NCBI RefSeq assembly: GCF_900199725.1
Contig: NZ_LT904902.1
Coordinates: 590,659-654,658, forward strand
Reading direction: 5' to 3'
From: Cytobacillus massiliigabonensis
Lineage (GTDB): Bacteria > Bacillota > Bacilli > Bacillales > Cytobacillaceae
DNA: 64,000 nucleotides
In this document: piece by piece, positions 1 to 64,000 of the stretch
How the letters are laid out: each line of letters starts with the position of its first letter
How positions within the stretch are numbered: the stretch's first letter is position 1
The notes under the pieces: generated by a model
Databases searched by the model: none
The model's input: only the letters and a program-made list of their open reading frames with translations
Told to the model about the DNA's origin: nothing
Program-made: the position numbers and the translations under genes

Positions 1-619
1 TCCATGGACCCATCGGGCAGGTAGTATCCAAGCTTTTCCCTATAAAGAATTGCTTGTGACGGGATTGTAAGTCTCTAGCAGTAATGTCGTTAATAATCGT
101 GTAGCCAAAGACATATTCAAGCGCTTCATCTTTACTAATTCCCCGCCCCTTTTTGCCGATAATAATAGCCAGTTCTCCCTCATAATCTAACTGTTCAGTG
201 ATTCGCTGATGATTTAAAACCGTTTCATCATGCCCGATCACTGTTGTAGGTGCCTTTGTAAAAACCATAATATGCTCAGGGATATCATCCTTACTGCCCA
301 TTTCAATCGCATGCTCGGCATAATTTTTGCCTACACAAAATATATTCTTAGATGGCTTAGGGATTGGTGCCAATAGTTTAACAGAATCTAACGGAATGAA
401 TAGTTCATCTGTTTCTCCATTCTCTGCCCAGAGCAGTAAGCTAGTAATCTGTTGAATAAACGAATCTCCTAGGGAAATGCATTCCTGCAATGTAGAGGGA
501 ATGTCATTTCTTCCTTCTTTCTTTTCCGAGGCTTTACCTAGTGGCAGAATTCTACTTGTTTCCCCATCAACTAGCCCAACAAATACCTCTCCATTTAATT
601 CTGCTGTCACAAACTTCAT
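1..619 (-). CDS. yisK: Fumarylacetoacetate hydrolase family protein (YisK-like), C-terminus cut off by window edge
   Basis: Minus-strand reading frame beginning MKFVTAELNGEVFVGLVDGE and running off the left edge after about 206 codons. The ATG (617-619) is preceded by a GAGGTG ribosome binding site. The visible part carries the FAH-family signature region KNIFCVGKNYAEHAIEMG, then FTKAPTTVIGHDE and LDYEGELAIIIGKKGRGI, which hold the metal-binding glutamates of the family. B. subtilis YisK, which has the same variable N-terminal lobe, is an oxaloacetate decarboxylase that also associates with the Mbl cytoskeleton; substrate here is inferred from family only. Related FAH enzymes (acylpyruvases, isomerases) are not excluded. 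Confidence 0.85.
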   Translation of the reverse strand, partial: MKFVTAELNGEVFVGLVDGETSRILPLGKASEKKEGRNDIPSTLQECISLGDSFIQQITSLLLWAENGETDELFIPLDSVKLLAPIPKPSKNIFCVGKNYAEHAIEMGSKDDIPEHIMVFTKAPTTVIGHDETVLNHQRITEQLDYEGELAIIIGKKGRGISKDEALEYVFGYTIINDITARDLQSRHKQFFIGKSLDTTCPMGPW

Positions 620-669
620 TTGAACACCTCATTTTTCTGATAATTGATTCAATTTTATTTTATCATGAA

Positions 670-1860
670 TCATTTAGTTTCCCGCTTCCATTTCGGCCAA
701 TTGAAATAGGTGAAACTTCTCCATATCCATTCCACCGGACCATAATAAAAGCGGCTGATCCATAAGCGGCTTCCTGCGATTTGAAGGATATATATCAGCA
801 CAACCATTACTGTACCAGTCACGACAGAAACTTTCCCATACAAGCCAAGCCCGTAATTATAGAAGATCAAGGTTGATGCAATAGACTGAAACAGATAGTT
901 GCTAATTGATAGTTTTCCTACGTAAGATAAAGGAGAAAGTATCTTAAGGACAACTGTTTTCTCAATCGCTAATGCAATTGTCAACCCATAGCCTATTGCA
1001 AGCAGCGGTCCACCGAAGCTATCCTGCATATACTCCGTTGCAAAATTCTTACCTAAAATGTAAGGGATGAGCTTGAAAAGGATCCCGATTACCAATGACA
1101 AACTAGCAAGCCATGTTAGAAATCTCTTATGTACTTTAGGCTTTTCCAGCCACTTCAATTTGGCAGCACCTCCGCCGATTAGAAATAATGGAAAAATAGA
1201 AATAAACATAATAGGTGCGTTTGCAAGATTATTCGTTTCATACCAGTCTCCGATTCTCTGGATCGTAATTTCAGCAAAGCTGCCATTCTGATAAACTTGC
1301 ATGGCTGTTTCTGCCTGTTCTGAGTCGTAAATTGTCAAGTCCTCTGCAGGAACAACTAATGAGCTAACAAGCAATAAAAGAGAGACAAACAAATTTGGGA
1401 TTATATATAACAAGAGCCCCGTTATCATTAAATTACGCCCTGTCATGCGTATAAATAGGAGAAATAGAAACCCCATAATTGCATATGTGATTAAAATATC
1501 TCCATGCCAAATAATAAACGCATGTAAAAATCCCATTATAAGCAAGAACGATAGTCTTCTTATCCCAATCAGACTGAATGAAAGCCCCCTTACCTTCGAC
1601 CTTTCCCACATAATAACTAATCCGTAGCCGAACAATAGTGAAAAGAGCGTATAAAAGCTTGCCTGTACAAAAATATCAATAAACGTATATATTGCCTTGT
1701 CTGCAGTATTACTCCACCATTCATATGGATCAAAATTAGGGAACGGGGAGTGAAATGTTAGCATATTAACAAGAAAAATCCCTAAAATTGCAAAACCCCT
1801 CATAATATCTAGCGAAATAATTCTTTCTTGTTCAGTTATTGAACGTAATGGTTGATTCAT
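670..1860 (-). CDS. DUF418 family multi-pass membrane protein
   Basis: 396 residues with about ten hydrophobic segments. The N-terminal motif RIISLDIMRGFAILGIFLVN (residues about 13-32) is typical of the DUF418/YeiB-like family, whose members include B. subtilis YxaH and YrkO; the C-terminal DUF418 domain begins around residue 230 and includes LSYVGKLSISNYLFQS. Biochemical role is not established for the family; a relation to membrane acyltransferases has been suggested. The start has an AAAGGAGG ribosome binding site. It lies divergent to gerPA, so the roughly 210-bp gap holds promoters for both. Alone in its transcription unit as far as can be seen. Confidence 0.82.
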   Translation of the reverse strand: MNQPLRSITEQERIISLDIMRGFAILGIFLVNMLTFHSPFPNFDPYEWWSNTADKAIYTFIDIFVQASFYTLFSLLFGYGLVIMWERSKVRGLSFSLIGIRRLSFLLIMGFLHAFIIWHGDILITYAIMGFLFLLFIRMTGRNLMITGLLLYIIPNLFVSLLLLVSSLVVPAEDLTIYDSEQAETAMQVYQNGSFAEITIQRIGDWYETNNLANAPIMFISIFPLFLIGGGAAKLKWLEKPKVHKRFLTWLASLSLVIGILFKLIPYILGKNFATEYMQDSFGGPLLAIGYGLTIALAIEKTVVLKILSPLSYVGKLSISNYLFQSIASTLIFYNYGLGLYGKVSVVTGTVMVVLIYILQIAGSRLWISRFYYGPVEWIWRSFTYFNWPKWKRETK

Positions 1861-1967
1861 CGAATCCTCCTTTTCTAAATATTGCCATTTAATTCATCAT
1901 AGGTGATTGATCCTTATTTTGTCTAGCTTTTCAAAACATCACTAAACTTTTATTGGGCTATATTATC

Positions 1968-1994
1968 ACATTCTTTTATTAGGCACATAGGATA
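1968..1994 (+). promoter_or_regulatory. Probable sigma-K promoter of the gerP operon
   Basis: AC at 1968-1969, a 16-bp spacer, then CATAGGATA at 1986-1994. This matches the sigma-K consensus AC-N16/17-CATANNNTA. It sits about 75 bp ahead of gerPA, and gerP operons are known to be expressed late in the mother cell. Transcription would start near 2003. Confidence 0.72.
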
Positions 1995-2069
1995 AAGAAA
2001 AGCGATGTCTAGTTTTTAGAGGAATATTTTTTTGAACAGGTAATTATTTTATTTTGAAGGGTGTCATGT

Positions 2070-2291
2070 ATGCCAGCTATCGTTGGGGTCGCACAGGTTA
2101 TCTCTGTAGGGAGCAGTTCAATTTTCAACATCGGGGATGTTTACAAAATGATGCCAATTTCCAATGCAAAAACTTTTTCAGGTGCTGGTTCTTTCAATAC
2201 AGGCGATGGGATGAATGTATATAATCATTTAAGCTCAACGAACACGTACGATTCAGATAATATTGATCAAGGAATTTGGTTAAATGCTTAA
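2070..2291 (+). CDS. gerPA: Spore germination protein GerPA
   Basis: 73 residues starting MPAIVGVAQVISVGSSSIFN. The GerPA/GerPF family pattern is clear: an N-terminal MPAIVG, a small beta-rich core with IGDVYKMMPIS, then KTFSGAGSFNTGDG. GerP proteins are made in the mother cell, placed in the coat/cortex region and needed for germinants to pass the coat. I chose the ATG at 2070 rather than the in-frame GTG at 2061 because the GAAGGGTG site fits it. The KTF-GAGSFNTGD motif and first place in the six-gene operon mark it as GerPA rather than GerPF, which it resembles. The gene order A-B-C-D-E-F matches other bacilli. Confidence 0.93.
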   Translation: MPAIVGVAQVISVGSSSIFNIGDVYKMMPISNAKTFSGAGSFNTGDGMNVYNHLSSTNTYDSDNIDQGIWLNA

Positions 2292-2308
2292 TGTAAAAGG
2301 TGATGTTT

Positions 2309-2533
2309 ATGAATTATTATATTCAGCAATCCATTCATATTAACTTAATTAGAATCGAAGGAATTTCTAACTCCTCCGTATTGCAGATTGGCAGTGCAGG
2401 TATCATCAAACCTTCCTCTTATCTCTATAACACAGGGGGTTTTACCGAACCTGCGCCTGAAGCTGAGCCTCCAATTCCAGGAGATTTAGCTGCTACACCT
2501 GCTGTACCATTACTAGCCCCATCCAATGCCTGA
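2309..2533 (+). CDS. gerPB: Spore germination protein GerPB
   Basis: 74 residues, MNYYIQQSIHINLIRIEGI at the start, followed by SNSSVLQIGSAGIIKPSSYLYNTGGF and a proline/alanine-rich tail. The N-terminal half matches GerPB, including the SSVLQIGS element shared by several GerP proteins. Expected in the spore coat with the other GerP proteins, assisting germinant access. Of three clustered in-frame starts (GTG 2300, ATG 2303, ATG 2309) the last has the best spacing from AAAAGGTG. The gene follows gerPA after 17 bp. The AP-rich tail (about residues 48-74) is low complexity and likely disordered. Confidence 0.92.
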   Translation: MNYYIQQSIHINLIRIEGISNSSVLQIGSAGIIKPSSYLYNTGGFTEPAPEAEPPIPGDLAATPAVPLLAPSNA

Positions 2534-2656
2534 CTGTCTATTCCATGTGCCTGGCAATGCTTGTGGATAGTTCATAATTTTTTGCTACACGGGGAGGACA
2601 TAATTTCTTGATTTGATCTAAATAAATTTAAGAAATGAAAAAATGGGGTGGTGCAT

Positions 2657-3277
2657 TTGAGTCAGGAATTTTATTCTTATCTACAAGGATTGCATTCTTT
2701 TGTTGAGACACAGGAAAGAAGAATCCAACATTTAGAAAAAATAATTCATGATCTGCAGAAAGAAATAAAATCCCTTAAAGAAAGACCTCCTATAAACATT
2801 GAAAGAATTGATTACAAATTTGATCAGCTCAAGGTTGAAACATTAGAGGGAACACTAAATATCGGTTTTAATCCAAGCGATCTGGATAATATCGATGAGT
2901 TCGCTGTTGATAATCAGAAAATGAATGCACCAGACTCCCCAAAAAACTTCATGAAAAAAGCAATGGAAATTGAAGATGAAATGTATCGTTATTTAGAAAG
3001 CGATTTACCAAATGTTATTGGTGAGGTACAAAGGAGCTTAAATGTTCCAGAAGATGAATCCTATCTTTTATTTATAAAGGAAGATATTAAAAAACAGCTG
3101 CCAAAGAGAATTGATTACTATCTTAAACAGTATGATGACTCCTCCAAACAAAATCACGGAAAGGAGCGAAACTTGAATGAAACAGTAATCAATCAGCTTA
3201 AGGTAGAAATTCGCAACGGTGTTCAAGCCTTTATTAGCCATTTGCCTGATCATGTGAAAGGAATGAAGAAGGAATGA
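2657..3277 (+). CDS. gerPC: Spore germination protein GerPC
   Basis: 206 residues if started at TTG 2657 (LSQEFYSYLQGL), preceded by GGGGTGGTG; GTG codons at 2648 and 2651 are alternatives but lie inside that ribosome binding site. The N-terminal third (about residues 5-50) is a coiled coil (LHSFVETQERRIQHLEKIIH), the usual GerPC architecture; the rest is mixed alpha/beta. It is the only large GerP protein and unlike the others lacks the SS-x-LQIGD element. Required with the rest of GerP for normal coat permeability to germinants. The stop overlaps the gerPD start (ATGA), so the two are likely translationally coupled. Confidence 0.92.
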   Translation: MSQEFYSYLQGLHSFVETQERRIQHLEKIIHDLQKEIKSLKERPPINIERIDYKFDQLKVETLEGTLNIGFNPSDLDNIDEFAVDNQKMNAPDSPKNFMKKAMEIEDEMYRYLESDLPNVIGEVQRSLNVPEDESYLLFIKEDIKKQLPKRIDYYLKQYDDSSKQNHGKERNLNETVINQLKVEIRNGVQAFISHLPDHVKGMKKE

Positions 3278-3450
3278 ACTTTCAAGTATATAATAGAGAC
3301 CTATGTGTAGGAAGTATTCGAATAGTTGGCGTAGCTAGTTCATCTCTGTTAATGGTCGGAGATACGCAAACCATTCAGCTTGCCTCTGTTTTTGATACGC
3401 CTCCAGAATCATTAATCATCGGACCTTTTGTTCCTTTGACACCGAAGTGA
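3274..3450 (+). CDS. gerPD: Spore germination protein GerPD
   Basis: 58 residues, MNFQVYNRDLCVGSIRIVGV to start and FVPLTPK to end. The ATG overlaps the gerPC stop by four bases, and the stop overlaps the region just ahead of gerPE. The central VASSSLLMVGDTQTIQLAS is the shared GerP element (SSS-x-L-x-x-GD). Identified from position between gerPC and gerPE, the length expected for GerPD, and this motif. Role inferred from the operon: coat-associated germinant permeability. Confidence 0.9.
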   Translation: MNFQVYNRDLCVGSIRIVGVASSSLLMVGDTQTIQLASVFDTPPESLIIGPFVPLTPK

Positions 3451-3455
3451 TTCTA

Positions 3456-3839
3456 ATGCTGCAGCGAACTTCAGTCGTAAATTATTTAAAGGTAGATACC
3501 GTATCCTTCTCATCCATATTGGAAATTGGAGATTCAACCTTTACACAGGGATTTTCCAGAGCCATTGCTGTACAGAGAGAGGCAGAAGCTTTTTTTGGAA
3601 ATGAGGCTGATTTTACATCTTATTCAGCCTTTCAGATCCCAATCCCATTCTCACCGATTACCGAAAATATCTCGATGCATTCACAACAGCTAAAACCAAT
3701 TATTAAAGTACAGAATATTGATGTCATTGGTGTATCTTCTTCCTCTATTTTACAAATCGGCAGCTCTAAGCATATTTCAATGGAAGCGAGAGTTGATCAT
3801 ATTCGTCATCTTCTATCCGACCACTCCGAAGAAAAATAG
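3456..3839 (+). CDS. gerPE: Spore germination protein GerPE
   Basis: 127 residues starting MLQRTSVVNYLKVDTVSFSS. I chose ATG 3456 over the GTG at 3447, which overlaps the gerPD stop; GAAGTG six bases upstream serves as ribosome binding site. Two copies of the GerP element are visible: SFSSILEIGDS near residue 18 and SSSSILQIGSS near residue 103, so GerPE looks like two short GerP modules joined by a linker. Fifth gene of the operon; role as for the other GerP proteins. Confidence 0.9.
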   Translation: MLQRTSVVNYLKVDTVSFSSILEIGDSTFTQGFSRAIAVQREAEAFFGNEADFTSYSAFQIPIPFSPITENISMHSQQLKPIIKVQNIDVIGVSSSSILQIGSSKHISMEARVDHIRHLLSDHSEEK

Positions 3840-3873
3840 AATGGCAAAACTAAGGAAAAAAGGATGGGATGTC

Positions 3874-4092
3874 ATGCCAGCCATTACCGGACCGGTACAA
3901 ATTATTAATGTCGATGGGGGCATTGTCCAATTCGGAGATGCCGTTTTTATTTCCCCGAAAAGCAGTTCAAAATCTATTTCAGGCTCAGGTGCTGGAAATA
4001 CTGGAGGTTTTGTCATTACTAATAACGGGCTCAGTGCGAGCAACGTACTTGATACGAATCTAGTTGACCAGCCTATGGTAGGAAATAACTAA
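3874..4092 (+). CDS. gerPF: Spore germination protein GerPF
   Basis: 72 residues, MPAITGPVQIINVDGGIVQF then GDAVFISPKSSSKSISGSGAG, NTGGF and a DQP-x-V-x-N tail. Same family as GerPA, but SPKSSSK and GSGAGNTG are the GerPF version of the motif. The ATG at 3874 follows AAGGATG with good spacing; an upstream in-frame ATG at 3841 would add eleven basic residues unlike the family. Last gene of the operon, followed directly by a strong terminator. Confidence 0.92.
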   Translation: MPAITGPVQIINVDGGIVQFGDAVFISPKSSSKSISGSGAGNTGGFVITNNGLSASNVLDTNLVDQPMVGNN

Positions 4093-4101
4093 GTGTATAT
4101 A

Positions 4102-4136
4102 AAAGACCGGCTGGAAGAAGCTCCATGCCGGTCTTT
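4102..4136. terminator. Bidirectional terminator between gerPF and addA
   Basis: AAAGACCGGC (4102-4111) pairs with GCCGGTCTTT (4127-4136). The T-rich ends on both strands suit both converging units. Confidence 0.85.
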
Positions 4137-4143
4137 CTATCAA

Positions 4144-7100
4144 TTACATCGATATTACATGCGCGCCATCAAAGAAAAACAAATACTTCTCATTCACTTT
4201 TCTTTTTAAAATTTGTTCTAGCGCTCTTCCATACATATCGATCTGAACCCGATATCGCTCCTCTAGAACAGGTCTTGCCTCAGTAATACCGCCTTTAAAA
4301 CGATCTGTTATTCCATCTGTTTTATAATCAAGCATTACGATGCCTTGCTCATCCTGAAAAACACAGTCAATAATTCCTTGGATTAGTACAGGTTCATTTG
4401 GTCCCTTCCAATCAGGATAAATTTCACCTGCTGGTAAAGCTAGGCTAAAAGGGATTTCACGATTAATGATATTTGCCTGAGTCAGCCGACGCCCAAGAGC
4501 TGTTTCAAAAAACATCATAATTTGCTCAGCGTCAATTCCTTCCCGCTGTTCTTCTGTAAGAAGCTCCTTTATGATCATCTCATCCATTTTTCGGCAGATA
4601 GACTCTTCTGTGACCGACTCACGAAAATCGATATGCTGCATAACCATATGCATAGCTGTTCCACGTTCAGCAGGAGTTAAAGATTTTTCCTGCATGAACC
4701 TTGGCCGATTAAAAAGGGGCTTTTGAAGTTTACGGACCACTTCTGTCCCGCTCTCTTCAGCGGAAAATATTTCCTTTTGCCTTTTAACTTCAGATACAGA
4801 TTGTTTGGAACGGTAGTGGGATGCAGTTATTTCTGGGTATTTCCATGATAGCTGTTCCTCCACCGCATCTTTCCATTCCGATTGAACAGGGACAGATTCT
4901 CCTGCGTAAACCTTTTCAAGCAAGTCTTCCTTTTCATTGAGATCCTCTTCTTTTATCATTGCCGCTTCTTCCCCAGTCAAAATGGTTATCGCCCAGCTTG
5001 ATGGATGATGGGTAATATCTGCTGCATCATGTGAGCCTGCCGGTAAAGGATTAAGCCTTAATTGCGGACAATCTTTATGCCTAACAAGGGACGGACCAAT
5101 CCAATCCATATAGCTATTTGCCGCAGCCCGCTCATATTCGTTTAAAAGCCAGGTCTGATGTTCAGCTATATTCGCCCATTGTTTGATTTTTTTTGCGGCA
5201 CTCTTAACGGATGAAATGAGATATAATTTTTCTTTTGCTCTTGTTAAAGCAACATATAAAACACGCATTTCTTCCGCCAGCATCTCCATTTTCTTTTTTC
5301 TCTTGAAGGCCAGCTGCGGAAGTGAAGGAAAGGAAATTCTTTTTTTTGCGTTTACATACTTTACTGCCAATCCATAATCTTTATCAAGCATATAGGCTTT
5401 TTTCAGATCCATTGTATTAAAATTGCGGGCGAGTCCAGCAATGAAAACGAATGGAAACTCTAATCCTTTGCTGCTATGAATCGTCATTAAACGGACAACA
5501 TCCTCTTGTTCGCCAAGCGCACGGGCAGCACCGAGATCGTCTCCTCGATCGCGCATCCGTTCAATAAATCTTAAGAAACGAAACAATCCTCTAAATGAGG
5601 TTGCCTCATACTGCCTAGCCCTGTCATAAAGAGCTCGCAAGTTAGCTTGTCTTTGCTTTCCGCCAGGCATTCCGCCGACAAAGTCATAAAAATGTGTTTC
5701 CCTGAACAGCTGCCAAATGAGCTCGGAAAGGGAGCCTTGCCTTGCAATCACACGCCAATCCTTTAATTGATCAAAGAATGGTCGAATCTTTTCAACCATC
5801 CCTTCCATTTCAAGTGAAGATTTGTTCATGCAGAAGGAAGACAATGCTTCATAAAATGAGCCCATCTTATTATGAATCCTTATTTGCGCTAATTCTGCCT
5901 CTGTTAGCCCAACAATTGGGGACCGGAGAACGGCGGCAAGCGGAATATCCTGATATGGATTATCAATAATCTTCAACAGTGACATCATGATCGACACTTC
6001 TGTTGCTTCAAAATACCCTGTTGAAAGATTGGCATAAACCGGTATCCCCTGCTGCTTGAATTCCTCCATAATTTGCGGGGCCCATGTCATCGAACGAAGC
6101 AAAATAACGATATCCCTATACATGGCGGGACGTCCTGACTTTGTTTTCGGATTGTAGACTTCCTTTCGCTCCGCAATGATTTCTTTTATTTTCGAAGCCA
6201 TAAATCTTGCTTCCAGCTGTGACTGAGCAAGATCTGCTGCATCAAAACCGTCCTGGTCAGCTGCTTCCTCCCTATCATCCTCCTCTCTCCCCTCTAAATC
6301 AATAATAGCCAGTTCAATCGGATAGGATTCTGCTTCAGGATATGGCGCACCTTTTACTAGTTCTGCAGCTTCATCATAGTCAATTTCTCCAACCGCTGTA
6401 CCCATAATTTGCTTAAAAATATAATTTGTTCCGTAAAGCACTTCTTTTCGGCTTCGAAAATTTTTTGCCAGATCTATTCTTAAACCAGTTTCTTCACCAG
6501 TTGAAGTAAATCGAGTATATTTTCCTAAAAATAAATTCGGTTCTGCCAGGCGGAAACGATAAATTGACTGCTTAACGTCCCCGACCATAAAAAGATTGCC
6601 TTCATGCTCTAAATCTTTTGTGACTAATTGAAGAATGGCCTCTTGAACCATATTTGTATCCTGATATTCATCAACAAATACTTCTTTAAATTGCTTTCTG
6701 CAAGCAAGTGCAGCATCTGAAGGTACTACTTTCCCTTCTTCATTTTTTATAGAAAGAATCTCTAAACAGTAATGCTCCAGGTCTGCAAAGTCAACTAGCC
6801 CTTTTTCCGCTTTCACTTTTGCGAAACGGATAGAAAAAGCATTAACTAAATGGACAAGTCCCCCAATATATTTCTCCATCTCCGCCATATCACGAATAAA
6901 ACTTTCAGGTTTCCGCAAGAAAAGTTCATCCTTCATATCCTGGATGATTTTTTTCGCTTGATCCCTAAGCTTTTTCGCCTGATCGATCAGTTCCTGCTCA
7001 TATTCATCGCCCTTGCAATTTTTTAGGCGGCCAAATGAAGCCGCTTGAATGGCTGCATAAAGAGTGGCCCAAGAGTCTTTTTTCGCATCAATTAACGTTT

Positions 7101-7908
7101 GGACAATATGAAGATCATCGATAAAATTCTCTGCTCTTGGAGCAGGACCCCCTGGAAGCTTTGTCATTGCTAGCCCTTGTTCTAATAACTGCTTTGCACC
7201 ATGCAGCTGTAATTCAATATCATGCAATAAATCTTTCACAAATGGCAGTTCTTCTATTTCAGTTGTTTCATCCACATCGTACATTTGAACAATCGAATCC
7301 AAATACTGCTCAGGTGATGGATTTGCCCTGGAAAAATCGTATAATTCGCGGACAATGTCTTGCAGTGCCAAATCACTTCTATCATTTGTAAATGTATCAA
7401 CAAGTTCATAGAAATCATCATTGCCTTCTCTTCCATATTCTTCTTCAAAAAGCTCCTCAAGTACTTCATCCCTTAAAAGCTGTGCCTCTGTTTCATCTGC
7501 AATTCGAAATCCCGGATCCATGTCGATTAAATAATAATATTTTCGAATCATTTCTAAGCAGAAGGAATGCAGAGTGGAGATGGAAGCCTTGTTTAATAGA
7601 CTTAATTGTTTTCGCAAATGTACTGATTTTGGATTATGATCAATTGCTTTCTCTAGCGCTTCACCAATTCTGTGCCTCATTTCAGCTGCAGATGCATTTG
7701 TAAAGGTTACAACAAGGAGCTCATCCACATTGATCGGCTCCTCTTCAGAAAGAATTTTTTGAATAATTCTTTCGACCAATACGGCCGTTTTTCCCGATCC
7801 GGCTGCTGCAGCAACTAAGGTGTCCTGTCCTTTTGCCCAAATTGCCTTCCATTGATCATCTGTCCATGTGGCATCTGCCGGTTTAGGCGGAATAACCATT
7901 TTCGTCAT
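4144..7908 (-). CDS. addA: ATP-dependent helicase/nuclease subunit AddA
   Basis: 1254 residues. A UvrD-like SF1A helicase: Walker A AAGSGKT at residues 35-41, DEYQDTN near residue 416 (motif II), later helicase motifs including LMTIHSSKGLEFPFVF and LYVALTRAKEKLYL. The C-terminus holds a RecB-family nuclease with MLDYKTD near residue 1196. With AddB it forms the AddAB complex, which resects double-strand ends up to Chi and loads RecA. The start overlaps the addB stop by four bases, and the ribosome binding site AAGGAGG lies inside the end of addB, so translation is probably coupled. Length matches Bacillus AddA (about 1230). Confidence 0.97.
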   Translation of the reverse strand: MTKMVIPPKPADATWTDDQWKAIWAKGQDTLVAAAAGSGKTAVLVERIIQKILSEEEPINVDELLVVTFTNASAAEMRHRIGEALEKAIDHNPKSVHLRKQLSLLNKASISTLHSFCLEMIRKYYYLIDMDPGFRIADETEAQLLRDEVLEELFEEEYGREGNDDFYELVDTFTNDRSDLALQDIVRELYDFSRANPSPEQYLDSIVQMYDVDETTEIEELPFVKDLLHDIELQLHGAKQLLEQGLAMTKLPGGPAPRAENFIDDLHIVQTLIDAKKDSWATLYAAIQAASFGRLKNCKGDEYEQELIDQAKKLRDQAKKIIQDMKDELFLRKPESFIRDMAEMEKYIGGLVHLVNAFSIRFAKVKAEKGLVDFADLEHYCLEILSIKNEEGKVVPSDAALACRKQFKEVFVDEYQDTNMVQEAILQLVTKDLEHEGNLFMVGDVKQSIYRFRLAEPNLFLGKYTRFTSTGEETGLRIDLAKNFRSRKEVLYGTNYIFKQIMGTAVGEIDYDEAAELVKGAPYPEAESYPIELAIIDLEGREEDDREEAADQDGFDAADLAQSQLEARFMASKIKEIIAERKEVYNPKTKSGRPAMYRDIVILLRSMTWAPQIMEEFKQQGIPVYANLSTGYFEATEVSIMMSLLKIIDNPYQDIPLAAVLRSPIVGLTEAELAQIRIHNKMGSFYEALSSFCMNKSSLEMEGMVEKIRPFFDQLKDWRVIARQGSLSELIWQLFRETHFYDFVGGMPGGKQRQANLRALYDRARQYEATSFRGLFRFLRFIERMRDRGDDLGAARALGEQEDVVRLMTIHSSKGLEFPFVFIAGLARNFNTMDLKKAYMLDKDYGLAVKYVNAKKRISFPSLPQLAFKRKKKMEMLAEEMRVLYVALTRAKEKLYLISSVKSAAKKIKQWANIAEHQTWLLNEYERAAANSYMDWIGPSLVRHKDCPQLRLNPLPAGSHDAADITHHPSSWAITILTGEEAAMIKEEDLNEKEDLLEKVYAGESVPVQSEWKDAVEEQLSWKYPEITASHYRSKQSVSEVKRQKEIFSAEESGTEVVRKLQKPLFNRPRFMQEKSLTPAERGTAMHMVMQHIDFRESVTEESICRKMDEMIIKELLTEEQREGIDAEQIMMFFETALGRRLTQANIINREIPFSLALPAGEIYPDWKGPNEPVLIQGIIDCVFQDEQGIVMLDYKTDGITDRFKGGITEARPVLEERYRVQIDMYGRALEQILKRKVNEKYLFFFDGAHVISM

Positions 7909-10900
7909 TGCTCCTCCACCTCCTTTTTAATGATGTCAATTAATTCATCCTTTTGATGTGGAACTAAAAGGCGATATTCATTTGATTCTAGCGATTCATC
8001 AAATTGGCAAACCGATTTATAGGAACAAAATGTACAAGGCGTTTTCTCCTTCATTTTGTAAGGCGAGATATCCACTTGTCCGCTTGTAATACGGTTACCT
8101 GTTTCCATGTACTTACTGCGGACAAACTTCCGCAAATAATCAAATTCTTGTTTGCTTGCTATCTTTGAACGTTTAGAAAGCGATCCATCCTTGTTAAAGC
8201 CAGCAGAGATAATCGGTGATTCCCCTTTTTCAAGTGTCTGGTCCATCAATTTGATTACCTTCTCATCGCCAAGCAGCAGCCCATTCATTTTAAACTTTTT
8301 AAAAATTTCCTGTTCAATATCCTCAAGTGTTAGCATTTTTGAAGTGCTGATCATCGGATTGTGAACATGAAAATACAAGACACCAGCTGGGTCCGCCTCT
8401 ACACCGACCAGTTCTGTAGAATGAGCAATAATAATATCCAAATACGTAAGCATTTGAAGAGCAATTCCGTAGTAAACTTCATTTATATTTAAATCCTTTG
8501 AACTGGATTTATAATCAATGACTCTTAAGAATATACCATGATCATCCTGTGCCTTATCGACACGGTCAATTCTTCCCACAAGCTCCATCTTCGTCCCATT
8601 TTTTAGCGGGAAGGCAAGCGATGGGAGGTCTCCCTTTGGACCAAATCCAAGCTCCAGCCCTATAGGAGAAAATCCGCTGGATCTGGCATGCTCGCTTAGA
8701 ATAAATGAGGCTCTGCTAATAATTTGCTCAAGCTTTCTTTTAATATAAAAATGGCGGTTTGAACTTAGCAAAATTTCATTCTGCAATTTTGGCGCCAGCA
8801 TTTCGACTGCTTCTTTTGCTAGAATTTCACATTGCTCCCTAGTCATATCCGTCCATGATTGATTATCATTTATTACCGTTTCAGCGATATATTTTAGTGC
8901 TGCATGGAATAAATCACCAATATCAGGCGCTTCTAGGCGGAAAACTTGACGCTCTCTTAACTTAAGCCCATGCTGAGCATAATGTGAGAATGGACAGCTA
9001 GAAAAAAGCTCCATTCTTGAAACGCTAGCCTGTATATGATCACCATATAAATCCTTGCTGGTTTTTTCATCCAGATGGCTTGTCCGATTCTCATAATTAA
9101 GGCTGGAAAGCACTTTGAGAGCTGGGCTCCGTAAGCTTTCATTTTTCAAATAATAATTATAAATATCCCACCAAAAATCAAAGATTGGATAATTACGTTT
9201 TTTCAGCTGCAATTGAGACGTTAAATAAGATAGAGCCGTATTTTTATTTGAAGCATACTCCAGCTGTTCTAATTCCGGAAGTTCAGCTGGATCTGCCATA
9301 TAAAAATGATGAATTGCAGTTGGAAAAATATCGTTCATTCGCTTAATATAAGAAGACGGAATTAATGCTTTACCTTCTTCATTAGCAAGCGGATAGCTAA
9401 TATAAAGAGATTCTGACGGTGTCACAAATGCTTTATAGGCAAGAAATTCCTCATCCAGCAGCTTTGTTCTGCTTCCGTAAGCAATCTTCATACCGATTGA
9501 CAGAAGCTGTTCCCGATCCTCATCAGCAAATACGCCTTCCTCCGAAAACTTTGCAGGAAGAACACCCTCATTCAAACCAATAACAAATGCAGTTTTTATA
9601 TTTGAAAGACGCGATCTTTCTAAATCAGCAACCATCACTTGGTCTAGTGCAGGAGGAACTAAAGAGAAACGCATGGATTCCATCCCAGCATCAAGTATTT
9701 CGGCAAATCTCTTCGTCGAAACGGTTTCCTCTCCTATCATTTCTACGTATTGGTCAAGAAGCTCCATAACCGCATTCCATGCCTGTCCATGTTCTCTAGC
9801 TTTAATGAGGTTCCCGCGCTCTTCCTCATATACTTGCCATGCTTCTAATTTGGCCGGAACGTCTAATTCCTCCAGAAGCAGGTAGATCGCCTCACAATAT
9901 TGCCTGCCGGTTTCTGCCTTCTTCAAGCGACGTGAGAGTCTTATTAAGGGCGAAGTAATCATTTCCCGAAAATCATTTAGCTCCTGCTCGGTTTCCTTTT
10001 CGCTATCTGTCTGCGCGATTCCATCAAATTCTAGTCCTCTAATCCTGCGGTAAATCCATCTATTTTTCTTTGTCCATCGATCCCCTTGGATGCCATAAGC
10101 GAGGACGTAATTTTCAAGGCGATCCATTTGTTCCCTTAATACACTTGCTTCTAATTTAACTGGAAATATTAACTCTGTCTTTACCGCTCTGAAAATCGGT
10201 TCATACCGCCAATTCCCATTAATAATCTCCATACTAGATCGAATAAATTCTACAAGCGGATGATTCAGCATCGTCCTCTTTTGGTCTATGAAAAAAGGAA
10301 TCTCATAATCGGTAAAAATCGTTTCAATCATGTCATTATAATCTTGGACATTCCTTGTAAGAATGGCTATGTCCCTATATCGATAGCCTTTCGTACGAAC
10401 CAATTGATTAATATGCCTTGCTGCACCTTCTATTTCTGCTCTTCTGTTCACTGCCTGTCCAATATGAATGGCTGCTTCTCCCTTATAGCTAACTGCTGGG
10501 CGTATATCAAAATTCGCTTCAAGATGTGCCAATGAGGAGCCGGTCCATCTCTTCGGTTCTTTCAGAAAAACTTCTTTTATTTCCAGGCCATTTCGGACCG
10601 CCATATCATATATTGTCTGACAGTTTTCGCCTGACATTCGAAATAAATGGAGTTCATCTGGTGGAGTATGTGTAAATGGCTGATCAAGAGTAAGGGATAT
10701 CGTTACCTTTTTACAAAGCTTCATTAACTGCTCTATGATCATATATTCCTGCGGAGTGAAGCTATGGAATCCATCTATATACACGACTGCCTTTTTCAAA
10801 TACTCTGAGTCAGCTGCTTTCTCTATGAATAGACGGAAATAATCCTCTGAATCTACGTATTTGCCATAAAGAGAATCTTCGAATGACTGATAGATTAATT

Positions 10901-11393
10901 CAAGATCGTGTAATTTATCTTGAAGTGCCTTATTCGTTTTCCCCCCAGTGGATAATTGCTCCTTTCTCTGGGCAAGCTCATCAGGCTGAATACAATAGCG
11001 TTTAAACTCAGTCATCATTTGTTCCATTTGCTGAACAAATCCGTTCTTATCAGCTGCTCGCTGGTATAGCTTAAGCTCATCTTTTTTCTCTTCAATTATT
11101 TTTCGAATGAGCATACTGATTCCGACACTATTTAAATGATATCGATTCATGCCGCCCGTGTCTTGCAGAATTCTCCAAGCCAAGCGGGTAAAGGAGTATA
11201 CTTGGCTCCTAATCATCCCGCCTAAATTTTTCGTTGTAATTAATTGATATTCTGATTGAAATGTCATTTGTTCCGGAACTAAGTAAATAATTGGATCGCC
11301 CTCAGGTGCAGTTCTCAATTCCTCACGAATTTCATTCAAGCAGAATTCTGTTTTTCCGCTGCCTGAGCGTCCAATTAATATGCGAACGGACAT
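7905..11393 (-). CDS. addB: ATP-dependent helicase/deoxyribonuclease subunit AddB
   Basis: 1162 residues from ATG 11393 (MSVRILIGRSGSGKTEFCL), which follows GAGAGG; a TTG at 11420 would add nine residues but has no site. Walker A GRSGSGKT is at residues 8-15. The C-terminal nuclease carries VIDYKSS, and four cysteines typical of the AddB iron-sulfur staple are visible: one in SSCPFSHYAQ and three in CTFCSYKSVC near the end. Partner of AddA in end resection and Chi recognition (AddB holds the Chi-reading, inactivated helicase). First gene of an addB-addA operon; no sbcCD follows, as it would in B. subtilis. Confidence 0.97.
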   Translation of the reverse strand: MSVRILIGRSGSGKTEFCLNEIREELRTAPEGDPIIYLVPEQMTFQSEYQLITTKNLGGMIRSQVYSFTRLAWRILQDTGGMNRYHLNSVGISMLIRKIIEEKKDELKLYQRAADKNGFVQQMEQMMTEFKRYCIQPDELAQRKEQLSTGGKTNKALQDKLHDLELIYQSFEDSLYGKYVDSEDYFRLFIEKAADSEYLKKAVVYIDGFHSFTPQEYMIIEQLMKLCKKVTISLTLDQPFTHTPPDELHLFRMSGENCQTIYDMAVRNGLEIKEVFLKEPKRWTGSSLAHLEANFDIRPAVSYKGEAAIHIGQAVNRRAEIEGAARHINQLVRTKGYRYRDIAILTRNVQDYNDMIETIFTDYEIPFFIDQKRTMLNHPLVEFIRSSMEIINGNWRYEPIFRAVKTELIFPVKLEASVLREQMDRLENYVLAYGIQGDRWTKKNRWIYRRIRGLEFDGIAQTDSEKETEQELNDFREMITSPLIRLSRRLKKAETGRQYCEAIYLLLEELDVPAKLEAWQVYEEERGNLIKAREHGQAWNAVMELLDQYVEMIGEETVSTKRFAEILDAGMESMRFSLVPPALDQVMVADLERSRLSNIKTAFVIGLNEGVLPAKFSEEGVFADEDREQLLSIGMKIAYGSRTKLLDEEFLAYKAFVTPSESLYISYPLANEEGKALIPSSYIKRMNDIFPTAIHHFYMADPAELPELEQLEYASNKNTALSYLTSQLQLKKRNYPIFDFWWDIYNYYLKNESLRSPALKVLSSLNYENRTSHLDEKTSKDLYGDHIQASVSRMELFSSCPFSHYAQHGLKLRERQVFRLEAPDIGDLFHAALKYIAETVINDNQSWTDMTREQCEILAKEAVEMLAPKLQNEILLSSNRHFYIKRKLEQIISRASFILSEHARSSGFSPIGLELGFGPKGDLPSLAFPLKNGTKMELVGRIDRVDKAQDDHGIFLRVIDYKSSSKDLNINEVYYGIALQMLTYLDIIIAHSTELVGVEADPAGVLYFHVHNPMISTSKMLTLEDIEQEIFKKFKMNGLLLGDEKVIKLMDQTLEKGESPIISAGFNKDGSLSKRSKIASKQEFDYLRKFVRSKYMETGNRITSGQVDISPYKMKEKTPCTFCSYKSVCQFDESLESNEYRLLVPHQKDELIDIIKKEVEEQ

Positions 11394-11554
11394 AGTTTTA
11401 CCTCTCTTCCTTTCCCACAATACGGACTATCATTTATTTACTATTTTATCATAGAAGGAAAGTCTTTTTTTGTTTGGTCTCTTATTAAATGAATGGTAAA
11501 AGATCCTGCAATTGTAACAAACATGAGCATCTACTCACTGCTAAATTTGTAAAT

Positions 11555-11626
11555 GTCGGTCTGCTTAATTTCAACTGCACGGGTATTACTTCGTACATAA
11601 AGGCTTGTTCAATCAATCAGACCGAC
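11555..11626. repeat. 72-bp hairpin repeat, copy 1
   Basis: GTCGGTCTG at 11555-11563 and CAGACCGAC at 11618-11626 close a 72-bp unit that contains ATTACTTCGTACATAAAGGC. Two other copies of identical length lie at 19570 and 45103. All three are next to a convergent or downstream gene end, and similarity continues about 30 bp upstream (ATCTACT...TGTAAAT). Confidence 0.85.
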
Positions 11627-11644
11627 TATTTATTTTTTTAATAG

Positions 11645-11667
11645 AAAAAGGACTCGATTGAGCCCTT
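11645..11667 (-). terminator. Terminator of the yhjE-sip unit
   Basis: Read on the minus strand: AAGGGCTC, short loop, GAGTCCTT followed by a run of T. Directly downstream of the sip stop. Confidence 0.8.
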
Positions 11668-11675
11668 AGTTTTTT

Positions 11676-12242
11676 TTAGAAAGAAATATCCATTTCATCA
11701 ATTGGCCAGTATCTTAAATTAACCTTCCCAACTACTTGATCCATTGAGATAAAGCCAAAATGGCGGCTATCCCAGCTTTCAAGCCGGTTATCACCGAGAA
11801 CAAAAAGTTCTCCTTCAGGCACTGTCTCCACACCTCTCAGCTCGAGCAATGTAAAATCACCCGTTAGCCTGCTTCCAAACGCTTCATCCCGCTGCTTTTC
11901 AAGGTAAGGTTCAGCTATCTTTTCCCCATTGATGTAAAGTTCATCATTTTGGTACTCGATCTTATCACCAGGAAGCCCAATAATTCTTTTCACAAAGTCC
12001 TCTTCCTTATTGTGATGAAAAACGATCACATCAAAGCGATTCAATTCTCCAATTTGATAGCTGATTTTATTAACAATAAGTTTATTTCCGTTTTCAAGTG
12101 TGGGCTCCATCGATTTCCCTTCCACAACATAGTTGGAAATAAAAAATGTACGAATAAAAACAAATATAATTAATCCTATCCCAAAAGCTTTGATCCATTC
12201 AATGCCTTCTTTTTTTACTGTCTCTCTCAATTTTGCATTCAC
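11676..12242 (-). CDS. sipV: Type I signal peptidase (SipV-like by position)
   Basis: 188 residues. One N-terminal membrane anchor (about residues 15-35, IKAFGIGLIIFVFIRTFF), then the catalytic Ser44 in GKSMEPTL and the general-base Lys85 in FVKRIIGLPGD, and a C-terminal GDNRLESWDSRHFG box. Cleaves signal peptides from exported proteins on the outer face of the membrane. The eight-base gap to the upstream VTT-family gene reproduces the B. subtilis yhjE-sipV pair, hence the symbol, but this protein is longer than SipV (168 aa) and close to SipS/SipT in size, so the paralogue assignment is inferred from context. Confidence 0.92.
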   Translation of the reverse strand: MNAKLRETVKKEGIEWIKAFGIGLIIFVFIRTFFISNYVVEGKSMEPTLENGNKLIVNKISYQIGELNRFDVIVFHHNKEEDFVKRIIGLPGDKIEYQNDELYINGEKIAEPYLEKQRDEAFGSRLTGDFTLLELRGVETVPEGELFVLGDNRLESWDSRHFGFISMDQVVGKVNLRYWPIDEMDISF

Positions 12243-12250
12243 CAGCCTTT

Positions 12251-12871
12251 TTATTTCTCATAATTCCTTCGTTGTTTTGTACTTATATTCATTTTTATTT
12301 CAATCCTTTTTCCAACATACCAAAGAATGAATATGATCACTCCTACGATAGCCGTCCGAACTGGCTGTGTAATCAATGATTTAATATCATAACCCACAAA
12401 ACTCATCGTAAAAATCATCACTATTTTTCCAGTTAATACAGCTAGCATATACTGCGCAATACTTATTTTTGATAAGCCAGCCACAATATTAACTACGGCA
12501 GAAGGGGTGAAAGGAAAGCATAAGAGGATAAATAATGGACCGAATCCATGTCTCTCTACCCATGCCATGAGCTTTTGCACCTTTGGACTCTTTTTTAAAA
12601 ACCGCAGCATCCTTTTCTGCCCATATTTTCGGACAAGCAAAAAGACTAGAAGGGCACCGACCGTTGAACCTATCCACGATAATAAAAATCCGAACCATAA
12701 TCCAAACGCATTTGCATTTGCCATGACAAAGATAAAGAGTGGCAGAAAAGGCAAAAATGCTTCAAGCATTGGAAGCAAGATCCCTGGCAGCGGACCAAAG
12801 GAACGATATTTTTCTATCAATTCCATAATTTTCTCAAGCGTAAATAAATCTTTAAATAATTCGTAATCCAT
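12251..12871 (-). CDS. yhjE: VTT-domain (TVP38/TMEM64, DedA-like) membrane protein YhjE
   Basis: 206 residues with four to five hydrophobic segments. The VTT/SNARE-associated core is seen as GILLPMLEAFLPFLPLFIF (about residues 29-47), followed by NAFGLWFGFLLSWIGSTVGA and FPFTPSAVVNIVAGLS, the conserved amphipathic re-entrant loop with FxP-S. DedA/VTT proteins are linked to lipid flipping (undecaprenyl phosphate or phosphatidylethanolamine in characterised relatives); substrate here is unknown. Probably co-transcribed with the signal peptidase gene eight bases downstream. Confidence 0.88.
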   Translation of the reverse strand: MDYELFKDLFTLEKIMELIEKYRSFGPLPGILLPMLEAFLPFLPLFIFVMANANAFGLWFGFLLSWIGSTVGALLVFLLVRKYGQKRMLRFLKKSPKVQKLMAWVERHGFGPLFILLCFPFTPSAVVNIVAGLSKISIAQYMLAVLTGKIVMIFTMSFVGYDIKSLITQPVRTAIVGVIIFILWYVGKRIEIKMNISTKQRRNYEK

Positions 12872-12976
12872 GTAGAATCTCCTTGATTAGAGCTAGACAA
12901 TATTTAAAGTTATCTTTCTAATTTCTAGGCTTACCTCTTATCCTATTATTGTACACCTATTTTCTGAAAAAGAATT

Positions 12977-13912
12977 TTATTTAGTAAAAAATTCACGTAT
13001 TGCTTGTTTATTTTTTTCAAAGTCTACCGCTAAAACTAAACCAACCCCACTTATTCTCTCATCTTGATAAGATCCATCAACCGGAATCCTTAATGTTTCA
13101 ATATCACGATTCTTCGAAGAAATGAATTCTTTACCAATATACAGAATATCCGTTGTAGCCATATTCGTATTGACAAAAGGTGTCATCACTCCGACTAATT
13201 TTGGGAGCTTCGCTACTGTTTGAAAACTCATCAATTGATCAGCCAAAGCTTTCATAGTCTTTTGCTGGCGTTCAACCCTGCCGAAATCACCAATGGCATC
13301 ATGACGAAAACGGACATAGCCAAGAAGATGTTCCCCATCAAGCCTTTGTAAACCAGGCTCAAGCTGTACGCCAATATTAGTAGACATGGCCTTTTCAACT
13401 TCAATTTCTACCCCTTTTGGAAATGCTTCATCTATTAGATGTACGAATCCCTGAAAGTCAACAATCGAATAATATTGAAGGTCAATATCAAAATTCTCTT
13501 TGATCGTTTGCCTTAATAGTTCTGGACCGCCTAAAGCAAAGGCAGCATTAATCCTATGTTTGCCATGACCCGGAATATCCACATACGTATCCCTCATAAT
13601 AGATAGTAATTTATATGTCCCTCTCTCCGGATGATATTGGGCAACCATTATTGTATCTGCTCTTGAATTTTCTTTTCCTCGAGCGTCACTCCCTAAAAGA
13701 AGAATGCTTGTCCCGCCATACGGATCTTTATCACCGTTAAATTCATACTCTATTGCTTTGCTAGTTACTTTGCCTTTTGATTGTGAAACCCCTTGTTTAA
13801 ATTGATAATAGGAATATGCCATGGTTCCAGCAAATAATAGGAAAAGAATAAGGACGAATGTCTTCCATTTCTTTCTTTTTGGTTTTTTATGTTGATATCT
13901 TTCAGCTCTCAT
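12977..13912 (-). CDS. LytR-CpsA-Psr (LCP) family glycopolymer-peptidoglycan ligase
   Basis: 311 residues. A basic N-terminus and one membrane anchor (about residues 17-36, TFVLILFLLFAGTMAYSYYQ) precede an extracellular LCP domain. Conserved LCP elements: LLLGSDARGKENSRADTIMV, the arginine of SIMRDTYVDIPGHGKHRIN, and RFRHDAIGDFGRVERQQ. LCP enzymes (TagT/U/V in B. subtilis) move teichoic acid precursors from undecaprenyl phosphate to peptidoglycan. Which of the three it corresponds to cannot be told from the sequence alone. Single gene; 5-prime side faces the VTT/sip unit. Confidence 0.93.
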   Translation of the reverse strand: MRAERYQHKKPKRKKWKTFVLILFLLFAGTMAYSYYQFKQGVSQSKGKVTSKAIEYEFNGDKDPYGGTSILLLGSDARGKENSRADTIMVAQYHPERGTYKLLSIMRDTYVDIPGHGKHRINAAFALGGPELLRQTIKENFDIDLQYYSIVDFQGFVHLIDEAFPKGVEIEVEKAMSTNIGVQLEPGLQRLDGEHLLGYVRFRHDAIGDFGRVERQQKTMKALADQLMSFQTVAKLPKLVGVMTPFVNTNMATTDILYIGKEFISSKNRDIETLRIPVDGSYQDERISGVGLVLAVDFEKNKQAIREFFTK

Positions 13913-14069
13913 ATTTAAAATTCCTTCCTGCTTTTTTTAGGATAATAACCTTCAACAATATATGACTACTTATTTAGTAAAAAAGTTTCTTTTTGATTAC
14001 TGGTATTTCTTGTATACCTCATTATCTCCATAAATATCCAATAATTGCAATTGAAGAATGAAAAAGAAA

Positions 14070-14362
14070 TACGGAAGCGCCTTCGGAACAATCAAAGAGC
14101 CAATTGTTCCTGCGAAGATTATGCTAAGGTGCTTTCCTTTGTGCTCACCCCCGACAAGCACAAGACAAGACTCACGGAAAGGTTGTTCTTTACCTTTCTG
14201 GGGGGCTTGGCTTGTGACCTCGAGGTCGACAAAAGCGCGACGTCCTGTCGCATTGTCGACACTAGTACGTCCTGTACGTCGGGGGTAGCGCTCCTCCTAT
14301 AAGCTACCGCTTATACTCGTGCGATGCCTATGCTGCCGAAGAGTTCCTTGTGGAGCTAGACA
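14070..14362 (+). repeat. Composite hairpin element, copy A (long, interrupted form)
   Basis: Opens with CGGAAGCGCCTTC and closes with GGAGCTAGACA, the same ends as the copies at 32061 and 32185. The central core CCCGACAAGCACAAGAC ... GGTTGTTCTTTACC ... GGCTTGTGACCTCGAGG (about 14150-14225) is shared. It carries extra GC-rich inverted repeats (for example around ACGTCCTGTACGT) absent from the other copies. The flanks 13913-14069 show nothing else. Confidence 0.7.
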
Positions 14363-14368
14363 AGAATA

Positions 14369-14397
14369 ATACCGCAAACCTATAAGGCTTGCGGTAT
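14369..14397 (-). terminator. Terminator of the S9 peptidase gene
   Basis: ATACCGCAAACC (14369-14380) pairs with GGCTTGCGGTAT (14386-14397), five bases before the stop codon on the minus strand. Confidence 0.75.
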
Positions 14398-14402
14398 CGC
14401 TC

Positions 14403-16394
14403 CTATTTCAAATATTCATTAAACCAGCCTGCAATGTAGTTTAAGCGGCTAATTCGCAAATTAGGTTTTCCACTTCTTGAAAGCTCATGATTGGCTTCAG
14501 GAAAGCGAATGAATTTAGCTGTTTTTTTCCTGTCCTTTAAGGCAATAAATAATTGCTCCGCCTGTTCGATCGGACAGCGGTAATCCTTTTCGCTATGAAG
14601 GATAAGGAGCGGTGTTTCCATCTTATCCACATAGGCAAGCGGAGAATGCTTCCATAAAGTTTGAATATCATTCAAACTGCTTTTAATTTGCCAATCCGTG
14701 AAATAATAGCCAATATCACTTACACCATAAAAACTAATCCAGTTTGAAATGGAACGCTGTGTCACAGCAGCCTTAAAGCGGTTCGTATGCCCGATAATCC
14801 AGTTCGTCATAAAGCCGCCATAGCTGCCGCCTGTTACGCCTAGGCGATTCTCATCAATAAAATTAAAGTTTGCGATCGCATAGTCAACCGCATCCATAAT
14901 ATCCTCGTAATCTTTCCCGCCATAATCACCTCGTACTGCATCAACAAACCGCTGGCCATACCCATGGCTCCCTCTTGGGTTTATATACAATACTGCATAA
15001 CCTTGCGCTGCCAAACATTGAAACTCATGAAAATACGTATTCGCATACATCGCATGCGGACCACCGTGAATTTCAAGAATTAAAGGAACCTTGTCCCCTT
15101 CTTTGAAAGGAACTGGTTTCATGATCCACCCGTGTAAATCCCATTGGTCTGAAGATACAAATTCAATTGGCTCTGCCTCCGCAAGGATGATTTCTTGCAA
15201 AAATGCTTCATTGACGTTTGTCAGCTGCTCCCTTTCACCTGATGTTACATGCAGCAAGTATAAATCTCCCGGATGCGATGGCTTGCTTATAGCTACAACT
15301 GCACGGTCAACTTTTCCGCCAGTGGAAAGTCCATATACATGCTGAGCATCAAGCAAAGCCGGGTATAGCTCTCCTTCCAGTGTTCCGTAATAAACAACCG
15401 TATTGCCATGATCTGTAGCTAAGAAATAGAAGCTATGATTATCCTCTCCCCACAGAATGCCTGGCGTAACTGCCCCCTGCTGGAAATCCCCAATTGCATA
15501 ATCACCAATTAGCAAATCAGAATCCTTTGTTAAACAATCAAGCTTTTCAGCTTCCATGTCATAAATCCAAATTTTCGAGAGTGTTGCATTTTTATATTCT
15601 CTCTCATGTCCTAGCATCCCAATGTATTTGCCATTAGGAGACCATGTCGCACTGCCGAAGTATCCTGTACTTTCTGTCAGCTTTCTTGCTTCTTTTGTTT
15701 CTGCGTGAATGAGGTATACATCACTCAAGAAGGACTGATCCTTTTCAACACTTAAATCAGCAGTAACCGTCACATATTTCCCGTCAGGCGACCATGATTG
15801 CAGCTGATAGTCATGCTCACCTGATGTAAGCAGACCTTTTTCCTCTGTACGAATATCAACAATCGCTACCTGTGTGTAGTTCCCTTCCCAAAATCCATAG
15901 GCATCTGATTTATATTTCATTTTATCCACTTCAAGCGGAACAGGCTTTTTATCCTTTTTTTCTTCGCTTTTATTGGACGATGATAAAGATTCGCCATTTT
16001 TTAATGCTGCATTAAAGGCAATTCTTGTCCCATCAGGCGACCAGACAGGGTTCGCTGCACCATTTGGGCATTTGGTTAATTGTCTGGCCTCCCCGCCTTT
16101 TACATCTAATACATAGATTTGGCCCTTGCCGCTTCGGTCTGATATAAACGCTATCTTCTGCCCATCTGGAGACCATCTAGGTGAATGGTTTCGAGTTTCA
16201 CCAAACGTCCATTGAACAGGCTTATTTTTTTCATTTACATTTATGTAGTATAAATGTGAGGAATATTTATTCTCCTCTTCCAGCATCATTGTTTCAACAA
16301 AAACACAATCCCTTCCATTGCTCGCCAGTTGTGGATCTGCTACTGATTTTAATTGGTAAAGATCTTCCGCTTGTATGGCCCGTTTTTCTGTCAT
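14403..16394 (-). CDS. S9 family prolyl oligopeptidase-like peptidase (YuxL-like)
   Basis: 663 residues. The N-terminal two thirds is a beta-propeller with repeated SPDG motifs (PRWSPDGQKIAFISD, PVWSPDGTRIAFN, SWSPDGKYVTVTA, TWSPNGKYIGMLG), as in TolB/acyl-peptide hydrolases. The C-terminal alpha/beta-hydrolase has the nucleophile in GVTGGSYGGFMTNW (serine near residue 520), the acid in SEKDYRCP, and the histidine in PEANHELSRSG. No signal peptide, so cytoplasmic. Likely trims short peptides or acyl-peptides. B. subtilis YuxL is a close family member, but the location differs. The ribosome binding site GGAAGGATG precedes the start. Confidence 0.92.
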   Translation of the reverse strand: MTEKRAIQAEDLYQLKSVADPQLASNGRDCVFVETMMLEEENKYSSHLYYINVNEKNKPVQWTFGETRNHSPRWSPDGQKIAFISDRSGKGQIYVLDVKGGEARQLTKCPNGAANPVWSPDGTRIAFNAALKNGESLSSSNKSEEKKDKKPVPLEVDKMKYKSDAYGFWEGNYTQVAIVDIRTEEKGLLTSGEHDYQLQSWSPDGKYVTVTADLSVEKDQSFLSDVYLIHAETKEARKLTESTGYFGSATWSPNGKYIGMLGHEREYKNATLSKIWIYDMEAEKLDCLTKDSDLLIGDYAIGDFQQGAVTPGILWGEDNHSFYFLATDHGNTVVYYGTLEGELYPALLDAQHVYGLSTGGKVDRAVVAISKPSHPGDLYLLHVTSGEREQLTNVNEAFLQEIILAEAEPIEFVSSDQWDLHGWIMKPVPFKEGDKVPLILEIHGGPHAMYANTYFHEFQCLAAQGYAVLYINPRGSHGYGQRFVDAVRGDYGGKDYEDIMDAVDYAIANFNFIDENRLGVTGGSYGGFMTNWIIGHTNRFKAAVTQRSISNWISFYGVSDIGYYFTDWQIKSSLNDIQTLWKHSPLAYVDKMETPLLILHSEKDYRCPIEQAEQLFIALKDRKKTAKFIRFPEANHELSRSGKPNLRISRLNYIAGWFNEYLK

Positions 16395-16619
16395 TATTCG
16401 TCATCCTTCCTTATGTATGATCTTTTTTATTTCGACAATAGAATTAATTTCCCTGCTCCTCTTTACCTTCATTTAAAAAATATCGAATATTTTTTGAGCA
16501 AAGGGAAAAATATCGGCAATTCCGACAAAGAATGCCTCTTGCAATCGAAATCGTTTATCTGTAAAATTAGAACAAACGTTCTCTTTTTTGTTTTTGAATT
16601 TATAAAGGAGGAAGGGAAT

Positions 16620-17027
16620 ATGACAAGAATACCTGAGGAAGATCGCAACATACTGGAGCAAGCTATTTATTTACCAATGGTGCTGACTATTTTGAATCGT
16701 GATCTGACTGTCATAAATAATAGCTCGTTCAAACTCCCGCAGCCTTATTTAAATTTAGTTGAGGAAACAATGAAGGTTATTCAAAAAGAATTGGCAGCAG
16801 TCAAACTCTATATGAGCAAAAATAAGCTTAAGGTACAGCAGCTGAAGCGGGATGAAGCTTTTACGATGTTCCTATTTCTTTATAAAGGTTATGAAGAACA
16901 GCACAATTACTTCAACCCACGTATTCGCAATAAAGTACAAGAGCTGATGGATTATTATTTATATAAGCGGCATATGAGCAGCTACTTAAAGAGCCAGAAA
17001 GACAAAAGAAGTGAAGGACGAGTGTAA
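16620..17027 (+). CDS. yhjD: YhjD family protein, function unknown
   Basis: 135 residues from ATG 16620 (MTRIPEEDRNILEQAIYLPM), directly after AAAGGAGGAAGGG. Mostly helical and charged: a hydrophobic start (residues about 11-24), LVEETMKVIQKELAAVKLYM, and a C-terminal stretch with LYKGYEEQHNYFNPRIRNKV. No signal peptide or membrane span. It fits the YhjD family of bacilli in length and in closeness to yhjE and sip, but the gene is separated from them here by two others. No experimental role is known to me. Confidence 0.6.
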   Translation: MTRIPEEDRNILEQAIYLPMVLTILNRDLTVINNSSFKLPQPYLNLVEETMKVIQKELAAVKLYMSKNKLKVQQLKRDEAFTMFLFLYKGYEEQHNYFNPRIRNKVQELMDYYLYKRHMSSYLKSQKDKRSEGRV

Positions 17028-17038
17028 GACATATCTCC

Positions 17039-17617
17039 TTAGCCTTTAAAACCTCTAATTCGATATTTGCTTGCCCTTTCTGATGCACCTATACTTCTTG
17101 TCCCATTTAAAAAGTACAATGCTTTCCTTTCTGATTCTTCAATTCTGCTGATTAGCGTTGTTCTTAAAAGTGCCGTTCTTAAAACCTGATTGTTAAAGGA
17201 ATTGAAAGATACCGGTAAAATTTTAGATTGTTTATTTTTGAATATCACCTCGGTATTGCCCCTATCGACACGGTGGTATGAAAGAATATGCTCAGATGAA
17301 ATCCATATGCATTGTGAGTTGCTCGCTGAAGTAGTTGGAAAAAAATAAATGAAGTTTGTGGGGTCAATAGTAATTGGTGCTTTGTGGGTAATTCCAGTTA
17401 ATTGACGGGTCCCTTCTTTGCGGCCCTCGTAGCTAGAACCAAAAAAAGTACAGCTCTTTTTAATAATATCAATCGGTTTAAATGGTGATACAAACTCATC
17501 CTCCAGCTCCCAAATTTGCGAATAAATCTTAGAACCGTATGCCAGTGGCATAACAGCCATCGTATTCGGGTTAATTTCATATTCATCAATTAGAGAGGAT
17601 ATTTCGCGGCCATTCAT
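17039..17617 (-). CDS. comK: Competence transcription factor ComK
   Basis: 192 residues, the length of B. subtilis ComK, with ComK-typical stretches such as MAVMPLAYGSKIYSQIWELE, KKSCTFFGSSYEGRKEGTRQ and ICYDPTN-like ITIDPTNFIYFFPTTSASNS, and a C-terminal SERKALYFLNGTRSIGASER. ComK binds paired A/T boxes and switches on DNA-uptake and recombination genes, including its own. Ribosome binding site GGGGAG. The upstream region shares an intergenic stretch with divergent yhzC, as in B. subtilis. The reading frame is intact, which suggests competence may still be possible; the late com operons are outside the window. Confidence 0.93.
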   Translation of the reverse strand: MNGREISSLIDEYEINPNTMAVMPLAYGSKIYSQIWELEDEFVSPFKPIDIIKKSCTFFGSSYEGRKEGTRQLTGITHKAPITIDPTNFIYFFPTTSASNSQCIWISSEHILSYHRVDRGNTEVIFKNKQSKILPVSFNSFNNQVLRTALLRTTLISRIEESERKALYFLNGTRSIGASERASKYRIRGFKG

Positions 17618-17669
17618 TTCTTCAACTCCCCTATATAATAGTCCACCTCATCATAACAGGTTTGTAGTA

Positions 17670-17682
17670 AAAATATTCTTTT
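17670..17682. promoter_or_regulatory. Possible ComK box upstream of comK
   Basis: AAAATATTCTTTT fits AAAA-N5-TTTT exactly. A second near-match (AAAA-N5-TTTC) is at 17719-17731. The 36-bp gap between them is not a standard ComK spacing, and the region is very AT-rich, so this is tentative. Confidence 0.4.
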
Positions 17683-17803
17683 TCTTCTAAATGTTACTAA
17701 TTTGTTCAAAAACTCCACAAAAAATATTTTCAAAAAATTCAAAATTAAGTTGAATAAATCATGGTAACTCCATATACTAGTAAAAAGCATTGAGGTGATT
17801 TTC

Positions 17804-18040
17804 ATGAATGAAAAATCATACACAGAGCTGATGAAAAAAAGCGCCATGAAAAAGAAGAAACTGAAGGAATCTTTTGTTTTAGATCTTTACATTGACATGC
17901 TGCTTTCGGAAATTTTACTCAAAAAAGAAAGATCAAAGCTGATGAAAGAAATCGATGAAGCGATTGATACAGAAAATAAACCAGCATTTATTCATTTATC
18001 TAAACAATATAAGGAACTTTCTAAACGATTCGGCACTTAG
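17804..18040 (+). CDS. yhzC: IDEAL domain protein YhzC
   Basis: 78 residues from ATG 17804 (GAGGTGA site just upstream; a GTG nine bases earlier is inside that site). A lysine-rich start (MKKSAMKKKKLKESF) is followed by LYIDMLLSEILLKKERSKLM and a helical end, the short IDEAL domain found in Bacillus regulators and at the end of ComK-neighbour YhzC. Function unknown. Divergent to comK, as in B. subtilis. Confidence 0.82.
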   Translation: MNEKSYTELMKKSAMKKKKLKESFVLDLYIDMLLSEILLKKERSKLMKEIDEAIDTENKPAFIHLSKQYKELSKRFGT

Positions 18041-18055
18041 CTCCTATCAATTCAT

Positions 18056-18087
18056 CCCTCGCGATTCACGCGGGGGATTTGTTTTTT
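18056..18087 (+). terminator. Terminator of yhzC
   Basis: CCCTCGCG (18056-18063) pairs with CGCGGGGG (18069-18076), followed by ATTTGTTTTTT. Confidence 0.8.
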
Positions 18088-18104
18088 CGAGTAATTTTGC
18101 AAGC

Positions 18105-18138
18105 AAAAAAGCGAGCAGCAACTAAGTGCTTACTCGCT
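18105..18138 (-). terminator. Terminator of the M48 protease gene
   Basis: Read on the minus strand: AAGCGAG..AGCA, loop, TGCT..CTCGCTT then TTTTTG. The first arm overlaps the last codons of the gene. Confidence 0.75.
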
Positions 18139-19410
18139 TCCTTTCGCTTTCTGTTTTACTTCATATTCCTCAAGCATCGAGATCCGTTCGAGCATCGTTG
18201 GGTGTCCGTAGCGAAAAATTTTCACGAGCAGCGGCGGGTTCACTTGACTTAAACCTGCGCGGGTCAATTCTTGAAATGTGCCGATTGCAGCCTCAGTATC
18301 TTTCGTCATTTCGATCGCATATTTATCTGCACGCGATTCCTGATAGCGTGAAACGAAATTGGACAAGGGGCTTGAGATAAATAACAGCATGGAAAGAATC
18401 ATTAAGAACAACGGAAGAGAACGAATGTCATTTACCGCTGGGATCTTAAGGGCTTTCCCCCATTTGCCAATTACATATTCCATAATCCTCGCTGTTAAAT
18501 AAAGCCCAACTAGTGATAGAAGCAAGTAACCGGCAATTCCAAAGTAAATATGCTTTTCAACATAATGAGCCATTTCATGCGCCATAATAAATAAAATTTG
18601 ATCGTCATTCAACCGATTTAATGTTGTATCCCAAAGAACAATTCTCGAATTAGAGCCAATTCCATTTACATATGCATTGAGGGAGTTCGTTTTTTCCGCC
18701 ATATTCACTTCAAATACATGTTCGGCAGGAATGTTTGCTTTAGAAGCTAATTCTAAAATTTTTGCTTCAAGCTCCTTATTTTTCAATGGATAAAAATCAT
18801 TGTAAAGCGGGTCGATAACAACTGGCTGAAGAAACATCATGAACAAAGTAAAAGGGACGGAAAGCAGCCATGCATAGAGCCACCATCTTTTCTGGCTTTT
18901 ATTAATGAGCCAGTAAAGAACGCCGACAATAATGATCATCATCCCAAAGTTAATCCAGAAATCAATAAGCTCATCCTTCATCCAGCTGCTGAAGCTTTGC
19001 GTTGAAATATTATAACTTTTCGAAAGAGAATAACTAATATAACTAAGCGGAGCTGTCGCAGCAAACGCAAAGAGCGAAAGCCAGAAAAGATAAATAGCAG
19101 ACTGGACAAACTTCCATTTAGTAGACTGCCCTGCCCACTTATTAAAGGCATTTCCCAGTCCAAGCAGCAGGACAAATAAATAAAATAACCATTCAAAAGG
19201 CGTCGAAAGGAAAAACAACAAATTTCTTATTTTTGAATATTCCTCACTTAGCATAAGCTCTCTTCCGTTTAAAAAGGTAGCAGGATCGGCCCTTGTGCCT
19301 TCATACTCAAACTGCAGACTTGTATCGGCAAAATGAAATAAATACCAATAAAAAAATAGCCCATATATGACATAAGCTAGAATTCCGTAAAAGCCAATTT
19401 TTCTCGCCAT
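18130..19410 (-). CDS. yhfN: M48 family CAAX-type membrane metallopeptidase (YhfN-like)
   Basis: 426 residues with about seven membrane spans. Zinc motif HEMAH (near residue 275, IMAHEMAHYVEKH) and the downstream glutamate in YQESRADKYAIEM are the M48 active site; LNAYVNGIGSNSRIVLWDTT precedes it as in Ste24/CAAX protease 1. The region PVVIDPLYNDFYPL is typical of this family. Probably a membrane-embedded protease active near the cytoplasmic face; natural substrates in bacilli are not well defined. B. subtilis YhfN has the same family and neighbourhood. Confidence 0.9.
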   Translation of the reverse strand: MARKIGFYGILAYVIYGLFFYWYLFHFADTSLQFEYEGTRADPATFLNGRELMLSEEYSKIRNLLFFLSTPFEWLFYLFVLLLGLGNAFNKWAGQSTKWKFVQSAIYLFWLSLFAFAATAPLSYISYSLSKSYNISTQSFSSWMKDELIDFWINFGMMIIIVGVLYWLINKSQKRWWLYAWLLSVPFTLFMMFLQPVVIDPLYNDFYPLKNKELEAKILELASKANIPAEHVFEVNMAEKTNSLNAYVNGIGSNSRIVLWDTTLNRLNDDQILFIMAHEMAHYVEKHIYFGIAGYLLLSLVGLYLTARIMEYVIGKWGKALKIPAVNDIRSLPLFLMILSMLLFISSPLSNFVSRYQESRADKYAIEMTKDTEAAIGTFQELTRAGLSQVNPPLLVKIFRYGHPTMLERISMLEEYEVKQKAKGSE

Positions 19411-19569
19411 TCCACTCCCCCCAATTTGTACAGCCTTTCAATATTTAGTTTAGTATAAAAAAACATATTTAGAACTACTTGTCTACTGAAATCAGTTGCT
19501 CACTTTATAGTTTGTACGATTTTTTACATAGCAAACATTAAAGAGAATCTACTTTAAACGCATGTAAAT

Positions 19570-19641
19570 GTCGGTCTGCTTAATTTCACTACGCTTGTTA
19601 TTACTTCGTACATAAAGGCTTGTTCAATTAATCAGACCGAC
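19570..19641. repeat. 72-bp hairpin repeat, copy 2
   Basis: GTCGGTCTGCTTAATT begins and AATTAATCAGACCGAC ends the unit, giving a 16-base arm with a single mismatch. Same length and core (ATTACTTCGTACATAAAGGC) as copies at 11555 and 45103. Confidence 0.85.
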
Positions 19642-19659
19642 AATTTATCTTTCATATAA

Positions 19660-19688
19660 AAAACCGGTTTTCACGGAAAACCGGTTTT
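19660..19688. terminator. Terminator downstream of azlD
   Basis: AAAACCGGTTTTC (19660-19672) pairs perfectly with GAAAACCGGTTTT (19676-19688) around a three-base loop. Confidence 0.85.
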
Positions 19689-19691
19689 GCA

Positions 19692-19997
19692 TTACATAAT
19701 AAATGAGTAGACTGATAATACAGCTATTGCACCTAATACGACAACAATAACATTTGCTCCTAGATAAGCAACAAGAAAAGCGGCAGCAGCGCCAAGTATT
19801 CCAAACCATATATCCTCTTGAATAAACAATACACCAGGAAAAATAAGGGCACCTAAAGTAGCAGATGGAACATTCTTTAATACGCCCTGAAGAAACGGAG
19901 GCAGCTCCTTTCCTTTAAAAAGAACAAACGGCAGCATTCTCGGAATATAGGTGACCGCGCCCATTCCAAGAATCATCCAGACGATTTGGCTACTCAT
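19692..19997 (-). CDS. azlD: Branched-chain amino acid efflux small subunit AzlD
   Basis: 101 residues, three or four membrane spans, with the AzlD pattern MGAVTYIPRMLPFVLFKGKE and FLQGVLKNVPSATLGALIFPG. Together with AzlC it exports branched-chain amino acids and their analogues. The start overlaps the azlC end by eight bases, so the pair is coupled. Ends just before a strong terminator. Confidence 0.93.
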   Translation of the reverse strand: MSSQIVWMILGMGAVTYIPRMLPFVLFKGKELPPFLQGVLKNVPSATLGALIFPGVLFIQEDIWFGILGAAAAFLVAYLGANVIVVVLGAIAVLSVYSFIM

Positions 19998-20718
19998 GTC
20001 CCTCCCTCCTTTGCTTCTTCTTTAATCCTTCAATAAACTCAACCATAACGGCAGATAGAAGAGTAGCAGCAACAATGGCCCATCCAGATGATAAAGCATT
20101 GGATAACGTAAAAATCGTGTTAAAGCAAGCGGCAAGAGCAGCAAGGCAAACGACCTTGAAGCTTTTTTTCATGGATGGAACGAGTAAACCGATAAACATT
20201 GCATAGAGGGCAACTGACATGCTTTCCTGTAATGTTTGCGGCAAGCTAGCTCCAATTAAGAAGCCAACTCCTGAACAAACGACCCAGCTCACATATGAAA
20301 TAAAATTTAATCCAAACATATATCCGGTTGTAACTGTTCCTTCCTTCATCGCAGCAACAGAAAAAGTTTCATCTGTTATCCCAAAAGAATAAATAGCTTT
20401 ATTAACAAGATGGTCGTCTTCACTTTTTTCATTCAATGCAGTTGACATAAGGAAATGCCGAATATTTACAATAAATGTAGTTAAAATGATTTCAAATATC
20501 CCCGTCCCAAGGGTTAGTAAGCTTAACGAGATATATTGGGAGGCTCCAGCAAAAACTACTAAGCTCATAAGCACTGTTTCTCCGATTGAAAGACCTGTCG
20601 TTTTAGCTAACAGTCCGAACGTCAATGCAATTGGAGCATAGCCTATTGCAATGCTAATCCCTGCTTGAAACCCTTTCCTAAATTCTGATGGAGCCTTATT
20701 TACTGCGAGTTCCGTCAA
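19990..20718 (-). CDS. azlC: Branched-chain amino acid efflux large subunit AzlC
   Basis: 242 residues from TTG 20718 (LTELAVNKAPSEFRKGFQAG), chosen because GGAAGAGG lies at good distance; ATG 20739 and TTG 20751 are in frame but have no site. Seven to eight membrane spans with the AzlC signature GYAPIALTFGLLAKTTGLS and VFAGASQYISLSLL, plus NIRHFLMS. Partner of AzlD. The divergent cupin-type regulator 110 bp or so away is the obvious candidate to control it; B. subtilis azlCD instead sits under the Lrp-like AzlB. Confidence 0.9.
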   Translation of the reverse strand: MTELAVNKAPSEFRKGFQAGISIAIGYAPIALTFGLLAKTTGLSIGETVLMSLVVFAGASQYISLSLLTLGTGIFEIILTTFIVNIRHFLMSTALNEKSEDDHLVNKAIYSFGITDETFSVAAMKEGTVTTGYMFGLNFISYVSWVVCSGVGFLIGASLPQTLQESMSVALYAMFIGLLVPSMKKSFKVVCLAALAACFNTIFTLSNALSSGWAIVAATLLSAVMVEFIEGLKKKQRREGHE

Positions 20719-20864
20719 TGAAGCCACCGCCTCTTCCATCTGAAATTTCAAATAATTAGTTTTAAAAGTCTACTATAATAGTTATAATAGATAGTATAAT
20801 ACACGATTAATTAGTTATATTATACATATGTGCGTTATAATAAACAACCATTCCGGAGGAAATA

Positions 20865-21416
20865 ATGGAGAATATTCAAAAAAATATTGGAGTCAACCTA
20901 AGGAATATTCGTAAAACAAGAGGATATAGTTTGGATACTGCTGCTGATGTTACAGGAGTCAGCAAGGCCATGCTAGGTCAAATAGAGCGCGGGGAATCCA
21001 ATCCAACCGTCACAACATTATGGAAAATTGCGACAGGACTTCAAGTCTCTTTTTCTTCTTTAATTAGTGAAAAGCCTTCAGAAGTTCTTCATGTTGATTT
21101 ACAGTCTATTTCACCAATTATCGAATGTAATGGAAATTATCGGGTATATCCAACTTTTCCATTTGACCCGCGAAAGAAGTTCGAAATATTTATCGTAGAA
21201 ATCGAACCAGGCTGTCAGCATACAGCGGATAAACATAATGAGGGGGTAGAGGAATACGTTACCGTCATGAGCGGCAAACTCGAAATGCATATCGGTGAGC
21301 AGAAAATCCGAATCGAGCAAGGGAACTCACTCCGTTTCTTAGCAAACAAAGCACATACATATAAAAATAGTGGAACAGAGGGTATAAGACTTCAGGTGGT
21401 CATGTATTATCCATAA
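20865..21416 (+). CDS. XRE-family regulator with C-terminal cupin domain
   Basis: 183 residues. Helix-turn-helix at about residues 6-62 (VNLRNIRKTRGYSLDTAADV, SKAMLGQIERGESNPTVTTL), then a cupin barrel (about 105-180: EYVTVMSGKLEMHIGEQKIR, GNSLRFLANKAHTYKNSG). Proteins of this layout bind a small metabolite in the cupin and repress or activate a neighbouring transport or catabolic gene. Divergent to azlCD across a very AT-rich 110-bp gap, so it is most likely the azlCD regulator (inference). Ribosome binding site CCGGAGG. Confidence 0.88.
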   Translation: MENIQKNIGVNLRNIRKTRGYSLDTAADVTGVSKAMLGQIERGESNPTVTTLWKIATGLQVSFSSLISEKPSEVLHVDLQSISPIIECNGNYRVYPTFPFDPRKKFEIFIVEIEPGCQHTADKHNEGVEEYVTVMSGKLEMHIGEQKIRIEQGNSLRFLANKAHTYKNSGTEGIRLQVVMYYP

Positions 21417-21419
21417 TAT

Positions 21420-21452
21420 AAAGGCATATCACGGGTCGTGTGATATGCCTTT
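21420..21452. terminator. Terminator between the cupin regulator and the ABC operon
   Basis: AAAGGCATATCAC (21420-21432) pairs perfectly with GTGATATGCCTTT (21440-21452); usable on both strands. Confidence 0.85.
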
Positions 21453-21495
21453 ATATTATGAAAAAACAAATGTTTGCGGTTTGTCTAGCACTTTT

Positions 21496-22290
21496 TCAAA
21501 TAAGTACTGCTTTATCACTGCTCAACTTTTCTCCGCGAATCTGTTGGAATTCCTCTAAAAGCTTTTCAATTGTTAAATTTTGTTTTTGTACTTCATTTGC
21601 ATGAAAAATTAACTGCCCTTTATCCATCATGATCAAACGGTTCCCTAGATCCAATGCCTGCTGCATATTATGAGTCACCATCAGAGTGGTAAGCTGATAG
21701 GTCTTCACAATTTCTTTCGTTAGCGCAGTAATCAGTTCTGCACGAGCGGGATCAAGGGCTGCAGTATGTTCATCAAGAAGAAGGATTTTCGGCTCAGTAA
21801 ATGTCGCCATTAATAAAGACAGCGCCTGTCTTTCTCCGCCTGATAATAAACCAACCTTTGCCTGCAGGCGATTTTCCAATCCGAGATGAAGCGATTCAAG
21901 CTTTTCCTGAAAAAAGCTTCTCCTCGCTTTCGTCACACCTTTTTTAAATCCCCGGGAGGCTGTTCTTGAAAAGGCAATGGCGAGATTTTCTTCGATTGTC
22001 ATAGCCGGTGCAGTACCCGCCATCGGATCCTGAAAGACGCGCCCAATTAATCTAGACCGTTTATGCTCTTTTACCGCCGTGACATCTTTCCCATCAATGA
22101 TTACTTCTCCTAAATCTGGCGTCATCTTTCCCGAAATTAGATTCATAAGTGTTGACTTACCTGCACCATTACTGCCGATTACGGTCATGAAGTCGCCAGG
22201 TTTTAAGTGCAGTTCCATATTTTTTAAAGCCATTTTTTCATCAGGTGTTCCTTCATTAAAGACTTTATGAATCTGTTTTAATTGCAGCAA
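21496..22290 (-). CDS. ABC transporter ATP-binding protein (amino-acid/TrpXYZ-like importer)
   Basis: 264 residues from TTG 22290 (LLQLKQIHKVFNEGTPDEKM), preceded by GAGGGTGGTG; upstream ATGs lack a site. Walker A IGSNGAGKST, signature LLSGGERQALSLLMA and Walker B ILLLDEHTAALDP are all intact. Third gene of an SBP-permease-ATPase operon of the PF04392 type, whose start lies within the permease end. Relatives import tryptophan or tyrosine in streptococci (TrpXYZ); substrate here is inferred at best. Confidence 0.9.
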   Translation of the reverse strand: MLQLKQIHKVFNEGTPDEKMALKNMELHLKPGDFMTVIGSNGAGKSTLMNLISGKMTPDLGEVIIDGKDVTAVKEHKRSRLIGRVFQDPMAGTAPAMTIEENLAIAFSRTASRGFKKGVTKARRSFFQEKLESLHLGLENRLQAKVGLLSGGERQALSLLMATFTEPKILLLDEHTAALDPARAELITALTKEIVKTYQLTTLMVTHNMQQALDLGNRLIMMDKGQLIFHANEVQKQNLTIEKLLEEFQQIRGEKLSSDKAVLI

Positions 22291-23275
22291 GCTGTTCACC
22301 ACCCTCATAAGCTTTTTGAACTGCCCGGCGCTTTTTCCGCTGTCTTTCCCTTTGCTTTTCAAGAATTTTAGGGATGATTAGCGCACATACAACAATTATT
22401 GCAGTTATAAGCTTCATATCTCCAGCTTCAAGAAATTCAACCCGAAGTGCTGCTGTAACAATGATCCGATACAAAATAGCACCGCCAATGACAGCCAATG
22501 TTGCCCTAACAATCGTTTTGGCTCCGAAAATTGCTTCACCAATAATGACTGAGGCAAGACCGATAACTATCATACCGATTCCCATCCCAACATCACTAAA
22601 CCCGTTATACTGCGCAACTAAAGCACCTGAAAATGCAACAAGTGCATTGGAAAGGCCAAGACCCATGATCTTCAGTAAATCGGTATCCGCAGAAAAGCTG
22701 CGAATCATCGTCTCATTATTTCCAGTTGCGCGAATCGCAAGACCGATATCTGTTTTTAAAAATAGATCGATGATTACTTTAACTATAAAAACTAGAATTA
22801 GCATGAAGATAAGAATGCCCCATGTATTCGGTACAAAGCCTGCAGCTGAAAATAATGCTTGCAGCGTGTCATCCAATCCGAGACTCTTCCAAAAGGCTGT
22901 TAATTTTGTCATTACCGTCTCTTCGGCAAGTAGGGGAACATTTGATTTCCCCATTATTCGTAAATTAATAGAATACAAGGCAATCATCATAAGAATTCCT
23001 GATAAAAGCGGATTTATCTTTCCCTTCGTATGAAGAAGCCCTGTAATGCAGCCTGCTGCAAATCCGGAAAGTATGGCTGCAAGCGTCGCAACAAATGGGT
23101 CTGTCCCACCAACAATTAGGACAGCTGCCACAGCTGCGCCTGTTACAAAGCTTCCATCTACAGTTAGATCAGGGAAATCAAGTATTCTGAATGATAGATA
23201 AACACCTAATGCCATTAATGCATAGATGGCGCCTGCTTCTATCGAACCAAAAATCGCTGTTGGCATTGTTCTCAT
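22265..23275 (-). CDS. ABC transporter permease (branched-chain-type membrane subunit)
   Basis: 336 residues with eight to nine membrane spans; begins MRTMPTAIFGSIEAGAIYAL, followed by MALGVYLSFRILDFPDLTVD, the pattern of the LivH/RbsC-like permeases that pair with PF04392 binding proteins. The central IDLFLKTDIGLAIRATGNNE is the ATPase-coupling loop. A charged tail (KQRERQRKKRRAVQKAYE) ends the protein and overlaps the ATPase start. Sits 29 bp downstream of the binding protein gene. Confidence 0.9.
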   Translation of the reverse strand: MRTMPTAIFGSIEAGAIYALMALGVYLSFRILDFPDLTVDGSFVTGAAVAAVLIVGGTDPFVATLAAILSGFAAGCITGLLHTKGKINPLLSGILMMIALYSINLRIMGKSNVPLLAEETVMTKLTAFWKSLGLDDTLQALFSAAGFVPNTWGILIFMLILVFIVKVIIDLFLKTDIGLAIRATGNNETMIRSFSADTDLLKIMGLGLSNALVAFSGALVAQYNGFSDVGMGIGMIVIGLASVIIGEAIFGAKTIVRATLAVIGGAILYRIIVTAALRVEFLEAGDMKLITAIIVVCALIIPKILEKQRERQRKKRRAVQKAYEGGEQLAAIKTDS

Positions 23276-23304
23276 CCTTTCTGACTGAAGTGTAAGAATT
23301 TTTA

Positions 23305-24321
23305 CTATTTACCTTCGAAAAATTCTGCGATTTCTGCCCATTCTTCTTTCACTTCAAGTCCTTGTGCCTCAGCAGCTTTTTTATTAATAACTAGCTTTAA
23401 ACTTCCAGGCAGCTCGACCGGAATATCAGATACCTTTTTATTTCCTTTTAAAATTTCCGCTGCCATTTTTCCTGTTTGATAGCCAAGATCATGATAGCTA
23501 AATCCGCTCGCAGCAATCGCACCCCGTTCCATTGAATCCAATTCACCAACAAATAATGGGATCTTCTCACTATTCGCAACTGAAATAACGGATTCTAGCG
23601 CTGATACAACTGTATTATCTGTCGGTACATAGATGGCATCGACCCGTCCGACTAAGGACTCAGCAGCTTGTTTCACCTCTGCTGAAGTGGACACTGACGC
23701 TTCAACTACAGTAGCGCCCTTTTCCTCAGCTAGCGACCTTACCTGTTCCACCTGCACCTCAGAATTTTGTTCCCCTGCATTAAAGATAACTCCAATATTT
23801 TTTGCTCCTGTCTCTTCAACAATAAACTGAATCGTTTTCGCTGTTCCATCTGGATGGTTATCTGTTGTTCCTGTAATATTGTTTCCTGGTTTATCTAATG
23901 CTTCCACTAACCCGGCACCAATCGGATCAGTTACAGAAGTGAAAAGAATTGGAATATCCTTCGTTGCATTTAAAGCACTCACAGCACTTGGCGTTGCATT
24001 AGCAAAGATTAAATCAACCTTATCACCAACGAAGTTATTCGCAATCGTCTGTGTATTATTCATATCTCCTTGCGCATTTTGGAAATCATATTCAACATTT
24101 TCACCCTCTTTAAACCCTTCATCCTCCAATGCTTTTTTAAATCCTTCTGTTGCTGCATCAAGTGATGGGTGTTCAGCAAATTGGGTTAAGCCAATTTTGT
24201 ATGTTTTCCCCTTTTCACCATCTGGAGCATTTCCTTCCGTACTTTCACTGCCACATCCACTCAATAGCGTGACACCTACTAAACCAGCTGCTGCCACCAA
24301 TTTTATTTTCTTTAGCATCAT
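23305..24321 (-). CDS. ABC transporter substrate-binding lipoprotein (PF04392 type)
   Basis: 338 residues. Signal sequence ending in LLSGCG (lipid cysteine at residue 23), so anchored to the outer membrane face. Mature part shows the two-lobed PF04392 fold: KIGLTQFAEHPSLDAATEGF, ILFTSVTDPIGAGLVEAL, NIGVIFNAGEQNSEVQVEQV and AIYVPTDNTVVSALESVI. Binding proteins of this group carry aromatic amino acids in some Gram-positives. First gene of the operon. I looked for a T-box or other leader upstream (24322-24434) and see none. Confidence 0.9.
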   Translation of the reverse strand: MMLKKIKLVAAAGLVGVTLLSGCGSESTEGNAPDGEKGKTYKIGLTQFAEHPSLDAATEGFKKALEDEGFKEGENVEYDFQNAQGDMNNTQTIANNFVGDKVDLIFANATPSAVSALNATKDIPILFTSVTDPIGAGLVEALDKPGNNITGTTDNHPDGTAKTIQFIVEETGAKNIGVIFNAGEQNSEVQVEQVRSLAEEKGATVVEASVSTSAEVKQAAESLVGRVDAIYVPTDNTVVSALESVISVANSEKIPLFVGELDSMERGAIAASGFSYHDLGYQTGKMAAEILKGNKKVSDIPVELPGSLKLVINKKAAEAQGLEVKEEWAEIAEFFEGK

Positions 24322-24491
24322 TTATAGCACCCCTTTTATACTTAAACGCTTTTATGCTTTTATTCACTAAATTATAAGTCTATTAATGACAGAAACACAA
24401 GTACTTTTTACTATTTTCAAAAAATTATTAAAAATTGCAGCTAAGAGAGCACATGCCTATTCAAAACAATCAAACTATCAAATGTTTCATG

Positions 24492-25511
24492 GCTACCATT
24501 TTTTCTGTAGCTCCTAATTTCGGGCGCTATGAGCGTTTCATAGCTACCTATTTTTCCGCTTCTCTTGATTTCGGGCGTCATGAGCGCTTCATGGCTACCA
24601 TTTTTTTCACTGCTCCTAATTTCGGGCGTCATGGGCGTTTCATGGCTACCATTTTTTTCACTGCTCCTAATTTCGGGCGCTATGAGCGCTTCATAGATAC
24701 CTATTTTTCCGCTTCTCCTAATTTCGGGCGTCATGGGCGCTTCATAGATACCTATTTTTTCACTGCTCCTAATTTCGGGCGCTATGAGCGCTTCATAGCT
24801 TCCTATTTTTCCGCTTCTCCTAATTTCGGGCGTCATGGGCGCTTCATGGCTACCATTTTTTCTGTAGCTCCTAATTTCGGGCGCTATGAGCGCTTCATAG
24901 CTACCTATTTTTCCGATTCACCTAATTTCGGGCGTCATGAGCGCTTCATGGCTACCTATTTTTCCGATTCTCCTGTTTTCGGGCGCTATGAGCGCTTCAT
25001 AGCTACCTATTTTTCCGATTCACCTAATTTCGGGCGTCATGAGCGCTTCATGGCTACCTATTTTTCCGATTCTCCTGTTTACGGGCGCTATAGGCACTTC
25101 ATAGCTACCATTTTTTTCACTGCTCCTAATTTCGGGCGCTATGAGCGCTTCATAGCTTCCTATTTTTCCGATTCTCCTAATTTCGGGCGTCATGGGCGCT
25201 TCATGGCTACCATTTTTTCTGCTGCTCCTAATTTCGGGCGTCATGGGCGCTTCATAGCTACCTATTTTTTCACTGCTCCTAATTTCGGGCGCTATGAGCG
25301 CTTCATAGCTACCTATTTTTCCGCTTCTCCTAATTTCGGGCGTCATGAGCGCTTCATGGCTGCCATTTTTTCTGTAGCTCCTAATTTCGGGCGCTATGAG
25401 CGCTTCATAGCTACCTATTTTTCCGATTCTCCTAATTTCGGGCGCTATGAGCGCTTCATAACTACCTATTTTTCCGATTCTCCTAATTTCGGGCGTCATG
25501 GGCGCTTCATA
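24492..25511. repeat. Tandem array of exactly twenty 51-bp repeats
   Basis: The unit reads GCTACC-ATTTTT...CCTAATTTCGGGCG-YAT-GRGCGCTTCATRG. Twenty units of 51 bp fill 1020 bp with no length variation. Two sub-types alternate irregularly: GGGCGCTATGAGCGCTTCATAGC (inverted repeat GCTATGA/TCATAGC) and GGGCGTCATGAGCGCTTCATGGC. Three variable segments (TTTCCGCTTCT, TTTCCGATTCT, TTTTTCACTGCT, TTTTCTGTAGCT) occupy the same slot. Since 51 is divisible by three and the unit lacks stops, open frames run through it on both strands, but these are probably not genes. Confidence 0.95.
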
Positions 25512-25526
25512 GCTACCAATAAAAAA

Positions 25527-25549
25527 AACACGGCAGCAATGGCCGTGTT
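25527..25549 (-). terminator. Terminator of the enoyl-CoA hydratase gene
   Basis: AACACGGC/GCCGTGTT stem followed, on the minus strand, by a run of eight T. Confidence 0.85.
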
Positions 25550-25550
25550 C

Positions 25551-26327
25551 TTATTTTCCTTTAAATTCTGGCTTTCTTTTTTCTGAAAAGGCTTGAAGTG
25601 CCTCGATCCGATCTTCTGTCGGAATAATAACTTCGTATGCCTTTCTTTCGATTTGTAAGCCTGTCTGCAAGTCTACATTCATCCCTTGTTTGACCGCAAA
25701 TTTTGCTTGCTGAAGGGCTAGTGGACCGTTCGCCAGCATTTGTTCGGCAAGCTCAAAGCATGTTTCGATTAGATTTTCCGGATCTGTTATCTTAGTTACT
25801 AATCCATAAGTAAATGCTTCTTCTGCACTTAAACGTTTAGCTGTTAAAATTAATTCTAGCGCCTTTGCTTGACCAATTAATCGCGGCAGTCTTTGTGTTC
25901 CGCCAGCCCCAGGAATGATTGCTAGGCTCGTTTCTGTTAATCCCATCTTGGCACTTGAAACAGCAATTCGGAAATCACAGGATAATGCAAGTTCCATCCC
26001 TCCACCGAATGCGAATCCATTTATCGCAGCAATCGTTGGCTGAGGGAGCTGATCAATAAGTGAAAACACTTCTCCTATCTTATAGATATTTCTGCGTACC
26101 TCCACATCTGATAACGTTTTACGTTCCTTCAAATCAGCACCTACACTGAATGCTTTTTCACCTGATCCAGTAAAAATAACAATGCGAACCTCGGGATTCG
26201 TACGTAATTTTTCGATAGAATCCTGAAGCTCTGATAAAGTCTCATAGTTAAAAGCATTCAATGCATCTGGGCGATTAATCGTAACCACTGCAATATGCTT
26301 TTTCAATTCAACAATGATTGAACTCAA
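25551..26327 (-). CDS. Enoyl-CoA hydratase/isomerase family protein
   Basis: 258 residues from TTG 26327 (LSSIIVELKKHIAVVTINRP), which follows GGGAGTGG; that is the usual length for the family, whereas longer starts have no site. Crotonase motifs: AFSVGADLKE, the oxyanion loop AAINGFAFGGGMELALSCDF, and the catalytic region LTETSLAIIPGAGGTQRLPR with the acid glutamate. Hydrates 2-enoyl-CoA in fatty-acid beta-oxidation. Downstream of lcfB but separated by a terminator, so at most partly co-transcribed. B. subtilis YhaR is a possible counterpart; MenB is unlikely. Confidence 0.9.
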   Translation of the reverse strand: MSSIIVELKKHIAVVTINRPDALNAFNYETLSELQDSIEKLRTNPEVRIVIFTGSGEKAFSVGADLKERKTLSDVEVRRNIYKIGEVFSLIDQLPQPTIAAINGFAFGGGMELALSCDFRIAVSSAKMGLTETSLAIIPGAGGTQRLPRLIGQAKALELILTAKRLSAEEAFTYGLVTKITDPENLIETCFELAEQMLANGPLALQQAKFAVKQGMNVDLQTGLQIERKAYEVIIPTEDRIEALQAFSEKRKPEFKGK

Positions 26328-26405
26328 AAATAATCCACTCCCTATTATTAGCTTCCTCTTCCAATTCGTGAAAATAGATGTGATTTCCTTCAAAATTCAG
26401 AAAAA

Positions 26406-26435
26406 ACAGGCAGGAATCATTTGATCCATGCCTGT
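26406..26435 (-). terminator. Terminator of lcfB
   Basis: ACAGGCA..GGAATC pairs with GATCC..TGCCTGT; on the minus strand it ends in TTTTTTC. Confidence 0.8.
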
Positions 26436-26447
26436 ACCTGTTAAAAC

Positions 26448-27998
26448 CTATTGTAAAACTTGAGTTTTCAACGCTCTTCTCAAAATTTTTCCAGTTGTGT
26501 TTTTCGGAAGCTCCTCTAAAAATTCAATAGAAGAAGGGAGTTTATATTTCGCCAAATGCTGTGTACAATAGTCCATCAGCTCACTTTCAGTTAAGCTTGA
26601 ATTCTTCTTAACTACATAGCACCGAACAGCTTCACCGAGATTTGGATCAGGGACACCGATTACAGCTGCCTCAACAACATCCGGATGGTCATATAGCACC
26701 TCTTCTACTTCCCTTGGATACACATTATAGCCGCCAACAATGATTAGCTCCTTTTTCCTATCAACGATATAAAAATAGCCTTCCTCATCCATTCGCGCTA
26801 AATCGCCTGTATAAAGCCAGCCATCTTTAATCGTTGCTGCGGATTCTTCAGGCATTTTGTAGTAGCCCTTCATCACATTCGGACCGCGGACAATCAATTC
26901 CCCTACCTCACCGACAGGGACTTCATCACCGAGCTCATTGACAACTTTATTCTCGACATTCACAATCGATTGCCCAATTGAGCCTGCTTTTCTTGGTCTA
27001 TCCAGCGGGTTGAAGCATGTGACAGGGGATGCTTCTGAAAGACCGTATCCTTCAGAAATCAGCACATTAAATGTCTGTTCAAAGTTCTTTAATAGCGCAA
27101 CTGGCATCGCCGATCCGCCAGAAATACAAAGCCTTAGCGAGCTTAAGTCCCCACCATAGCTTTGCGCATATTGTAGAAGGAAATTATACATTGTTGGAAC
27201 ACCAGCAAATACAGTTGGCTTATATGCCTCAACAAGCCTGAACATTTCCTTAGGACTGAATTTCGGATCGATAATGATTGTTGCTCCATTCATCAGCGGG
27301 GCATTTAGGGCAACGGTTAAACAAAAGACATGAAACATTGGCAGCGTCGTAACCACTCGATCATCTTCATTCATATGCAAATAGTCACTAACATCCTTTG
27401 CATTACTATAAAGATTTTTATGAGTCAGCATCGCGCCCTTTGGCTTGCCTGTGGTGCCTGAAGTATAAAGGATGATTGCAACTTCATCATCTTCTAAATC
27501 TGGTCCTTTAAAGCTTAAATCACCCGATGCCAGCACTTGTGAAAACGATTTCAATTTAAAGAACACTGAAAGGCTAGTTAGATCAACGCCAGTTTCCTTC
27601 CCCTGAGGTGTTTCACAAATAATATAGTTCTCTACTTTCGGCAAAGCAGGATGCATTTTTTCAACTAAAGGAAGCAGCAAATCAAGGGCTACAACTGCCT
27701 TTACATCACCATTATTAACGATATAGCCAATTTCATCAGGAGTATAAATCGGGTTGATTGGTATAACTGTTGCTCCTAAACGAAGTGCTCCATGCAGAGC
27801 AATCACAAAGTGTGGAGAATTTCCTAACAATAAAGCAATATGATCCCCTTTTTTGACTCCTAATTGTTCTAGACCAGAAGCAAATTTCGTAACGGCTCCG
27901 TCTAGTTCTGCATATGTACTTGATTGGTCCATAAAATAATATGCTGGTTTGTCCCCCTTAGTTCGTGCGGTTTCATGAAGCTGTTTTGTTAAATTCAT
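26448..27998 (-). CDS. lcfB: Long-chain fatty-acid-CoA ligase LcfB
   Basis: 516 residues (B. subtilis LcfB, YhfL, 513). AMP-binding enzyme: P-loop [14 protein letters not shown] near residue 180, [40 protein letters not shown], and the C-terminal lysine loop [15 protein letters not shown]. Activates long-chain fatty acids to CoA esters for beta-oxidation. Ribosome binding site AGGGGG. A perfect FadR box sits about 20 bp ahead of the start, consistent with LcfB being in the FadR regulon in B. subtilis. Confidence 0.94.
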
Positions 27999-28017
27999 TA
28001 CTCTTTCCCCCTTCTGA

Positions 28018-28035
28018 TGAATGAATAGTCATTCA
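28018..28035. promoter_or_regulatory. FadR operator upstream of lcfB
   Basis: TGAATGAATAGTCATTCA matches the published B. subtilis FadR consensus TGAATGAMTANTCATTCA at all fixed positions. It lies 20-37 bp ahead of the lcfB start, so binding would block transcription. Confidence 0.85.
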
Positions 28036-28170
28036 TTTTATTTAAATAATTTTCTAAATATATTATATTGAAAGAAAGTTATGTATTCAAGCAAAAAAGT
28101 TTTTAATGGAAATATTCAAGTTATTCTTACTTCTACAAATCCGAATTTTTATATTAATATAAAGTTATAA

Positions 28171-28200
28171 AAAACCGAACGGGTGTGACCGTTCGGTTTT
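28171..28200 (-). terminator. Terminator of the sigV-rsiV unit
   Basis: AAAACCGAACGG (28171-28182) pairs perfectly with CCGTTCGGTTTT (28189-28200), with T-runs outside. Confidence 0.85.
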
Positions 28201-28204
28201 TATA

Positions 28205-29092
28205 TTAATGAATATATTCATCGCTAACTAAAATGTCCGAAATTATTTCTGTCGGAATGATAAACTCAACAACTCCCATATATCCAGGAGCTACTTCGTA
28301 CTCATCAAAGGATATGACTAGTTTCCCTTCATTATTAATATAGAAGTTTTGCTCTTTGTTAATGGTTTCGAAAAGCTCAGTAAGTTCTTCGTCTTCTAAA
28401 CCAGCATTAGATACCCAATAGATTTTATTCTCATCAGCCTTCATTTGTTCACGCATTTGTTCTTTAATACTCTCACTAATTGTATTCACATAGCTATCAT
28501 TTTTAAATAACATGGGTAAGCTTAATAAGATTTGATTTTTCTTATCGATAGTATCGTATGACATGGTTGTTGAAGACGAACCAACTGTATTTACAACATA
28601 TCTGCCAATTGATAAGATCTGATCGTTATCTGTTTTCACCTCATAGCCGCTATCAACACCTAAATGCCCGCCGCCATTCTTCTCTAGATCCTTCATATCA
28701 ACCATGAATTCATCATACAGTTCTTTTCCCTCTTTTAAATATTTTTCATTCAGACTTTGAGATAACTCTCCATTCTCTAAATCTGAAACGGCCGGCACTT
28801 TTATGTCTGCTTGGTATTTATCCTTATCCACTTTATATTCTGTAAAGGTTAATACTTTTACTATACTCCCAACGACAGGCATTTCTGCTAAAGTGCTGGC
28901 CATTGCTGGGCTAATATTCAAACCTCCGATAAAAAGAACAGCAGCTGCAGCCGTCCCAGCCACCCACTTATACCCATTTTTCTTTTTCTTCTTCTTTCCT
29001 TTCAATAGTGCCCTCTCGACAATGAATTCCAATTCATCTGGTATTTGTATATTTTTATACTCTGTTTTTAGCTGCTCTAATTTTTTGTCCAT
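28205..29092 (-). CDS. rsiV: Anti-sigma-V factor RsiV (lysozyme-sensing)
   Basis: 295 residues from ATG 29092 (MDKKLEQLKTEYKNIQIPDE), after a GGGGGC site and one base past the sigma-factor stop. Cytoplasmic N-terminus with a poly-lysine stretch, one membrane span (about residues 42-63), then an extracellular part with the DUF4179/DUF3298 layout: DSGYEVKTDNDQILSIGRYV and a C-terminal domain ending EFIIPTEIISDILVSDEYIH. In B. subtilis RsiV binds lysozyme and is then cleaved to release SigV. Assignment rests on similarity in sequence and layout; length is close (B. subtilis 285). Confidence 0.85.
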   Translation of the reverse strand: MDKKLEQLKTEYKNIQIPDELEFIVERALLKGKKKKKKNGYKWVAGTAAAAVLFIGGLNISPAMASTLAEMPVVGSIVKVLTFTEYKVDKDKYQADIKVPAVSDLENGELSQSLNEKYLKEGKELYDEFMVDMKDLEKNGGGHLGVDSGYEVKTDNDQILSIGRYVVNTVGSSSTTMSYDTIDKKNQILLSLPMLFKNDSYVNTISESIKEQMREQMKADENKIYWVSNAGLEDEELTELFETINKEQNFYINNEGKLVISFDEYEVAPGYMGVVEFIIPTEIISDILVSDEYIH

Positions 29093-29093
29093 T

Positions 29094-29609
29094 CTAGTTT
29101 GCCCCCTTAATGACTTCATCGTTCAATTCGATGCGTAATAGCTTCAATGCTTTATACAATCTTGTTTTTATCGTATTCACATTTTCATTGAGAACATCAG
29201 CTACTTCTTCAATTTTCAGATCCTCAAAAAAACGTAAAACAATAATGCTTTTGTATTCAGGCGCTAATTGATCCATAGCCCTTTCTAAATCAATATTTTC
29301 ATAATGATCCTCACTGCCTGAGCTAATAAATTCCATTGTCTCTGCATCCACGATACTGACTCGTTTATGTTTTCTGAGAAAATCTAAGGAAGTATTGACC
29401 ACTATTCTATAAAACCAGCTTTTAAGCGTTTTTAAATCCTGAAGAGAATCAATGGAGACAATTGCTTTATGGATCGAATCTTGTACGATATCTAAAGCAT
29501 CCTCAGAATTTTTCACATAGCTGAAGGCTAGCCGATAAAAATTCTCCTTGTTCTCCCTAATAAATGTTGTAAATAATTCATCCTGGTTTATTCTACTTTT
29601 CTTTCCCAT
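29094..29609 (-). CDS. sigV: ECF RNA polymerase sigma factor SigV
   Basis: 171 residues. Region 2 (about 12-80: FRLAFSYVKNSEDALDIVQDSIHKA-like, LKSWFYRIVVNTSLDFLRKH) and region 4 (about 115-165: LAPEYKSIIVLRFFEDLKIE, VADVLNENVNTIKTRLYKAL) without other domains, as in ECF factors. Paired with RsiV, so probably the lysozyme-responsive factor. Unlike B. subtilis, no oatA or yrhK follows. Ribosome binding site AAGGAG. Confidence 0.86.
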   Translation of the reverse strand: MGKKSRINQDELFTTFIRENKENFYRLAFSYVKNSEDALDIVQDSIHKAIVSIDSLQDLKTLKSWFYRIVVNTSLDFLRKHKRVSIVDAETMEFISSGSEDHYENIDLERAMDQLAPEYKSIIVLRFFEDLKIEEVADVLNENVNTIKTRLYKALKLLRIELNDEVIKGAN

Positions 29610-29656
29610 GTCGCAAAAAGGCTCCTTTATTGCTATTAATTTGTATACACTTTAAA

Positions 29657-29684
29657 GACGCATCATCAGTGGTAAAAAGTTTTA
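29657..29684 (-). promoter_or_regulatory. Possible ECF (autoregulatory) promoter of sigV
   Basis: On the minus strand: AAAAC with TTTTTA, then CGTC (reverse of 29657-29660). The spacing is one or two bases longer than usual for ECF promoters, so tentative. Confidence 0.4.
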
Positions 29685-29722
29685 GCTTTTTATTATTGCT
29701 ATTTAAATACGTAGTGGGGTAG

Positions 29723-29853
29723 TGGTTGATTTCCGCTCCAGGCACTCGCTTTCCGCGGGGTGGGCGCTGAGCCTCCTCGGCGCTAGCGCCTGTGGGATCT
29801 CAGCTGTCCCACACTTCCCGCAGGAGTCTCGCACCTTCTGCTCCAATCAACCA
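29723..29853. repeat. 131-bp imperfect palindromic intergenic element
   Basis: TGGTTGATTTCCGCTCCAGG at the left end and ATCAACCA at the right; the arms TGGTTGATT...GGCACTCGC and GCGAG..GGAGCAG...AATCAACCA are complementary with gaps. The interior is GC-rich (GGCGCTAGCGCC). The sequence resembles a dispersed element I know from several Bacillaceae genomes. Confidence 0.75.
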
Positions 29854-29945
29854 ACTTTTTTTGTAAATAGTTCTTCATACCTCCTTTTCAAAAACAACTA
29901 TCTTTTAAAAGAGAGCCTTATTATTGACTTTTGCTCATTAAAAAA

Positions 29946-29967
29946 AGCGTTCCCCGTAAGGAACACT
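29946..29967 (-). terminator. Terminator of the yhfI-lplJ unit
   Basis: AGCGTTCC/GGAACACT hairpin followed by seven T on the minus strand. Confidence 0.8.
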
Positions 29968-29977
29968 CTCATGAATT

Positions 29978-30967
29978 TTAGTATATTAATTGTAGGAAAT
30001 CTTCTTTCGTAATATTTCCGAAATAATGTTTAATATCAATATCTTCAAGTGCTTTTTCTAACTCTGCCTTTTCGTAGCGAGTGCCAATTAATTGATTTTC
30101 AATATCACTAACATCGCCTACACCGAAAAAGTCACCATATATTTTGCAATTTTCAACTTTGCCTTTATCCACGTCCAGTCGAATATCTATGCCGCCAACT
30201 GGGAAACGATGAGAATGCTGCAAATTGAATTTTGGAGATTTCCCGTAATTCCAGTCCCAATTCTGATATCTTTCCTTCGATAACTGATGAATATTTTCCC
30301 AGTCTTCGTCTGTAAGAACATACTCTTCAATTTGATCCTTGCCGCCAAAAATATTTTCAAGCAATAAGGCACGGAATTCTTCCATCGTAATTTTCTCTTT
30401 TAAAAACTCAGAAATATTTGCAACACGGCTGCGAATCGATTTGATTCCCTTCGATTCAATTTTATCCTTTTTGACCTTTAATGCTGAAACAACACTGTCA
30501 ATTTCGGAATCAAGCATAAGTGTACCGTGGCTAAACATTCTGCCCTTAGTGGAGAATTGAGCATTCCCTGAAATTTTTCTGCCTTCAACAGTAAGGTCAT
30601 TCCTGCCGCTAAGTTCTGCATCTACCCCTAACTTTCTTAATGCGTCAACCACAGGCTCAGTAAACTTTCGGAAATTATGGAAGCTCTCCCCATCGTCTTT
30701 TGTAATGAAGCTGAAGTTCAAATTGCCTAAATCGTGGTACACTGCGCCACCGCCAGATAATCGGCGAACGACGTGGATGCCGTTGCTTTCCACATACTCC
30801 GTATTAATTTCTTCAATTGTATTCTGGTTTTTCCCAATAATGATGGATGGCTCATTTATGTAAAAAAGCAAATACGTCTCGTTAATATCTAAATTTTTTA
30901 ATGCGTATTCTTCAATCGCTAAATTAATTCTTGGATCATTAATCCCTTTGTTATCGATAAATAGCAT
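29978..30967 (-). CDS. lplJ: Lipoate-protein ligase LplJ
   Basis: 329 residues. LplA-family signatures: IIIGKNQNTIEEIN (about 42-55), RRLSGGGAVYHDLGNLNFSF (68-87), and GRKISGNAQFSTKGRMFSHG with the conserved lysine, then the small C-terminal domain. Activates lipoate with ATP and attaches it to E2 subunits of the 2-oxoacid dehydrogenases and glycine cleavage H protein. B. subtilis LplJ (YhfJ) is 331 residues in the same neighbourhood. Starts 13 bp after yhfI, so the two are probably one operon. Ribosome binding site AAGGAGTG. Confidence 0.94.
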   Translation of the reverse strand: MLFIDNKGINDPRINLAIEEYALKNLDINETYLLFYINEPSIIIGKNQNTIEEINTEYVESNGIHVVRRLSGGGAVYHDLGNLNFSFITKDDGESFHNFRKFTEPVVDALRKLGVDAELSGRNDLTVEGRKISGNAQFSTKGRMFSHGTLMLDSEIDSVVSALKVKKDKIESKGIKSIRSRVANISEFLKEKITMEEFRALLLENIFGGKDQIEEYVLTDEDWENIHQLSKERYQNWDWNYGKSPKFNLQHSHRFPVGGIDIRLDVDKGKVENCKIYGDFFGVGDVSDIENQLIGTRYEKAELEKALEDIDIKHYFGNITKEDFLQLIY

Positions 30968-30980
30968 ATTGATTCACTCC

Positions 30981-31715
30981 TTATAATTTAACAGACCATT
31001 GATAGGCAGCAAGCGCAATTGACCCGCTGTACATATCCGCAGCTTCTTCCTTTAATTGCTCAATATTCCCGTAATGCGGCAGATGAGTAAGCAAAAGTTT
31101 TTTGACATTTGCTTTTTGTGCTAAAGTTCCTGCATCATAGCTTGTCATATGTCCAGCATTCTTGCCATTCTGATGCTTATAAAAATTACATTCACACACT
31201 AATAAATCCGCTCCATTGCAAAAAGGAACGAATTCTTCTTTGTATGATGTATCCGCAGTATACACAAGGGATTTTCCATCCGCCTCAATTCTCATCGCAA
31301 AGCATGGAACAGGATGATCCGTCTGTAAAAATTGTATCGCAAATGGACCAATTTTTAAAGTTTGATCTGTTTGATAGGCAATCCCCTTAGTAATCTCTTT
31401 ATACGTTAATTTGGAAAATTCATGTTCATCCATCCCATGACCATAAATAGGAAGACATTCCGTCTTCTTGCCTAAAAAACCTTGAATAAGACGGGCATGC
31501 TGCAGTACACCAATATCTGCAATATGATCCGGATGATAATGAGAAAGAATGACCCCATCAATATCCTCCGGCTGGATGATCTTTTGCATTTTTGCAAGGA
31601 CACCGCTCCCGAAATCAAGCATTAATTGAAAACCATCGTGTTCTAGTAAATACCCTGAGCTCGCTTCATCTGCTTTTGGATACCCGCCCCAGCAGCCGAT
31701 CACTGTAAACTTCAT
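30981..31715 (-). CDS. yhfI: MBL-fold metallo-hydrolase YhfI
   Basis: 244 residues. The metallo-beta-lactamase motif HYHPDH is at residues 59-64, with further metal ligands in TDHPVPCFAMR, YTADTSYKEE and LLLTHLPHY. The layout (RNase Z-like, no exosite insertion) matches YhfI. Substrate unknown; relatives include phosphodiesterases. First gene of the yhfI-lplJ unit; ribosome binding site GAAGGAGGAG. Confidence 0.9.
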   Translation of the reverse strand: MKFTVIGCWGGYPKADEASSGYLLEHDGFQLMLDFGSGVLAKMQKIIQPEDIDGVILSHYHPDHIADIGVLQHARLIQGFLGKKTECLPIYGHGMDEHEFSKLTYKEITKGIAYQTDQTLKIGPFAIQFLQTDHPVPCFAMRIEADGKSLVYTADTSYKEEFVPFCNGADLLVCECNFYKHQNGKNAGHMTSYDAGTLAQKANVKKLLLTHLPHYGNIEQLKEEAADMYSGSIALAAYQWSVKL

Positions 31716-31846
31716 TATTTCTCCTCCTTCAACCTATTTCTTCGTTATTTTCACCTAATAATTGAAATGGAAAACATTTAATCATTACTAATATACCTGA
31801 ATTAGCCATTTTTTTCATATTCCATATTTTTGTATCAAAACAGCCA

Positions 31847-31860
31847 TTGACGCGCGTCAA
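31847..31860. promoter_or_regulatory. Perfect 14-bp palindrome ahead of yhfH
   Basis: TTGACGCGCGTCAA is its own reverse complement. It lies five bases before TATAAT (31865-31870), a probable -10 box, so it could be an operator. See findings. Confidence 0.5.
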
Positions 31861-31927
31861 CTGTTATAATACAATAAAAGAAATCTTACTATTCTAAACA
31901 AACACAAACCACCGGGAGGCTTTTAAA

Positions 31928-32062
31928 ATGATCCAAAACATTTTAGATTTCTTTAGAAATTTACCAGCAAAGCAATGTGTTGACTGTGGGAATCCTATCG
32001 AAGAACAGCATGAATGCTATGGAAACAAATGTGATCATTGTATGGGAGTATCGGATATATAG
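31928..32062 (+). CDS. yhfH: YhfH family zinc-finger-like small protein
   Basis: 44 residues, MIQNILDFFRNLPAKQCVDC then GNPIEEQHECYGNKCDHCMG. Two CxxC pairs (C17/C20 and C35/C38) would bind a metal, and an extra cysteine lies at 30. Matches the YhfH family of bacilli, which is small, conserved and of unknown role. Ribosome binding site CGGGAGG nine bases before the ATG. Divergent to yhfI. The TAG stop merges into the left end of repeat copy B. Confidence 0.85.
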   Translation: MIQNILDFFRNLPAKQCVDCGNPIEEQHECYGNKCDHCMGVSDI

Positions 32063-32184
32063 AAAAGCGGAGGGGGCTTGCCTAAGGGCGACAAGCATAA
32101 GGCAAGCTGGATGGAAGGTTGTTCTTTAACCTTTTAGCCAGCTTGACTTATGACCTCGAGCCCCTAGCCACCGCAGCTAGACAT
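32061..32184 (+). repeat. Composite hairpin element, copy B
   Basis: 124 bp from AGAAAAGCGGAGGGGGCTTG to GCAGCTAGACAT. Arms CATAAGGCAAGCTGG and CCAGCTTGACTTATG pair with a single mismatch around an inner GGAAGGTT/AACCTTTT hairpin (loop GTTCTTT). Immediately followed by copy C. The first two bases form the end of the yhfH stop codon. Confidence 0.85.
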
Positions 32185-32308
32185 AGAAAAGCGGAAGACG
32201 CCTGCTTATCGGCGACAAGCACAGGACGAGCCGGCAGGGAGGTTGTTCTTTAACCTCCTTGGCGGCTTGGCTTGTGGCCTCGAGCCGATGGCGCCTAGAG
32301 CTAGACAT
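32185..32308 (+). repeat. Composite hairpin element, copy C
   Basis: 124 bp from AGAAAAGCGGAAGACGCCTG to AGAGCTAGACAT, in tandem with copy B. Same shape as B with changed arms (CACAGGACGAGCCGG and CGGCTTGGCTTGTG) and the inner hairpin GGGAGGTT/AACCTCCT. Several differences between B and C keep base pairing. Confidence 0.85.
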
Positions 32309-32320
32309 ATAAACTAACAC

Positions 32321-32360
32321 AACAAAACCAGCCGCTTCATTTAAAACGGCTGGTTTTGTT
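32321..32360. terminator. Terminator of yhgE
   Basis: AACAAAACCAGCCG (32321-32334) pairs perfectly with CGGCTGGTTTTGTT (32347-32360). Confidence 0.85.
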
Positions 32361-32363
32361 CGT

Positions 32364-34529
32364 TTATTCTGTAACAGCTGCAGCAGCAAAACGTTTCTTA
32401 TGCATGCCTGTGAAGAATGTAATTGTTCCTGCAATAAATAAAACAATGAATATCGCTAGTATTCCTACATTATGCCACATAAAGCTAAAGTCACCGCTTG
32501 ATATAACTGCCTTGAAGCCTGAAACAGTATAAGTCATTGGCAAGAATGAGCTAATTGGCTGTAAGAAATTAGGGATTAACTCAAGTGGGAATGTACCCGC
32601 ACTAGTAGTTAATTGCAAAATTAAGATGATGATCGCGATGAAACGTCCAGGATCACCAAATGTTGTAACAAAGAACTGAATTAATGTAATGAATGTCAGG
32701 CTTGTAATGATGGCAAAGAGAATAAATAAAGGTACACTTTGCACTTCAATTTTTAATCCGACAAACATTATTAACACAGAGATTAGCGCTTGAATAATTC
32801 CAATTCCCATGAGAATAAGGAATTTACTTGTAAACCAGCTCATTCCGTTCTTAGGCACGCCTGCTGGTTCACGTAATGGAAAGACAATGGAAAGCAAGAG
32901 TGCACCAACAAATAGACCAAGTGATAAGAAATATGGAGCAAATCCAGTTCCATAGTTTGGTACCTTATTAATCTTCTCGTTATCCACTTTAACTGGGCCA
33001 GCCATCATACTGAAAGTATCATCATTTGCATGAACAGATGATGCCTTGTCAGCCCCATCAGCTAATTTGTTAGCTAATTCCTCTGAACCTTCATGTAATG
33101 TTGCATTTCCATCAGCTATCTTTCCGGCACCGTCTTTAAGCTGGGCTGTTCCATCTTTAATGGCTGAAGAACCATCTTGTAATTGACCAAGCCCCCCAGC
33201 TAATACAGTTGAACCAGAAGCTAATTGATCTGCGCCTGCCTTCGCATCTGCGAATTTCTCACTAAATGTATTCATTCCTGCTTGGAATTCATTTTGTCCC
33301 TTCGAAACTGCTTGTGCACCGCTCTCAAGCTTTTCGCTTCCTTTTGCAAGCTCGTTTACACCTTGCTGAAGCTGTTTCTGGCCTGCGTTTAGTTCACCAA
33401 TTTTAACAGCTATTTCATTTCCGCCATTAGCAAGCTGGCCAGCAGCTCCGGCAAGTTCAGCAGTTCCTGTTTTAAGCTGATTCAAAGCACCCTCTAACTC
33501 TAAACGCTCTGGTGAATTTTCAGGAAGCTGGCCAATCAATGCTTGGAGTTTTTCTTGTAGCACAGCCATTCCGCCATTTACTTTTTGCGCTTCAGATTGC
33601 CATTGTTGTAAAGAGGAAGATAGTGTTTTTGCACCAGCACCAATCTGCTCTGTACCAGTGACAACAGCTGGCAGCTTCTCTTTAACTGCCCCCAAGCCTT
33701 CTTTTGTCTGATGAATGCCTGCAGCCAACTGCTCATGACCTGCTTTTAATTGATCAGACGCTGACTTTAATGTATTCTGTCCTTCTTGCAGTTGACCAAG
33801 TCCATCTGCCAAAGTTTTTGAACCAGCAACTAACTCCTTAGAGCCGTCATTAATTTTTCCTACTCCATCATTAAATTCAATTGATTTATCAGCTAATAAA
33901 GAAAGCTTATCATAAATTAGAGATGAGCCATCCTTCAGTTCGGCTGCACCATCATTTATTTTAGAAGCCCCATCACTTGCTTGCCCCATTCCATCGGCAA
34001 GTTCCGTCACCTTATCAAACATGGTTTCTGCATATGTTTCGGTTATTTTCTCAGAAATAGATGATTTAATTTTTTCAATAGCTGTTTCACCTATTTGCGA
34101 AGATAGAAAGTTATAGCTTTCATTCGGAACATAGACAAGCTTTAACTTTTCCGGATGATCATCAAGCAAAGTGGTTGCATTAGATGAAAATTCTGATGGA
34201 ATTTCAATCAGCATATAATATTTTTGATTTTTAAGATCCTTGTAGCCTTGCTCTTTATTAACAAACTTAAAATTAAAATCTCCGCTTTCCTTTAATTTAT
34301 CAACAAGTTCGTCTCCAAGCTGCAGCTCTTTCCCTTCAAAATCAGCACCTTTATCCTCATTTACAATTGCAACAGGTAAATCTGCCAAATGATCATAAGG
34401 ATCCCAAAACGCCCATAGGAACATACCGCTGTATAATACCGGAATAAATAGAACTGCAATTATTGGAATAAGAAGCTTTTTATTCCGCAAAACAGACAGC
34501 AATTCCTTTTTGAAAAGACTTTCTCTCAA
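32364..34529 (-). CDS. yhgE: YhgE/Pip-type membrane protein (ABC-2-like efflux permease)
   Basis: 721 residues. N-terminal membrane span (about 16-37), a long extracellular part (about 40-520) and five C-terminal spans (about 525-715) in the ABC-2 arrangement. The extracellular part is filled with short X-x-DG/L-xx-G repeats (INDGAAELKDGSSLIYDKLS, GKINDGSKELVAGSKTLADG), typical of YhgE/Pip proteins including phage-infection protein Pip. The family is often linked to drug or lipid export. Controlled, by the sequence, by YhgD: the 66-bp gap holds a 23-bp operator. Confidence 0.92.
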   Translation of the reverse strand: MRESLFKKELLSVLRNKKLLIPIIAVLFIPVLYSGMFLWAFWDPYDHLADLPVAIVNEDKGADFEGKELQLGDELVDKLKESGDFNFKFVNKEQGYKDLKNQKYYMLIEIPSEFSSNATTLLDDHPEKLKLVYVPNESYNFLSSQIGETAIEKIKSSISEKITETYAETMFDKVTELADGMGQASDGASKINDGAAELKDGSSLIYDKLSLLADKSIEFNDGVGKINDGSKELVAGSKTLADGLGQLQEGQNTLKSASDQLKAGHEQLAAGIHQTKEGLGAVKEKLPAVVTGTEQIGAGAKTLSSSLQQWQSEAQKVNGGMAVLQEKLQALIGQLPENSPERLELEGALNQLKTGTAELAGAAGQLANGGNEIAVKIGELNAGQKQLQQGVNELAKGSEKLESGAQAVSKGQNEFQAGMNTFSEKFADAKAGADQLASGSTVLAGGLGQLQDGSSAIKDGTAQLKDGAGKIADGNATLHEGSEELANKLADGADKASSVHANDDTFSMMAGPVKVDNEKINKVPNYGTGFAPYFLSLGLFVGALLLSIVFPLREPAGVPKNGMSWFTSKFLILMGIGIIQALISVLIMFVGLKIEVQSVPLFILFAIITSLTFITLIQFFVTTFGDPGRFIAIIILILQLTTSAGTFPLELIPNFLQPISSFLPMTYTVSGFKAVISSGDFSFMWHNVGILAIFIVLFIAGTITFFTGMHKKRFAAAAVTE

Positions 34530-34551
34530 TGTTGTTGCCTCCTTGTTAAAC

Positions 34552-34574
34552 TGACTGTTTTGTTCATTTAGTCA
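34552..34574. promoter_or_regulatory. YhgD operator ahead of yhgE
   Basis: TGACTGTTT, five bases, ATTTAGTCA: a 23-bp inverted repeat with TGACT outer arms. The half-site TGACTAAAT also occurs at 35234 upstream of yhgD. Confidence 0.7.
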
Positions 34575-34595
34575 ATATATTCCAAAAAACGAGGA

Positions 34596-35171
34596 CTATC
34601 TGTTTGATAATCCCTTAAAGATATACTGTTCAAATAACTTCGCAATTTCTTCCTTTTCTAATGGTTCATTGCGCTTTTCCCAATCGAAAATGAGAGCAAC
34701 ATAAAGCTTTAACATAATAAATGCTGTTACTTCAGGGTTGCATTCTTGGATTTCTCCCTTTTCAATTGCAGCAACGATTTTCTCCTTCAAATAGCCAAGA
34801 ATGGCATCCTCTAGTTTAATCATAACCTCCATAACAGCAGGAGTTCCCATTTCCTTCTCCTCTTGGAAGAGCTTTATTGTCAGCTGATGCTTTAAGCGGA
34901 ATTCCAAGATCTGATAAAGACCACGATGAACTTTTTCATGAAAAGAAAGGCTGGAATCCATTGCTTCATCAGCCGCCTTCTTCATTTCACTAATGAGCGA
35001 GCTAATGATTTCATCGAACAGTTCTTCTTTATTTTTAAAAAAGGTATAAATCGTTCCTTTCCCTACGTTTGCAATCTTTGCAACCTGATCCATTGTTGTG
35101 GCCTTAAAGCCAAATAATGAAAAGGATTTAGTAGCCGCCTCAATAATCAGCTGCTTTCGATCGATTGCCAT
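34596..35171 (-). CDS. yhgD: TetR-family repressor YhgD
   Basis: 191 residues. TetR DNA-binding region at about 6-52 (IIEAATKSFSLFGFKATTMD, VAKIANVGKGTIYTFFKNKE), followed by the helical ligand-binding domain (TetR_C, about 75-185). Regulates the adjacent yhgE efflux-type gene, as in B. subtilis; inducing ligand unknown. Ribosome binding site AGAGGTGAGGG. yhgE begins 66 bp downstream and has its own operator. Confidence 0.92.
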   Translation of the reverse strand: MAIDRKQLIIEAATKSFSLFGFKATTMDQVAKIANVGKGTIYTFFKNKEELFDEIISSLISEMKKAADEAMDSSLSFHEKVHRGLYQILEFRLKHQLTIKLFQEEKEMGTPAVMEVMIKLEDAILGYLKEKIVAAIEKGEIQECNPEVTAFIMLKLYVALIFDWEKRNEPLEKEEIAKLFEQYIFKGLSNR

Positions 35172-35233
35172 TCCCTCACCTCTTTAAGAAATGCATTAGC
35201 GTCTGCACGCTGAAGCTTGAAAATAAGAATAAT

Positions 35234-35256
35234 TGACTAAATGAGTAATTCGGTCA
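35234..35256. promoter_or_regulatory. YhgD operator ahead of yhgD
   Basis: TGACTAAAT, five bases, ATTCGGTCA: 23-bp inverted repeat, matching the yhgE site in length and half-site. Suggests autoregulation. Confidence 0.7.
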
Positions 35257-35430
35257 TTTTGTACAATATGTAATTTAACATATGTATTTAATAAATGCAA
35301 CAAGAAATATAAAAAAAAGCTATTACGAATACTTAGTAGTCCGGTTGCAAAGTAGAAAAATTGAATACACAAGGTCGATATCAGGCTAAATGGCATACTT
35401 TTAAACTAAAAAACGCAGTGAATTTTGCAT

Positions 35431-35618
35431 AATAGACGGAGAAATTCCGCCTATTTCGTAATTATTAATAAAAAAAGCCTAAATAAGCGGAGAATTTCCG
35501 CCTATTGGCTCGAAAAACTAAAAAATGGAGAATTTTGCAATGAATAATCGGAAAAATTCCGCTTATTTCATCTAAAACGAGCTTCATTTTGCATTTAAGC
35601 GGAAAAACTCCGCTTATT
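35431..35618. repeat. Four regularly spaced 25-nt hairpins (AATAAGCGGA...TCCGCTTATT)
   Basis: Hairpins at 35431-35455, 35482-35506, 35543-35567 and 35594-35618, each a 10-bp stem with a five-base loop; starts are 51, 61 and 51 bp apart. Three are preceded by TTTTGCA. The rest of the gap (35257-35430 and 35619-35905) shows no gene. Confidence 0.85.
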
Positions 35619-35905
35619 TTACCTTTGCTCTATACTCAATTAAGAACGAGACATCTTATTTATTTGAAAGTGAGTTTTAAGCTTATCCGCTCGGGTGCTG
35701 TTCAACCTGATCTCCAACTGATCAGTACGAACCTTCTTGATCCTAGATAATTAATTTCATTGATTAATCAATTCGCTCCGTTTATTGACAATGCTTATAT
35801 TTTATAATGTGACCAATAACTATTGCCTGCTAGTTGAAACATGTGCTACCTACAAAACTATATTCGATAATAAAGCTTAGTAATCCTTATATAACAATAA
35901 AAAAA

Positions 35906-35930
35906 AGCAAGCGGAAAGTTAACGCTTGCT
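35906..35930 (-). terminator. Terminator of the hemE-hemH-hemY operon
   Basis: AGCAAGCG (35906-35913) pairs with CGCTTGCT (35923-35930); eight A before it give the T-run on the minus strand. Confidence 0.85.
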
Positions 35931-35964
35931 GAAACACTTGTTCTTTTTCTACCTCTGAAGCGAA

Positions 35965-37407
35965 CTACTTACATGAATGGATAGCCTTTTGTTTTTTGCT
36001 ATATAGAAAGGATAATACTTGCTGAACAGCCTTTTCACCTTGATCAATACAGTCAGGCATTCCTAGACCATCATAGGAGCTCCCTGCAATATAGACACCT
36101 GGGAGTTCTGCTGTAAGCTCATTGATTACCTTGTCAATGCGCTCCTTATGTCCGACTGTATATTGCGGCATTGAATCCTTCCATCTAGATACTACCGCAA
36201 AGTCGGGAGCCATCGTAATATTCATCGTTTTGTTTAAATCGTTTAAGACGATTTTCACCATTTCATTATCCGAAACATCGACTACTGCCTCATCTCCAGG
36301 TCTGCCAACATAGCATCGCAGCAAAACCTTTCCAGCTGGAGCAGAATGCGGCCACTTCTTATGTGTCCATGTACATGCCGTAATCGTATAATCACTATTG
36401 CGTGATACAACAAATCCTGTTCCTTCAATATCATTTTCAATCGCCTCTTTAGGAAAGGCAAGAGCAACTGTAGCAACAGATGTAGAAGGCATTTCCTTAA
36501 AAACATTGAAAAGGGGATATTGTTTAAACATTGACTGCGTGACATGATGTGGGACTGATAAAACTACACTATCTGCCTTTAACATCTCTCCATCAGCTAA
36601 CTCAAGCGCATATCCGTCCTCTTTTTTGGCAATCCCTTCAACCCGGACTCCCTTTAAGATAGAATGCGGCTCTAATTTCTTTTCAATCGCATCAACAAAT
36701 GACTGCAGTCCCATTTTAAACGTTAAGAACATCCCTTTATCCTTCTTTTCACCTGTCATTTTCGGCTGTGATGGTGTTGATCGTTTCATACCCAAAATCA
36801 AGCTCCGATATTTTTGTTCCACTTGATAAAACTGCGGGAAGGTTGACATTAAGCTTAAATGGTCAATATCACCAGCATAAATTCCCGATAGCAGCGGCTC
36901 GATTAAGTTTTCAACAACCTCATCACCTAATCTTCTCCGGAAAAACCCTCCAAGCGCTTGGTCTTTCTTAGGGTTTGACCGTGGCAGGACAAAATCTGCT
37001 GCAGCACGCAATTTACCAGGAAACGAAAACAATCCTGTTGTAATAAAAGGGGCAATCTGTGTCGGAATCCCCATTATGGACCCGCCAGGCATCGGATGGA
37101 GACGCTCTCTCGCTAATACAAATGATTTGCCTGCTGTATTTCTGATTAGCTCGTTTTCCATGCCAACCTCTTTAGCTAAGCGAGATGCACTTTGCTTTCT
37201 GGCAAGAAATGAATCGGGACCTCTTTCAATAACAAAGCCATCCTTAACAACGGTCTGCATTTTTCCACCTAGACGGTGTGAGGCTTCAACAAGTTTCACA
37301 TCAAGTGACAGTCCCTTTTCACGCGCTTCTTTTTGTAAATAGTAAGCTGTTGTTAAACCTGTAATTCCACCACCGATAATGATAACCTTCTTCTGTTCTT
37401 CCGACAC
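35965..37407 (-). CDS. hemY: Coproporphyrinogen III oxidase, oxygen-dependent (HemY/CgoX)
   Basis: 480 residues, beginning at GTG 37407 (site AAGGCG). FAD-binding N-terminus VIIIGGGITGLTTAYYLQKE with the downstream VEASHRLGGKMQTV. In Gram-positives this enzyme oxidises coproporphyrinogen III to coproporphyrin III in the coproporphyrin-dependent haem route, rather than protoporphyrinogen. Third gene of hemE-hemH-hemY, 26 bp after hemH. The C-terminal GSSYDGLGMPDCIDQGEKAV is the flavoprotein family end motif. Confidence 0.95.
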   Translation of the reverse strand: MSEEQKKVIIIGGGITGLTTAYYLQKEAREKGLSLDVKLVEASHRLGGKMQTVVKDGFVIERGPDSFLARKQSASRLAKEVGMENELIRNTAGKSFVLARERLHPMPGGSIMGIPTQIAPFITTGLFSFPGKLRAAADFVLPRSNPKKDQALGGFFRRRLGDEVVENLIEPLLSGIYAGDIDHLSLMSTFPQFYQVEQKYRSLILGMKRSTPSQPKMTGEKKDKGMFLTFKMGLQSFVDAIEKKLEPHSILKGVRVEGIAKKEDGYALELADGEMLKADSVVLSVPHHVTQSMFKQYPLFNVFKEMPSTSVATVALAFPKEAIENDIEGTGFVVSRNSDYTITACTWTHKKWPHSAPAGKVLLRCYVGRPGDEAVVDVSDNEMVKIVLNDLNKTMNITMAPDFAVVSRWKDSMPQYTVGHKERIDKVINELTAELPGVYIAGSSYDGLGMPDCIDQGEKAVQQVLSFLYSKKQKAIHSCK

Positions 37408-37433
37408 AGTTCTTCGCCTTCTTTACATTAGTT

Positions 37434-38369
37434 TCACTTATCTGCTAATTTGTTTTGAATGATCGTTGCAAGGGCATCAATAAATTCCGGTTGATCATTT
37501 GGCATCTCTGGACGATAATAAGCAGCTCCAATTTCCTCTGTAACGACTTTACATTCATAATCATTATCATATAGCACTTCTAAATGATCTGAGATAAAAC
37601 CAACTGGTGTATAAACAAAAGCTTTATAGCCTTCTTTTTCAAAAAGCTCTCTTGTTAAATCCTGTACATCAGGCCCAAGCCATGGTTCTGGTGTATTCCC
37701 AGCACTTTGCCAGCCTACAGCGTAGTTTTTAACTCCAGCCTGGCTTGCAATCATATCTGCAGTTTCCTTAAGCTGATGCGGATAAGGATCCCCTAATTGT
37801 AAAATCTTTTCTGGCAAGCTATGTGCCGAAACAATGAGAACAGCTTTTTCTCTTTCTTCAGCAGTCATACTTTCAAATGTTGATTTCACACGGTCTGCCC
37901 AATATTTGATGAATTTCGGCTCATTATACCAGCTTTCCACTGAATGAATGACTGGTCCACCAAGCTTTTCTGCTTCTTCCTTCGCCCGGCCATTATACGA
38001 TTTCACACTGAACGTGGAAAAATGAGGTGCAAGAACAAGACTGACTGCCTCTTCAATTCCATCTTCATTCATTTGTTTAACAGCATCCTCAATAAATGGC
38101 TCAATATGCTTTAACCCAAGATACATAACAAATTCATATTCATCTTGTATTTCATTTAGGTAAGATTCAAGACCTTTTGCTTGGTCCATTGTTATTTTTG
38201 CAAGCGGAGAAATACCGCCGATTGCTTCATATCTTCCGCGTAAGTCCTCAAGCATTTCCGGGGTAGGCTTTCTGCCATGTCTAATATGAGTATAATAACG
38301 CTCAATATCCTCTTCTTTATAAGGCGTTCCATACGCCATTACAAGTAAACCCATCTTCTTCCTTGTCAT
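37434..38369 (-). CDS. hemH: Coproporphyrin III ferrochelatase (HemH/CpfC)
   Basis: 311 residues (B. subtilis HemH 310). Ferrochelatase landmarks: [30 protein letters not shown] with the iron-site histidine, and [18 protein letters not shown] with the partner glutamate. Inserts iron into coproporphyrin III. Ribosome binding site GAGGTGAAT. Second in the operon. Confidence 0.95.
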
Positions 38370-38459
38370 ACTTATTCACCTCTTGTAAATCTTCAGTTCT
38401 AGTCTTTTATTGTGTCAAAAAAACGCAAGATTTCCAACTAATATGATCGATAAGTCCTA

Positions 38460-39503
38460 TTAGCTTAATTTTGAAGCTGAATACTCATGCACAAATGCAG
38501 TTAAACGTTTCAAAGTTTCAGGATTTACATCTGGGAATACGCCATGTCCAAGATTAAAGATATATCCAGGACGCTCCATTCCTTGATCTAATATTTCTTT
38601 TGCCTTCGCTTCGATCACTTCCCATGGCGCAAGAAGAAGTGCTGGATCAAGATTTCCTTGAACAGCCTTTGTAATTCCTCTTTCCCTTGCTTCTTTGATT
38701 GGCAATCTCCAATCTAGACCAACAACATCAAGCGGCAGGTCATGCCATTCCATTGCAAGATGGCTCGCTCCTACTCCAAACATAATTAGAGGCACATTTT
38801 CTTCTCTTAATGAAGAGAAAATTCTGTTCATCGTTGGTTTAATAAATAGGCGATAATCTTCTACATTCAACGCACCAACCCAAGAATCGAAAATCTGGAT
38901 TGCTTTTGCACCTGCTTTAATTTGGGCTTTTACATATGTAATGGTCATTTCACTTAGCTTATCCATTAAAGCAAACCATGCTTTCGGTTCTGCATGCATA
39001 AATGCTTTTGTTTTATTGTAGTTCTTTGACGGACCGCCCTCGATCATATAGCTCACAAGCGTAAATGGTGCACCTGCAAAACCGATTAACGGGACTTCCA
39101 GCTGTTCTTGTGTAAGAAGCTTAATCGTATCCAATACATATGGCACATCTTCTTCCGGGTTAATTTCACCAAGCTTTTCAACATCGGCAACCGAACGGAT
39201 AGGATTTGAAATAACTGGACCGATACCTGACTTTATTTCAACCTCAACCCCTAGTGCAGGAAGCGGTGACATGATGTCTTTATATAGAATGGCAGCATCA
39301 TTATTATATTGATCAACAGGTAATTTTGTCACATATGCACAAAGCTCAGGCTGATGTGTAATTTCAAATAAAGAATATTTCTCTTTAATTGCTCTGTATT
39401 CCGGCTGTGACCGTCCTGCTTGACGCATATACCATACAGGCACATGTTCGGTCTTTTCCCCTCTAGCTGCACGTAAAAAAGTATCATTTATCATTTTTAC
39501 CAT
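38460..39503 (-). CDS. hemE: Uroporphyrinogen decarboxylase HemE
   Basis: 347 residues. Signature one [17 protein letters not shown] (about residues 21-37) and signature two region [17 protein letters not shown]; Asp and Tyr residues of the active site lie in this frame. Decarboxylates uroporphyrinogen III to coproporphyrinogen III. First gene of the haem operon; the AAAGGTGG site favours the first of two nearby ATGs. hmoB, for haem breakdown, is divergent upstream. Confidence 0.95.
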
Positions 39504-39734
39504 TTAAATTATCCACCTTTCAAAACTGTCTGTTTAACATTTTAATATATAAGTAAGGATATTTGAAATTTTGACACCTAATCATCCATACTAACTGTAT
39601 CGTTTTCAGCTATACTTGTATAGACAACGATGAAAAATGTCGAAATTTTGTCATAAGGTGTTAACCTTTTGGTAATGAATGTTCTTAAGATATTTAACGT
39701 ATAGTTTTAAAAAAATAATAAGGGGATGAATCGT

Positions 39735-40235
39735 ATGTATGTTTACATGACGACCGGCACTTACAATTTTTTATATAAAATAAAAGACAAACATCATGGA
39801 GAATCTATGTTTCTCATGCAAAATATCGAAAATGCGCTATTATTGCATGAATCAAATCAATCATCCATTTTTAAGACGCCCCGTTCCTTTCAAGTGATCG
39901 ACTCAAATGGAATATTTGAAAATAAGGGCATTGTCGTTATGAATACTATTCCCATAACTGAAGAAGAAAGACCTCTATTGGAACACCGTTTTCATCAGTT
40001 AAAAACTCTTTTAAAAAATCAACGTGGATTGTCAGCGATTCGATTTCTTCGTCCGCTTAAAGGAAGTGATTACGTCATCCTTTCACTATGGCAAAATGAA
40101 AAATCATATGCGGATTGGGAGAATTCCACATCCTTTGCAGCATTCAAAAAAGAACTTGAAACTTTCAATAATCCTGCCAACCTATTAATAGGCTCTGCTT
40201 ATGTTACAAAATATTTCATTCCAGAAAACGAGTAG
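39735..40235 (+). CDS. hmoB: Haem-degrading monooxygenase HmoB
   Basis: 166 residues, the length of B. subtilis HmoB (YhgC), from ATG 39735 (MYVYMTTGTYNFLYKIKDKH), which fits AAGGGG; the ATG at 39726 is too close to it. The C-terminal half is an ABM-type ferredoxin-like domain (about 65-160: VVMNTIPITEEERPLLEHRF, RFLRPLKGSDYVILSLWQNE). Members of this group bind haem and open the ring, releasing iron. The N-terminal part (TGTYNFLYKI...MLMQ) is specific to the HmoB branch. Confidence 0.93.
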   Translation: MYVYMTTGTYNFLYKIKDKHHGESMFLMQNIENALLLHESNQSSIFKTPRSFQVIDSNGIFENKGIVVMNTIPITEEERPLLEHRFHQLKTLLKNQRGLSAIRFLRPLKGSDYVILSLWQNEKSYADWENSTSFAAFKKELETFNNPANLLIGSAYVTKYFIPENE

Positions 40236-40262
40236 AAGGATGACTAAATTTAGTCATTCCTT
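40236..40262. terminator. Terminator between hmoB and the helicase gene
   Basis: AAGGATGACTAAA/TTTAGTCATTCCTT, bulged hairpin with T-rich end. Serves both converging genes. Confidence 0.75.
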
Positions 40263-42503
40263 TTATCCATTAATATATGAAGAAAGAAGATTTATAAGCT
40301 GATTGGACTCAGCTCTAGCAGCAATAAATGGAGGAAAAGCTCTTATATTTGCTTCAACCGGAAGACCGAGCCAAATTAATTGATTATCAATAATAATAAA
40401 TGGGAAAGGAAGCGGATCTGAGATTTGAATCGCTTCACTCAAATCACCTACTTGCTCACTAGCAAGCAAGGTCAGCACCACCCTTTTCCCCCTTCTATTT
40501 AATATGTCTATCCATTCATCCGATAAACTGCCACCCGTAGGTATTGAGACAGTGATGGCTTTAGTAGCTCCAGCAATATCTTCCCTCACTCGCTCAAGCT
40601 TTCTCGCATGCATCCACTGCAATCCTTGATGCTGATTTTTTATCCAAGCGCCAACTTTACTTGGACCGAAGGCTTTTCCTTCTGTCCGTTGATGTTCAGC
40701 AAGCTTTCGCCAGATTTTATTTTGATATACATGATTTCGTACAAACCCGAAGTCACATAGGTGTATGAACTTCCCTTTTGTCCTTGTGATTGCTACATTC
40801 AGCAGCCTTTCACTTTCTTTGCCTATTAAAAGCATTCCTGCCCGATCCTGTGGATAACTATCTACTGTATCAAAAATCATCATGTCGCGTTCACTGCCTT
40901 GAAAGCGATGGACAGTTGCAGCAATGATATCAGCATCATGTATCTGATCTCCTAATAATTCATCAAGCAGCTGTTCGAGCAGCATGGCTTGGGCGCGGTA
41001 GGGCGTGACATAACCAATTGACTTCATCCCCCCTAAATAAGCCTCATGAATCAACTGAACAGATAAGAGCAAATGCCACACATTCATTCGTGAATTTGAA
41101 ACTCGATCTTTCATACAAAAGCTCCCAGCACCTGATGTATCTAATAGGATGGAAGCACTTTCTTTAAATGGCATTCTCTTAGAAATTTCCAATCTAGACT
41201 TTAGAACACTTCGATGATTTCCGACAAGCGCATGGTATATAAATCGATTGGTAAAAGAAGAAATATCTGGGTGCATTCTCCTCTGCTCCTTTAGCAGAAA
41301 TAAATGGGGGTGCAGTTTCCCCTCTGTCACCCAGTCAGACACACCAGATTGATGAAAGATATCTTCTCTCAGCCATTCACTTACTAGCGGATGGCGTGCT
41401 GCCGCAATGGGGGGAAGCTGTTTAAAATCCCCGCAAATAATCGCACGCTTAGCAAGTGCTACTGCAAATGCAGCCTGTGGAATATAGGCCATACTTGCCT
41501 CATCCAAGACCACGAGATCAAAGTCCTTTTCGTAAATAGCTGGATCACTAGCTGCCTTGGCTAAAGTTGTGCCAACAATCTTTGCCTCTTTTAAAAACTC
41601 CAGTTCTTTTTGGCGAACTTTCTCAAGCACGGCTGTTAACTTTTTTTCTATTTCAAGAAGACGATTTGAATCTCTTTTACTATAGGACTTAGCTAAGTCC
41701 AGTTTAATGAACCGGCGTTCTTCTAATAATGTTTCTTTGTTTTCAGCCAGGTTTGTATGGTGTTTTTCTATCAGATGACTTGCTGTTAAAAATGGGCGAT
41801 TTTGAATCGCTTCCCCTGCTTGTGATCCATATCTAAGGAGATCTCCTTCACGTAAATGCCCTTTCTTTTCAACAAAAAGAGAAACTTCCGCCATAAGTAC
41901 ATCAACAGCCTGATTACTGTGTGAGAGAACTAGCACCCGCTGCTCCTTTACATATTTATTGGCGATCACTCTCGCAAGTGTGTAAGTCTTTCCTGTTCCT
42001 GGAGGTCCCCAGACAAAAGTGACGGGATTGTACTTCGAGCGAAGAATGAGTTCATGGACGTTGGATTTAATTTTATCAGCCGGGTGTATTGCAGGCATTG
42101 AGGGGTCCATCAGCTTTTTGACTCTTCCTCTTTTCTGCTTGCTTTCCTTCATATCCTCCAAACGTTGAAAAAGCTGATCTAGCAGTTCCCATGGATCATA
42201 CAGCAGATAACTTTCAGATAAAACAGTGCCTAAGTTTTCATTTACTTCAATGATGATGCTTTTTCCTTCGGATGAAAGGATCCGACCATCCGCGAGCTTT
42301 TTACCCCATTCAATTCTAACCATTGAACCGACAGGCACTTTTATGGAAGAAGGAGAATCAAAAAAATAAATATAGGAATTTTTTTTCGAAAGTAAACGCC
42401 CATTTAACATTAGGTATCTTGTACTGCCTTCTTTTTTTAAATGCTGAATCTCAGCCTTTAACGCCTTTTGCCAAGCCTTTATGTAAGTCAATGTTGTAGT
42501 CAT
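40263..42503 (-). CDS. UPF1-like SF1B helicase with C-terminal phospholipase-D-like region
   Basis: 746 residues. Helicase core: Walker A VWGPPGTGKTYTLARVIANK (about 165-184), DEAS box VVLDEASMAYIPQAAFAVAL, QRRMHPDISSFTNRFIY, VHRFQGSERDMMIFD and RLLNVAITRTKGKFIHL; these are motifs I-VI of the DNA2/NAM7 (AAA_11/AAA_12) group. After about residue 620 comes a segment (KAITVSIPTGGSLSDEWIDI ... LIWLGLPVEANIRAFPPFIA) resembling a degenerate PLD-like nuclease fold without the HKD motif. The N-terminal part looks OB-like. Role in DNA or RNA repair inferred from family only. I do not know a B. subtilis counterpart at this place. Confidence 0.82.
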   Translation of the reverse strand: MTTTLTYIKAWQKALKAEIQHLKKEGSTRYLMLNGRLLSKKNSYIYFFDSPSSIKVPVGSMVRIEWGKKLADGRILSSEGKSIIIEVNENLGTVLSESYLLYDPWELLDQLFQRLEDMKESKQKRGRVKKLMDPSMPAIHPADKIKSNVHELILRSKYNPVTFVWGPPGTGKTYTLARVIANKYVKEQRVLVLSHSNQAVDVLMAEVSLFVEKKGHLREGDLLRYGSQAGEAIQNRPFLTASHLIEKHHTNLAENKETLLEERRFIKLDLAKSYSKRDSNRLLEIEKKLTAVLEKVRQKELEFLKEAKIVGTTLAKAASDPAIYEKDFDLVVLDEASMAYIPQAAFAVALAKRAIICGDFKQLPPIAAARHPLVSEWLREDIFHQSGVSDWVTEGKLHPHLFLLKEQRRMHPDISSFTNRFIYHALVGNHRSVLKSRLEISKRMPFKESASILLDTSGAGSFCMKDRVSNSRMNVWHLLLSVQLIHEAYLGGMKSIGYVTPYRAQAMLLEQLLDELLGDQIHDADIIAATVHRFQGSERDMMIFDTVDSYPQDRAGMLLIGKESERLLNVAITRTKGKFIHLCDFGFVRNHVYQNKIWRKLAEHQRTEGKAFGPSKVGAWIKNQHQGLQWMHARKLERVREDIAGATKAITVSIPTGGSLSDEWIDILNRRGKRVVLTLLASEQVGDLSEAIQISDPLPFPFIIIDNQLIWLGLPVEANIRAFPPFIAARAESNQLINLLSSYING

Positions 42504-42614
42504 TACTAACTTCCTTTACGAGTAATATTCATTTTCATAAAATAAATTTTTGAGACATGGTATACTATTATTGTAGTCTTTTTTAGATTTATTAAAAAGA
42601 AAGGAGTTCTATTA

Positions 42615-43112
42615 ATGGAGCACGTGTTATTGCAAATTTTAGGGGAAATACAAGAGCTAAGGAAAGGACAAGCTTCTCTTAATCAAAAGGTAGATAAAAA
42701 CTTCAATGAGTTAAATGGAAAGTATTCTAATTTAGATCAGAAATCTGATGATTTGAATGGTAAATATTCTAATTTAGATCAGAAATCTGATGATCTGATT
42801 GGTAAATATTCTAATTTAGATCAGAAATTTGATGATCTGAATGGTAAATATTCTAATTTAGATCGGAAATTTGATGATCTGAATGGTAAATATTCTAATT
42901 TAGATCAGAAATTTGATAAAAACTTCAATATTTTAAACAACAAAATTGATAAACTCTCCGAACAAATTAGATCACATCATATTGAAAACATTCATGCTGA
43001 TGAACACTTATTAAATGAAATCATATCACTTAAAACAAATGTCACCTTTATTAATCGAAAAATTGCTGATGCCGAACTTGAAATTAATGCTCTAAAGCGT
43101 AGTAAGCAATGA
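42615..43112 (+). CDS. Coiled-coil protein built on 14-residue repeats
   Basis: 165 residues. Five 14-residue units LNGKYSNLDQKSDD (with small changes) occupy residues about 33-102, coded by 42711-42920 as 42-bp tandem repeats; heptads with L and Y/F at core positions make a parallel coiled coil likely. The start (VLLQILGEIQELRKGQASLN) and the end (NEIISLKTNVTFINRKIADA) are also helical. No membrane span or signal. Unrecognised beyond repeat-based similarity to phage-tail-like or structural coiled coils. Ribosome binding site AAAGGAG. Confidence 0.75.
   Translation: MEHVLLQILGEIQELRKGQASLNQKVDKNFNELNGKYSNLDQKSDDLNGKYSNLDQKSDDLIGKYSNLDQKFDDLNGKYSNLDRKFDDLNGKYSNLDQKFDKNFNILNNKIDKLSEQIRSHHIENIHADEHLLNEIISLKTNVTFINRKIADAELEINALKRSKQ
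42711..42920 (+). repeat. Five 42-bp in-frame tandem repeats
   Basis: Each unit reads TTAAATGGAAAGTATTCTAA at its start and encodes 14 residues. Units differ by a few substitutions only. Confidence 0.9.
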
Positions 43113-43126
43113 TTTATTTTCTATTC

Positions 43127-43759
43127 TTATAAGTTTGTTTTATATAGTTCATATAGAGAAATCCAAATGGTTACCCAAATAAAGCCCATCGCAAAACCAG
43201 CCGCAACGTCTGATGGATAATGGACTTGCATCACTACTCTGCTAATCCCCATAAAAAGAATCCATATTCCTGCAAGTACTCCTATTAGCCACCTCAAAGT
43301 TCTTGATTCTAATCCGCTCATGATAATATAAGCAATCATCATATATAGAATCATTCCCATCATTGCATGCCCGCTTGGGAAGCTAAGGCTTTTTACTGCT
43401 ACCAAATGCTCCAAATCAGGACGGGGTCTTCCAGCTGCATTCTTCAGCCATTTATTTAATTCATTGCCAAAAGCAACAGCAAAAACAAAGATAGCCATTG
43501 CCAAGTAATCCCTTTTTTTAATCCATAGCCATAAAATAAAGAGTAAACTAACCATTCCAATACCCAATTTAGAACCTATTCGATCCATTAATGTAAAAAA
43601 AGGATAAGAAAATTCCTTTAATATTCCTGTAACAAAAAATGAAATAAATTGATCAAATCTTAATGGTTCGCCACTTTTTACAGCTGCCCAAAAGTAAATA
43701 GATAAGGATGCCGCTAAAATTATGAATAGAAAAGTAATTTTGGATTTTCTAAATTCCAT
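43127..43759 (-). CDS. PAP2-type membrane phosphatase
   Basis: 210 residues with about six membrane spans. The three PAP2 motifs are complete: KNAAGRPRP (106-114), FPSGHAM (127-133) and SRVVMQVHYPSD (173-184, catalytic histidine 180). Likely removes phosphate from undecaprenyl pyrophosphate or phosphatidylglycerophosphate (BcrC or PgpB-like). Which substrate cannot be told. Converges on the coiled-coil gene with 14 bp between stops. Confidence 0.9.
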   Translation of the reverse strand: MEFRKSKITFLFIILAASLSIYFWAAVKSGEPLRFDQFISFFVTGILKEFSYPFFTLMDRIGSKLGIGMVSLLFILWLWIKKRDYLAMAIFVFAVAFGNELNKWLKNAAGRPRPDLEHLVAVKSLSFPSGHAMMGMILYMMIAYIIMSGLESRTLRWLIGVLAGIWILFMGISRVVMQVHYPSDVAAGFAMGFIWVTIWISLYELYKTNL

Positions 43760-43870
43760 TTTGCTAACTCCTTCTTCTCATATTAATAAACATTTACCAA
43801 TATACCCCACATGCAGCAAGTTAAAAATGTTATAATAATCAAAAAATTGCATTTGAGGGAGAGAAGATGG

Positions 43871-45049
43871 ATGAACACATTATTTGATAAGCTAGACGGG
43901 TATTATGAAGAAATGGTTTCGATTAGAAGACATTTGCATCAGCATCCAGAGCTATCCTTCAAAGAAGAAAAAACAGCTAAGTATATTCAAACATTCTATG
44001 AAAACTTAGGGATTGAAGTAAGAGGTCAAGTAGGAGGAAATGGCGTAGTTGCAAAAGTCTATGGAAGCAAGCCAGGAAAAACAATTGCTTTACGGGCAGA
44101 TTTTGATGCACTGCCGATTCAAGATGAAAAAGATGTACCATATAAGTCTCTCGTACCCGGTGTCATGCATGCATGCGGACATGATGGACATACTGCGACC
44201 TTACTTGTACTGGGAAAAGTGCTCCATGAAATGCGTGAGGAGCTAGAAGGTAATTATGTGCTTATCCATCAGCATGCAGAAGAATATGCACCAGGAGGAG
44301 CCATTTCAATGATTGAAGATGGGTGCTTAGATGGGGTCGATGTGATTTTCGGCACCCACTTGTGGGCATCAGAACCGACTGGTATGATTCAATACCGTGT
44401 TGGACCGGTAATGGCAGCTGCGGATCGCTTTGAAATTACGATTCAAGGAAAAGGCGGCCATGGAGCACAGCCGCATCGGACAAAGGATGCCATTGTAACT
44501 GCCTCACAATTGGTCATCAATCTTCAGCAAATTGTCAGCCGAAAGGTAAATCCAATCGATTCAGCTGTTGTCACTGTCGGTTCCTTTATGGCGGACAATG
44601 CTTTTAATGTAATTGCTGACAGGGCTAAACTGATCGGCACGGTTCGCACATTTAACGAAGAGGTTCGTGCATTTATTGAAGAAGAAATGGAGAGGATCGT
44701 AAAAGGAACTTGCTATACAGCAGACAGTACATATGATTATTTGTATGCAAAAGGCTATCCAGCGGTCGTTAACCATAAGGAAGAAACGGACTACTTAGTA
44801 TCATGTGCACGGCAAATAGATAGTGTAACAAATATCGAGGAGACCGAGCCTCATATGGGCGGAGAGGATTTTGCTTATTATCTTCAACATGTGAAAGGAA
44901 CCTTTTTCTTTACGGGTGCAAAGCCAGTTTATACAGATGAAAATTACCCACATCATCACCCTAAATTTGATATTGATGAAAAAGCGATGCTAATCGCAGC
45001 TAAAACACTCGGAACAGCTGCACTTAAATATCATTCAAAGGATAATTGA
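43871..45049 (+). CDS. yhaA: M20 family amidohydrolase YhaA
   Basis: 392 residues from ATG 43871 (MNTLFDKLDGYYEEMVSIRR), with GAGGGAGAG upstream; a longer start at 43811 would add 20 residues without a site. Metal ligands in ACGHDGHTATLL, HQHAEE, FGTHLW and near the end GGEDFAYYLQ and HHHPKFD. Members of this group (HipO, YkuR-like) deacylate N-acyl amino acids. Same family and neighbourhood as B. subtilis YhaA. Converges on ecsC. Confidence 0.9.
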   Translation: MNTLFDKLDGYYEEMVSIRRHLHQHPELSFKEEKTAKYIQTFYENLGIEVRGQVGGNGVVAKVYGSKPGKTIALRADFDALPIQDEKDVPYKSLVPGVMHACGHDGHTATLLVLGKVLHEMREELEGNYVLIHQHAEEYAPGGAISMIEDGCLDGVDVIFGTHLWASEPTGMIQYRVGPVMAAADRFEITIQGKGGHGAQPHRTKDAIVTASQLVINLQQIVSRKVNPIDSAVVTVGSFMADNAFNVIADRAKLIGTVRTFNEEVRAFIEEEMERIVKGTCYTADSTYDYLYAKGYPAVVNHKEETDYLVSCARQIDSVTNIEETEPHMGGEDFAYYLQHVKGTFFFTGAKPVYTDENYPHHHPKFDIDEKAMLIAAKTLGTAALKYHSKDN

Positions 45050-45102
45050 TTATTAACCATACAATCAATCTTGAACATCTACTCATAACCAAGTATGTAA
45101 AT

Positions 45103-45174
45103 GTCGGTCTGCCTCATTTCACTGCGCTGGTTATTACTTCGTACATAAAGGCTTATTCAATTAACCAGACCGAC
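45103..45174. repeat. 72-bp hairpin repeat, copy 3
   Basis: GTCGGTCTG (45103-45111) to CAGACCGAC (45166-45174), with the shared ATTACTTCGTACATAAAGGC core. Located between converging yhaA and ecsC. Upstream CATCTACTCA also matches copy 1. Confidence 0.85.
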
Positions 45175-45189
45175 AATTTTTTCACACAG

Positions 45190-45227
45190 AAACAGCCCTA
45201 AATCTTATTCAGATTTTGGGGCTGTTT
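45190..45227 (+). terminator. Terminator between yhaA and ecsC
   Basis: AAACAGCCCTAAATC pairs with GATTTTGGGGCTGTTT, then T. The right arm lies in the last codons of ecsC, so it more clearly serves yhaA. Confidence 0.7.
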
Positions 45228-45930
45228 TTAATGTCCGTATCCGGTAGGCATTTTTCGCTACTTCTCCTAGATGCTCCAATAAATTGTTATTGGCGAAGGC
45301 ACCTACAGCTGCACCAATGCCTGGCACAAGCTGAAGCATCTTTACAAAATCGATATAATCGCGGTATTCTTGCTGAAATTCCTGCCAATCCATGTCAATG
45401 AATCCCGCTTTTCTTTGATCCCAATTCTCAACGATCTCCATCGTTTCCCTTCTCTTTTCATCGCTTGAAAAGGCAAGCTTGAACACATGGAGAATAAAAA
45501 GCCTTTCCTCGTATTCATTTGTATCATAACCATAAATAGAAGCGGCTTCAAAAAGAAACTTCATTTTTATCGAAAGGAGAAGCGGGAAATCGGCTAAACC
45601 GAGAAGAATGCCTCCTGCCCCTGTTCCTGCTCCTTCAACCACTGCTGTTCTTCGATAAATGGACAGTTTTTTCATTAATAGCTCATCCATCTCAGCCAGC
45701 GTTCTTAATGTGTATTGGTTCTTTTTGGTTGTTAAATTAGAGCCGACAAGTGTAGCCTTTACCATATTTTTTATACTCTCTGTCAGCATTTGATGGACTT
45801 TGTCTGGAATCCAATTATTTACCTTTGTTTGTGCTTTTTTCGAAAGTCTATTAAGAATACTAGAGCGCTTCACCATTTGGCGCTTCCAATCCTCTATCTC
45901 TCGAATGACAAGTAATTCATACTCATTCAT
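45205..45930 (-). CDS. ecsC: EcsC family protein
   Basis: 241 residues (B. subtilis EcsC 236). EcsC-family stretch: TVNNWIPDKVHQMLTESIKN, AVVEGAGTGAGGILLGLADF, and FIDMDWQEFQQEYRDYIDFV with LVPGIGAAVGAFANNNLLEH. Two glycine-rich hydrophobic stretches may sit in the membrane. Third gene of the ecs cluster, 76 bp beyond ecsB. Role unknown even in B. subtilis, where ecsA/B affect secretion and intramembrane proteolysis by RasP. Confidence 0.88.
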   Translation of the reverse strand: MNEYELLVIREIEDWKRQMVKRSSILNRLSKKAQTKVNNWIPDKVHQMLTESIKNMVKATLVGSNLTTKKNQYTLRTLAEMDELLMKKLSIYRRTAVVEGAGTGAGGILLGLADFPLLLSIKMKFLFEAASIYGYDTNEYEERLFILHVFKLAFSSDEKRRETMEIVENWDQRKAGFIDMDWQEFQQEYRDYIDFVKMLQLVPGIGAAVGAFANNNLLEHLGEVAKNAYRIRTLKTAPKSE

Positions 45931-46006
45931 AAGCTTCCCTTCCTTTTACATTCTGTATTGTTTAATACGTTAGACAGAAGGAAAGGTTTCACTTATCCAA
46001 CGTGAA

Positions 46007-47221
46007 TCATTCGAAATAAAGCTTTTTCTTAATATAGATACGAGTAAAAAGGTAAGCAAGTCCTATTCCAGCAATAAGTGAAATGATTGCGATGATCCAC
46101 TCGCCTTTTGCTAAAACAGCCAGCGATAATATCAAGGCTTGTAAATATAATATTTTCGATAAAAGCTTTTTAAACGATTGTTCCTTTAGTCTTTCATCAA
46201 GCGGATACAGCTTCACCCATAGTTTATTTTGATGATGATTCCAAAGCGGCAGCAATTGAAAGCCTGTTAAATACATGAAAAGTAAAACAAGCAAAATTTG
46301 ACCGTATCCAAATGAAATGAAATAAATTCCTGCAGCCCCAATAATGGTCAAACGGACGAAGAGTCCAAAATAATCGCCTGCACGTAAAAAAGTTCTTACG
46401 AGAAGATGGCTAAACGTATTTTTCTGTGCAAAAGCTAGCCTTCTAAACAGCCAATCAAGCCATGACCGTCTTTTCACACGATCGCGTAAATGCGGTACGT
46501 CTGTAAACAGATTGGCTAATCGGTAAAAGGAAGTCATCCTCCGTTCTTCCATTTCAATTAAAAACTCCCATTTCAACCCCTTTTCTTTTGTGTTTTTACT
46601 ATAGTAAAAATACAAGAGGAAAAGAAGCAACATCTCAGGTAACAGGAACAGCAAACCTTCATTTGAAAAAAGGAAAAATAAAAAGACGGCATTTACTGCA
46701 TAGCGGATAAAAGAATCAATAATATGAACAGATTTCTCTACATAGTATTGCACTTTCCAGCGAATAAGCAGGTTAATCCCCTTCATCACCAGTACCGCAA
46801 ATAAAAACGGCAAAAACGCTTGAAAATTCCCATCATTTACACGTGCATACATCGGCATAAATACAGCCAAGCCCATGATGAGCAAATATGCATGCAGGAG
46901 GAAACTGACCGCTATTGAACGTTTAAAAAACCATTGAAGTTTGATTTCAAGCGGAAGAAGAAAAATACGGTCAGCTTCCGTAAGAAACGTATAGATAGGG
47001 GTATAGGTAAGTATGAAAGCAAGTGCGATCGCCATGATAATAGCTGCTGGAAATTGCTCAGGAACAGTTGTTAGCCATTGCTGATAATAAAAGACGGCAG
47101 TTCCAAGCAAGAAAACCATCACAATCATAATGTGACCGTTAAAAATATACCGCAAATAACGGCTTAGCTCTTTAATTCTCTGATTAAACCGACCTTTCCA
47201 TAGTTTTCTTTCATCAAACAT
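46007..47221 (-). CDS. ecsB: ABC transporter permease EcsB
   Basis: 404 residues with about nine membrane spans (from FLLGTAVFYYQQWLTTVPEQ to WIIAIISLIAGIGLAYLFTR). Start overlaps the ecsA end by eight bases. Partner of EcsA. In B. subtilis EcsAB is needed for normal protein secretion, competence and RasP activity; transported substrate may be linear peptides. Confidence 0.92.
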   Translation of the reverse strand: MFDERKLWKGRFNQRIKELSRYLRYIFNGHIMIVMVFLLGTAVFYYQQWLTTVPEQFPAAIIMAIALAFILTYTPIYTFLTEADRIFLLPLEIKLQWFFKRSIAVSFLLHAYLLIMGLAVFMPMYARVNDGNFQAFLPFLFAVLVMKGINLLIRWKVQYYVEKSVHIIDSFIRYAVNAVFLFFLFSNEGLLFLLPEMLLLFLLYFYYSKNTKEKGLKWEFLIEMEERRMTSFYRLANLFTDVPHLRDRVKRRSWLDWLFRRLAFAQKNTFSHLLVRTFLRAGDYFGLFVRLTIIGAAGIYFISFGYGQILLVLLFMYLTGFQLLPLWNHHQNKLWVKLYPLDERLKEQSFKKLLSKILYLQALILSLAVLAKGEWIIAIISLIAGIGLAYLFTRIYIKKKLYFE

Positions 47222-47954
47222 AATCTTCTTCCTTTGTCAGTTGAATGTAAATATCATCTAAAGTCGCTTCCGGCATCGAAAATTGCTCTCTTAATTGTGC
47301 CAATGTTCCCTTAGCCCGCACCTTGCCTTCATGTAAAATAACAAATCTGTCACAATATCTTTCAGCGGTTGCCAGTATATGGGTTGACATTAAGATACCT
47401 GCCCCATTTTCTTTCATTTTTTTCATTAGATCAAGTAAGGATTGTATCCCAAGCGGATCAAGTCCGACAAAAGGTTCATCAACAATATATAATGATGGCT
47501 GTACTAAAAAAGCACACATAATCATTACTTTCTGTTTCATTCCTTTAGAAAAATGGGCAGGAAACCATTTCAGTCTTTTTTCCATACGAAATTCCTTTAA
47601 AAGCAGTTCCATCCGTTCCTTATATTCAGAAGGCTTTAGCCCATATGCCATTGCTGTTAATTCTAAATGTTCTTTAAGCGTTAGTTCATCATAAAGAATC
47701 GGTGTTTCTGGCACAAAGGTGAATTGTCTTCGATACGCCTCCTTATCTTTATGAAACGCATTCCCATTAATGGTAATTTCCCCGCTATGCGGCTCCATCA
47801 GTCCAATGACATGCTTTATAGTCGTACTCTTCCCAGCTCCATTTAAGCCGATTAAACCGACGATTTCTTTTTCCTTTACTTCAAAAGAAACATCCTTCAA
47901 CACAGGATTTCTTGTATAGCCACCCGTTACATTTTCAATTTGCAAAAGAGCCAT
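47214..47954 (-). CDS. ecsA: ABC transporter ATP-binding protein EcsA
   Basis: 246 residues from ATG 47954 (MALLQIENVTGGYTRNPVLK), preceded by GGAAGG; a TTG at 47960 is close by. Walker A GLNGAGKSTTIKH, signature FSKGMKQKVMIM and Walker B LYIVDEPFVGLDP are intact. First gene of ecsA-ecsB-ecsC; divergent to the structured RNA region and hit. Confidence 0.94.
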   Translation of the reverse strand: MALLQIENVTGGYTRNPVLKDVSFEVKEKEIVGLIGLNGAGKSTTIKHVIGLMEPHSGEITINGNAFHKDKEAYRRQFTFVPETPILYDELTLKEHLELTAMAYGLKPSEYKERMELLLKEFRMEKRLKWFPAHFSKGMKQKVMIMCAFLVQPSLYIVDEPFVGLDPLGIQSLLDLMKKMKENGAGILMSTHILATAERYCDRFVILHEGKVRAKGTLAQLREQFSMPEATLDDIYIQLTKEEDYV

Positions 47955-48105
47955 AACCAACGTCCTTCCCTAATTTTCTATTTCTATTGTAAGAAACGGT
48001 GCATCTCCTTGTCCAATCTTTAGGAGGAAATTATAGGTGGATCAAATTTTTTTAGATCTTTTTTAAAATAAATGTATATGAAATCTGATACCGGGTATTC
48101 TAATC

Positions 48106-48535
48106 TATGAAGGGGAACAAGTCATTTGATAACCTAAAGAATTATCAAAACTTGAAATGAGGTGTCTGTCGCAGACAGCTAAATTCACTTTCATGAATCG
48201 CTTCCATACGTTTAAAATCTAAGGGGATGGTTGCATTGGGCAATATTGCTGAATGAACCAAGAGATCTACCATTCTGATCGCCTAACCCGTTGGTGGTCT
48301 AGCATACACTTTGAAATGAGGTGTTTGTAAAAGACAATGACCTGCTTTATACGTTGTAAAACTTATAAAGATTAGGGGATGGTCAGCTTGAACAAAGATC
48401 GAAAGTCTCTAGAAGTAAACACAATCATTCATAAATGAGGTGTTTATCAAAGGGAATAACCTGAAGTAGAAACGTCATTTAAGAAGCATTCCCCTTCACG
48501 AAGGCAGGATTCCATGCGGATCCTGCCTTTTATCC
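48106..48535 (+). ncRNA. Candidate structured non-coding RNA between ecsA and hit
   Basis: No frame of note crosses this about 430-nt stretch. TGAAGGGGAA (48108-48117) is perfectly complementary to TTCCCCTTCA (48489-48498), closing the domain. Inside are hairpins TTTGATAA/TTATCAAA (48125-48149), AGGTGTCTG/CAGACAGCT (48160-48180), ATTCA/TGAAT (48183-48198), a 10-bp helix 48263-48272/48292-48300, AGGT..TTGT/ACAA..ACCT (48319-48343) and CTTTATA/TATAAAG (48345-48370). The motif AAATGAGGTGT occurs three times and TAGGGGATGGT or AAGGGGATGGT twice, in alternation. A terminator follows at 48501-48540. I do not recognise it as 6S, RNase P, tmRNA, SRP RNA or a named riboswitch. Confidence 0.7.
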
Positions 48536-48540
48536 TTTTT
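48501..48540 (+). terminator. Terminator of the candidate RNA
   Basis: AAGGCAGGAT (48501-48510) pairs with ATCCTGCCTT (48520-48529), then a T-rich run through 48540. Only the plus-strand side has a T-run. Confidence 0.85.
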
Positions 48541-48589
48541 TTAGATATGATAAGATAATGGAAAATAGAACAAATAGGAGTTGTTTCGA

Positions 48590-49009
48590 ATGAGCGATTG
48601 TATTTTTTGTAAAATAGTTAATGGAGACATTCCTTCATACAAGGTTTTTGAAAACGAACATGTTATGGCTTTTCTCGATATTAGCCAAATAACAAAAGGT
48701 CATACATTAATTATTCCAAAAATACATAATGAAAATATTTATGATTTAAGTCCAGAAGCGGCACGGAATATTTTTGAGGTTGTCCCGCAAATAGCAAATG
48801 CAATCAAGGAACAGTTTAATCCTGTTGGCATGAATGTCATTACAAACACTGGCGAACAGGCTGGACAAACCGTTTTCCATTACCATATGCACCTAATTCC
48901 TAGATATGGCAGCGGAGATGGCTTTGGCGCAGTTTGGAAATCTCATCAATCCGATTATACGCCTTCTGATTTGCAAGAAATTGCTGCCGGGATCAAAAAA
49001 CATATCTAA
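48590..49009 (+). CDS. hit: HIT family protein Hit
   Basis: 139 residues from ATG 48590 (MSDCIFCKIVNGDIPSYKVF), after a TAGGAG site. Histidine triad HYHMH at 97-101, with C4/C7 and H46 forming the usual zinc-like site. HIT proteins hydrolyse adenosine nucleotide phosphoramidates. Same position as B. subtilis hit, next to ecsA. Confidence 0.93.
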   Translation: MSDCIFCKIVNGDIPSYKVFENEHVMAFLDISQITKGHTLIIPKIHNENIYDLSPEAARNIFEVVPQIANAIKEQFNPVGMNVITNTGEQAGQTVFHYHMHLIPRYGSGDGFGAVWKSHQSDYTPSDLQEIAAGIKKHI

Positions 49010-49080
49010 TAATATTTAAACGCAGCTTAAAATTGGGTTGGTAACAAAACTTTTCTTCAAAACCATATGGAGCAGCAAAT

Positions 49081-49122
49081 AAACCGTTATTTTGAAAAAG
49101 GATCGTTCAAAATGACGGTTTT
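49081..49122 (+). terminator. Terminator of hit
   Basis: AAACCGTTATTTTGAA and TTCAAAATGACGGTTT form a 16-bp stem with one mismatch, then TTCTTT. Confidence 0.8.
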
Positions 49123-49140
49123 CTTTAATTGTAGAGTGCA

Positions 49141-49491
49141 CTATCTCACTATTGTAAAATTATCATCATCCTTAATAGGCACATCAATCATAGTCACTTT
49201 TTTTACAGATGCCCGTTTCAATGACTGCATGCAATGAATTAGAAAATTAATTTTGGATTCCTCCCCTTGTATTTCAGCTTCAACACTTCCATCTTCTAAA
49301 TTCTTCACCCATCCAGTTAATTTCATCCTTAGAGCAATACAATGTATTTCTAAGCGAAATCCTACTTTTTGAACTTTTCCCGAAAAAATAACTTTTTTTC
49401 TAATGATCGTACCTGAACCAAACGCTGGAAATTTAATACGATTTGCATGCCAAATGACATACTCTTCTCTAATTTTTTTCATAACACTCAT
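49141..49491 (-). CDS. Acylphosphatase-like protein with N-terminal extension
   Basis: 116 residues. From about residue 33 it follows acylphosphatase: KVIFSGKVQKVGFRLEIHCI (catalytic arginine in GFR), WVKNLEDGSVEAEIQGEESK (catalytic asparagine in VKN). The usual VQGVGFR is VQKVGFR here, and the first roughly 30 residues (REEYVIWHANRIKFPAFGSG) are extra. Would hydrolyse acyl phosphates. The start has AAGGAG at rather wide spacing. Confidence 0.75.
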   Translation of the reverse strand: MSVMKKIREEYVIWHANRIKFPAFGSGTIIRKKVIFSGKVQKVGFRLEIHCIALRMKLTGWVKNLEDGSVEAEIQGEESKINFLIHCMQSLKRASVKKVTMIDVPIKDDDNFTIVR

Positions 49492-49835
49492 GACTTAACG
49501 AACTCCTTATAGTTTATTGCTCAATAATCAAAACCAAAATACATCAAAAGGCTAACTCTCTCTAATAAGTAAGCTAAATACATATTCTCGATTAATACCA
49601 CTTATCCTTCCTTTGAAAGCAAACTACTTGCTAACTCCAAAAGCTGGCATAATGACAGCTCCCGATCTTGGACCCTGATTTAAAAATCAAAGTACTATTT
49701 AATATTGCTGCCAGTCCTCCGGCATTGAAGAGAAATACGGTCATTTCCCCGGTAAAGTCCTCTGCCCTTCATTGGTATTAATAACACCGTTCCGATCATA
49801 TGCTTTAAAAGAAACCTGAGAAGGAGTGTGAAAGT
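49492..49835. other. Intergenic stretch, possible decayed coding remnant
   Basis: 344 bp. Minus-strand fragments such as FKAYDRNGVINTNEGQR and TVFLFNAGGLAAILNS lie in different frames between about 49790 and 49640, which might be a broken gene; I could not assign it. Otherwise nothing is seen. Confidence 0.3.
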
Positions 49836-51254
49836 TTGTTGGGAAAAGTTAAAGTTCGTTTACGGCCCATTGTAAGCAGGATAAATTTACCGACCGCTTT
49901 GAAGACAGCTATACTTCCAGGTGACTCAATGGAAGCATTATTTATTGCAACCCAGGTTGGAGAGATTTATTACATAAGAGACGGAAGTTTACGGACTTTT
50001 TTAGATATTCGCCCGCGCATTATAAAACTAGGTGCTTCTGGTGGAGGCTATGATGAACGGGGATTGCTAGGGATAGCGTTTCATCCGGAATTTTATTATA
50101 ACGGTCTGTTTTACCTTCATTATTCGGTAAGTGGAACACAAGGTCCAGGTGCTCTACCTGAATCTATTTCACCAAACCCATGTGATCCTAAAACTTTAAA
50201 CCTTAAGTGGATAAATAGAAGAACTCAATATGATCATATTGATACGATCGAAGAGTGGATTTTATCTACTAATGGTCAACCTCAAAAACGGCGGACATTA
50301 CTTAACTTAAGAAGACCATTTTCTAATCATAATGGGGTCAATAGTTTAAACTTTTCACCTGAAACAGGAAAACTTATTTTAACCACCGGGGATGGCGGAT
50401 CAGGCTATGATCCATTTAATTTAAGCCAGAATGATATGGAAATCGCCGGTAAAATAATTGAGATTGATGTTGTTAAACATACATTTATTCAGAATCCGCC
50501 CGCAGTCACACGGTTTCATGAACTTCCCGTACCTATTCAGGAAACACTTACGGTGATTGCCAAAGGGGTACGGAATATACCGGGTATTTCATTTCAAAGG
50601 TATTCTAATCAATATATCAAATATGTGGGAAATGTCGGACAGGATTTAGCCGAGTCCATTTTTTCATTCACCCAGAATAAACCAATACCGGTCCCCCTGC
50701 TTGTTCAAGCATTTTTAATGAAATCAGAAGTTGAACAAAAAGGATTTATTAACTTTGGCTGGCGAGGATGGGAAGGCATTTTCCCTACTCCGATTATAAG
50801 GGATTGCTCTGAAAACCCCACTTTGGATGAGAAATCAATGGCTTTTTATGATGAAGCAGTAAAAGTTTCTGTAAGGCGTCTCCACCCGGTAACCAGTTAT
50901 TTCCATAAAGATCAAAGGCCCGATAAATTTGGAGGAACGGCACTTACAGGAGTGCAAGCCTATATGGGGAATAGAATCCCCGCTTTATCAGGAAGTGTTG
51001 TGTTTACCGATCTTGCCCGGAAAGAAGAATCCGATGCTCCTGCTAGAGGAGTTTTAGCTTATACTAGGATAAGAACAGACTGTAAACTAAACGATTTTAG
51101 TGTTATTGAAGCCGATTATGTTTTTGGGACCGAGTCAGCTTATTATGTTAGTTTGGGAACGAATCTGAATCAGTCCACACTTTATTTAGGGGTTTATGGT
51201 TCTATGAAAGTGACAGATTTTAACCAAGGGAGCATTTTTGAAATTATCCCCTAA
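49836..51254 (+). CDS. Soluble PQQ-dependent-type sugar dehydrogenase family protein (GSDH-like)
   Basis: 472 residues from TTG 49836, with GAGAAGGAG upstream. Beta-propeller of the glucose/sorbosone dehydrogenase group: DERGLLGIAFHPEFYYNGLF, LRRPFSNHNGVNSLNFSPET, LILTTGDGGSGYDPFNLSQN and a later VRNIPGISFQRYS. The HNG and GDGG elements are those that surround the cofactor in YliI/Asd-type enzymes. No signal peptide is visible, unusual for this mostly exported family, so the cofactor and location are unclear. Followed by a shared terminator. Confidence 0.78.
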   Translation: MLGKVKVRLRPIVSRINLPTALKTAILPGDSMEALFIATQVGEIYYIRDGSLRTFLDIRPRIIKLGASGGGYDERGLLGIAFHPEFYYNGLFYLHYSVSGTQGPGALPESISPNPCDPKTLNLKWINRRTQYDHIDTIEEWILSTNGQPQKRRTLLNLRRPFSNHNGVNSLNFSPETGKLILTTGDGGSGYDPFNLSQNDMEIAGKIIEIDVVKHTFIQNPPAVTRFHELPVPIQETLTVIAKGVRNIPGISFQRYSNQYIKYVGNVGQDLAESIFSFTQNKPIPVPLLVQAFLMKSEVEQKGFINFGWRGWEGIFPTPIIRDCSENPTLDEKSMAFYDEAVKVSVRRLHPVTSYFHKDQRPDKFGGTALTGVQAYMGNRIPALSGSVVFTDLARKEESDAPARGVLAYTRIRTDCKLNDFSVIEADYVFGTESAYYVSLGTNLNQSTLYLGVYGSMKVTDFNQGSIFEIIP

Positions 51255-51276
51255 TCCAAGATATAGTTAATACAAT

Positions 51277-51307
51277 AAAAAGGGAGTTGCTTCTGCAGCT
51301 CCCTTTT
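51277..51307. terminator. Terminator between the sugar dehydrogenase-like and cupredoxin genes
   Basis: AAAAAGGGAG pairs with CTCCCTTTT; inner TGC/GCA adds pairs. Bidirectional. Confidence 0.8.
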
Positions 51308-51318
51308 AGCCCTTCTTG

Positions 51319-51714
51319 CTATTTAACTATTACTTTCCCTGCCATTCCTTCCTGGAAATGGTACCTGCATATCAGTTCATATGTACCTGGCTGTTTCGGT
51401 TTTACTGTAATTGTTGTTTCTTTTCCTGGCTGGACTTCTGCATCTATTCCAAGCTTTTCCACAGTGAAGGTGTGTTCTTTCTTTCCTTTGTTTTTTAAAA
51501 TTAACGTTGTCGTTCTATCATTGGAAATTGTAATGACTTTCGGATTAAAGTAATCATCGTTCAATTCGACCTCTATATCTTTCATAATCTCCATTGGTTG
51601 TGTGACGGCAACGGTTTTGGCAAGTACGCCGAGTGAGGATGCAGTATTCTCAACCACCATCATTACAAGCAAAACTGCCAATCCTGTTAAACACTTTTTC
51701 ACAAACATTCGCAA
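51319..51714 (-). CDS. Exported cupredoxin-domain protein
   Basis: 131 residues. Signal peptide about 1-26 (CLTGLAVLLVMMVVENTASS), then a cupredoxin fold. The type 1 copper ligands are in place: H81 (KEHTF), C116, H119 and M124 (CRYHFQEGM). Closest in style to the small copper proteins with EfeO-like or nitrosocyanin-like domains. Electron transfer or copper binding outside the cell inferred. Converges on the sugar dehydrogenase-like gene. Confidence 0.85.
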   Translation of the reverse strand: MRMFVKKCLTGLAVLLVMMVVENTASSLGVLAKTVAVTQPMEIMKDIEVELNDDYFNPKVITISNDRTTTLILKNKGKKEHTFTVEKLGIDAEVQPGKETTITVKPKQPGTYELICRYHFQEGMAGKVIVK

Positions 51715-51982
51715 ACCCTCCTTTCTTTTACATTATTTTTTCCAATTATAGTTGAATTATTACTATATATTAGGTTCTAACATGTCTTCAAAAGAAACTG
51801 GAACTTATCAATCGATCCTTTTTATAAAACTACATTAAGGACTTCCCATTTAACAGCAGGATTTTTCTTCTATATTTTTTCGCAATATTCATAATTAAAT
51901 CTGTACAAATGAATTTTATTTGTTACCATAGGATTATCTTTATTTCATTACCGTATGACAGATACTTTTGGAGGGGAAAATG

Positions 51983-53062
51983 ATGAATCGTGCTCTTAAT
52001 TTTAATGCAGGTCCCGCAGTTTTACCGGATGCAGTATTAGCAGAGGCTGAAAAGAACTGGTTAAACTTTCATCAAACTGGTATGGCTGTCATGGAGCTAA
52101 GCCATAGAAGCAAAGAATATGAAACCATTCATGAGCAAGCCATATTGTTATTGAGAGAACTCCTATCCATTCCAGACACCTATGAAGTTCTCTTTCTTCA
52201 AGGCGGAGCCAGCCTGCAGTTTTCGATGGTCCCTATGAACCTCCTCACAGAAGGGAAAGCTGGCAACTATGTTTTAACAGGTGTATGGGCTGAAAAAGCA
52301 CTAAAGGAAGCAGAAAAGGTTGGAAAAACTTTCATTTCAGCTTCAAGTAAAAATCAAAGATATAAAACGATCCCTGCAAAAAATATAGAGACATCAGAAG
52401 ATGCAGCCTATCTTCATATAACAAGTAACAATACCATTTATGGCACTCAATGGCAGAAGTTCCCTTCTAACGAGAGGATTCCATTAGTTGCAGATATGTC
52501 TAGTGATCTATTAAGCAGAAAGGTAAATATTGAGAATTTTGATCTTATTTATGCTGGAGCACAAAAAAACCTTGGTCCATCTGGAGTAACGGTCGTTATT
52601 ATGAAAAAGGAGCTTTTATCAAGATCACGCAGTCATTTGCCGACCATGCTTAATTATAATACTTACGCAGACCACAACTCACTCTATAACACCCCTCCAA
52701 CACTTGCAATCTATTTACTTAAGCTTGTCCTCGAATGGGCAAAGGGATTAGGAGGATTACCGGTTATTGAAAAAAGGAATGAGGAGAAAGCAAAGATCCT
52801 TTATGATGTGATTGATTGCAGCGAAGGATTTTTTTTAGGACATGCCGAAAAGGAAAGCAGATCTAAAATGAATATAGCCTTTAATCTTCATAATGAAGAA
52901 AGTGCAAAGAGTTTTCTTCATCAGGCAAAAGAAGAAGGCTTTATTGGTCTTAACGGACACCGGTCTGTTGGCGGGTTCCGTGCTTCCATTTACAATGCAA
53001 TGCCAGTTGAGCATGTTATACAGCTGGCAGGATTCATGAAAAAGTTCAGAGAATATAACTGA
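51983..53062 (+). CDS. serC: Phosphoserine aminotransferase SerC
   Basis: 359 residues (same as B. subtilis) from ATG 51983, the better spaced of two adjacent ATGs after GGAGGGG. Begins MNRALNFNAGPAVLPDAVLA; PLP lysine in IYAGAQKNLGPSG; LFLQGGASLQFSMVPMNLL and a C-terminal GLNGHRSVGGFRASIYNAMP. Makes phosphoserine from 3-phosphohydroxypyruvate (and serves vitamin B6 synthesis in some organisms). Upstream of trpP, as in B. subtilis. Confidence 0.95.
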   Translation: MNRALNFNAGPAVLPDAVLAEAEKNWLNFHQTGMAVMELSHRSKEYETIHEQAILLLRELLSIPDTYEVLFLQGGASLQFSMVPMNLLTEGKAGNYVLTGVWAEKALKEAEKVGKTFISASSKNQRYKTIPAKNIETSEDAAYLHITSNNTIYGTQWQKFPSNERIPLVADMSSDLLSRKVNIENFDLIYAGAQKNLGPSGVTVVIMKKELLSRSRSHLPTMLNYNTYADHNSLYNTPPTLAIYLLKLVLEWAKGLGGLPVIEKRNEEKAKILYDVIDCSEGFFLGHAEKESRSKMNIAFNLHNEESAKSFLHQAKEEGFIGLNGHRSVGGFRASIYNAMPVEHVIQLAGFMKKFREYN

Positions 53063-53153
53063 AAATTACTTCTTCTTTTTCAGCTGTTTTATGTTATAAT
53101 AATTACAAGTTTTTCGCTGCAGGCATAGAGCGCACTGCAGGAGGAACAAAAAT

Positions 53154-53181
53154 TAGTTGAGTCGAGAATAGGAGAGATGAG
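53154..53181 (+). promoter_or_regulatory. TRAP binding site over the trpP ribosome binding site
   Basis: Six triplets TAG, GAG, GAG, TAG, GAG, GAG each separated by exactly two bases, ending two bases before the trpP ATG. This is the classic layout of sites for the tryptophan-activated protein TRAP (MtrB), which blocks ribosome access. The last two GAGs contain the GGAGAG ribosome binding site. Confidence 0.85.
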
Positions 53182-53183
53182 AA

Positions 53184-53720
53184 ATGAATACGAAAAATCT
53201 TGTAGCCCTATCCCTTTTAGTGGGAATGGGAGCGGTATTGCATGCAGTTATGCCGGGCTTTGGTGCTGGTATGAAACCAGATATGATGTTAACAATGATG
53301 TTTTTAGGTATTATCCTTTTTCCTGATCGGAAAAGTGTATTACTTTTATCATTAGCAACTGGACTTTTATCAGGGCTAACTACTACATTCCCTGGCGGTC
53401 TCTTCCCAAACATCATAGATAAACCAATTACTGCTGCAATTTTCTTCGCGCTTTTCCTTTTATTAAAGAAGTTTCATCAATCAATTATAAGCGCTTCTGT
53501 TCTAACTGCTATTGGGACACTTATTTCTGGGATTGTCTTTTTAACATCGGCTTATTTCATTGTTGGTTTGCCTGGTCCATTTGCTGCATTATTCGGTGCA
53601 GTTGTACTGCCAGCAACCATCGTCAACACAATTACAATGGTTATCCTTTATCCGATTGCACAATCCATTATGAAACGGACGAAGCTAACAAATCAATCAT
53701 CAGCTGCTGTAAAGCAATAA
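53184..53720 (+). CDS. trpP: Tryptophan transporter TrpP
   Basis: 178 residues with five membrane spans; MNTKNLVALSLLVGMGAVLH starts it and LFPNIIDKPITAAIFFALFL lies centrally. Matches B. subtilis TrpP (YhaG) in length and place between serC and yhaH. Imports tryptophan. Translation is expected to be repressed by TRAP when tryptophan is plentiful (see the adjacent site). TATAAT at 53095-53100 is a possible -10 box. Confidence 0.93.
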   Translation: MNTKNLVALSLLVGMGAVLHAVMPGFGAGMKPDMMLTMMFLGIILFPDRKSVLLLSLATGLLSGLTTTFPGGLFPNIIDKPITAAIFFALFLLLKKFHQSIISASVLTAIGTLISGIVFLTSAYFIVGLPGPFAALFGAVVLPATIVNTITMVILYPIAQSIMKRTKLTNQSSAAVKQ

Positions 53721-53725
53721 TAATA

Positions 53726-53749
53726 AAAAACCCGCTGCCGCGGGTTTTT
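53726..53749. terminator. Terminator of trpP
   Basis: AAAAACCCGC (53726-53735) and GCGGGTTTTT (53740-53749), loop of four. Usable in both directions. Confidence 0.85.
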
Positions 53750-53755
53750 CATTTT

Positions 53756-53947
53756 TTATTTAAAACTATGCATAATTACCCCAATAAGCAAAAATCCAAT
53801 CCCACCTGCTGCTAATGCAGCTGCTCTCCTTCTTAATATATATTTAGGAGGGTATACGACGGGTCTCTTTATCGCTAGATAGAAATGAACACCTCCAGCA
53901 ATTAATAAAGCCCCAATTGTAAATATGCCTGTCGTTAACCCTGACAT
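53756..53947 (-). CDS. Small membrane protein, unrecognised
   Basis: 63 residues. Two membrane spans (about 5-25, FTIGALLIAGGVHFYLAIKR, and 42-60, AAALAAGGIGFLLIGVIMHS) joined by a basic loop PVVYPPKYILRRR that should face the cytoplasm. No family recognised. Converges on trpP and is divergent to yhaH. Confidence 0.65.
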   Translation of the reverse strand: MSGLTTGIFTIGALLIAGGVHFYLAIKRPVVYPPKYILRRRAAALAAGGIGFLLIGVIMHSFK

Positions 53948-54033
53948 TTTTCGTCCCCACCTTTTTTAGTAAATCCACGTTTGTACAATTATTTAAATGT
54001 ATGCTTGTTTTCATGCAAATATGAACGATACTC

Positions 54034-54061
54034 TTGACACCTCAAGATAACCCCATATATG
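54034..54061 (+). promoter_or_regulatory. Possible sigma-A promoter of yhaH
   Basis: TTGACA (54034-54039), 16-bp spacer, TATATG (54056-54061). The start would be near 54068, just at the hairpin that follows. Confidence 0.5.
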
Positions 54062-54068
54062 ATTTTCG

Positions 54069-54100
54069 AAAAATCCTTCATATTTTAATGAAGGATTTTT
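54069..54100. other. Leader hairpin ahead of yhaH
   Basis: AAAAATCCTTCAT (54069-54081) pairs with ATGAAGGATTTTT (54088-54100). It would sit at the very 5-prime end of the yhaH transcript, in a divergent region where no gene needs a terminator. Confidence 0.6.
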
Positions 54101-54152
54101 CTTTACTTTGTAGTAAAATCTATTTATATAGAAAAGTGAGAGGGGAAAAATC

Positions 54153-54503
54153 ATGAAAGCAAAATCACTGCTCATTGGGTTTATTATTGGTGGAGCTGTG
54201 GCTGGAATAAGCACTTTATTATCCGCACCAGCATCCGGCAGAGACTCCCGAAAAAAAATAAAAGAAAAGATAGAATGCATACAAAATCAATTGATAGAAT
54301 TAAATAGGAAATTTATTCGTGTAAAGGATGCAACAATTCTTGCATCAAAAGAGGGAAAAAAAGAAATTTTAGCTTTTTCTTCTGATGTTAAACAATCGAT
54401 TAATCAATGGAAGGCTGATATCCTCCCCCATCAGCAAGAACTGCAGAAAGAATTACAAGCCATTGAAATCGCAATCCACGAGCTTGAGAAAAATATAAAG
54501 TGA
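54153..54503 (+). CDS. yhaH: YtxH-domain protein YhaH
   Basis: 116 residues. Glycine-rich hydrophobic start (SLLIGFIIGGAVAGISTLLS, about 4-23) followed by APASGRDSRKKIKEKIE, the YtxH/gas-vesicle-GvpP-like signature, then a coiled-coil tail. Matches B. subtilis YhaH (118 aa), a stress-related or general membrane-associated protein; position before hpr is conserved. Ribosome binding site AGAGGGG. Confidence 0.85.
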   Translation: MKAKSLLIGFIIGGAVAGISTLLSAPASGRDSRKKIKEKIECIQNQLIELNRKFIRVKDATILASKEGKKEILAFSSDVKQSINQWKADILPHQQELQKELQAIEIAIHELEKNIK

Positions 54504-54876
54504 ACCTTTAATTAGTTTTAAGTAAGGTCCTACTACTCGTTAATCTGCGATAAATAATAAGAAAGCCTAAGATTTTTATCATTTTCCGCTTTTGTTGAAA
54601 AAAAATCCTTTCTTTAATAAAAAAAAGAAGGATTTTTTCTTTTAAAGCAGAAAACAAATATATTAATAAAGTGAAACAGTCATAGCCGGGGATTTATTTA
54701 GTTGTTTAATTTCTTGCTGATCTCCTTTTATGCATATACATATTATCCGATTTTACCCATTATAAAAATCATTATATGAATCAATTTCTAAAAATTTTGT
54801 AAATTTATATCTTTATTAATTTTTGTTTTATTGGCATAATGTTATTACATACTTAAAAAGAAGGTGATTATTGAAT
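54504..54876. other. Intergenic region between yhaH and hpr
   Basis: 373 bp, AT-rich. It holds the yhaH terminator at 54601-54638 and upstream promoter sequence of hpr; nothing else is apparent. Confidence 0.6.
54601..54638 (+). terminator. Terminator of yhaH
   Basis: AAAAATCCTTTCTTT pairs with AAAGAAGGATTTTT, then TTCTTTT. Confidence 0.8.
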
Positions 54877-55452
54877 ATGAACGATAAATTGTATTCTATA
54901 AAGGAAGCAATGATCTTTAGCCAAAGGATTGCTCAATTAAGTAAAGCATTGTGGAAAACGATTGAAAAAGATTGGCAGCAGTGGATCAAACCGTATGATT
55001 TAAATATTAATGAACATCATATTTTATGGATTTCCTACCATTTGAAAGGGGCTTCTATTTCTGATGTAGCTAAATTTGGGGTAATGCACGTATCAACTGC
55101 ATTTAACTTTTCCAAAAAACTTGAGGAACGGGGGTTACTTAAGTTTTCTAAAAAGGAAAGTGACAAGAGAAATACGTATATCGAACTTACTCCTGCAGGT
55201 GAAAGTATTTTATTAAGTCTTATGGAAACTTATGATCCTGATAAAAACTCCGTATATTCGGGTGCTAAGCCGTTGCGCGACCTTTATGGAAAATTCCCTG
55301 ACATTATTGAGATAATGGCGATTGTCAGGAATATATACGGCGATGACTTTATGGAAATCTTTGAAAAATCATTCGCAAACCTGGAAAATGACTTTGTAGA
55401 GGAAGAAGGCAAGCTAAGTAAAAAGGAGTATACTCTAGAGGAGAGTGTTTAA
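54877..55452 (+). CDS. hpr: MarR-family transition-state regulator Hpr (ScoC)
   Basis: 191 residues from ATG 54877 ([20 protein letters not shown]), nine bases after AGGTGA; the TTG at 54871 is too near. Winged helix at about 45-110 ([40 protein letters not shown]), as in ScoC of B. subtilis (203 aa). Represses protease, sporulation and peptide-transport genes in late growth. Neighbours yhaH and yhaI are conserved. Confidence 0.93.
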
Positions 55453-55453
55453 A

Positions 55454-55789
55454 TTAAAGATGCCTTCTTAGTTCCTCCATTAGAGAGTGGAATAATTTCT
55501 GTTTTATACAGGCATGAATAACATCAACTGCATTTAAATTAGGATGTAAACGCTTCTCAAATTCTTTATAAAGCGGATGAAAATAAACAAACCCTTCCGC
55601 TTTCTGTTCTTCCCATTTCATGTTCATTTCTTCACAAAGCTGTTTGAATGCCTTTACGTCCTTTTCTGCAAGTGATTTTTCAACTGCTAATTTATAAAAG
55701 GAATTGTTTGGATTTTCAATCACCTTTAAAAGCAGCTTTTGCTGATATTCCAGTTTGTTGATTTTCTCCATCAATATGTAAATATCCAC
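55454..55789 (-). CDS. yhaI: DUF1878 family protein YhaI
   Basis: 111 residues from GTG 55789, which has GGAGG six bases upstream; a start at 55813 has none. Helical: MEKINKLEYQQKLLLKVIEN, then VEKSLAEKDVKAFKQLCEEM, and a C-terminal LHPNLNAVDVIHACIKQKLF. Matches YhaI of B. subtilis (113 aa), function unknown. Stop lies one base from that of hpr on the other strand. Confidence 0.85.
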   Translation of the reverse strand: MDIYILMEKINKLEYQQKLLLKVIENPNNSFYKLAVEKSLAEKDVKAFKQLCEEMNMKWEEQKAEGFVYFHPLYKEFEKRLHPNLNAVDVIHACIKQKLFHSLMEELRRHL

Positions 55790-55959
55790 CTTTTTCCTCC
55801 ATTTAGTTATCACTCAGACCTATTTATAATACTGAATGTCCATGATTTTTCTTCGACAAAATCTATGTTTTTTCCCTATTGATTTTTTCTCTTTTTCATC
55901 GTACAGTATCTTAGTAAGTTTTATGGAAATTTATTTTCTCCTTGTGGAGGTATGATTAA

Positions 55960-56508
55960 ATGAATTGCTGGAAGACAATTAATATTAACAAACATTATGG
56001 ATCACAAAGACTTTTCTTTATGTCTTCCTTAACAATGTTACTAACGTTTATTATTATTTTTGTTCCTGCTCAATATTTGTTTGGGGCAACTTCTTTTTAT
56101 GATAACTATTTCTTATTATTTATTATATGCTTATGGATCATGTACCCATTTCATAAGCTTCTTCACTATTTGCCGATAGCGCATCTTGGCAATAAAGTAA
56201 AAAAAATAGGAACAATGAAATATGGGCTATTACCAATCATTCATGTAAAAGTCAATGAACCAATAGCAAAGTGGAAATTTATCATCGCATTATTTACACC
56301 GTTTGTCACGATAAATAGTTTATTGATTTTGGCATGCTTTTGTTTTCCGCATTATGTTCACTATTCTACCATTTTACTAGCTTTTCATGTTGGCATATGT
56401 TTCTCAGATTTTGTTTGTGCCAAAAATGTGCTGTCTGCTCCAAATCATTCATATATTGAAGAGAACGATGAAGGCTTTGAGATTTTGCTAAGGAGCAACT
56501 ATTCTTGA
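55960..56508 (+). CDS. DUF3267-like membrane protein (zincin-like fold, motif altered)
   Basis: 182 residues with four membrane spans (about 20-42, 48-64, 104-124, 131-150). DUF3267 proteins carry an HExxH metal site; the matching place here reads FHKLLHYLP, so the catalytic glutamate is lysine, and a zincin activity is doubtful. Later residues PIIHVKVNEPIAKWKFIIAL and FTPFVTINSLL fit the family. A counterpart in the B. subtilis yha region (YhaJ) is likely but not sure. Confidence 0.65.
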   Translation: MNCWKTININKHYGSQRLFFMSSLTMLLTFIIIFVPAQYLFGATSFYDNYFLLFIICLWIMYPFHKLLHYLPIAHLGNKVKKIGTMKYGLLPIIHVKVNEPIAKWKFIIALFTPFVTINSLLILACFCFPHYVHYSTILLAFHVGICFSDFVCAKNVLSAPNHSYIEENDEGFEILLRSNYS

Positions 56509-56661
56509 TTTAGTTTAAAAGAATTCAGCATGTATTCATAATAATACTTATGGAAACTTAAATACTATCTTTTTTTAGGAATTTTTGTTATTGTAAATAA
56601 CATATCAAACTTGCATGTCATTTCTTAAATCATCTGACTGTTTAAAGGAGGGAATTTTTCT

Positions 56662-56841
56662 ATGATCTCCATTTTTATAATTTTTGCTGTTTTTATTTTA
56701 TACAATATTAACAAAATGACAAATTCCCTTTGCCTTCAAAAGGATATCCCTGAAGAACGGCAGCCTAAAGTATTTCGTACAATAAATATTTTAGTGACCA
56801 TTCTTTTGATATCCTCGTTTGTTGAAATTTTATATGCTTAA
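56662..56841 (+). CDS. Small membrane protein, unrecognised
   Basis: 59 residues, MISIFIIFAVFILYNINKMT at the start and NILVTILLISSFVEILYA at the end: two membrane spans around a charged loop (QKDIPEERQPKVFRT). AAAGGAGGG precedes the ATG, and a terminator follows. Probably a real small gene because site, length and terminator agree; function unknown. Confidence 0.65.
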   Translation: MISIFIIFAVFILYNINKMTNSLCLQKDIPEERQPKVFRTINILVTILLISSFVEILYA

Positions 56842-56864
56842 TTGACAAAGAGAAATGCACAGAG

Positions 56865-56895
56865 AAAAAGCGGCGGGAATCATCCCACCGCTTTT
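56865..56895 (+). terminator. Terminator after the 59-residue gene
   Basis: AAAAAGCGG/CCGCTTTT with inner GGGA/TCCC; T-rich end. Confidence 0.8.
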
Positions 56896-56900
56896 CTTTG

Positions 56901-57015
56901 TCCAGCTTCATCGGCTAGGTCCTCGAGGTCATAAGCTGCTCCTCAGTTGAAGGCAAAGTACGCCTTCCTCTGGAGAGCTTCTTATGCATGTCGGACCTGG
57001 GCTAGCCGACTTCCC
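56901..57015 (-). repeat. Composite hairpin element, copy D (minus strand)
   Basis: Read on the minus strand it contains GCATAAGAAGCTC, GGAAGG..CTTTGCCTTC, AGCTTATGACCTCGAGG and ends CCTAGCC...AGCTGGAC, the same order as copies B and C. More diverged than those. Confidence 0.65.
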
Positions 57016-57057
57016 ATTCTTTTCTCAGGGCGGATTTACTTTATGTCCCTGTCATTT

Positions 57058-57153
57058 TCACAGCCATGATGCACCAATGATAATTAGAAGGATAAATAAA
57101 ACGACTATTAAAGCAAAGCCTCCGCCGATTCCATATCCTGTTCCGCCAGACAT
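57058..57153 (-). CDS. YjcZ family sporulation micro-protein
   Basis: 31 residues, MSGGTGYGIGGGFALIVVLF then ILLIIIGASWL. Glycine/tyrosine-rich start and one membrane span: the YjcZ/CmpA-like sporulation membrane peptide pattern. AAAGGAGGGAGG ahead of the ATG. Below the length most gene finders accept, but the site and family match are strong. A paralogue follows on the same strand. Likely expressed during sporulation (inference from family). Confidence 0.85.
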   Translation of the reverse strand: MSGGTGYGIGGGFALIVVLFILLIIIGASWL

Positions 57154-57174
57154 AATGTTTCCTCCCTCCTTTTG

Positions 57175-57264
57175 TTATAGCCAAGCAGCGCCAACAATTA
57201 TTAACAAGATGAACAACACTACGATTAACGCGAAACCTCCGCCGTATCCGTATCCTGCACCCAT
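57175..57264 (-). CDS. YjcZ family sporulation micro-protein (paralogue)
   Basis: 29 residues, MGAGYGYGGGFALIVVLFIL then LIIVGAAWL. Same layout as the neighbour (about 70 percent alike by eye), so a tandem duplication. GAAAGGAGGGTG upstream. It starts 21 bp ahead of the second copy and may share its transcript. Confidence 0.85.
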   Translation of the reverse strand: MGAGYGYGGGFALIVVLFILLIIVGAAWL

Positions 57265-57540
57265 GAGAACACCCTCCTTTCATGTTGCTAACATATCCTA
57301 TTCAATTACCTCCGCGGGCGAATAGGCATCTATCACGACTTATCCAAAATTCTTGCTCCAATAAATCCTTCGAATGAAAGTTACTTTTTATCATACGACT
57401 GAACGAATGACTTAGGATAGGTAAAACACACATATTTTCTTGCCCACATTATGGGTTATTGTTTTTGTTCTGCCTGACATTTATGGTATAGTAGGTTTTG
57501 TGAAATTGAATATCAACAAATACTATTAGGAGTGTTCAAC

Positions 57541-58443
57541 ATGAAAAAATGGATTATTACCCTTTCACTTACTGCTGGGGTTTTAGGATTGAGTGCATGC
57601 AACGGCACGAATGGATCTGGAGATGTGGTTGTTGAGACAAAAGCTGGAGATATTTCAAAGGACGAGCTTTATGATGCGATGAAAGAAAAATACGGTGAAC
57701 AAGCACTTAGAGAGCTTGTCTATGAAAAAGTTCTTACAGAAAAATATAAAGTAACAGATAAAGAATTAAACGAGAAAGTTGATGAGCTTAAGGAGCAGTT
57801 AGGTGCTAACTTCGAGCTTGCTCTTCAACAATACGGATACAAAGATGAGGAAGATTTAAGAGCTACATTTAAAACAGGTTTAATGCAGGAAAAGGCTGCC
57901 ATTAAAGATGTGAAAGTAACAGAAGAAGAAGTTAAAGAATACTACGATAATTACAAGCCTCAAATTAAAGCCCGTCATATATTAATAAAGATTGACGAAG
58001 ATACAACAGAAGAGGCAGCTAAGAAAAAAATAGATGAAGTCAAGAAAAAGTTAGATGAAGGCGGAAAGTTTGAAGATTTAGCGAAGGAATATTCTGAAGA
58101 CCCAGGCTCAGCTGCAAATGGCGGCGACCTTGGCTGGTTTGGAGCTGGACAAATGGTTCCAGAATTTGAAGAGGCTGCTTATGCACTGGATGTAAATGAA
58201 ATCAGTGAACCAGTTAAATCACAGCATGGATACCATATTATCCAAACAACTGAGAAAAAAGAGAAAAAGCCTTTTAAAGAGATGAAAGAAGAAATGGAAT
58301 ATGAAGTTAAAGTTTCTAAACTTGACGGAGCAACAATTGAGAAAGCAATGGAACGTGAATTGAAAGATGCGAATGTAAAAATCAATGATAAAGATTTAAA
58401 AGACATTTTAAAGAGCAGCACTGGCACAGGAGATGAAAAGTAA
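57541..58443 (+). CDS. prsA: Foldase lipoprotein PrsA
   Basis: 300 residues from ATG 57541 (site TAGGAG). Lipobox GLSAC with lipid cysteine 20. A SurA-like N-terminal region leads to a parvulin-type PpiC domain at about 138-230 ([50 protein letters not shown]). Essential or near-essential folding catalyst outside the membrane in bacilli. Same place as in B. subtilis, with yhaL downstream on the other strand. Confidence 0.95.
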
Positions 58444-58456
58444 TTTCCTTTTCAAG

Positions 58457-58487
58457 AAAAAAGGTCCCTAACTGGGGGACCTTTTTT
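58457..58487. terminator. Terminator between prsA and yhaL
   Basis: AAAAAAGGTCCC (58457-58468) pairs with GGGACCTTTTTT (58476-58487). Confidence 0.85.
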
Positions 58488-58510
58488 CTATTTGGAAGCA
58501 TACCTAACTT

Positions 58511-58687
58511 TTATACTCCTCTTCTAGCTTCCTTTTCCTTTTGAATTCTTTCCATGTACACTCTTCCCTCTAGTTCAATGCTTTCATCCTCCAGCTTTCG
58601 CTCCTCTGTCCCGGTTCTGAAAGCCATATAAGCACTTATAAGGATCCCCACTACAACAAAATAAACCCAAATTGGAATCGTCATCAT
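58511..58687 (-). CDS. yhaL: Sporulation protein YhaL
   Basis: 58 residues from ATG 58687 (MMTIPIWVYFVVVGILISAY); AAGGGGGG lies nine bases upstream, and the ATG at 58696 overlaps it. One membrane span, then charged EERKLEDESIELEGRVYMER. Family and position by prsA match YhaL of B. subtilis (70 aa), a sporulation-associated membrane protein. Function unknown. Confidence 0.8.
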   Translation of the reverse strand: MMTIPIWVYFVVVGILISAYMAFRTGTEERKLEDESIELEGRVYMERIQKEKEARRGV

Positions 58688-58790
58688 CCTGCACATCCCC
58701 CCTTATTAAAGGATTGTCCTAGCTTTATTAAAATTTATGCCATTAATCGGAAATTATGATTCTCCTTTTACTTGCTATTCACAAAAATAA

Positions 58791-58819
58791 ACAGCCGCTC
58801 CTTCTGAAGGAACGGCTGT
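58791..58819 (-). terminator. Terminator of yhaM
   Basis: ACAGCCG..TCCTT and AAGGA..CGGCTGT hairpin; on the minus strand it is followed by TTTATTTTTG. Confidence 0.8.
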
Positions 58820-58825
58820 AAATAT

Positions 58826-59770
58826 CTATTTATGAAAGGAAGGCTTATAAAAGGAGCGATTATCTAATGCGAATACTCTTTCCGTAAACTCCCCTGGCTT
58901 CACTCTATCTAATGCACGGTCAAGCATATTCATCTTCGCGTCAAGATTATCAATATAGTGAAGAATCTCAGCTTCCTTAATCAGCGGGGGCTTCGGACTG
59001 CCCCATTCTGCTTTTCCATGGTGGCTTAAAACTAAATGCTGAAGAATGAGCACCTCTTCCCCATTTATTGAAAGTTCATCAGCTGCTTTTCCAATTTCAT
59101 TGACCATAATGGTGATATGCCCTAATAAATTTCCCTCAATCGTATAAACAGTCGATATTGGTCCTGATAGTTCAATCACTTTGCCTAGATCATGAAGAAT
59201 GACTCCTGCATATAAAAGGTCCTTATCAAGGCTCGGATAGAGTCCTGCGATTGCTTTAGCTAAATCAAGCATAGAAACGACATGATAAGCAAGACCTGAT
59301 ACAAATTCATGATGATTTTTTGTTGCTGCGGGATACTCAAGAAAGGCTTTCTGGTTCTTTTTAATTAAGTGACGTGTAATTCTTTGGATATTTGGATTTT
59401 TCATTTCAAAAATGTATTGCGTTATTTTTCCCATCATTTCATCCGTACCTAAAGGAGCTGTTTCAAGGAAATCTGCTAATTTTACTGGATCAGTTGGAGA
59501 TGCTGGCCGTATTTGCCGGATTCTTAGCTGATTGCGTCCGCGGTAATTTAAAATTTCTCCTGTCACTCTAACAATCGTTTCTGGACTAAAGCTTTTTTCA
59601 TCCCCGTCAGACACATCCCAAAGCTTCGCCTCAATTTCTCCGCTTTTATCCTGGAATATTAAAGTTAAGAAAGGCTTCCCATTACTGGCAATTCCTTTCG
59701 TTGCATTTTTTATAAGTAAAAACAGTTCAATTTGTTCGCCAACATCATAATAAATGATTCCCTTTGACAT
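58826..59770 (-). CDS. yhaM: 3'-5' exoribonuclease YhaM
   Basis: 314 residues, the same as B. subtilis YhaM. OB-fold at about 12-85 ([33 protein letters not shown]) and HD domain at about 160-285 ([60 protein letters not shown]) with the metal-binding HD. Digests single-stranded RNA and DNA from 3-prime ends. Separate from yhaN by 168 bp. Confidence 0.94.
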
Positions 59771-59938
59771 ACGCTCTTCGCCGCCCCTTCCTCATTATGT
59801 CCAGAAAAGCAAGTGATATGAAACTCTTAAACTTACTGAACACGCTAGTTTTATTCAAATAGTATACCATATAAGCGATTGCTCTAACTAAATAAACATA
59901 GATTCCGTCAAGACTTTACAGAAAAAACACTAGTCATA

Positions 59939-62900
59939 TCATCTGGATAGATGGGCTTCCTTATTGGTTACATCAATGATCTGCTGTTCCAAAAAATGGC
60001 TTAAAAGATACTGGTGACAAGTAAAGAACAATATTTGTGTTCCCGATAAACCTTTCAATAGATTTACCATTTTCTCTGTTCGCTTATGGTCAAAATTAAC
60101 AAAGCTGTCATCTATAATAATCGGGAGTGAGTATTTTTCATAAACGGTTTCAGCCAATGCCAGTCTTAGGGATACATATATTTGTTCGGATGTTGCCTGA
60201 CTTAATTCCCTTGCTTCAAATAATGTCCCGCTGCTGCTTTTAATGAGAAAGCCGCTGGTTTCCATCTTCGGATATATTCGCACATATTGCCCATCAGTCA
60301 AAAATGAAAGGAATTCCTCAGCCTTGCTAATTATTTTTGGGAGTTTTTCTTGCTTAAATCTTTCGACCGTTCTTAAAAGCAGATCCTTCGCTGCTGCAAA
60401 TTTCGCCCATTCCTTTGCATCGCTTTCCAATTCATCTTTCATTAATTTATATTTGTGGAGAAGCTCCGTGTATGTTCCCCCTTCTTCAATTAACCCTATT
60501 TCATAGTTATCTTCAGCTAGCTTTCTCTGAACTTTTGGAATCTCTTCATCAATTTCAGTTAGCCGTTTTTTCGATTCGATGGCCACATTAGACAGATCCT
60601 TCATTAATGAAAATCTCTCCATTTCAGCAGCAGTGAGAGAAGACATTTTAAGATTCATTTCGATAGTCCTTAACTGGTCGTCAAGATAAGCTTTCTTTTT
60701 TGATAACATTCCTTTCTCCCGATATTCTTCAAGAGAAATCGTCTGTGCTAAGGTGAGAAGCTGATCAATTTCTTTTTGATATTGCTGACATTTATTCACT
60801 AATTGCTGATATTCCTCTTCAAGTTCACCTATCTTGATTTGCAATTCCTGGTGCTTTATTTGTTTTTCTATTTCTTCCTTCAATCTTTTTCTTATCATAA
60901 ATATGCTTTCCTGTATGGTTGTTCCCTTATTTACAAGAAATAAAGATTGAAGCTCGTTAATTACTGCGATTTTTTCATTTATCTTGGCTGCAGCTGCATG
61001 CTGTCTTTCTTTTAGATGCTTTCTCTCTCTAGATATTGACTTTAGCTTCTCAATAAGCAGAAATGCATCCATTAGATATGTAGAAACCACGTTTTGCGGT
61101 AAATTGAGCTGATTCCCCATCTCGATTAATTCACTTTCAACTTGTGCTGCCTCAGCACCCCACTCCTCATAGGCGAGAATAATTTTTTCATATTGGTCAT
61201 TACTTTGTTTCAGCAGTAACTCGCTATGGCGAAGATTCGCCTGCACATCTTCATCCTTTTCCAGCAATGATTCTATTTCAGCGGCATTTCCAATGTCCGA
61301 CTGATTTATTTTTTTGAGAATAGCGTCCTTTTTCTTTTTTAAATCTGTGATTTCCTCTTCAATATAATAATCATCATTCTTATTTGGGGATTTTTTAGAA
61401 AATGTAATGATAGAAAAGGCAATGCCTATCATTCCAATGATAGCTATCAGCCAATTGGAACTCCATAAACCAAATCCTAGAAGAATAGTAAAAAGGCTAA
61501 AAAACAAAATTAGCTGGAAGCGCTCCTGACCTTTTTTCGTGAACCTTTCTGCTCTTTTTCTTTCCTTCACTCTCATAAGAGAAGAAAATCTCTCTTGAAT
61601 ATCTGCTAATTCACGCTCAAAGTGCTTTCTTTCCTGAATAAATTCAATGGTTTCTCTAAGCTCTTCCCTTTCATCAAATGAGAGGAGTTCCACATTTAAG
61701 GACTCTATTCTAGTTTCAATATCCAAAAGTGTCTGCCGTTCTTCTTCAAAGCGTTCATCTAAAATCTGCTTTTTCTCTTGCAGTCTTCTCTGTTTCCTCT
61801 CTACAGCAGACACTCTTTCTTTCATAAATACACTCGTATCAGTGGTCAAGAGCCTCTCTTCTTCAAACGGCAAATGGAGCTTCTCACCTAAAAGAGTTAT
61901 TTCCTCATCAAGAGTCTGCAACTTCATAGTGAGCTCATTTTCCTCGAGTTTTAGTTTTTCTAGTAATGGAAGACTCTCAATAGCTGCGTGTATTTCATCC
62001 TCTTTATCCAAAAGTTCCATTTGCGGCTGCAGCTGTGCCAGCTTACCCCCTAACTCCTCTATCCTAAACAACAAACTACTTCTTTGTGCATTCAGTGGCT
62101 GAATCGCGTCTTCTAAGCGATCCAATCTTGCAAGTCCATCAACAGGGAACTGAATGCCTTCAAGAATGCTTGCCTCTTCTTTTAATACTTTATGCTTAAG
62201 AAAAGAGGATTGTACTTTTCCCCATTCTTCCATACGCGACAGTTTATTAAGCTCTTTCGATCGTTCTAACTGAAGTTCTTCAAGCTTCCTTTCGAGCAGC
62301 TCCCTTTCCTGAAGCATGGACCAGTATTCATCATTTTTTTGTTCCGCCTTTTTTAAATCATGGTAGACTTGTTTAATTTCTTTAAGCTTCTCATTAAGAT
62401 ACGGTTTACTTCCATTTGGCTTAAAGCGGGCTTCTAGCTCTTTTTGGAGTGCATTCTCCGCTAAGAGCAGCCTATCCGTACCTAACGCGCCAGCAGAGAA
62501 TAAGAATCTTCCTAATTCATCCCCATTCATTTGATGTACATTTTGCAGCCCATGCAAGTTAAATGAAAAGATAGACTGGAACAAGTTTTTATTTATATTT
62601 TGAAGAAGTACTTTTAACAGTTCTTCTCCTCCTCTTGTCCCATCCTCAAGGAGGACACTAACATTGCCAGAGGCTTTTCCTTTGACCCGCTCAATGATAG
62701 CCCTCCCTTTGTCTGGGAAAACAACTGTTAAACTTCCTCCATATTTGGAAGCATGCTTCGGTTCGTAGCTGAGCTCAGATTGCTGCTTAGTAGGGAATCC
62801 AAATAAGATGCTGTGTATAAAAGCCATAATAGTAGACTTACCTGCCTCATTTTCACCGTAAAAAACCTGAAAATCATCCAGATTAGAAAAACGTAAATCT

Positions 62901-62944
62901 GATAGCTTTCCATATCCATATATATGTATTTCTATAATTTTCAC
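59939..62944 (-). CDS. yhaN: SMC-like ATPase YhaN (SbcE), partner of YhaO
   Basis: 1001 residues from GTG 62944 (VKIIEIHIYGYGKLSDLRFS), with GGAGGTGG just upstream. SbcC-like layout: Walker A GENEAGKSTIMAF (about 30), a long coiled coil with two membrane-like hydrophobic segments (RFQLILFFSLFTILLGFGLW and WLIAIIGMIGIAFSIITF) in its middle, and Walker B/signature at the end (ARELSQATSEQIYVSLRLAL, PIIIDDSFVNFDHKR). The embedded hydrophobic stretches are typical of YhaN and absent from SbcC. Probably processes DNA ends with YhaO at the membrane (inference). Confidence 0.9.
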   Translation of the reverse strand: MKIIEIHIYGYGKLSDLRFSNLDDFQVFYGENEAGKSTIMAFIHSILFGFPTKQQSELSYEPKHASKYGGSLTVVFPDKGRAIIERVKGKASGNVSVLLEDGTRGGEELLKVLLQNINKNLFQSIFSFNLHGLQNVHQMNGDELGRFLFSAGALGTDRLLLAENALQKELEARFKPNGSKPYLNEKLKEIKQVYHDLKKAEQKNDEYWSMLQERELLERKLEELQLERSKELNKLSRMEEWGKVQSSFLKHKVLKEEASILEGIQFPVDGLARLDRLEDAIQPLNAQRSSLLFRIEELGGKLAQLQPQMELLDKEDEIHAAIESLPLLEKLKLEENELTMKLQTLDEEITLLGEKLHLPFEEERLLTTDTSVFMKERVSAVERKQRRLQEKKQILDERFEEERQTLLDIETRIESLNVELLSFDEREELRETIEFIQERKHFERELADIQERFSSLMRVKERKRAERFTKKGQERFQLILFFSLFTILLGFGLWSSNWLIAIIGMIGIAFSIITFSKKSPNKNDDYYIEEEITDLKKKKDAILKKINQSDIGNAAEIESLLEKDEDVQANLRHSELLLKQSNDQYEKIILAYEEWGAEAAQVESELIEMGNQLNLPQNVVSTYLMDAFLLIEKLKSISRERKHLKERQHAAAAKINEKIAVINELQSLFLVNKGTTIQESIFMIRKRLKEEIEKQIKHQELQIKIGELEEEYQQLVNKCQQYQKEIDQLLTLAQTISLEEYREKGMLSKKKAYLDDQLRTIEMNLKMSSLTAAEMERFSLMKDLSNVAIESKKRLTEIDEEIPKVQRKLAEDNYEIGLIEEGGTYTELLHKYKLMKDELESDAKEWAKFAAAKDLLLRTVERFKQEKLPKIISKAEEFLSFLTDGQYVRIYPKMETSGFLIKSSSGTLFEARELSQATSEQIYVSLRLALAETVYEKYSLPIIIDDSFVNFDHKRTEKMVNLLKGLSGTQILFFTCHQYLLSHFLEQQIIDVTNKEAHLSR

Positions 62945-62964
62945 TGTACCACCTCCAATCCTAG

Positions 62965-64000
62965 TCATTCATTTTTATAGAGGAGCCCTACTAAAATATC
63001 CTCAGCATCTGCGGCAATCTTTTTTCTTTCTTCTTTTGATAGTCCGTCAATAAATTTTCTTGCTAAGGGATGTGAGTATAAAAGGGAAAGACTCTCTTCC
63101 AATGGATCTAGCTGCTCTGACAGCATAAATAATTCATTGAAAAACTCAGATTCCTGCCCCAACTCTGTTCGATCCCATGCAGTTTTTTCAAGGTACGTTA
63201 AGTCTGATATCCACACAAAAGCGTGCTCGTCCTTTTCCTCTTCCCGGAGAATGTCTAATAGTTCCCCATTTGCTATTCCCCTTAGCTCGATTGATGAAAG
63301 GGATACGTTATCTAAAATTAAGTGAAGTAACATCCCTTTTTCGTCCATTCTTATTTCCTCAATCGCCCTCTTGCATTCCATTAATACATCATGAAAGGAA
63401 ATCGCTGAAGAAGCATCGACCACTACTTCCTCCCAAATGACCGATTCCGTTTCTATGAATTCATAGACAGTTCCATGATCAGCCCATTCGACATAGTAAC
63501 AGCCTTTTCTTCCCTTTTCCTTCCTGCTTCTCCCCTGAATATTACCAGGATAAATAATTGGCGGATCATTGCTTAATTCAGCACGTTTATGAATATGTCC
63601 TAAAGCCCAATAATCAAATTCCTTTTCAATTAAGTCGGATAATCGGAAGGGAGCATATTTTCCATGTTCACTGCTCCCTTCAAAGTGACCATGCAAAATA
63701 CCGATATGCATATCAGCTCCGTGCACTTTCTTATAATCATCAATCATTCTAGTATGGACATGCCTTTTTGGGTAACTAAAGCCATATAAGTGAACAGTCA
63801 TTCCTTCATTCGTAAATTTCAGCATTTCTGGTTCATGATTAAAGATATGGACATTTTCAGGCATTGGCAGATGTGCCCAATTCCCCATCATATGATCATG
63901 ATTTCCATGCACAGCATAGACCGCTATATTCTTTTCAGCCAGCCTTTCCATTTCTTTGCGAAAGCGTACTTGAGCACGAATGCTCCGATCAGATGCATCA
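62965..64000 (-). CDS. yhaO: Metallophosphoesterase YhaO, N-terminus cut off by window edge
   Basis: About 345 residues visible, continuing past base 64000. The first visible codons read RSIRAQVRFRKEMERLAEKN, then VYAVHGNHDHMMGNW (Mre11-type GNHD motif), GILHGHFEGSSEHGKYAPFR and YWALGHIHKRAELSNDPPII, with metal ligands in GHIH. SbcD-like nuclease partner of YhaN, which starts 20 bp downstream. The ATG at 63951 is inside the protein, not its start. Confidence 0.92.
   Translation of the reverse strand, partial: DASDRSIRAQVRFRKEMERLAEKNIAVYAVHGNHDHMMGNWAHLPMPENVHIFNHEPEMLKFTNEGMTVHLYGFSYPKRHVHTRMIDDYKKVHGADMHIGILHGHFEGSSEHGKYAPFRLSDLIEKEFDYWALGHIHKRAELSNDPPIIYPGNIQGRSRKEKGRKGCYYVEWADHGTVYEFIETESVIWEEVVVDASSAISFHDVLMECKRAIEEIRMDEKGMLLHLILDNVSLSSIELRGIANGELLDILREEEKDEHAFVWISDLTYLEKTAWDRTELGQESEFFNELFMLSEQLDPLEESLSLLYSHPLARKFIDGLSKEERKKIAADAEDILVGLLYKNE

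Follow-up and report, generated by a model that had tools for sequence, protein, structure and literature searches.

The window analysed here, 64,000 nt of the Cytobacillus massiliigabonensis genome (GCF_900199725.1, contig NZ_LT904902.1, positions 590,659 to 654,658), carries between ecsA and hit, on the same strand as hit, a genuine structured and non-coding RNA gene of about 430 nt (48106-48535). Judged from comparison of sequences, it is close to certain that the window carries here its version of the RNA gene described as S357, ncr1670 or Bvs196; the RNA itself is already known. The form found in this lineage is an enlarged one, in which a unit of two short motifs, A and B, is present twice, yielding the succession A-B-A-B-A within a single closing stem (Table 1).

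The original prediction had proposed a structured RNA of this size that is crossed by no notable reading frame, and both parts of the proposal are borne out. The minimum free energy (MFE) fold of the stretch reaches -135.3 kcal/mol (z -6.2), with none of 100 shuffled sequences equally stable, and the list of open reading frames shows none of at least 50 aa in 48106-48535, the longest stop-free runs on the plus strand being 29, 22 and 21 codons. Given that no such frame exists, a coding reading of the A motifs was rejected.

Table 1. Positions of the RNA gene, its parts and its flanking signals in the window
Feature	Position	Strand	Basis
-35-like element TGTATAT, sigma F/sigma G-type	48073..48079	+	similar bases 5' of the first A in many relatives
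-10-like element GGGTATTCTAAT	48093..48104	+	GGnATNNTAAT-type pattern in gaps
Structured RNA, enlarged S357/ncr1670/Bvs196 homologue	48108..48535	+	ends inferred; similarity, fold, covariance model, literature
Closing stem P1, 5' arm TGAAGGGGAA	48108..48117	+	full complement of the 3' arm
Motif A, copy 1, then mini-hairpin GUCUGUCGCAGAC	48155..48165	+	repeat search, conservation
Possible long-range stem P2, 5' arm (GCTTC..ACGTTT)	48200..48213	+	MFE
Motif B, copy 1 (AGGGGATGGT)	48222..48231	+	repeat search
Motif A, copy 2	48314..48324	+	repeat search, conservation
Hairpin CUUUAUACGUU..AACUUAUAAAG between A2 and B2	48345..48370	+	MFE, permutation test
Motif B, copy 2	48374..48383	+	repeat search
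Motif A, copy 3	48433..48443	+	predicted hairpin with upstream AAACAC..UCAUU
Possible long-range stem P2, 3' arm (AAACGT..GAAGC)	48470..48487	+	MFE
Closing stem P1, 3' arm TTCCCCTTCA	48489..48498	+	predicted pair probability 0.67-1.0
Intrinsic terminator, hairpin and T-run	48501..48545	+	sequence; predicted

Identity of the RNA

So is this a named RNA? The prediction had recognised none, which holds for Rfam but not for the literature. The Rfam search that had been proposed as a check was run, and at the gathering threshold Rfam 15 produced no match in the window, whereas the single match in eight relatives is a cspA leader (L137:950-1254) that lies away from the RNA. The strongest hit below threshold, the Rfam family ncr1241, was considered and rejected: it scores 19.2 bits where 60 are required and covers 48481-48533 only, the 3' end and the terminator. 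Genome annotations probably miss this RNA, given that no Rfam model recognised the family in any locus scanned.

In the literature, ncr1670 of B. subtilis is reported as a 256-nt RNA from the hinT-ecsA gap, enriched 2.77-fold with Hfq (PMC3574147), and ncr1670 and S357 are considered one sRNA (PMC4410918). Bvs196 of B. velezensis, 294 nt in a hinT-ecsA gap of 490 bp, is reported to be expressed specifically in the forespore under sigma F and mainly sigma G; its deletion lowers sporulation frequency and resistance to heat and UV and increases resistance to formaldehyde, and the RNA binds spo0A and sspN-tlp mRNA in vitro in microscale thermophoresis (MST), with binding lost in mutants (PMC9147052). 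The introduction of that report names S357 as the homologue of Bvs196, but its discussion names S547 (PMC9147052), which is CsfG (PMC8216469).

The named gaps used for the homology comparison came from a HinT query (80 of 350 candidates), and the subtilis group is represented among the fetched loci by relatives of B. subtilis. The B. velezensis gap (L150) has three A motifs and no B motif; its closing stem matches, its -10 is sigma F/G-like, and one terminator was detected. Depending on the start chosen, 296-302 nt lie between the edge of the -10 and the end of the T-run, against the published 294 nt of Bvs196. Three A motifs are also found in each of L141-L151, including B. spizizenii (L141), B. 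inaquosorum and B. atrophaeus. These shared motifs, stem and terminator place the window RNA with S357/ncr1670/Bvs196. It occupies the same gap on the strand of hit and has the repeated A motif and the closing stem; with Bvs196 it shares, in addition, the number of A motifs, the sigma F/G-like -10 and the terminator, and with S357/ncr1670 the hinT-ecsA gap and the motifs found across the subtilis group. Unlike Bvs196, it is about 430 nt long, has two B modules, which the subtilis group lacks, and contains other spacers. The length of these RNAs varies with the number of repeats (294 nt in Bvs196, about 430 nt in the window) and was not taken as defining.

Repeats, stems and flanking signals

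Motif A, AAAUGAGGUG, appears in the window as the repeat AAATGAGGTGT starting at 48155, 48314 and 48433, and module B, AGGGGAUGGU, as GGGGATGGT at 48223 and 48375, within a 17-nt repeat, D2; the alternation had been read correctly from the letters. The A copies are 159 and 119 nt apart and the B copies 152 nt. No 11-mer occurred three times in any of 2000 mononucleotide shuffles of the region, and two copies were seen in 48 of them. Alignment of the unit A1-A2 with the unit A2-A3 scores 22.5, which exceeds all 300 shuffles (mean 7.2, sd 2.5, maximum 15.5), so that the suspected duplication of a unit of about 150 nt goes beyond chance.

The A motif is the more fixed of the two. A 20-base A pattern is present in exactly three clustered copies, and nowhere else, in all 19 genomes of the genus that were searched for the A and B patterns, out of 36 in the DNA-similarity listing (reversed-pattern control, 0). 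Of these 19 genomes, 16 have two copies of the longer B pattern, one (G043) has a single copy, both B cores being present there but one missing the longer pattern, and two (G041 and G063) have none. The latter two retain the ecsA-hit gap and three A motifs (L221, L222), with a single decayed B-like site, AGGAGATGTT, and no second; it is this retention of A upon the loss of B that identifies A as the more fixed part. Motif A is followed by a mini-hairpin of the form UYU, five-base loop, AGR, in which standard pairs are found in 446, 569, 530 and 508 of 602 copies at positions 10-22, 11-21, 12-20 and 13-19, respectively. The sequence TCATT, which could pair with AAUGA of motif A, is found within 40 nt upstream of 93 of 192 last copies (15.3 expected from shuffles), 70 of 213 middle copies (19.0) and 43 of 198 first copies (9.1), that is, in fewer than half of the copies. 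In the predicted fold of the window RNA, A1 and A2 each leave their first four to five bases unpaired and A3 is mostly paired, so that a hairpin common to all A copies is at most a possibility.

The closing stem P1, in which TGAAGGGGAA is fully complementary to TTCCCCTTCA over the 10 bp that had been pointed out between 48108 and 48489, also covaries in a permutation test of pairing energies. Among 142 non-redundant loci, the pairing of each locus with its own partner (-20.8 kcal/mol) was stronger than in any of 5000 permutations, which ignore kinship among loci here as in the other stem tests (permuted mean -17.2 kcal/mol, sd 0.28), and in approximately 80% of the loci, the own partner pairs better than that of the average other locus. 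The paired segments, of 75 and about 48 nt, contain the arms. This set was derived from 214 gaps, of which 13 were left out because they lacked a second A motif, a clear terminator hairpin or sufficient sequence; removal of near-duplicates then took the remaining 201 to 142. As for the seven or more internal helices of the prediction, the MFE fold has many, and of the three that were tested, one is supported. Using ABABA layouts only, with near-duplicates removed (73 reduced to 45, 33 and 11 loci), the hairpin between A2 and B2 was matched or exceeded in 12 of 5000 permutations (33 loci), and one of its pairs has changed from CG to UA in 10 of 36 sequences, but no significant covariation was detected for the long-range P2 (322/5000, 45 loci) or the A2/B2 stem (837/5000, 11 loci). 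For P2, matched changes are visible by eye at single loci. Whole RNAs aligned globally with MAFFT yielded a poor consensus, and 56 gaps were therefore aligned with the motifs as anchors. RNAalifold found only 6 pairs in the module alignment; hence R1, the covariance model derived for the family, acts largely as a profile of the sequence, and its E-values are rough.

The bases upstream of the RNA, with the -35-like TGTATAT, resemble the consensus of a sigma F/sigma G-type promoter; this candidate promoter suggests a transcription start near 48108. Of 213 gaps, 121 have the -10 pattern (2 after shuffling) and 93 the combination of the -35 and -10 patterns (5 after shuffling). At the other end, the terminator that had been noticed directly after the RNA comprises a perfect 10-bp inverted repeat (48501-48510/48520-48529) and a T-run. 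The letters of this hairpin, GGCAGGATTCC..GCGGATCCTGCC (48501-48529), are kept at the same place in most of L002-L062, and in most loci of the family, L046, L052 and L064 being exceptions. Such conservation of the sequence itself is unusual for terminators and suggests a second role. Downstream of the terminator, a TATGGTAAAATA-like element (48541-48560) is seen at the same position in many of L031-L061 and, from its sequence, may be a separate promoter of hit.

Distribution and array growth

The RNA is conserved far beyond the strain, as the prediction required: a DNA similarity search at E 0.01 finds it in 189 of 193 family genomes, and 67 of the 70 loci fetched from this search are located in the divergent ecsA-hit gap. 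In the order, R1 matches 192 of 397 genomes, in 63 of 135 genera, a figure that has to be considered a lower bound because the model derives from just the window's family (36 sequences), so that absence by R1 is weak evidence, and misses G235 and G425, with two A motifs each. None of the 15 genomes of the order without spoIVA is among the 192 R1-positive ones when the lists are compared by eye. This absence fits a role in sporulation but is confounded by kinship, since the 15 genomes come from 4 families (6 genera) where the RNA is seldom or never seen anyway. In wider samples, the exact A pattern was found in 18 of 398 genomes of the class and 7 of 398 of the phylum, and no genome outside the order has more than one exact copy; single copies there were seen in 2 genomes of the class sample (reversed control, 3) and 2 of the phylum sample (control, 0). 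These matches are taken as chance, a divergent relative being the less likely source.

For a closer comparison, 220 loci were assembled, 140 fetched for likeness to the RNA and 80 via HinT, which makes the gaps a non-random sample. The divergent ecsA-hit gap is present in 214 of them, the six loci without the divergent pair being left out, and removal of identical gaps leaves 199, with A or B motifs in 198 of them. The layouts are diverse: ABABA in 73 gaps, AAA in 20, AA in 15, BABA in 12, ABA and AAABA in 11 each, and 26 rarer layouts, one gap being free of motifs. Three A motifs are found in 111 gaps, two in 45, four in 22, five or more in 14, one in 6 and none in 1; two B motifs in 103, one in 56, none in 37 and more in 3. 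In L060 (six A, four B) and in L135 and L183 (seven A each), a long array is accompanied by one detected terminator. The eight A motifs and two terminators within the single ecsA-hit gap of L102 look like two RNA genes in tandem, each with its own terminator. Arrays have grown in several lineages, with repeats both gained and lost.

Copies unlinked to ecsA and hit also exist. By eye, those in L036, L044 and L048 have the A-B-A layout and keep the closing stem and the terminator, with the -10-like pattern 5' of the copies in L036 and L044 as well, and another copy, with several A motifs, is present in L137. Their neighbours, assigned by eye from open reading frames, are resolvase-like in L036, transporter-like in L048, and transporter-like and cold-shock-like in L137. 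The retention of A, B, stem and terminator in unlinked copies argues for action in trans. The location of the RNA directly 5' of hit on the same strand would also be compatible with a cis-acting leader of hit, yet an intrinsic terminator intervenes between the two and copies reside away from hit, which makes such a leader the least probable of the readings considered, indeed a very remote one.

In the available text of the literature searched on S357/ncr1670/Bvs196, we found no description of a repeat-built family, a B module, array growth, unlinked copies or the order-wide reach, and a literature search with the motif string brought up no title on an S357-type RNA among the matches listed.

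What the repeats may bind

Across the gaps, the spacers vary far more than the repeats do; a motif as nearly frozen as A probably contacts something conserved. An ordinary sRNA that pairs through variable spacers with spo0A, sspN-tlp and other mRNAs, the repeats merely stabilising it, would account for the binding of Bvs196 and the effect of the mutations in MST. However, the compensatory mutants that rebind do so more than 10-fold and more than 100-fold more weakly (PMC9147052), and with each of the seven starts tried, the binding segments (74-131 and 109-124) lie in the interval from A1 to A2. Nothing obvious in the window RNA corresponds to this part, and because the published segments belong to a variable spacer, they leave the retention of the repeats unexplained. 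We therefore regard mRNA pairing as a rather unlikely explanation of the RNA as a whole.

Could the repeats attract ribosomes? The prediction had noted that the AGGTG motifs resemble ribosome-binding sites that lack a gene and had surmised that they may bind something; the surmise is still the best inference, but position 4 speaks against a plain ribosome-binding site. Among 516 copies of motif A from 199 distinct gaps, with the other nine positions fixed, this position is U in 513, C in 2, A in 1 and G in none. Being nearly invariant and mismatched with the 16S rRNA tail, U4 makes a plain Shine-Dalgarno reading unlikely and weakens the candidate mimic, although duplex energies alone favour it. 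These energies, computed for duplexes with the 16S tail, are -9.9 to -15.3 kcal/mol for A and -11.2 and -12.5 kcal/mol for B. A decoy that would capture 30S subunits in the forespore by pairing with their tail is also compatible with the A to G changes tolerated at positions 1, 2 and 6, which would keep the pairing, and with the predicted unpaired state of the 5' halves of A1 and A2 in the window. Nevertheless, G4 would raise the pairing to -21.9 kcal/mol and is never used, which is not what a motif optimised for the 16S tail would look like, and over 80 sampled gaps, A is predicted to be on average more paired than the whole RNA (unpaired 0.28 vs 0.37). On balance, the decoy appears improbable.

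A further option is a sponge for C-rich sRNAs such as CsfG, which is expressed in the same compartment. CsfG is encoded at another locus and corresponds to the row for ylbG-ylbH in the Hfq study of B. subtilis. Like Bvs196, it is a forespore sRNA under sigma F and G; it is described as having C-rich regions (PMC8216469), and A and B are G-rich. However, motif B, the best fit to C-rich loops, is absent from all 25 gaps of the Bacillus subtilis, licheniformis and pumilus groups (L141-L165), and with CsfG judged by its description, a sponge of this kind seems even less probable than the ribosome decoy.

The hypothesis that we favour instead is docking on the A repeats. The RNA would be a trans-acting small RNA of Bacillales that has a sigma F/sigma G-type promoter sequence and a terminator of its own in the ecsA-hit gap. 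Its closing stem would present several A elements in the forespore, and the near-invariant AAAUGAGGUG, together with the small hairpin that follows, would contact a single conserved partner, in all likelihood a protein and failing that another RNA, which the RNA would titrate or scaffold. The B modules might add contacts in some lineages, and pairing of spacers with single mRNAs could be a species-level extra. Sequestering RNAs with a repeated motif in variable copy number are known in the CsrB/CsrC type, to which the present RNA can be compared only in the way it would work; motif A has no GGA core. In a bolder version, each A element would dock one dedicated forespore factor, or the tail of the 30S subunit, and the length of the array, mostly 2 to 4 and up to 7 sites in one apparent transcript, would set the amount stored or silenced in the dormant spore. 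That version we consider doubtful, whereas the chances of docking of partner copies on the A repeats as such are about even, and the identity with S357/ncr1670/Bvs196 together with the docking mechanism, taken jointly, is fairly probable.

With the present analysis, a forespore RNA known from single species becomes a family spread over the order, and the repeats replace the variable spacer of the published work as its likely functional site. If the bolder version is true, this RNA would be a developmental RNA sequestration device, unlike a conventional mRNA-pairing sRNA.
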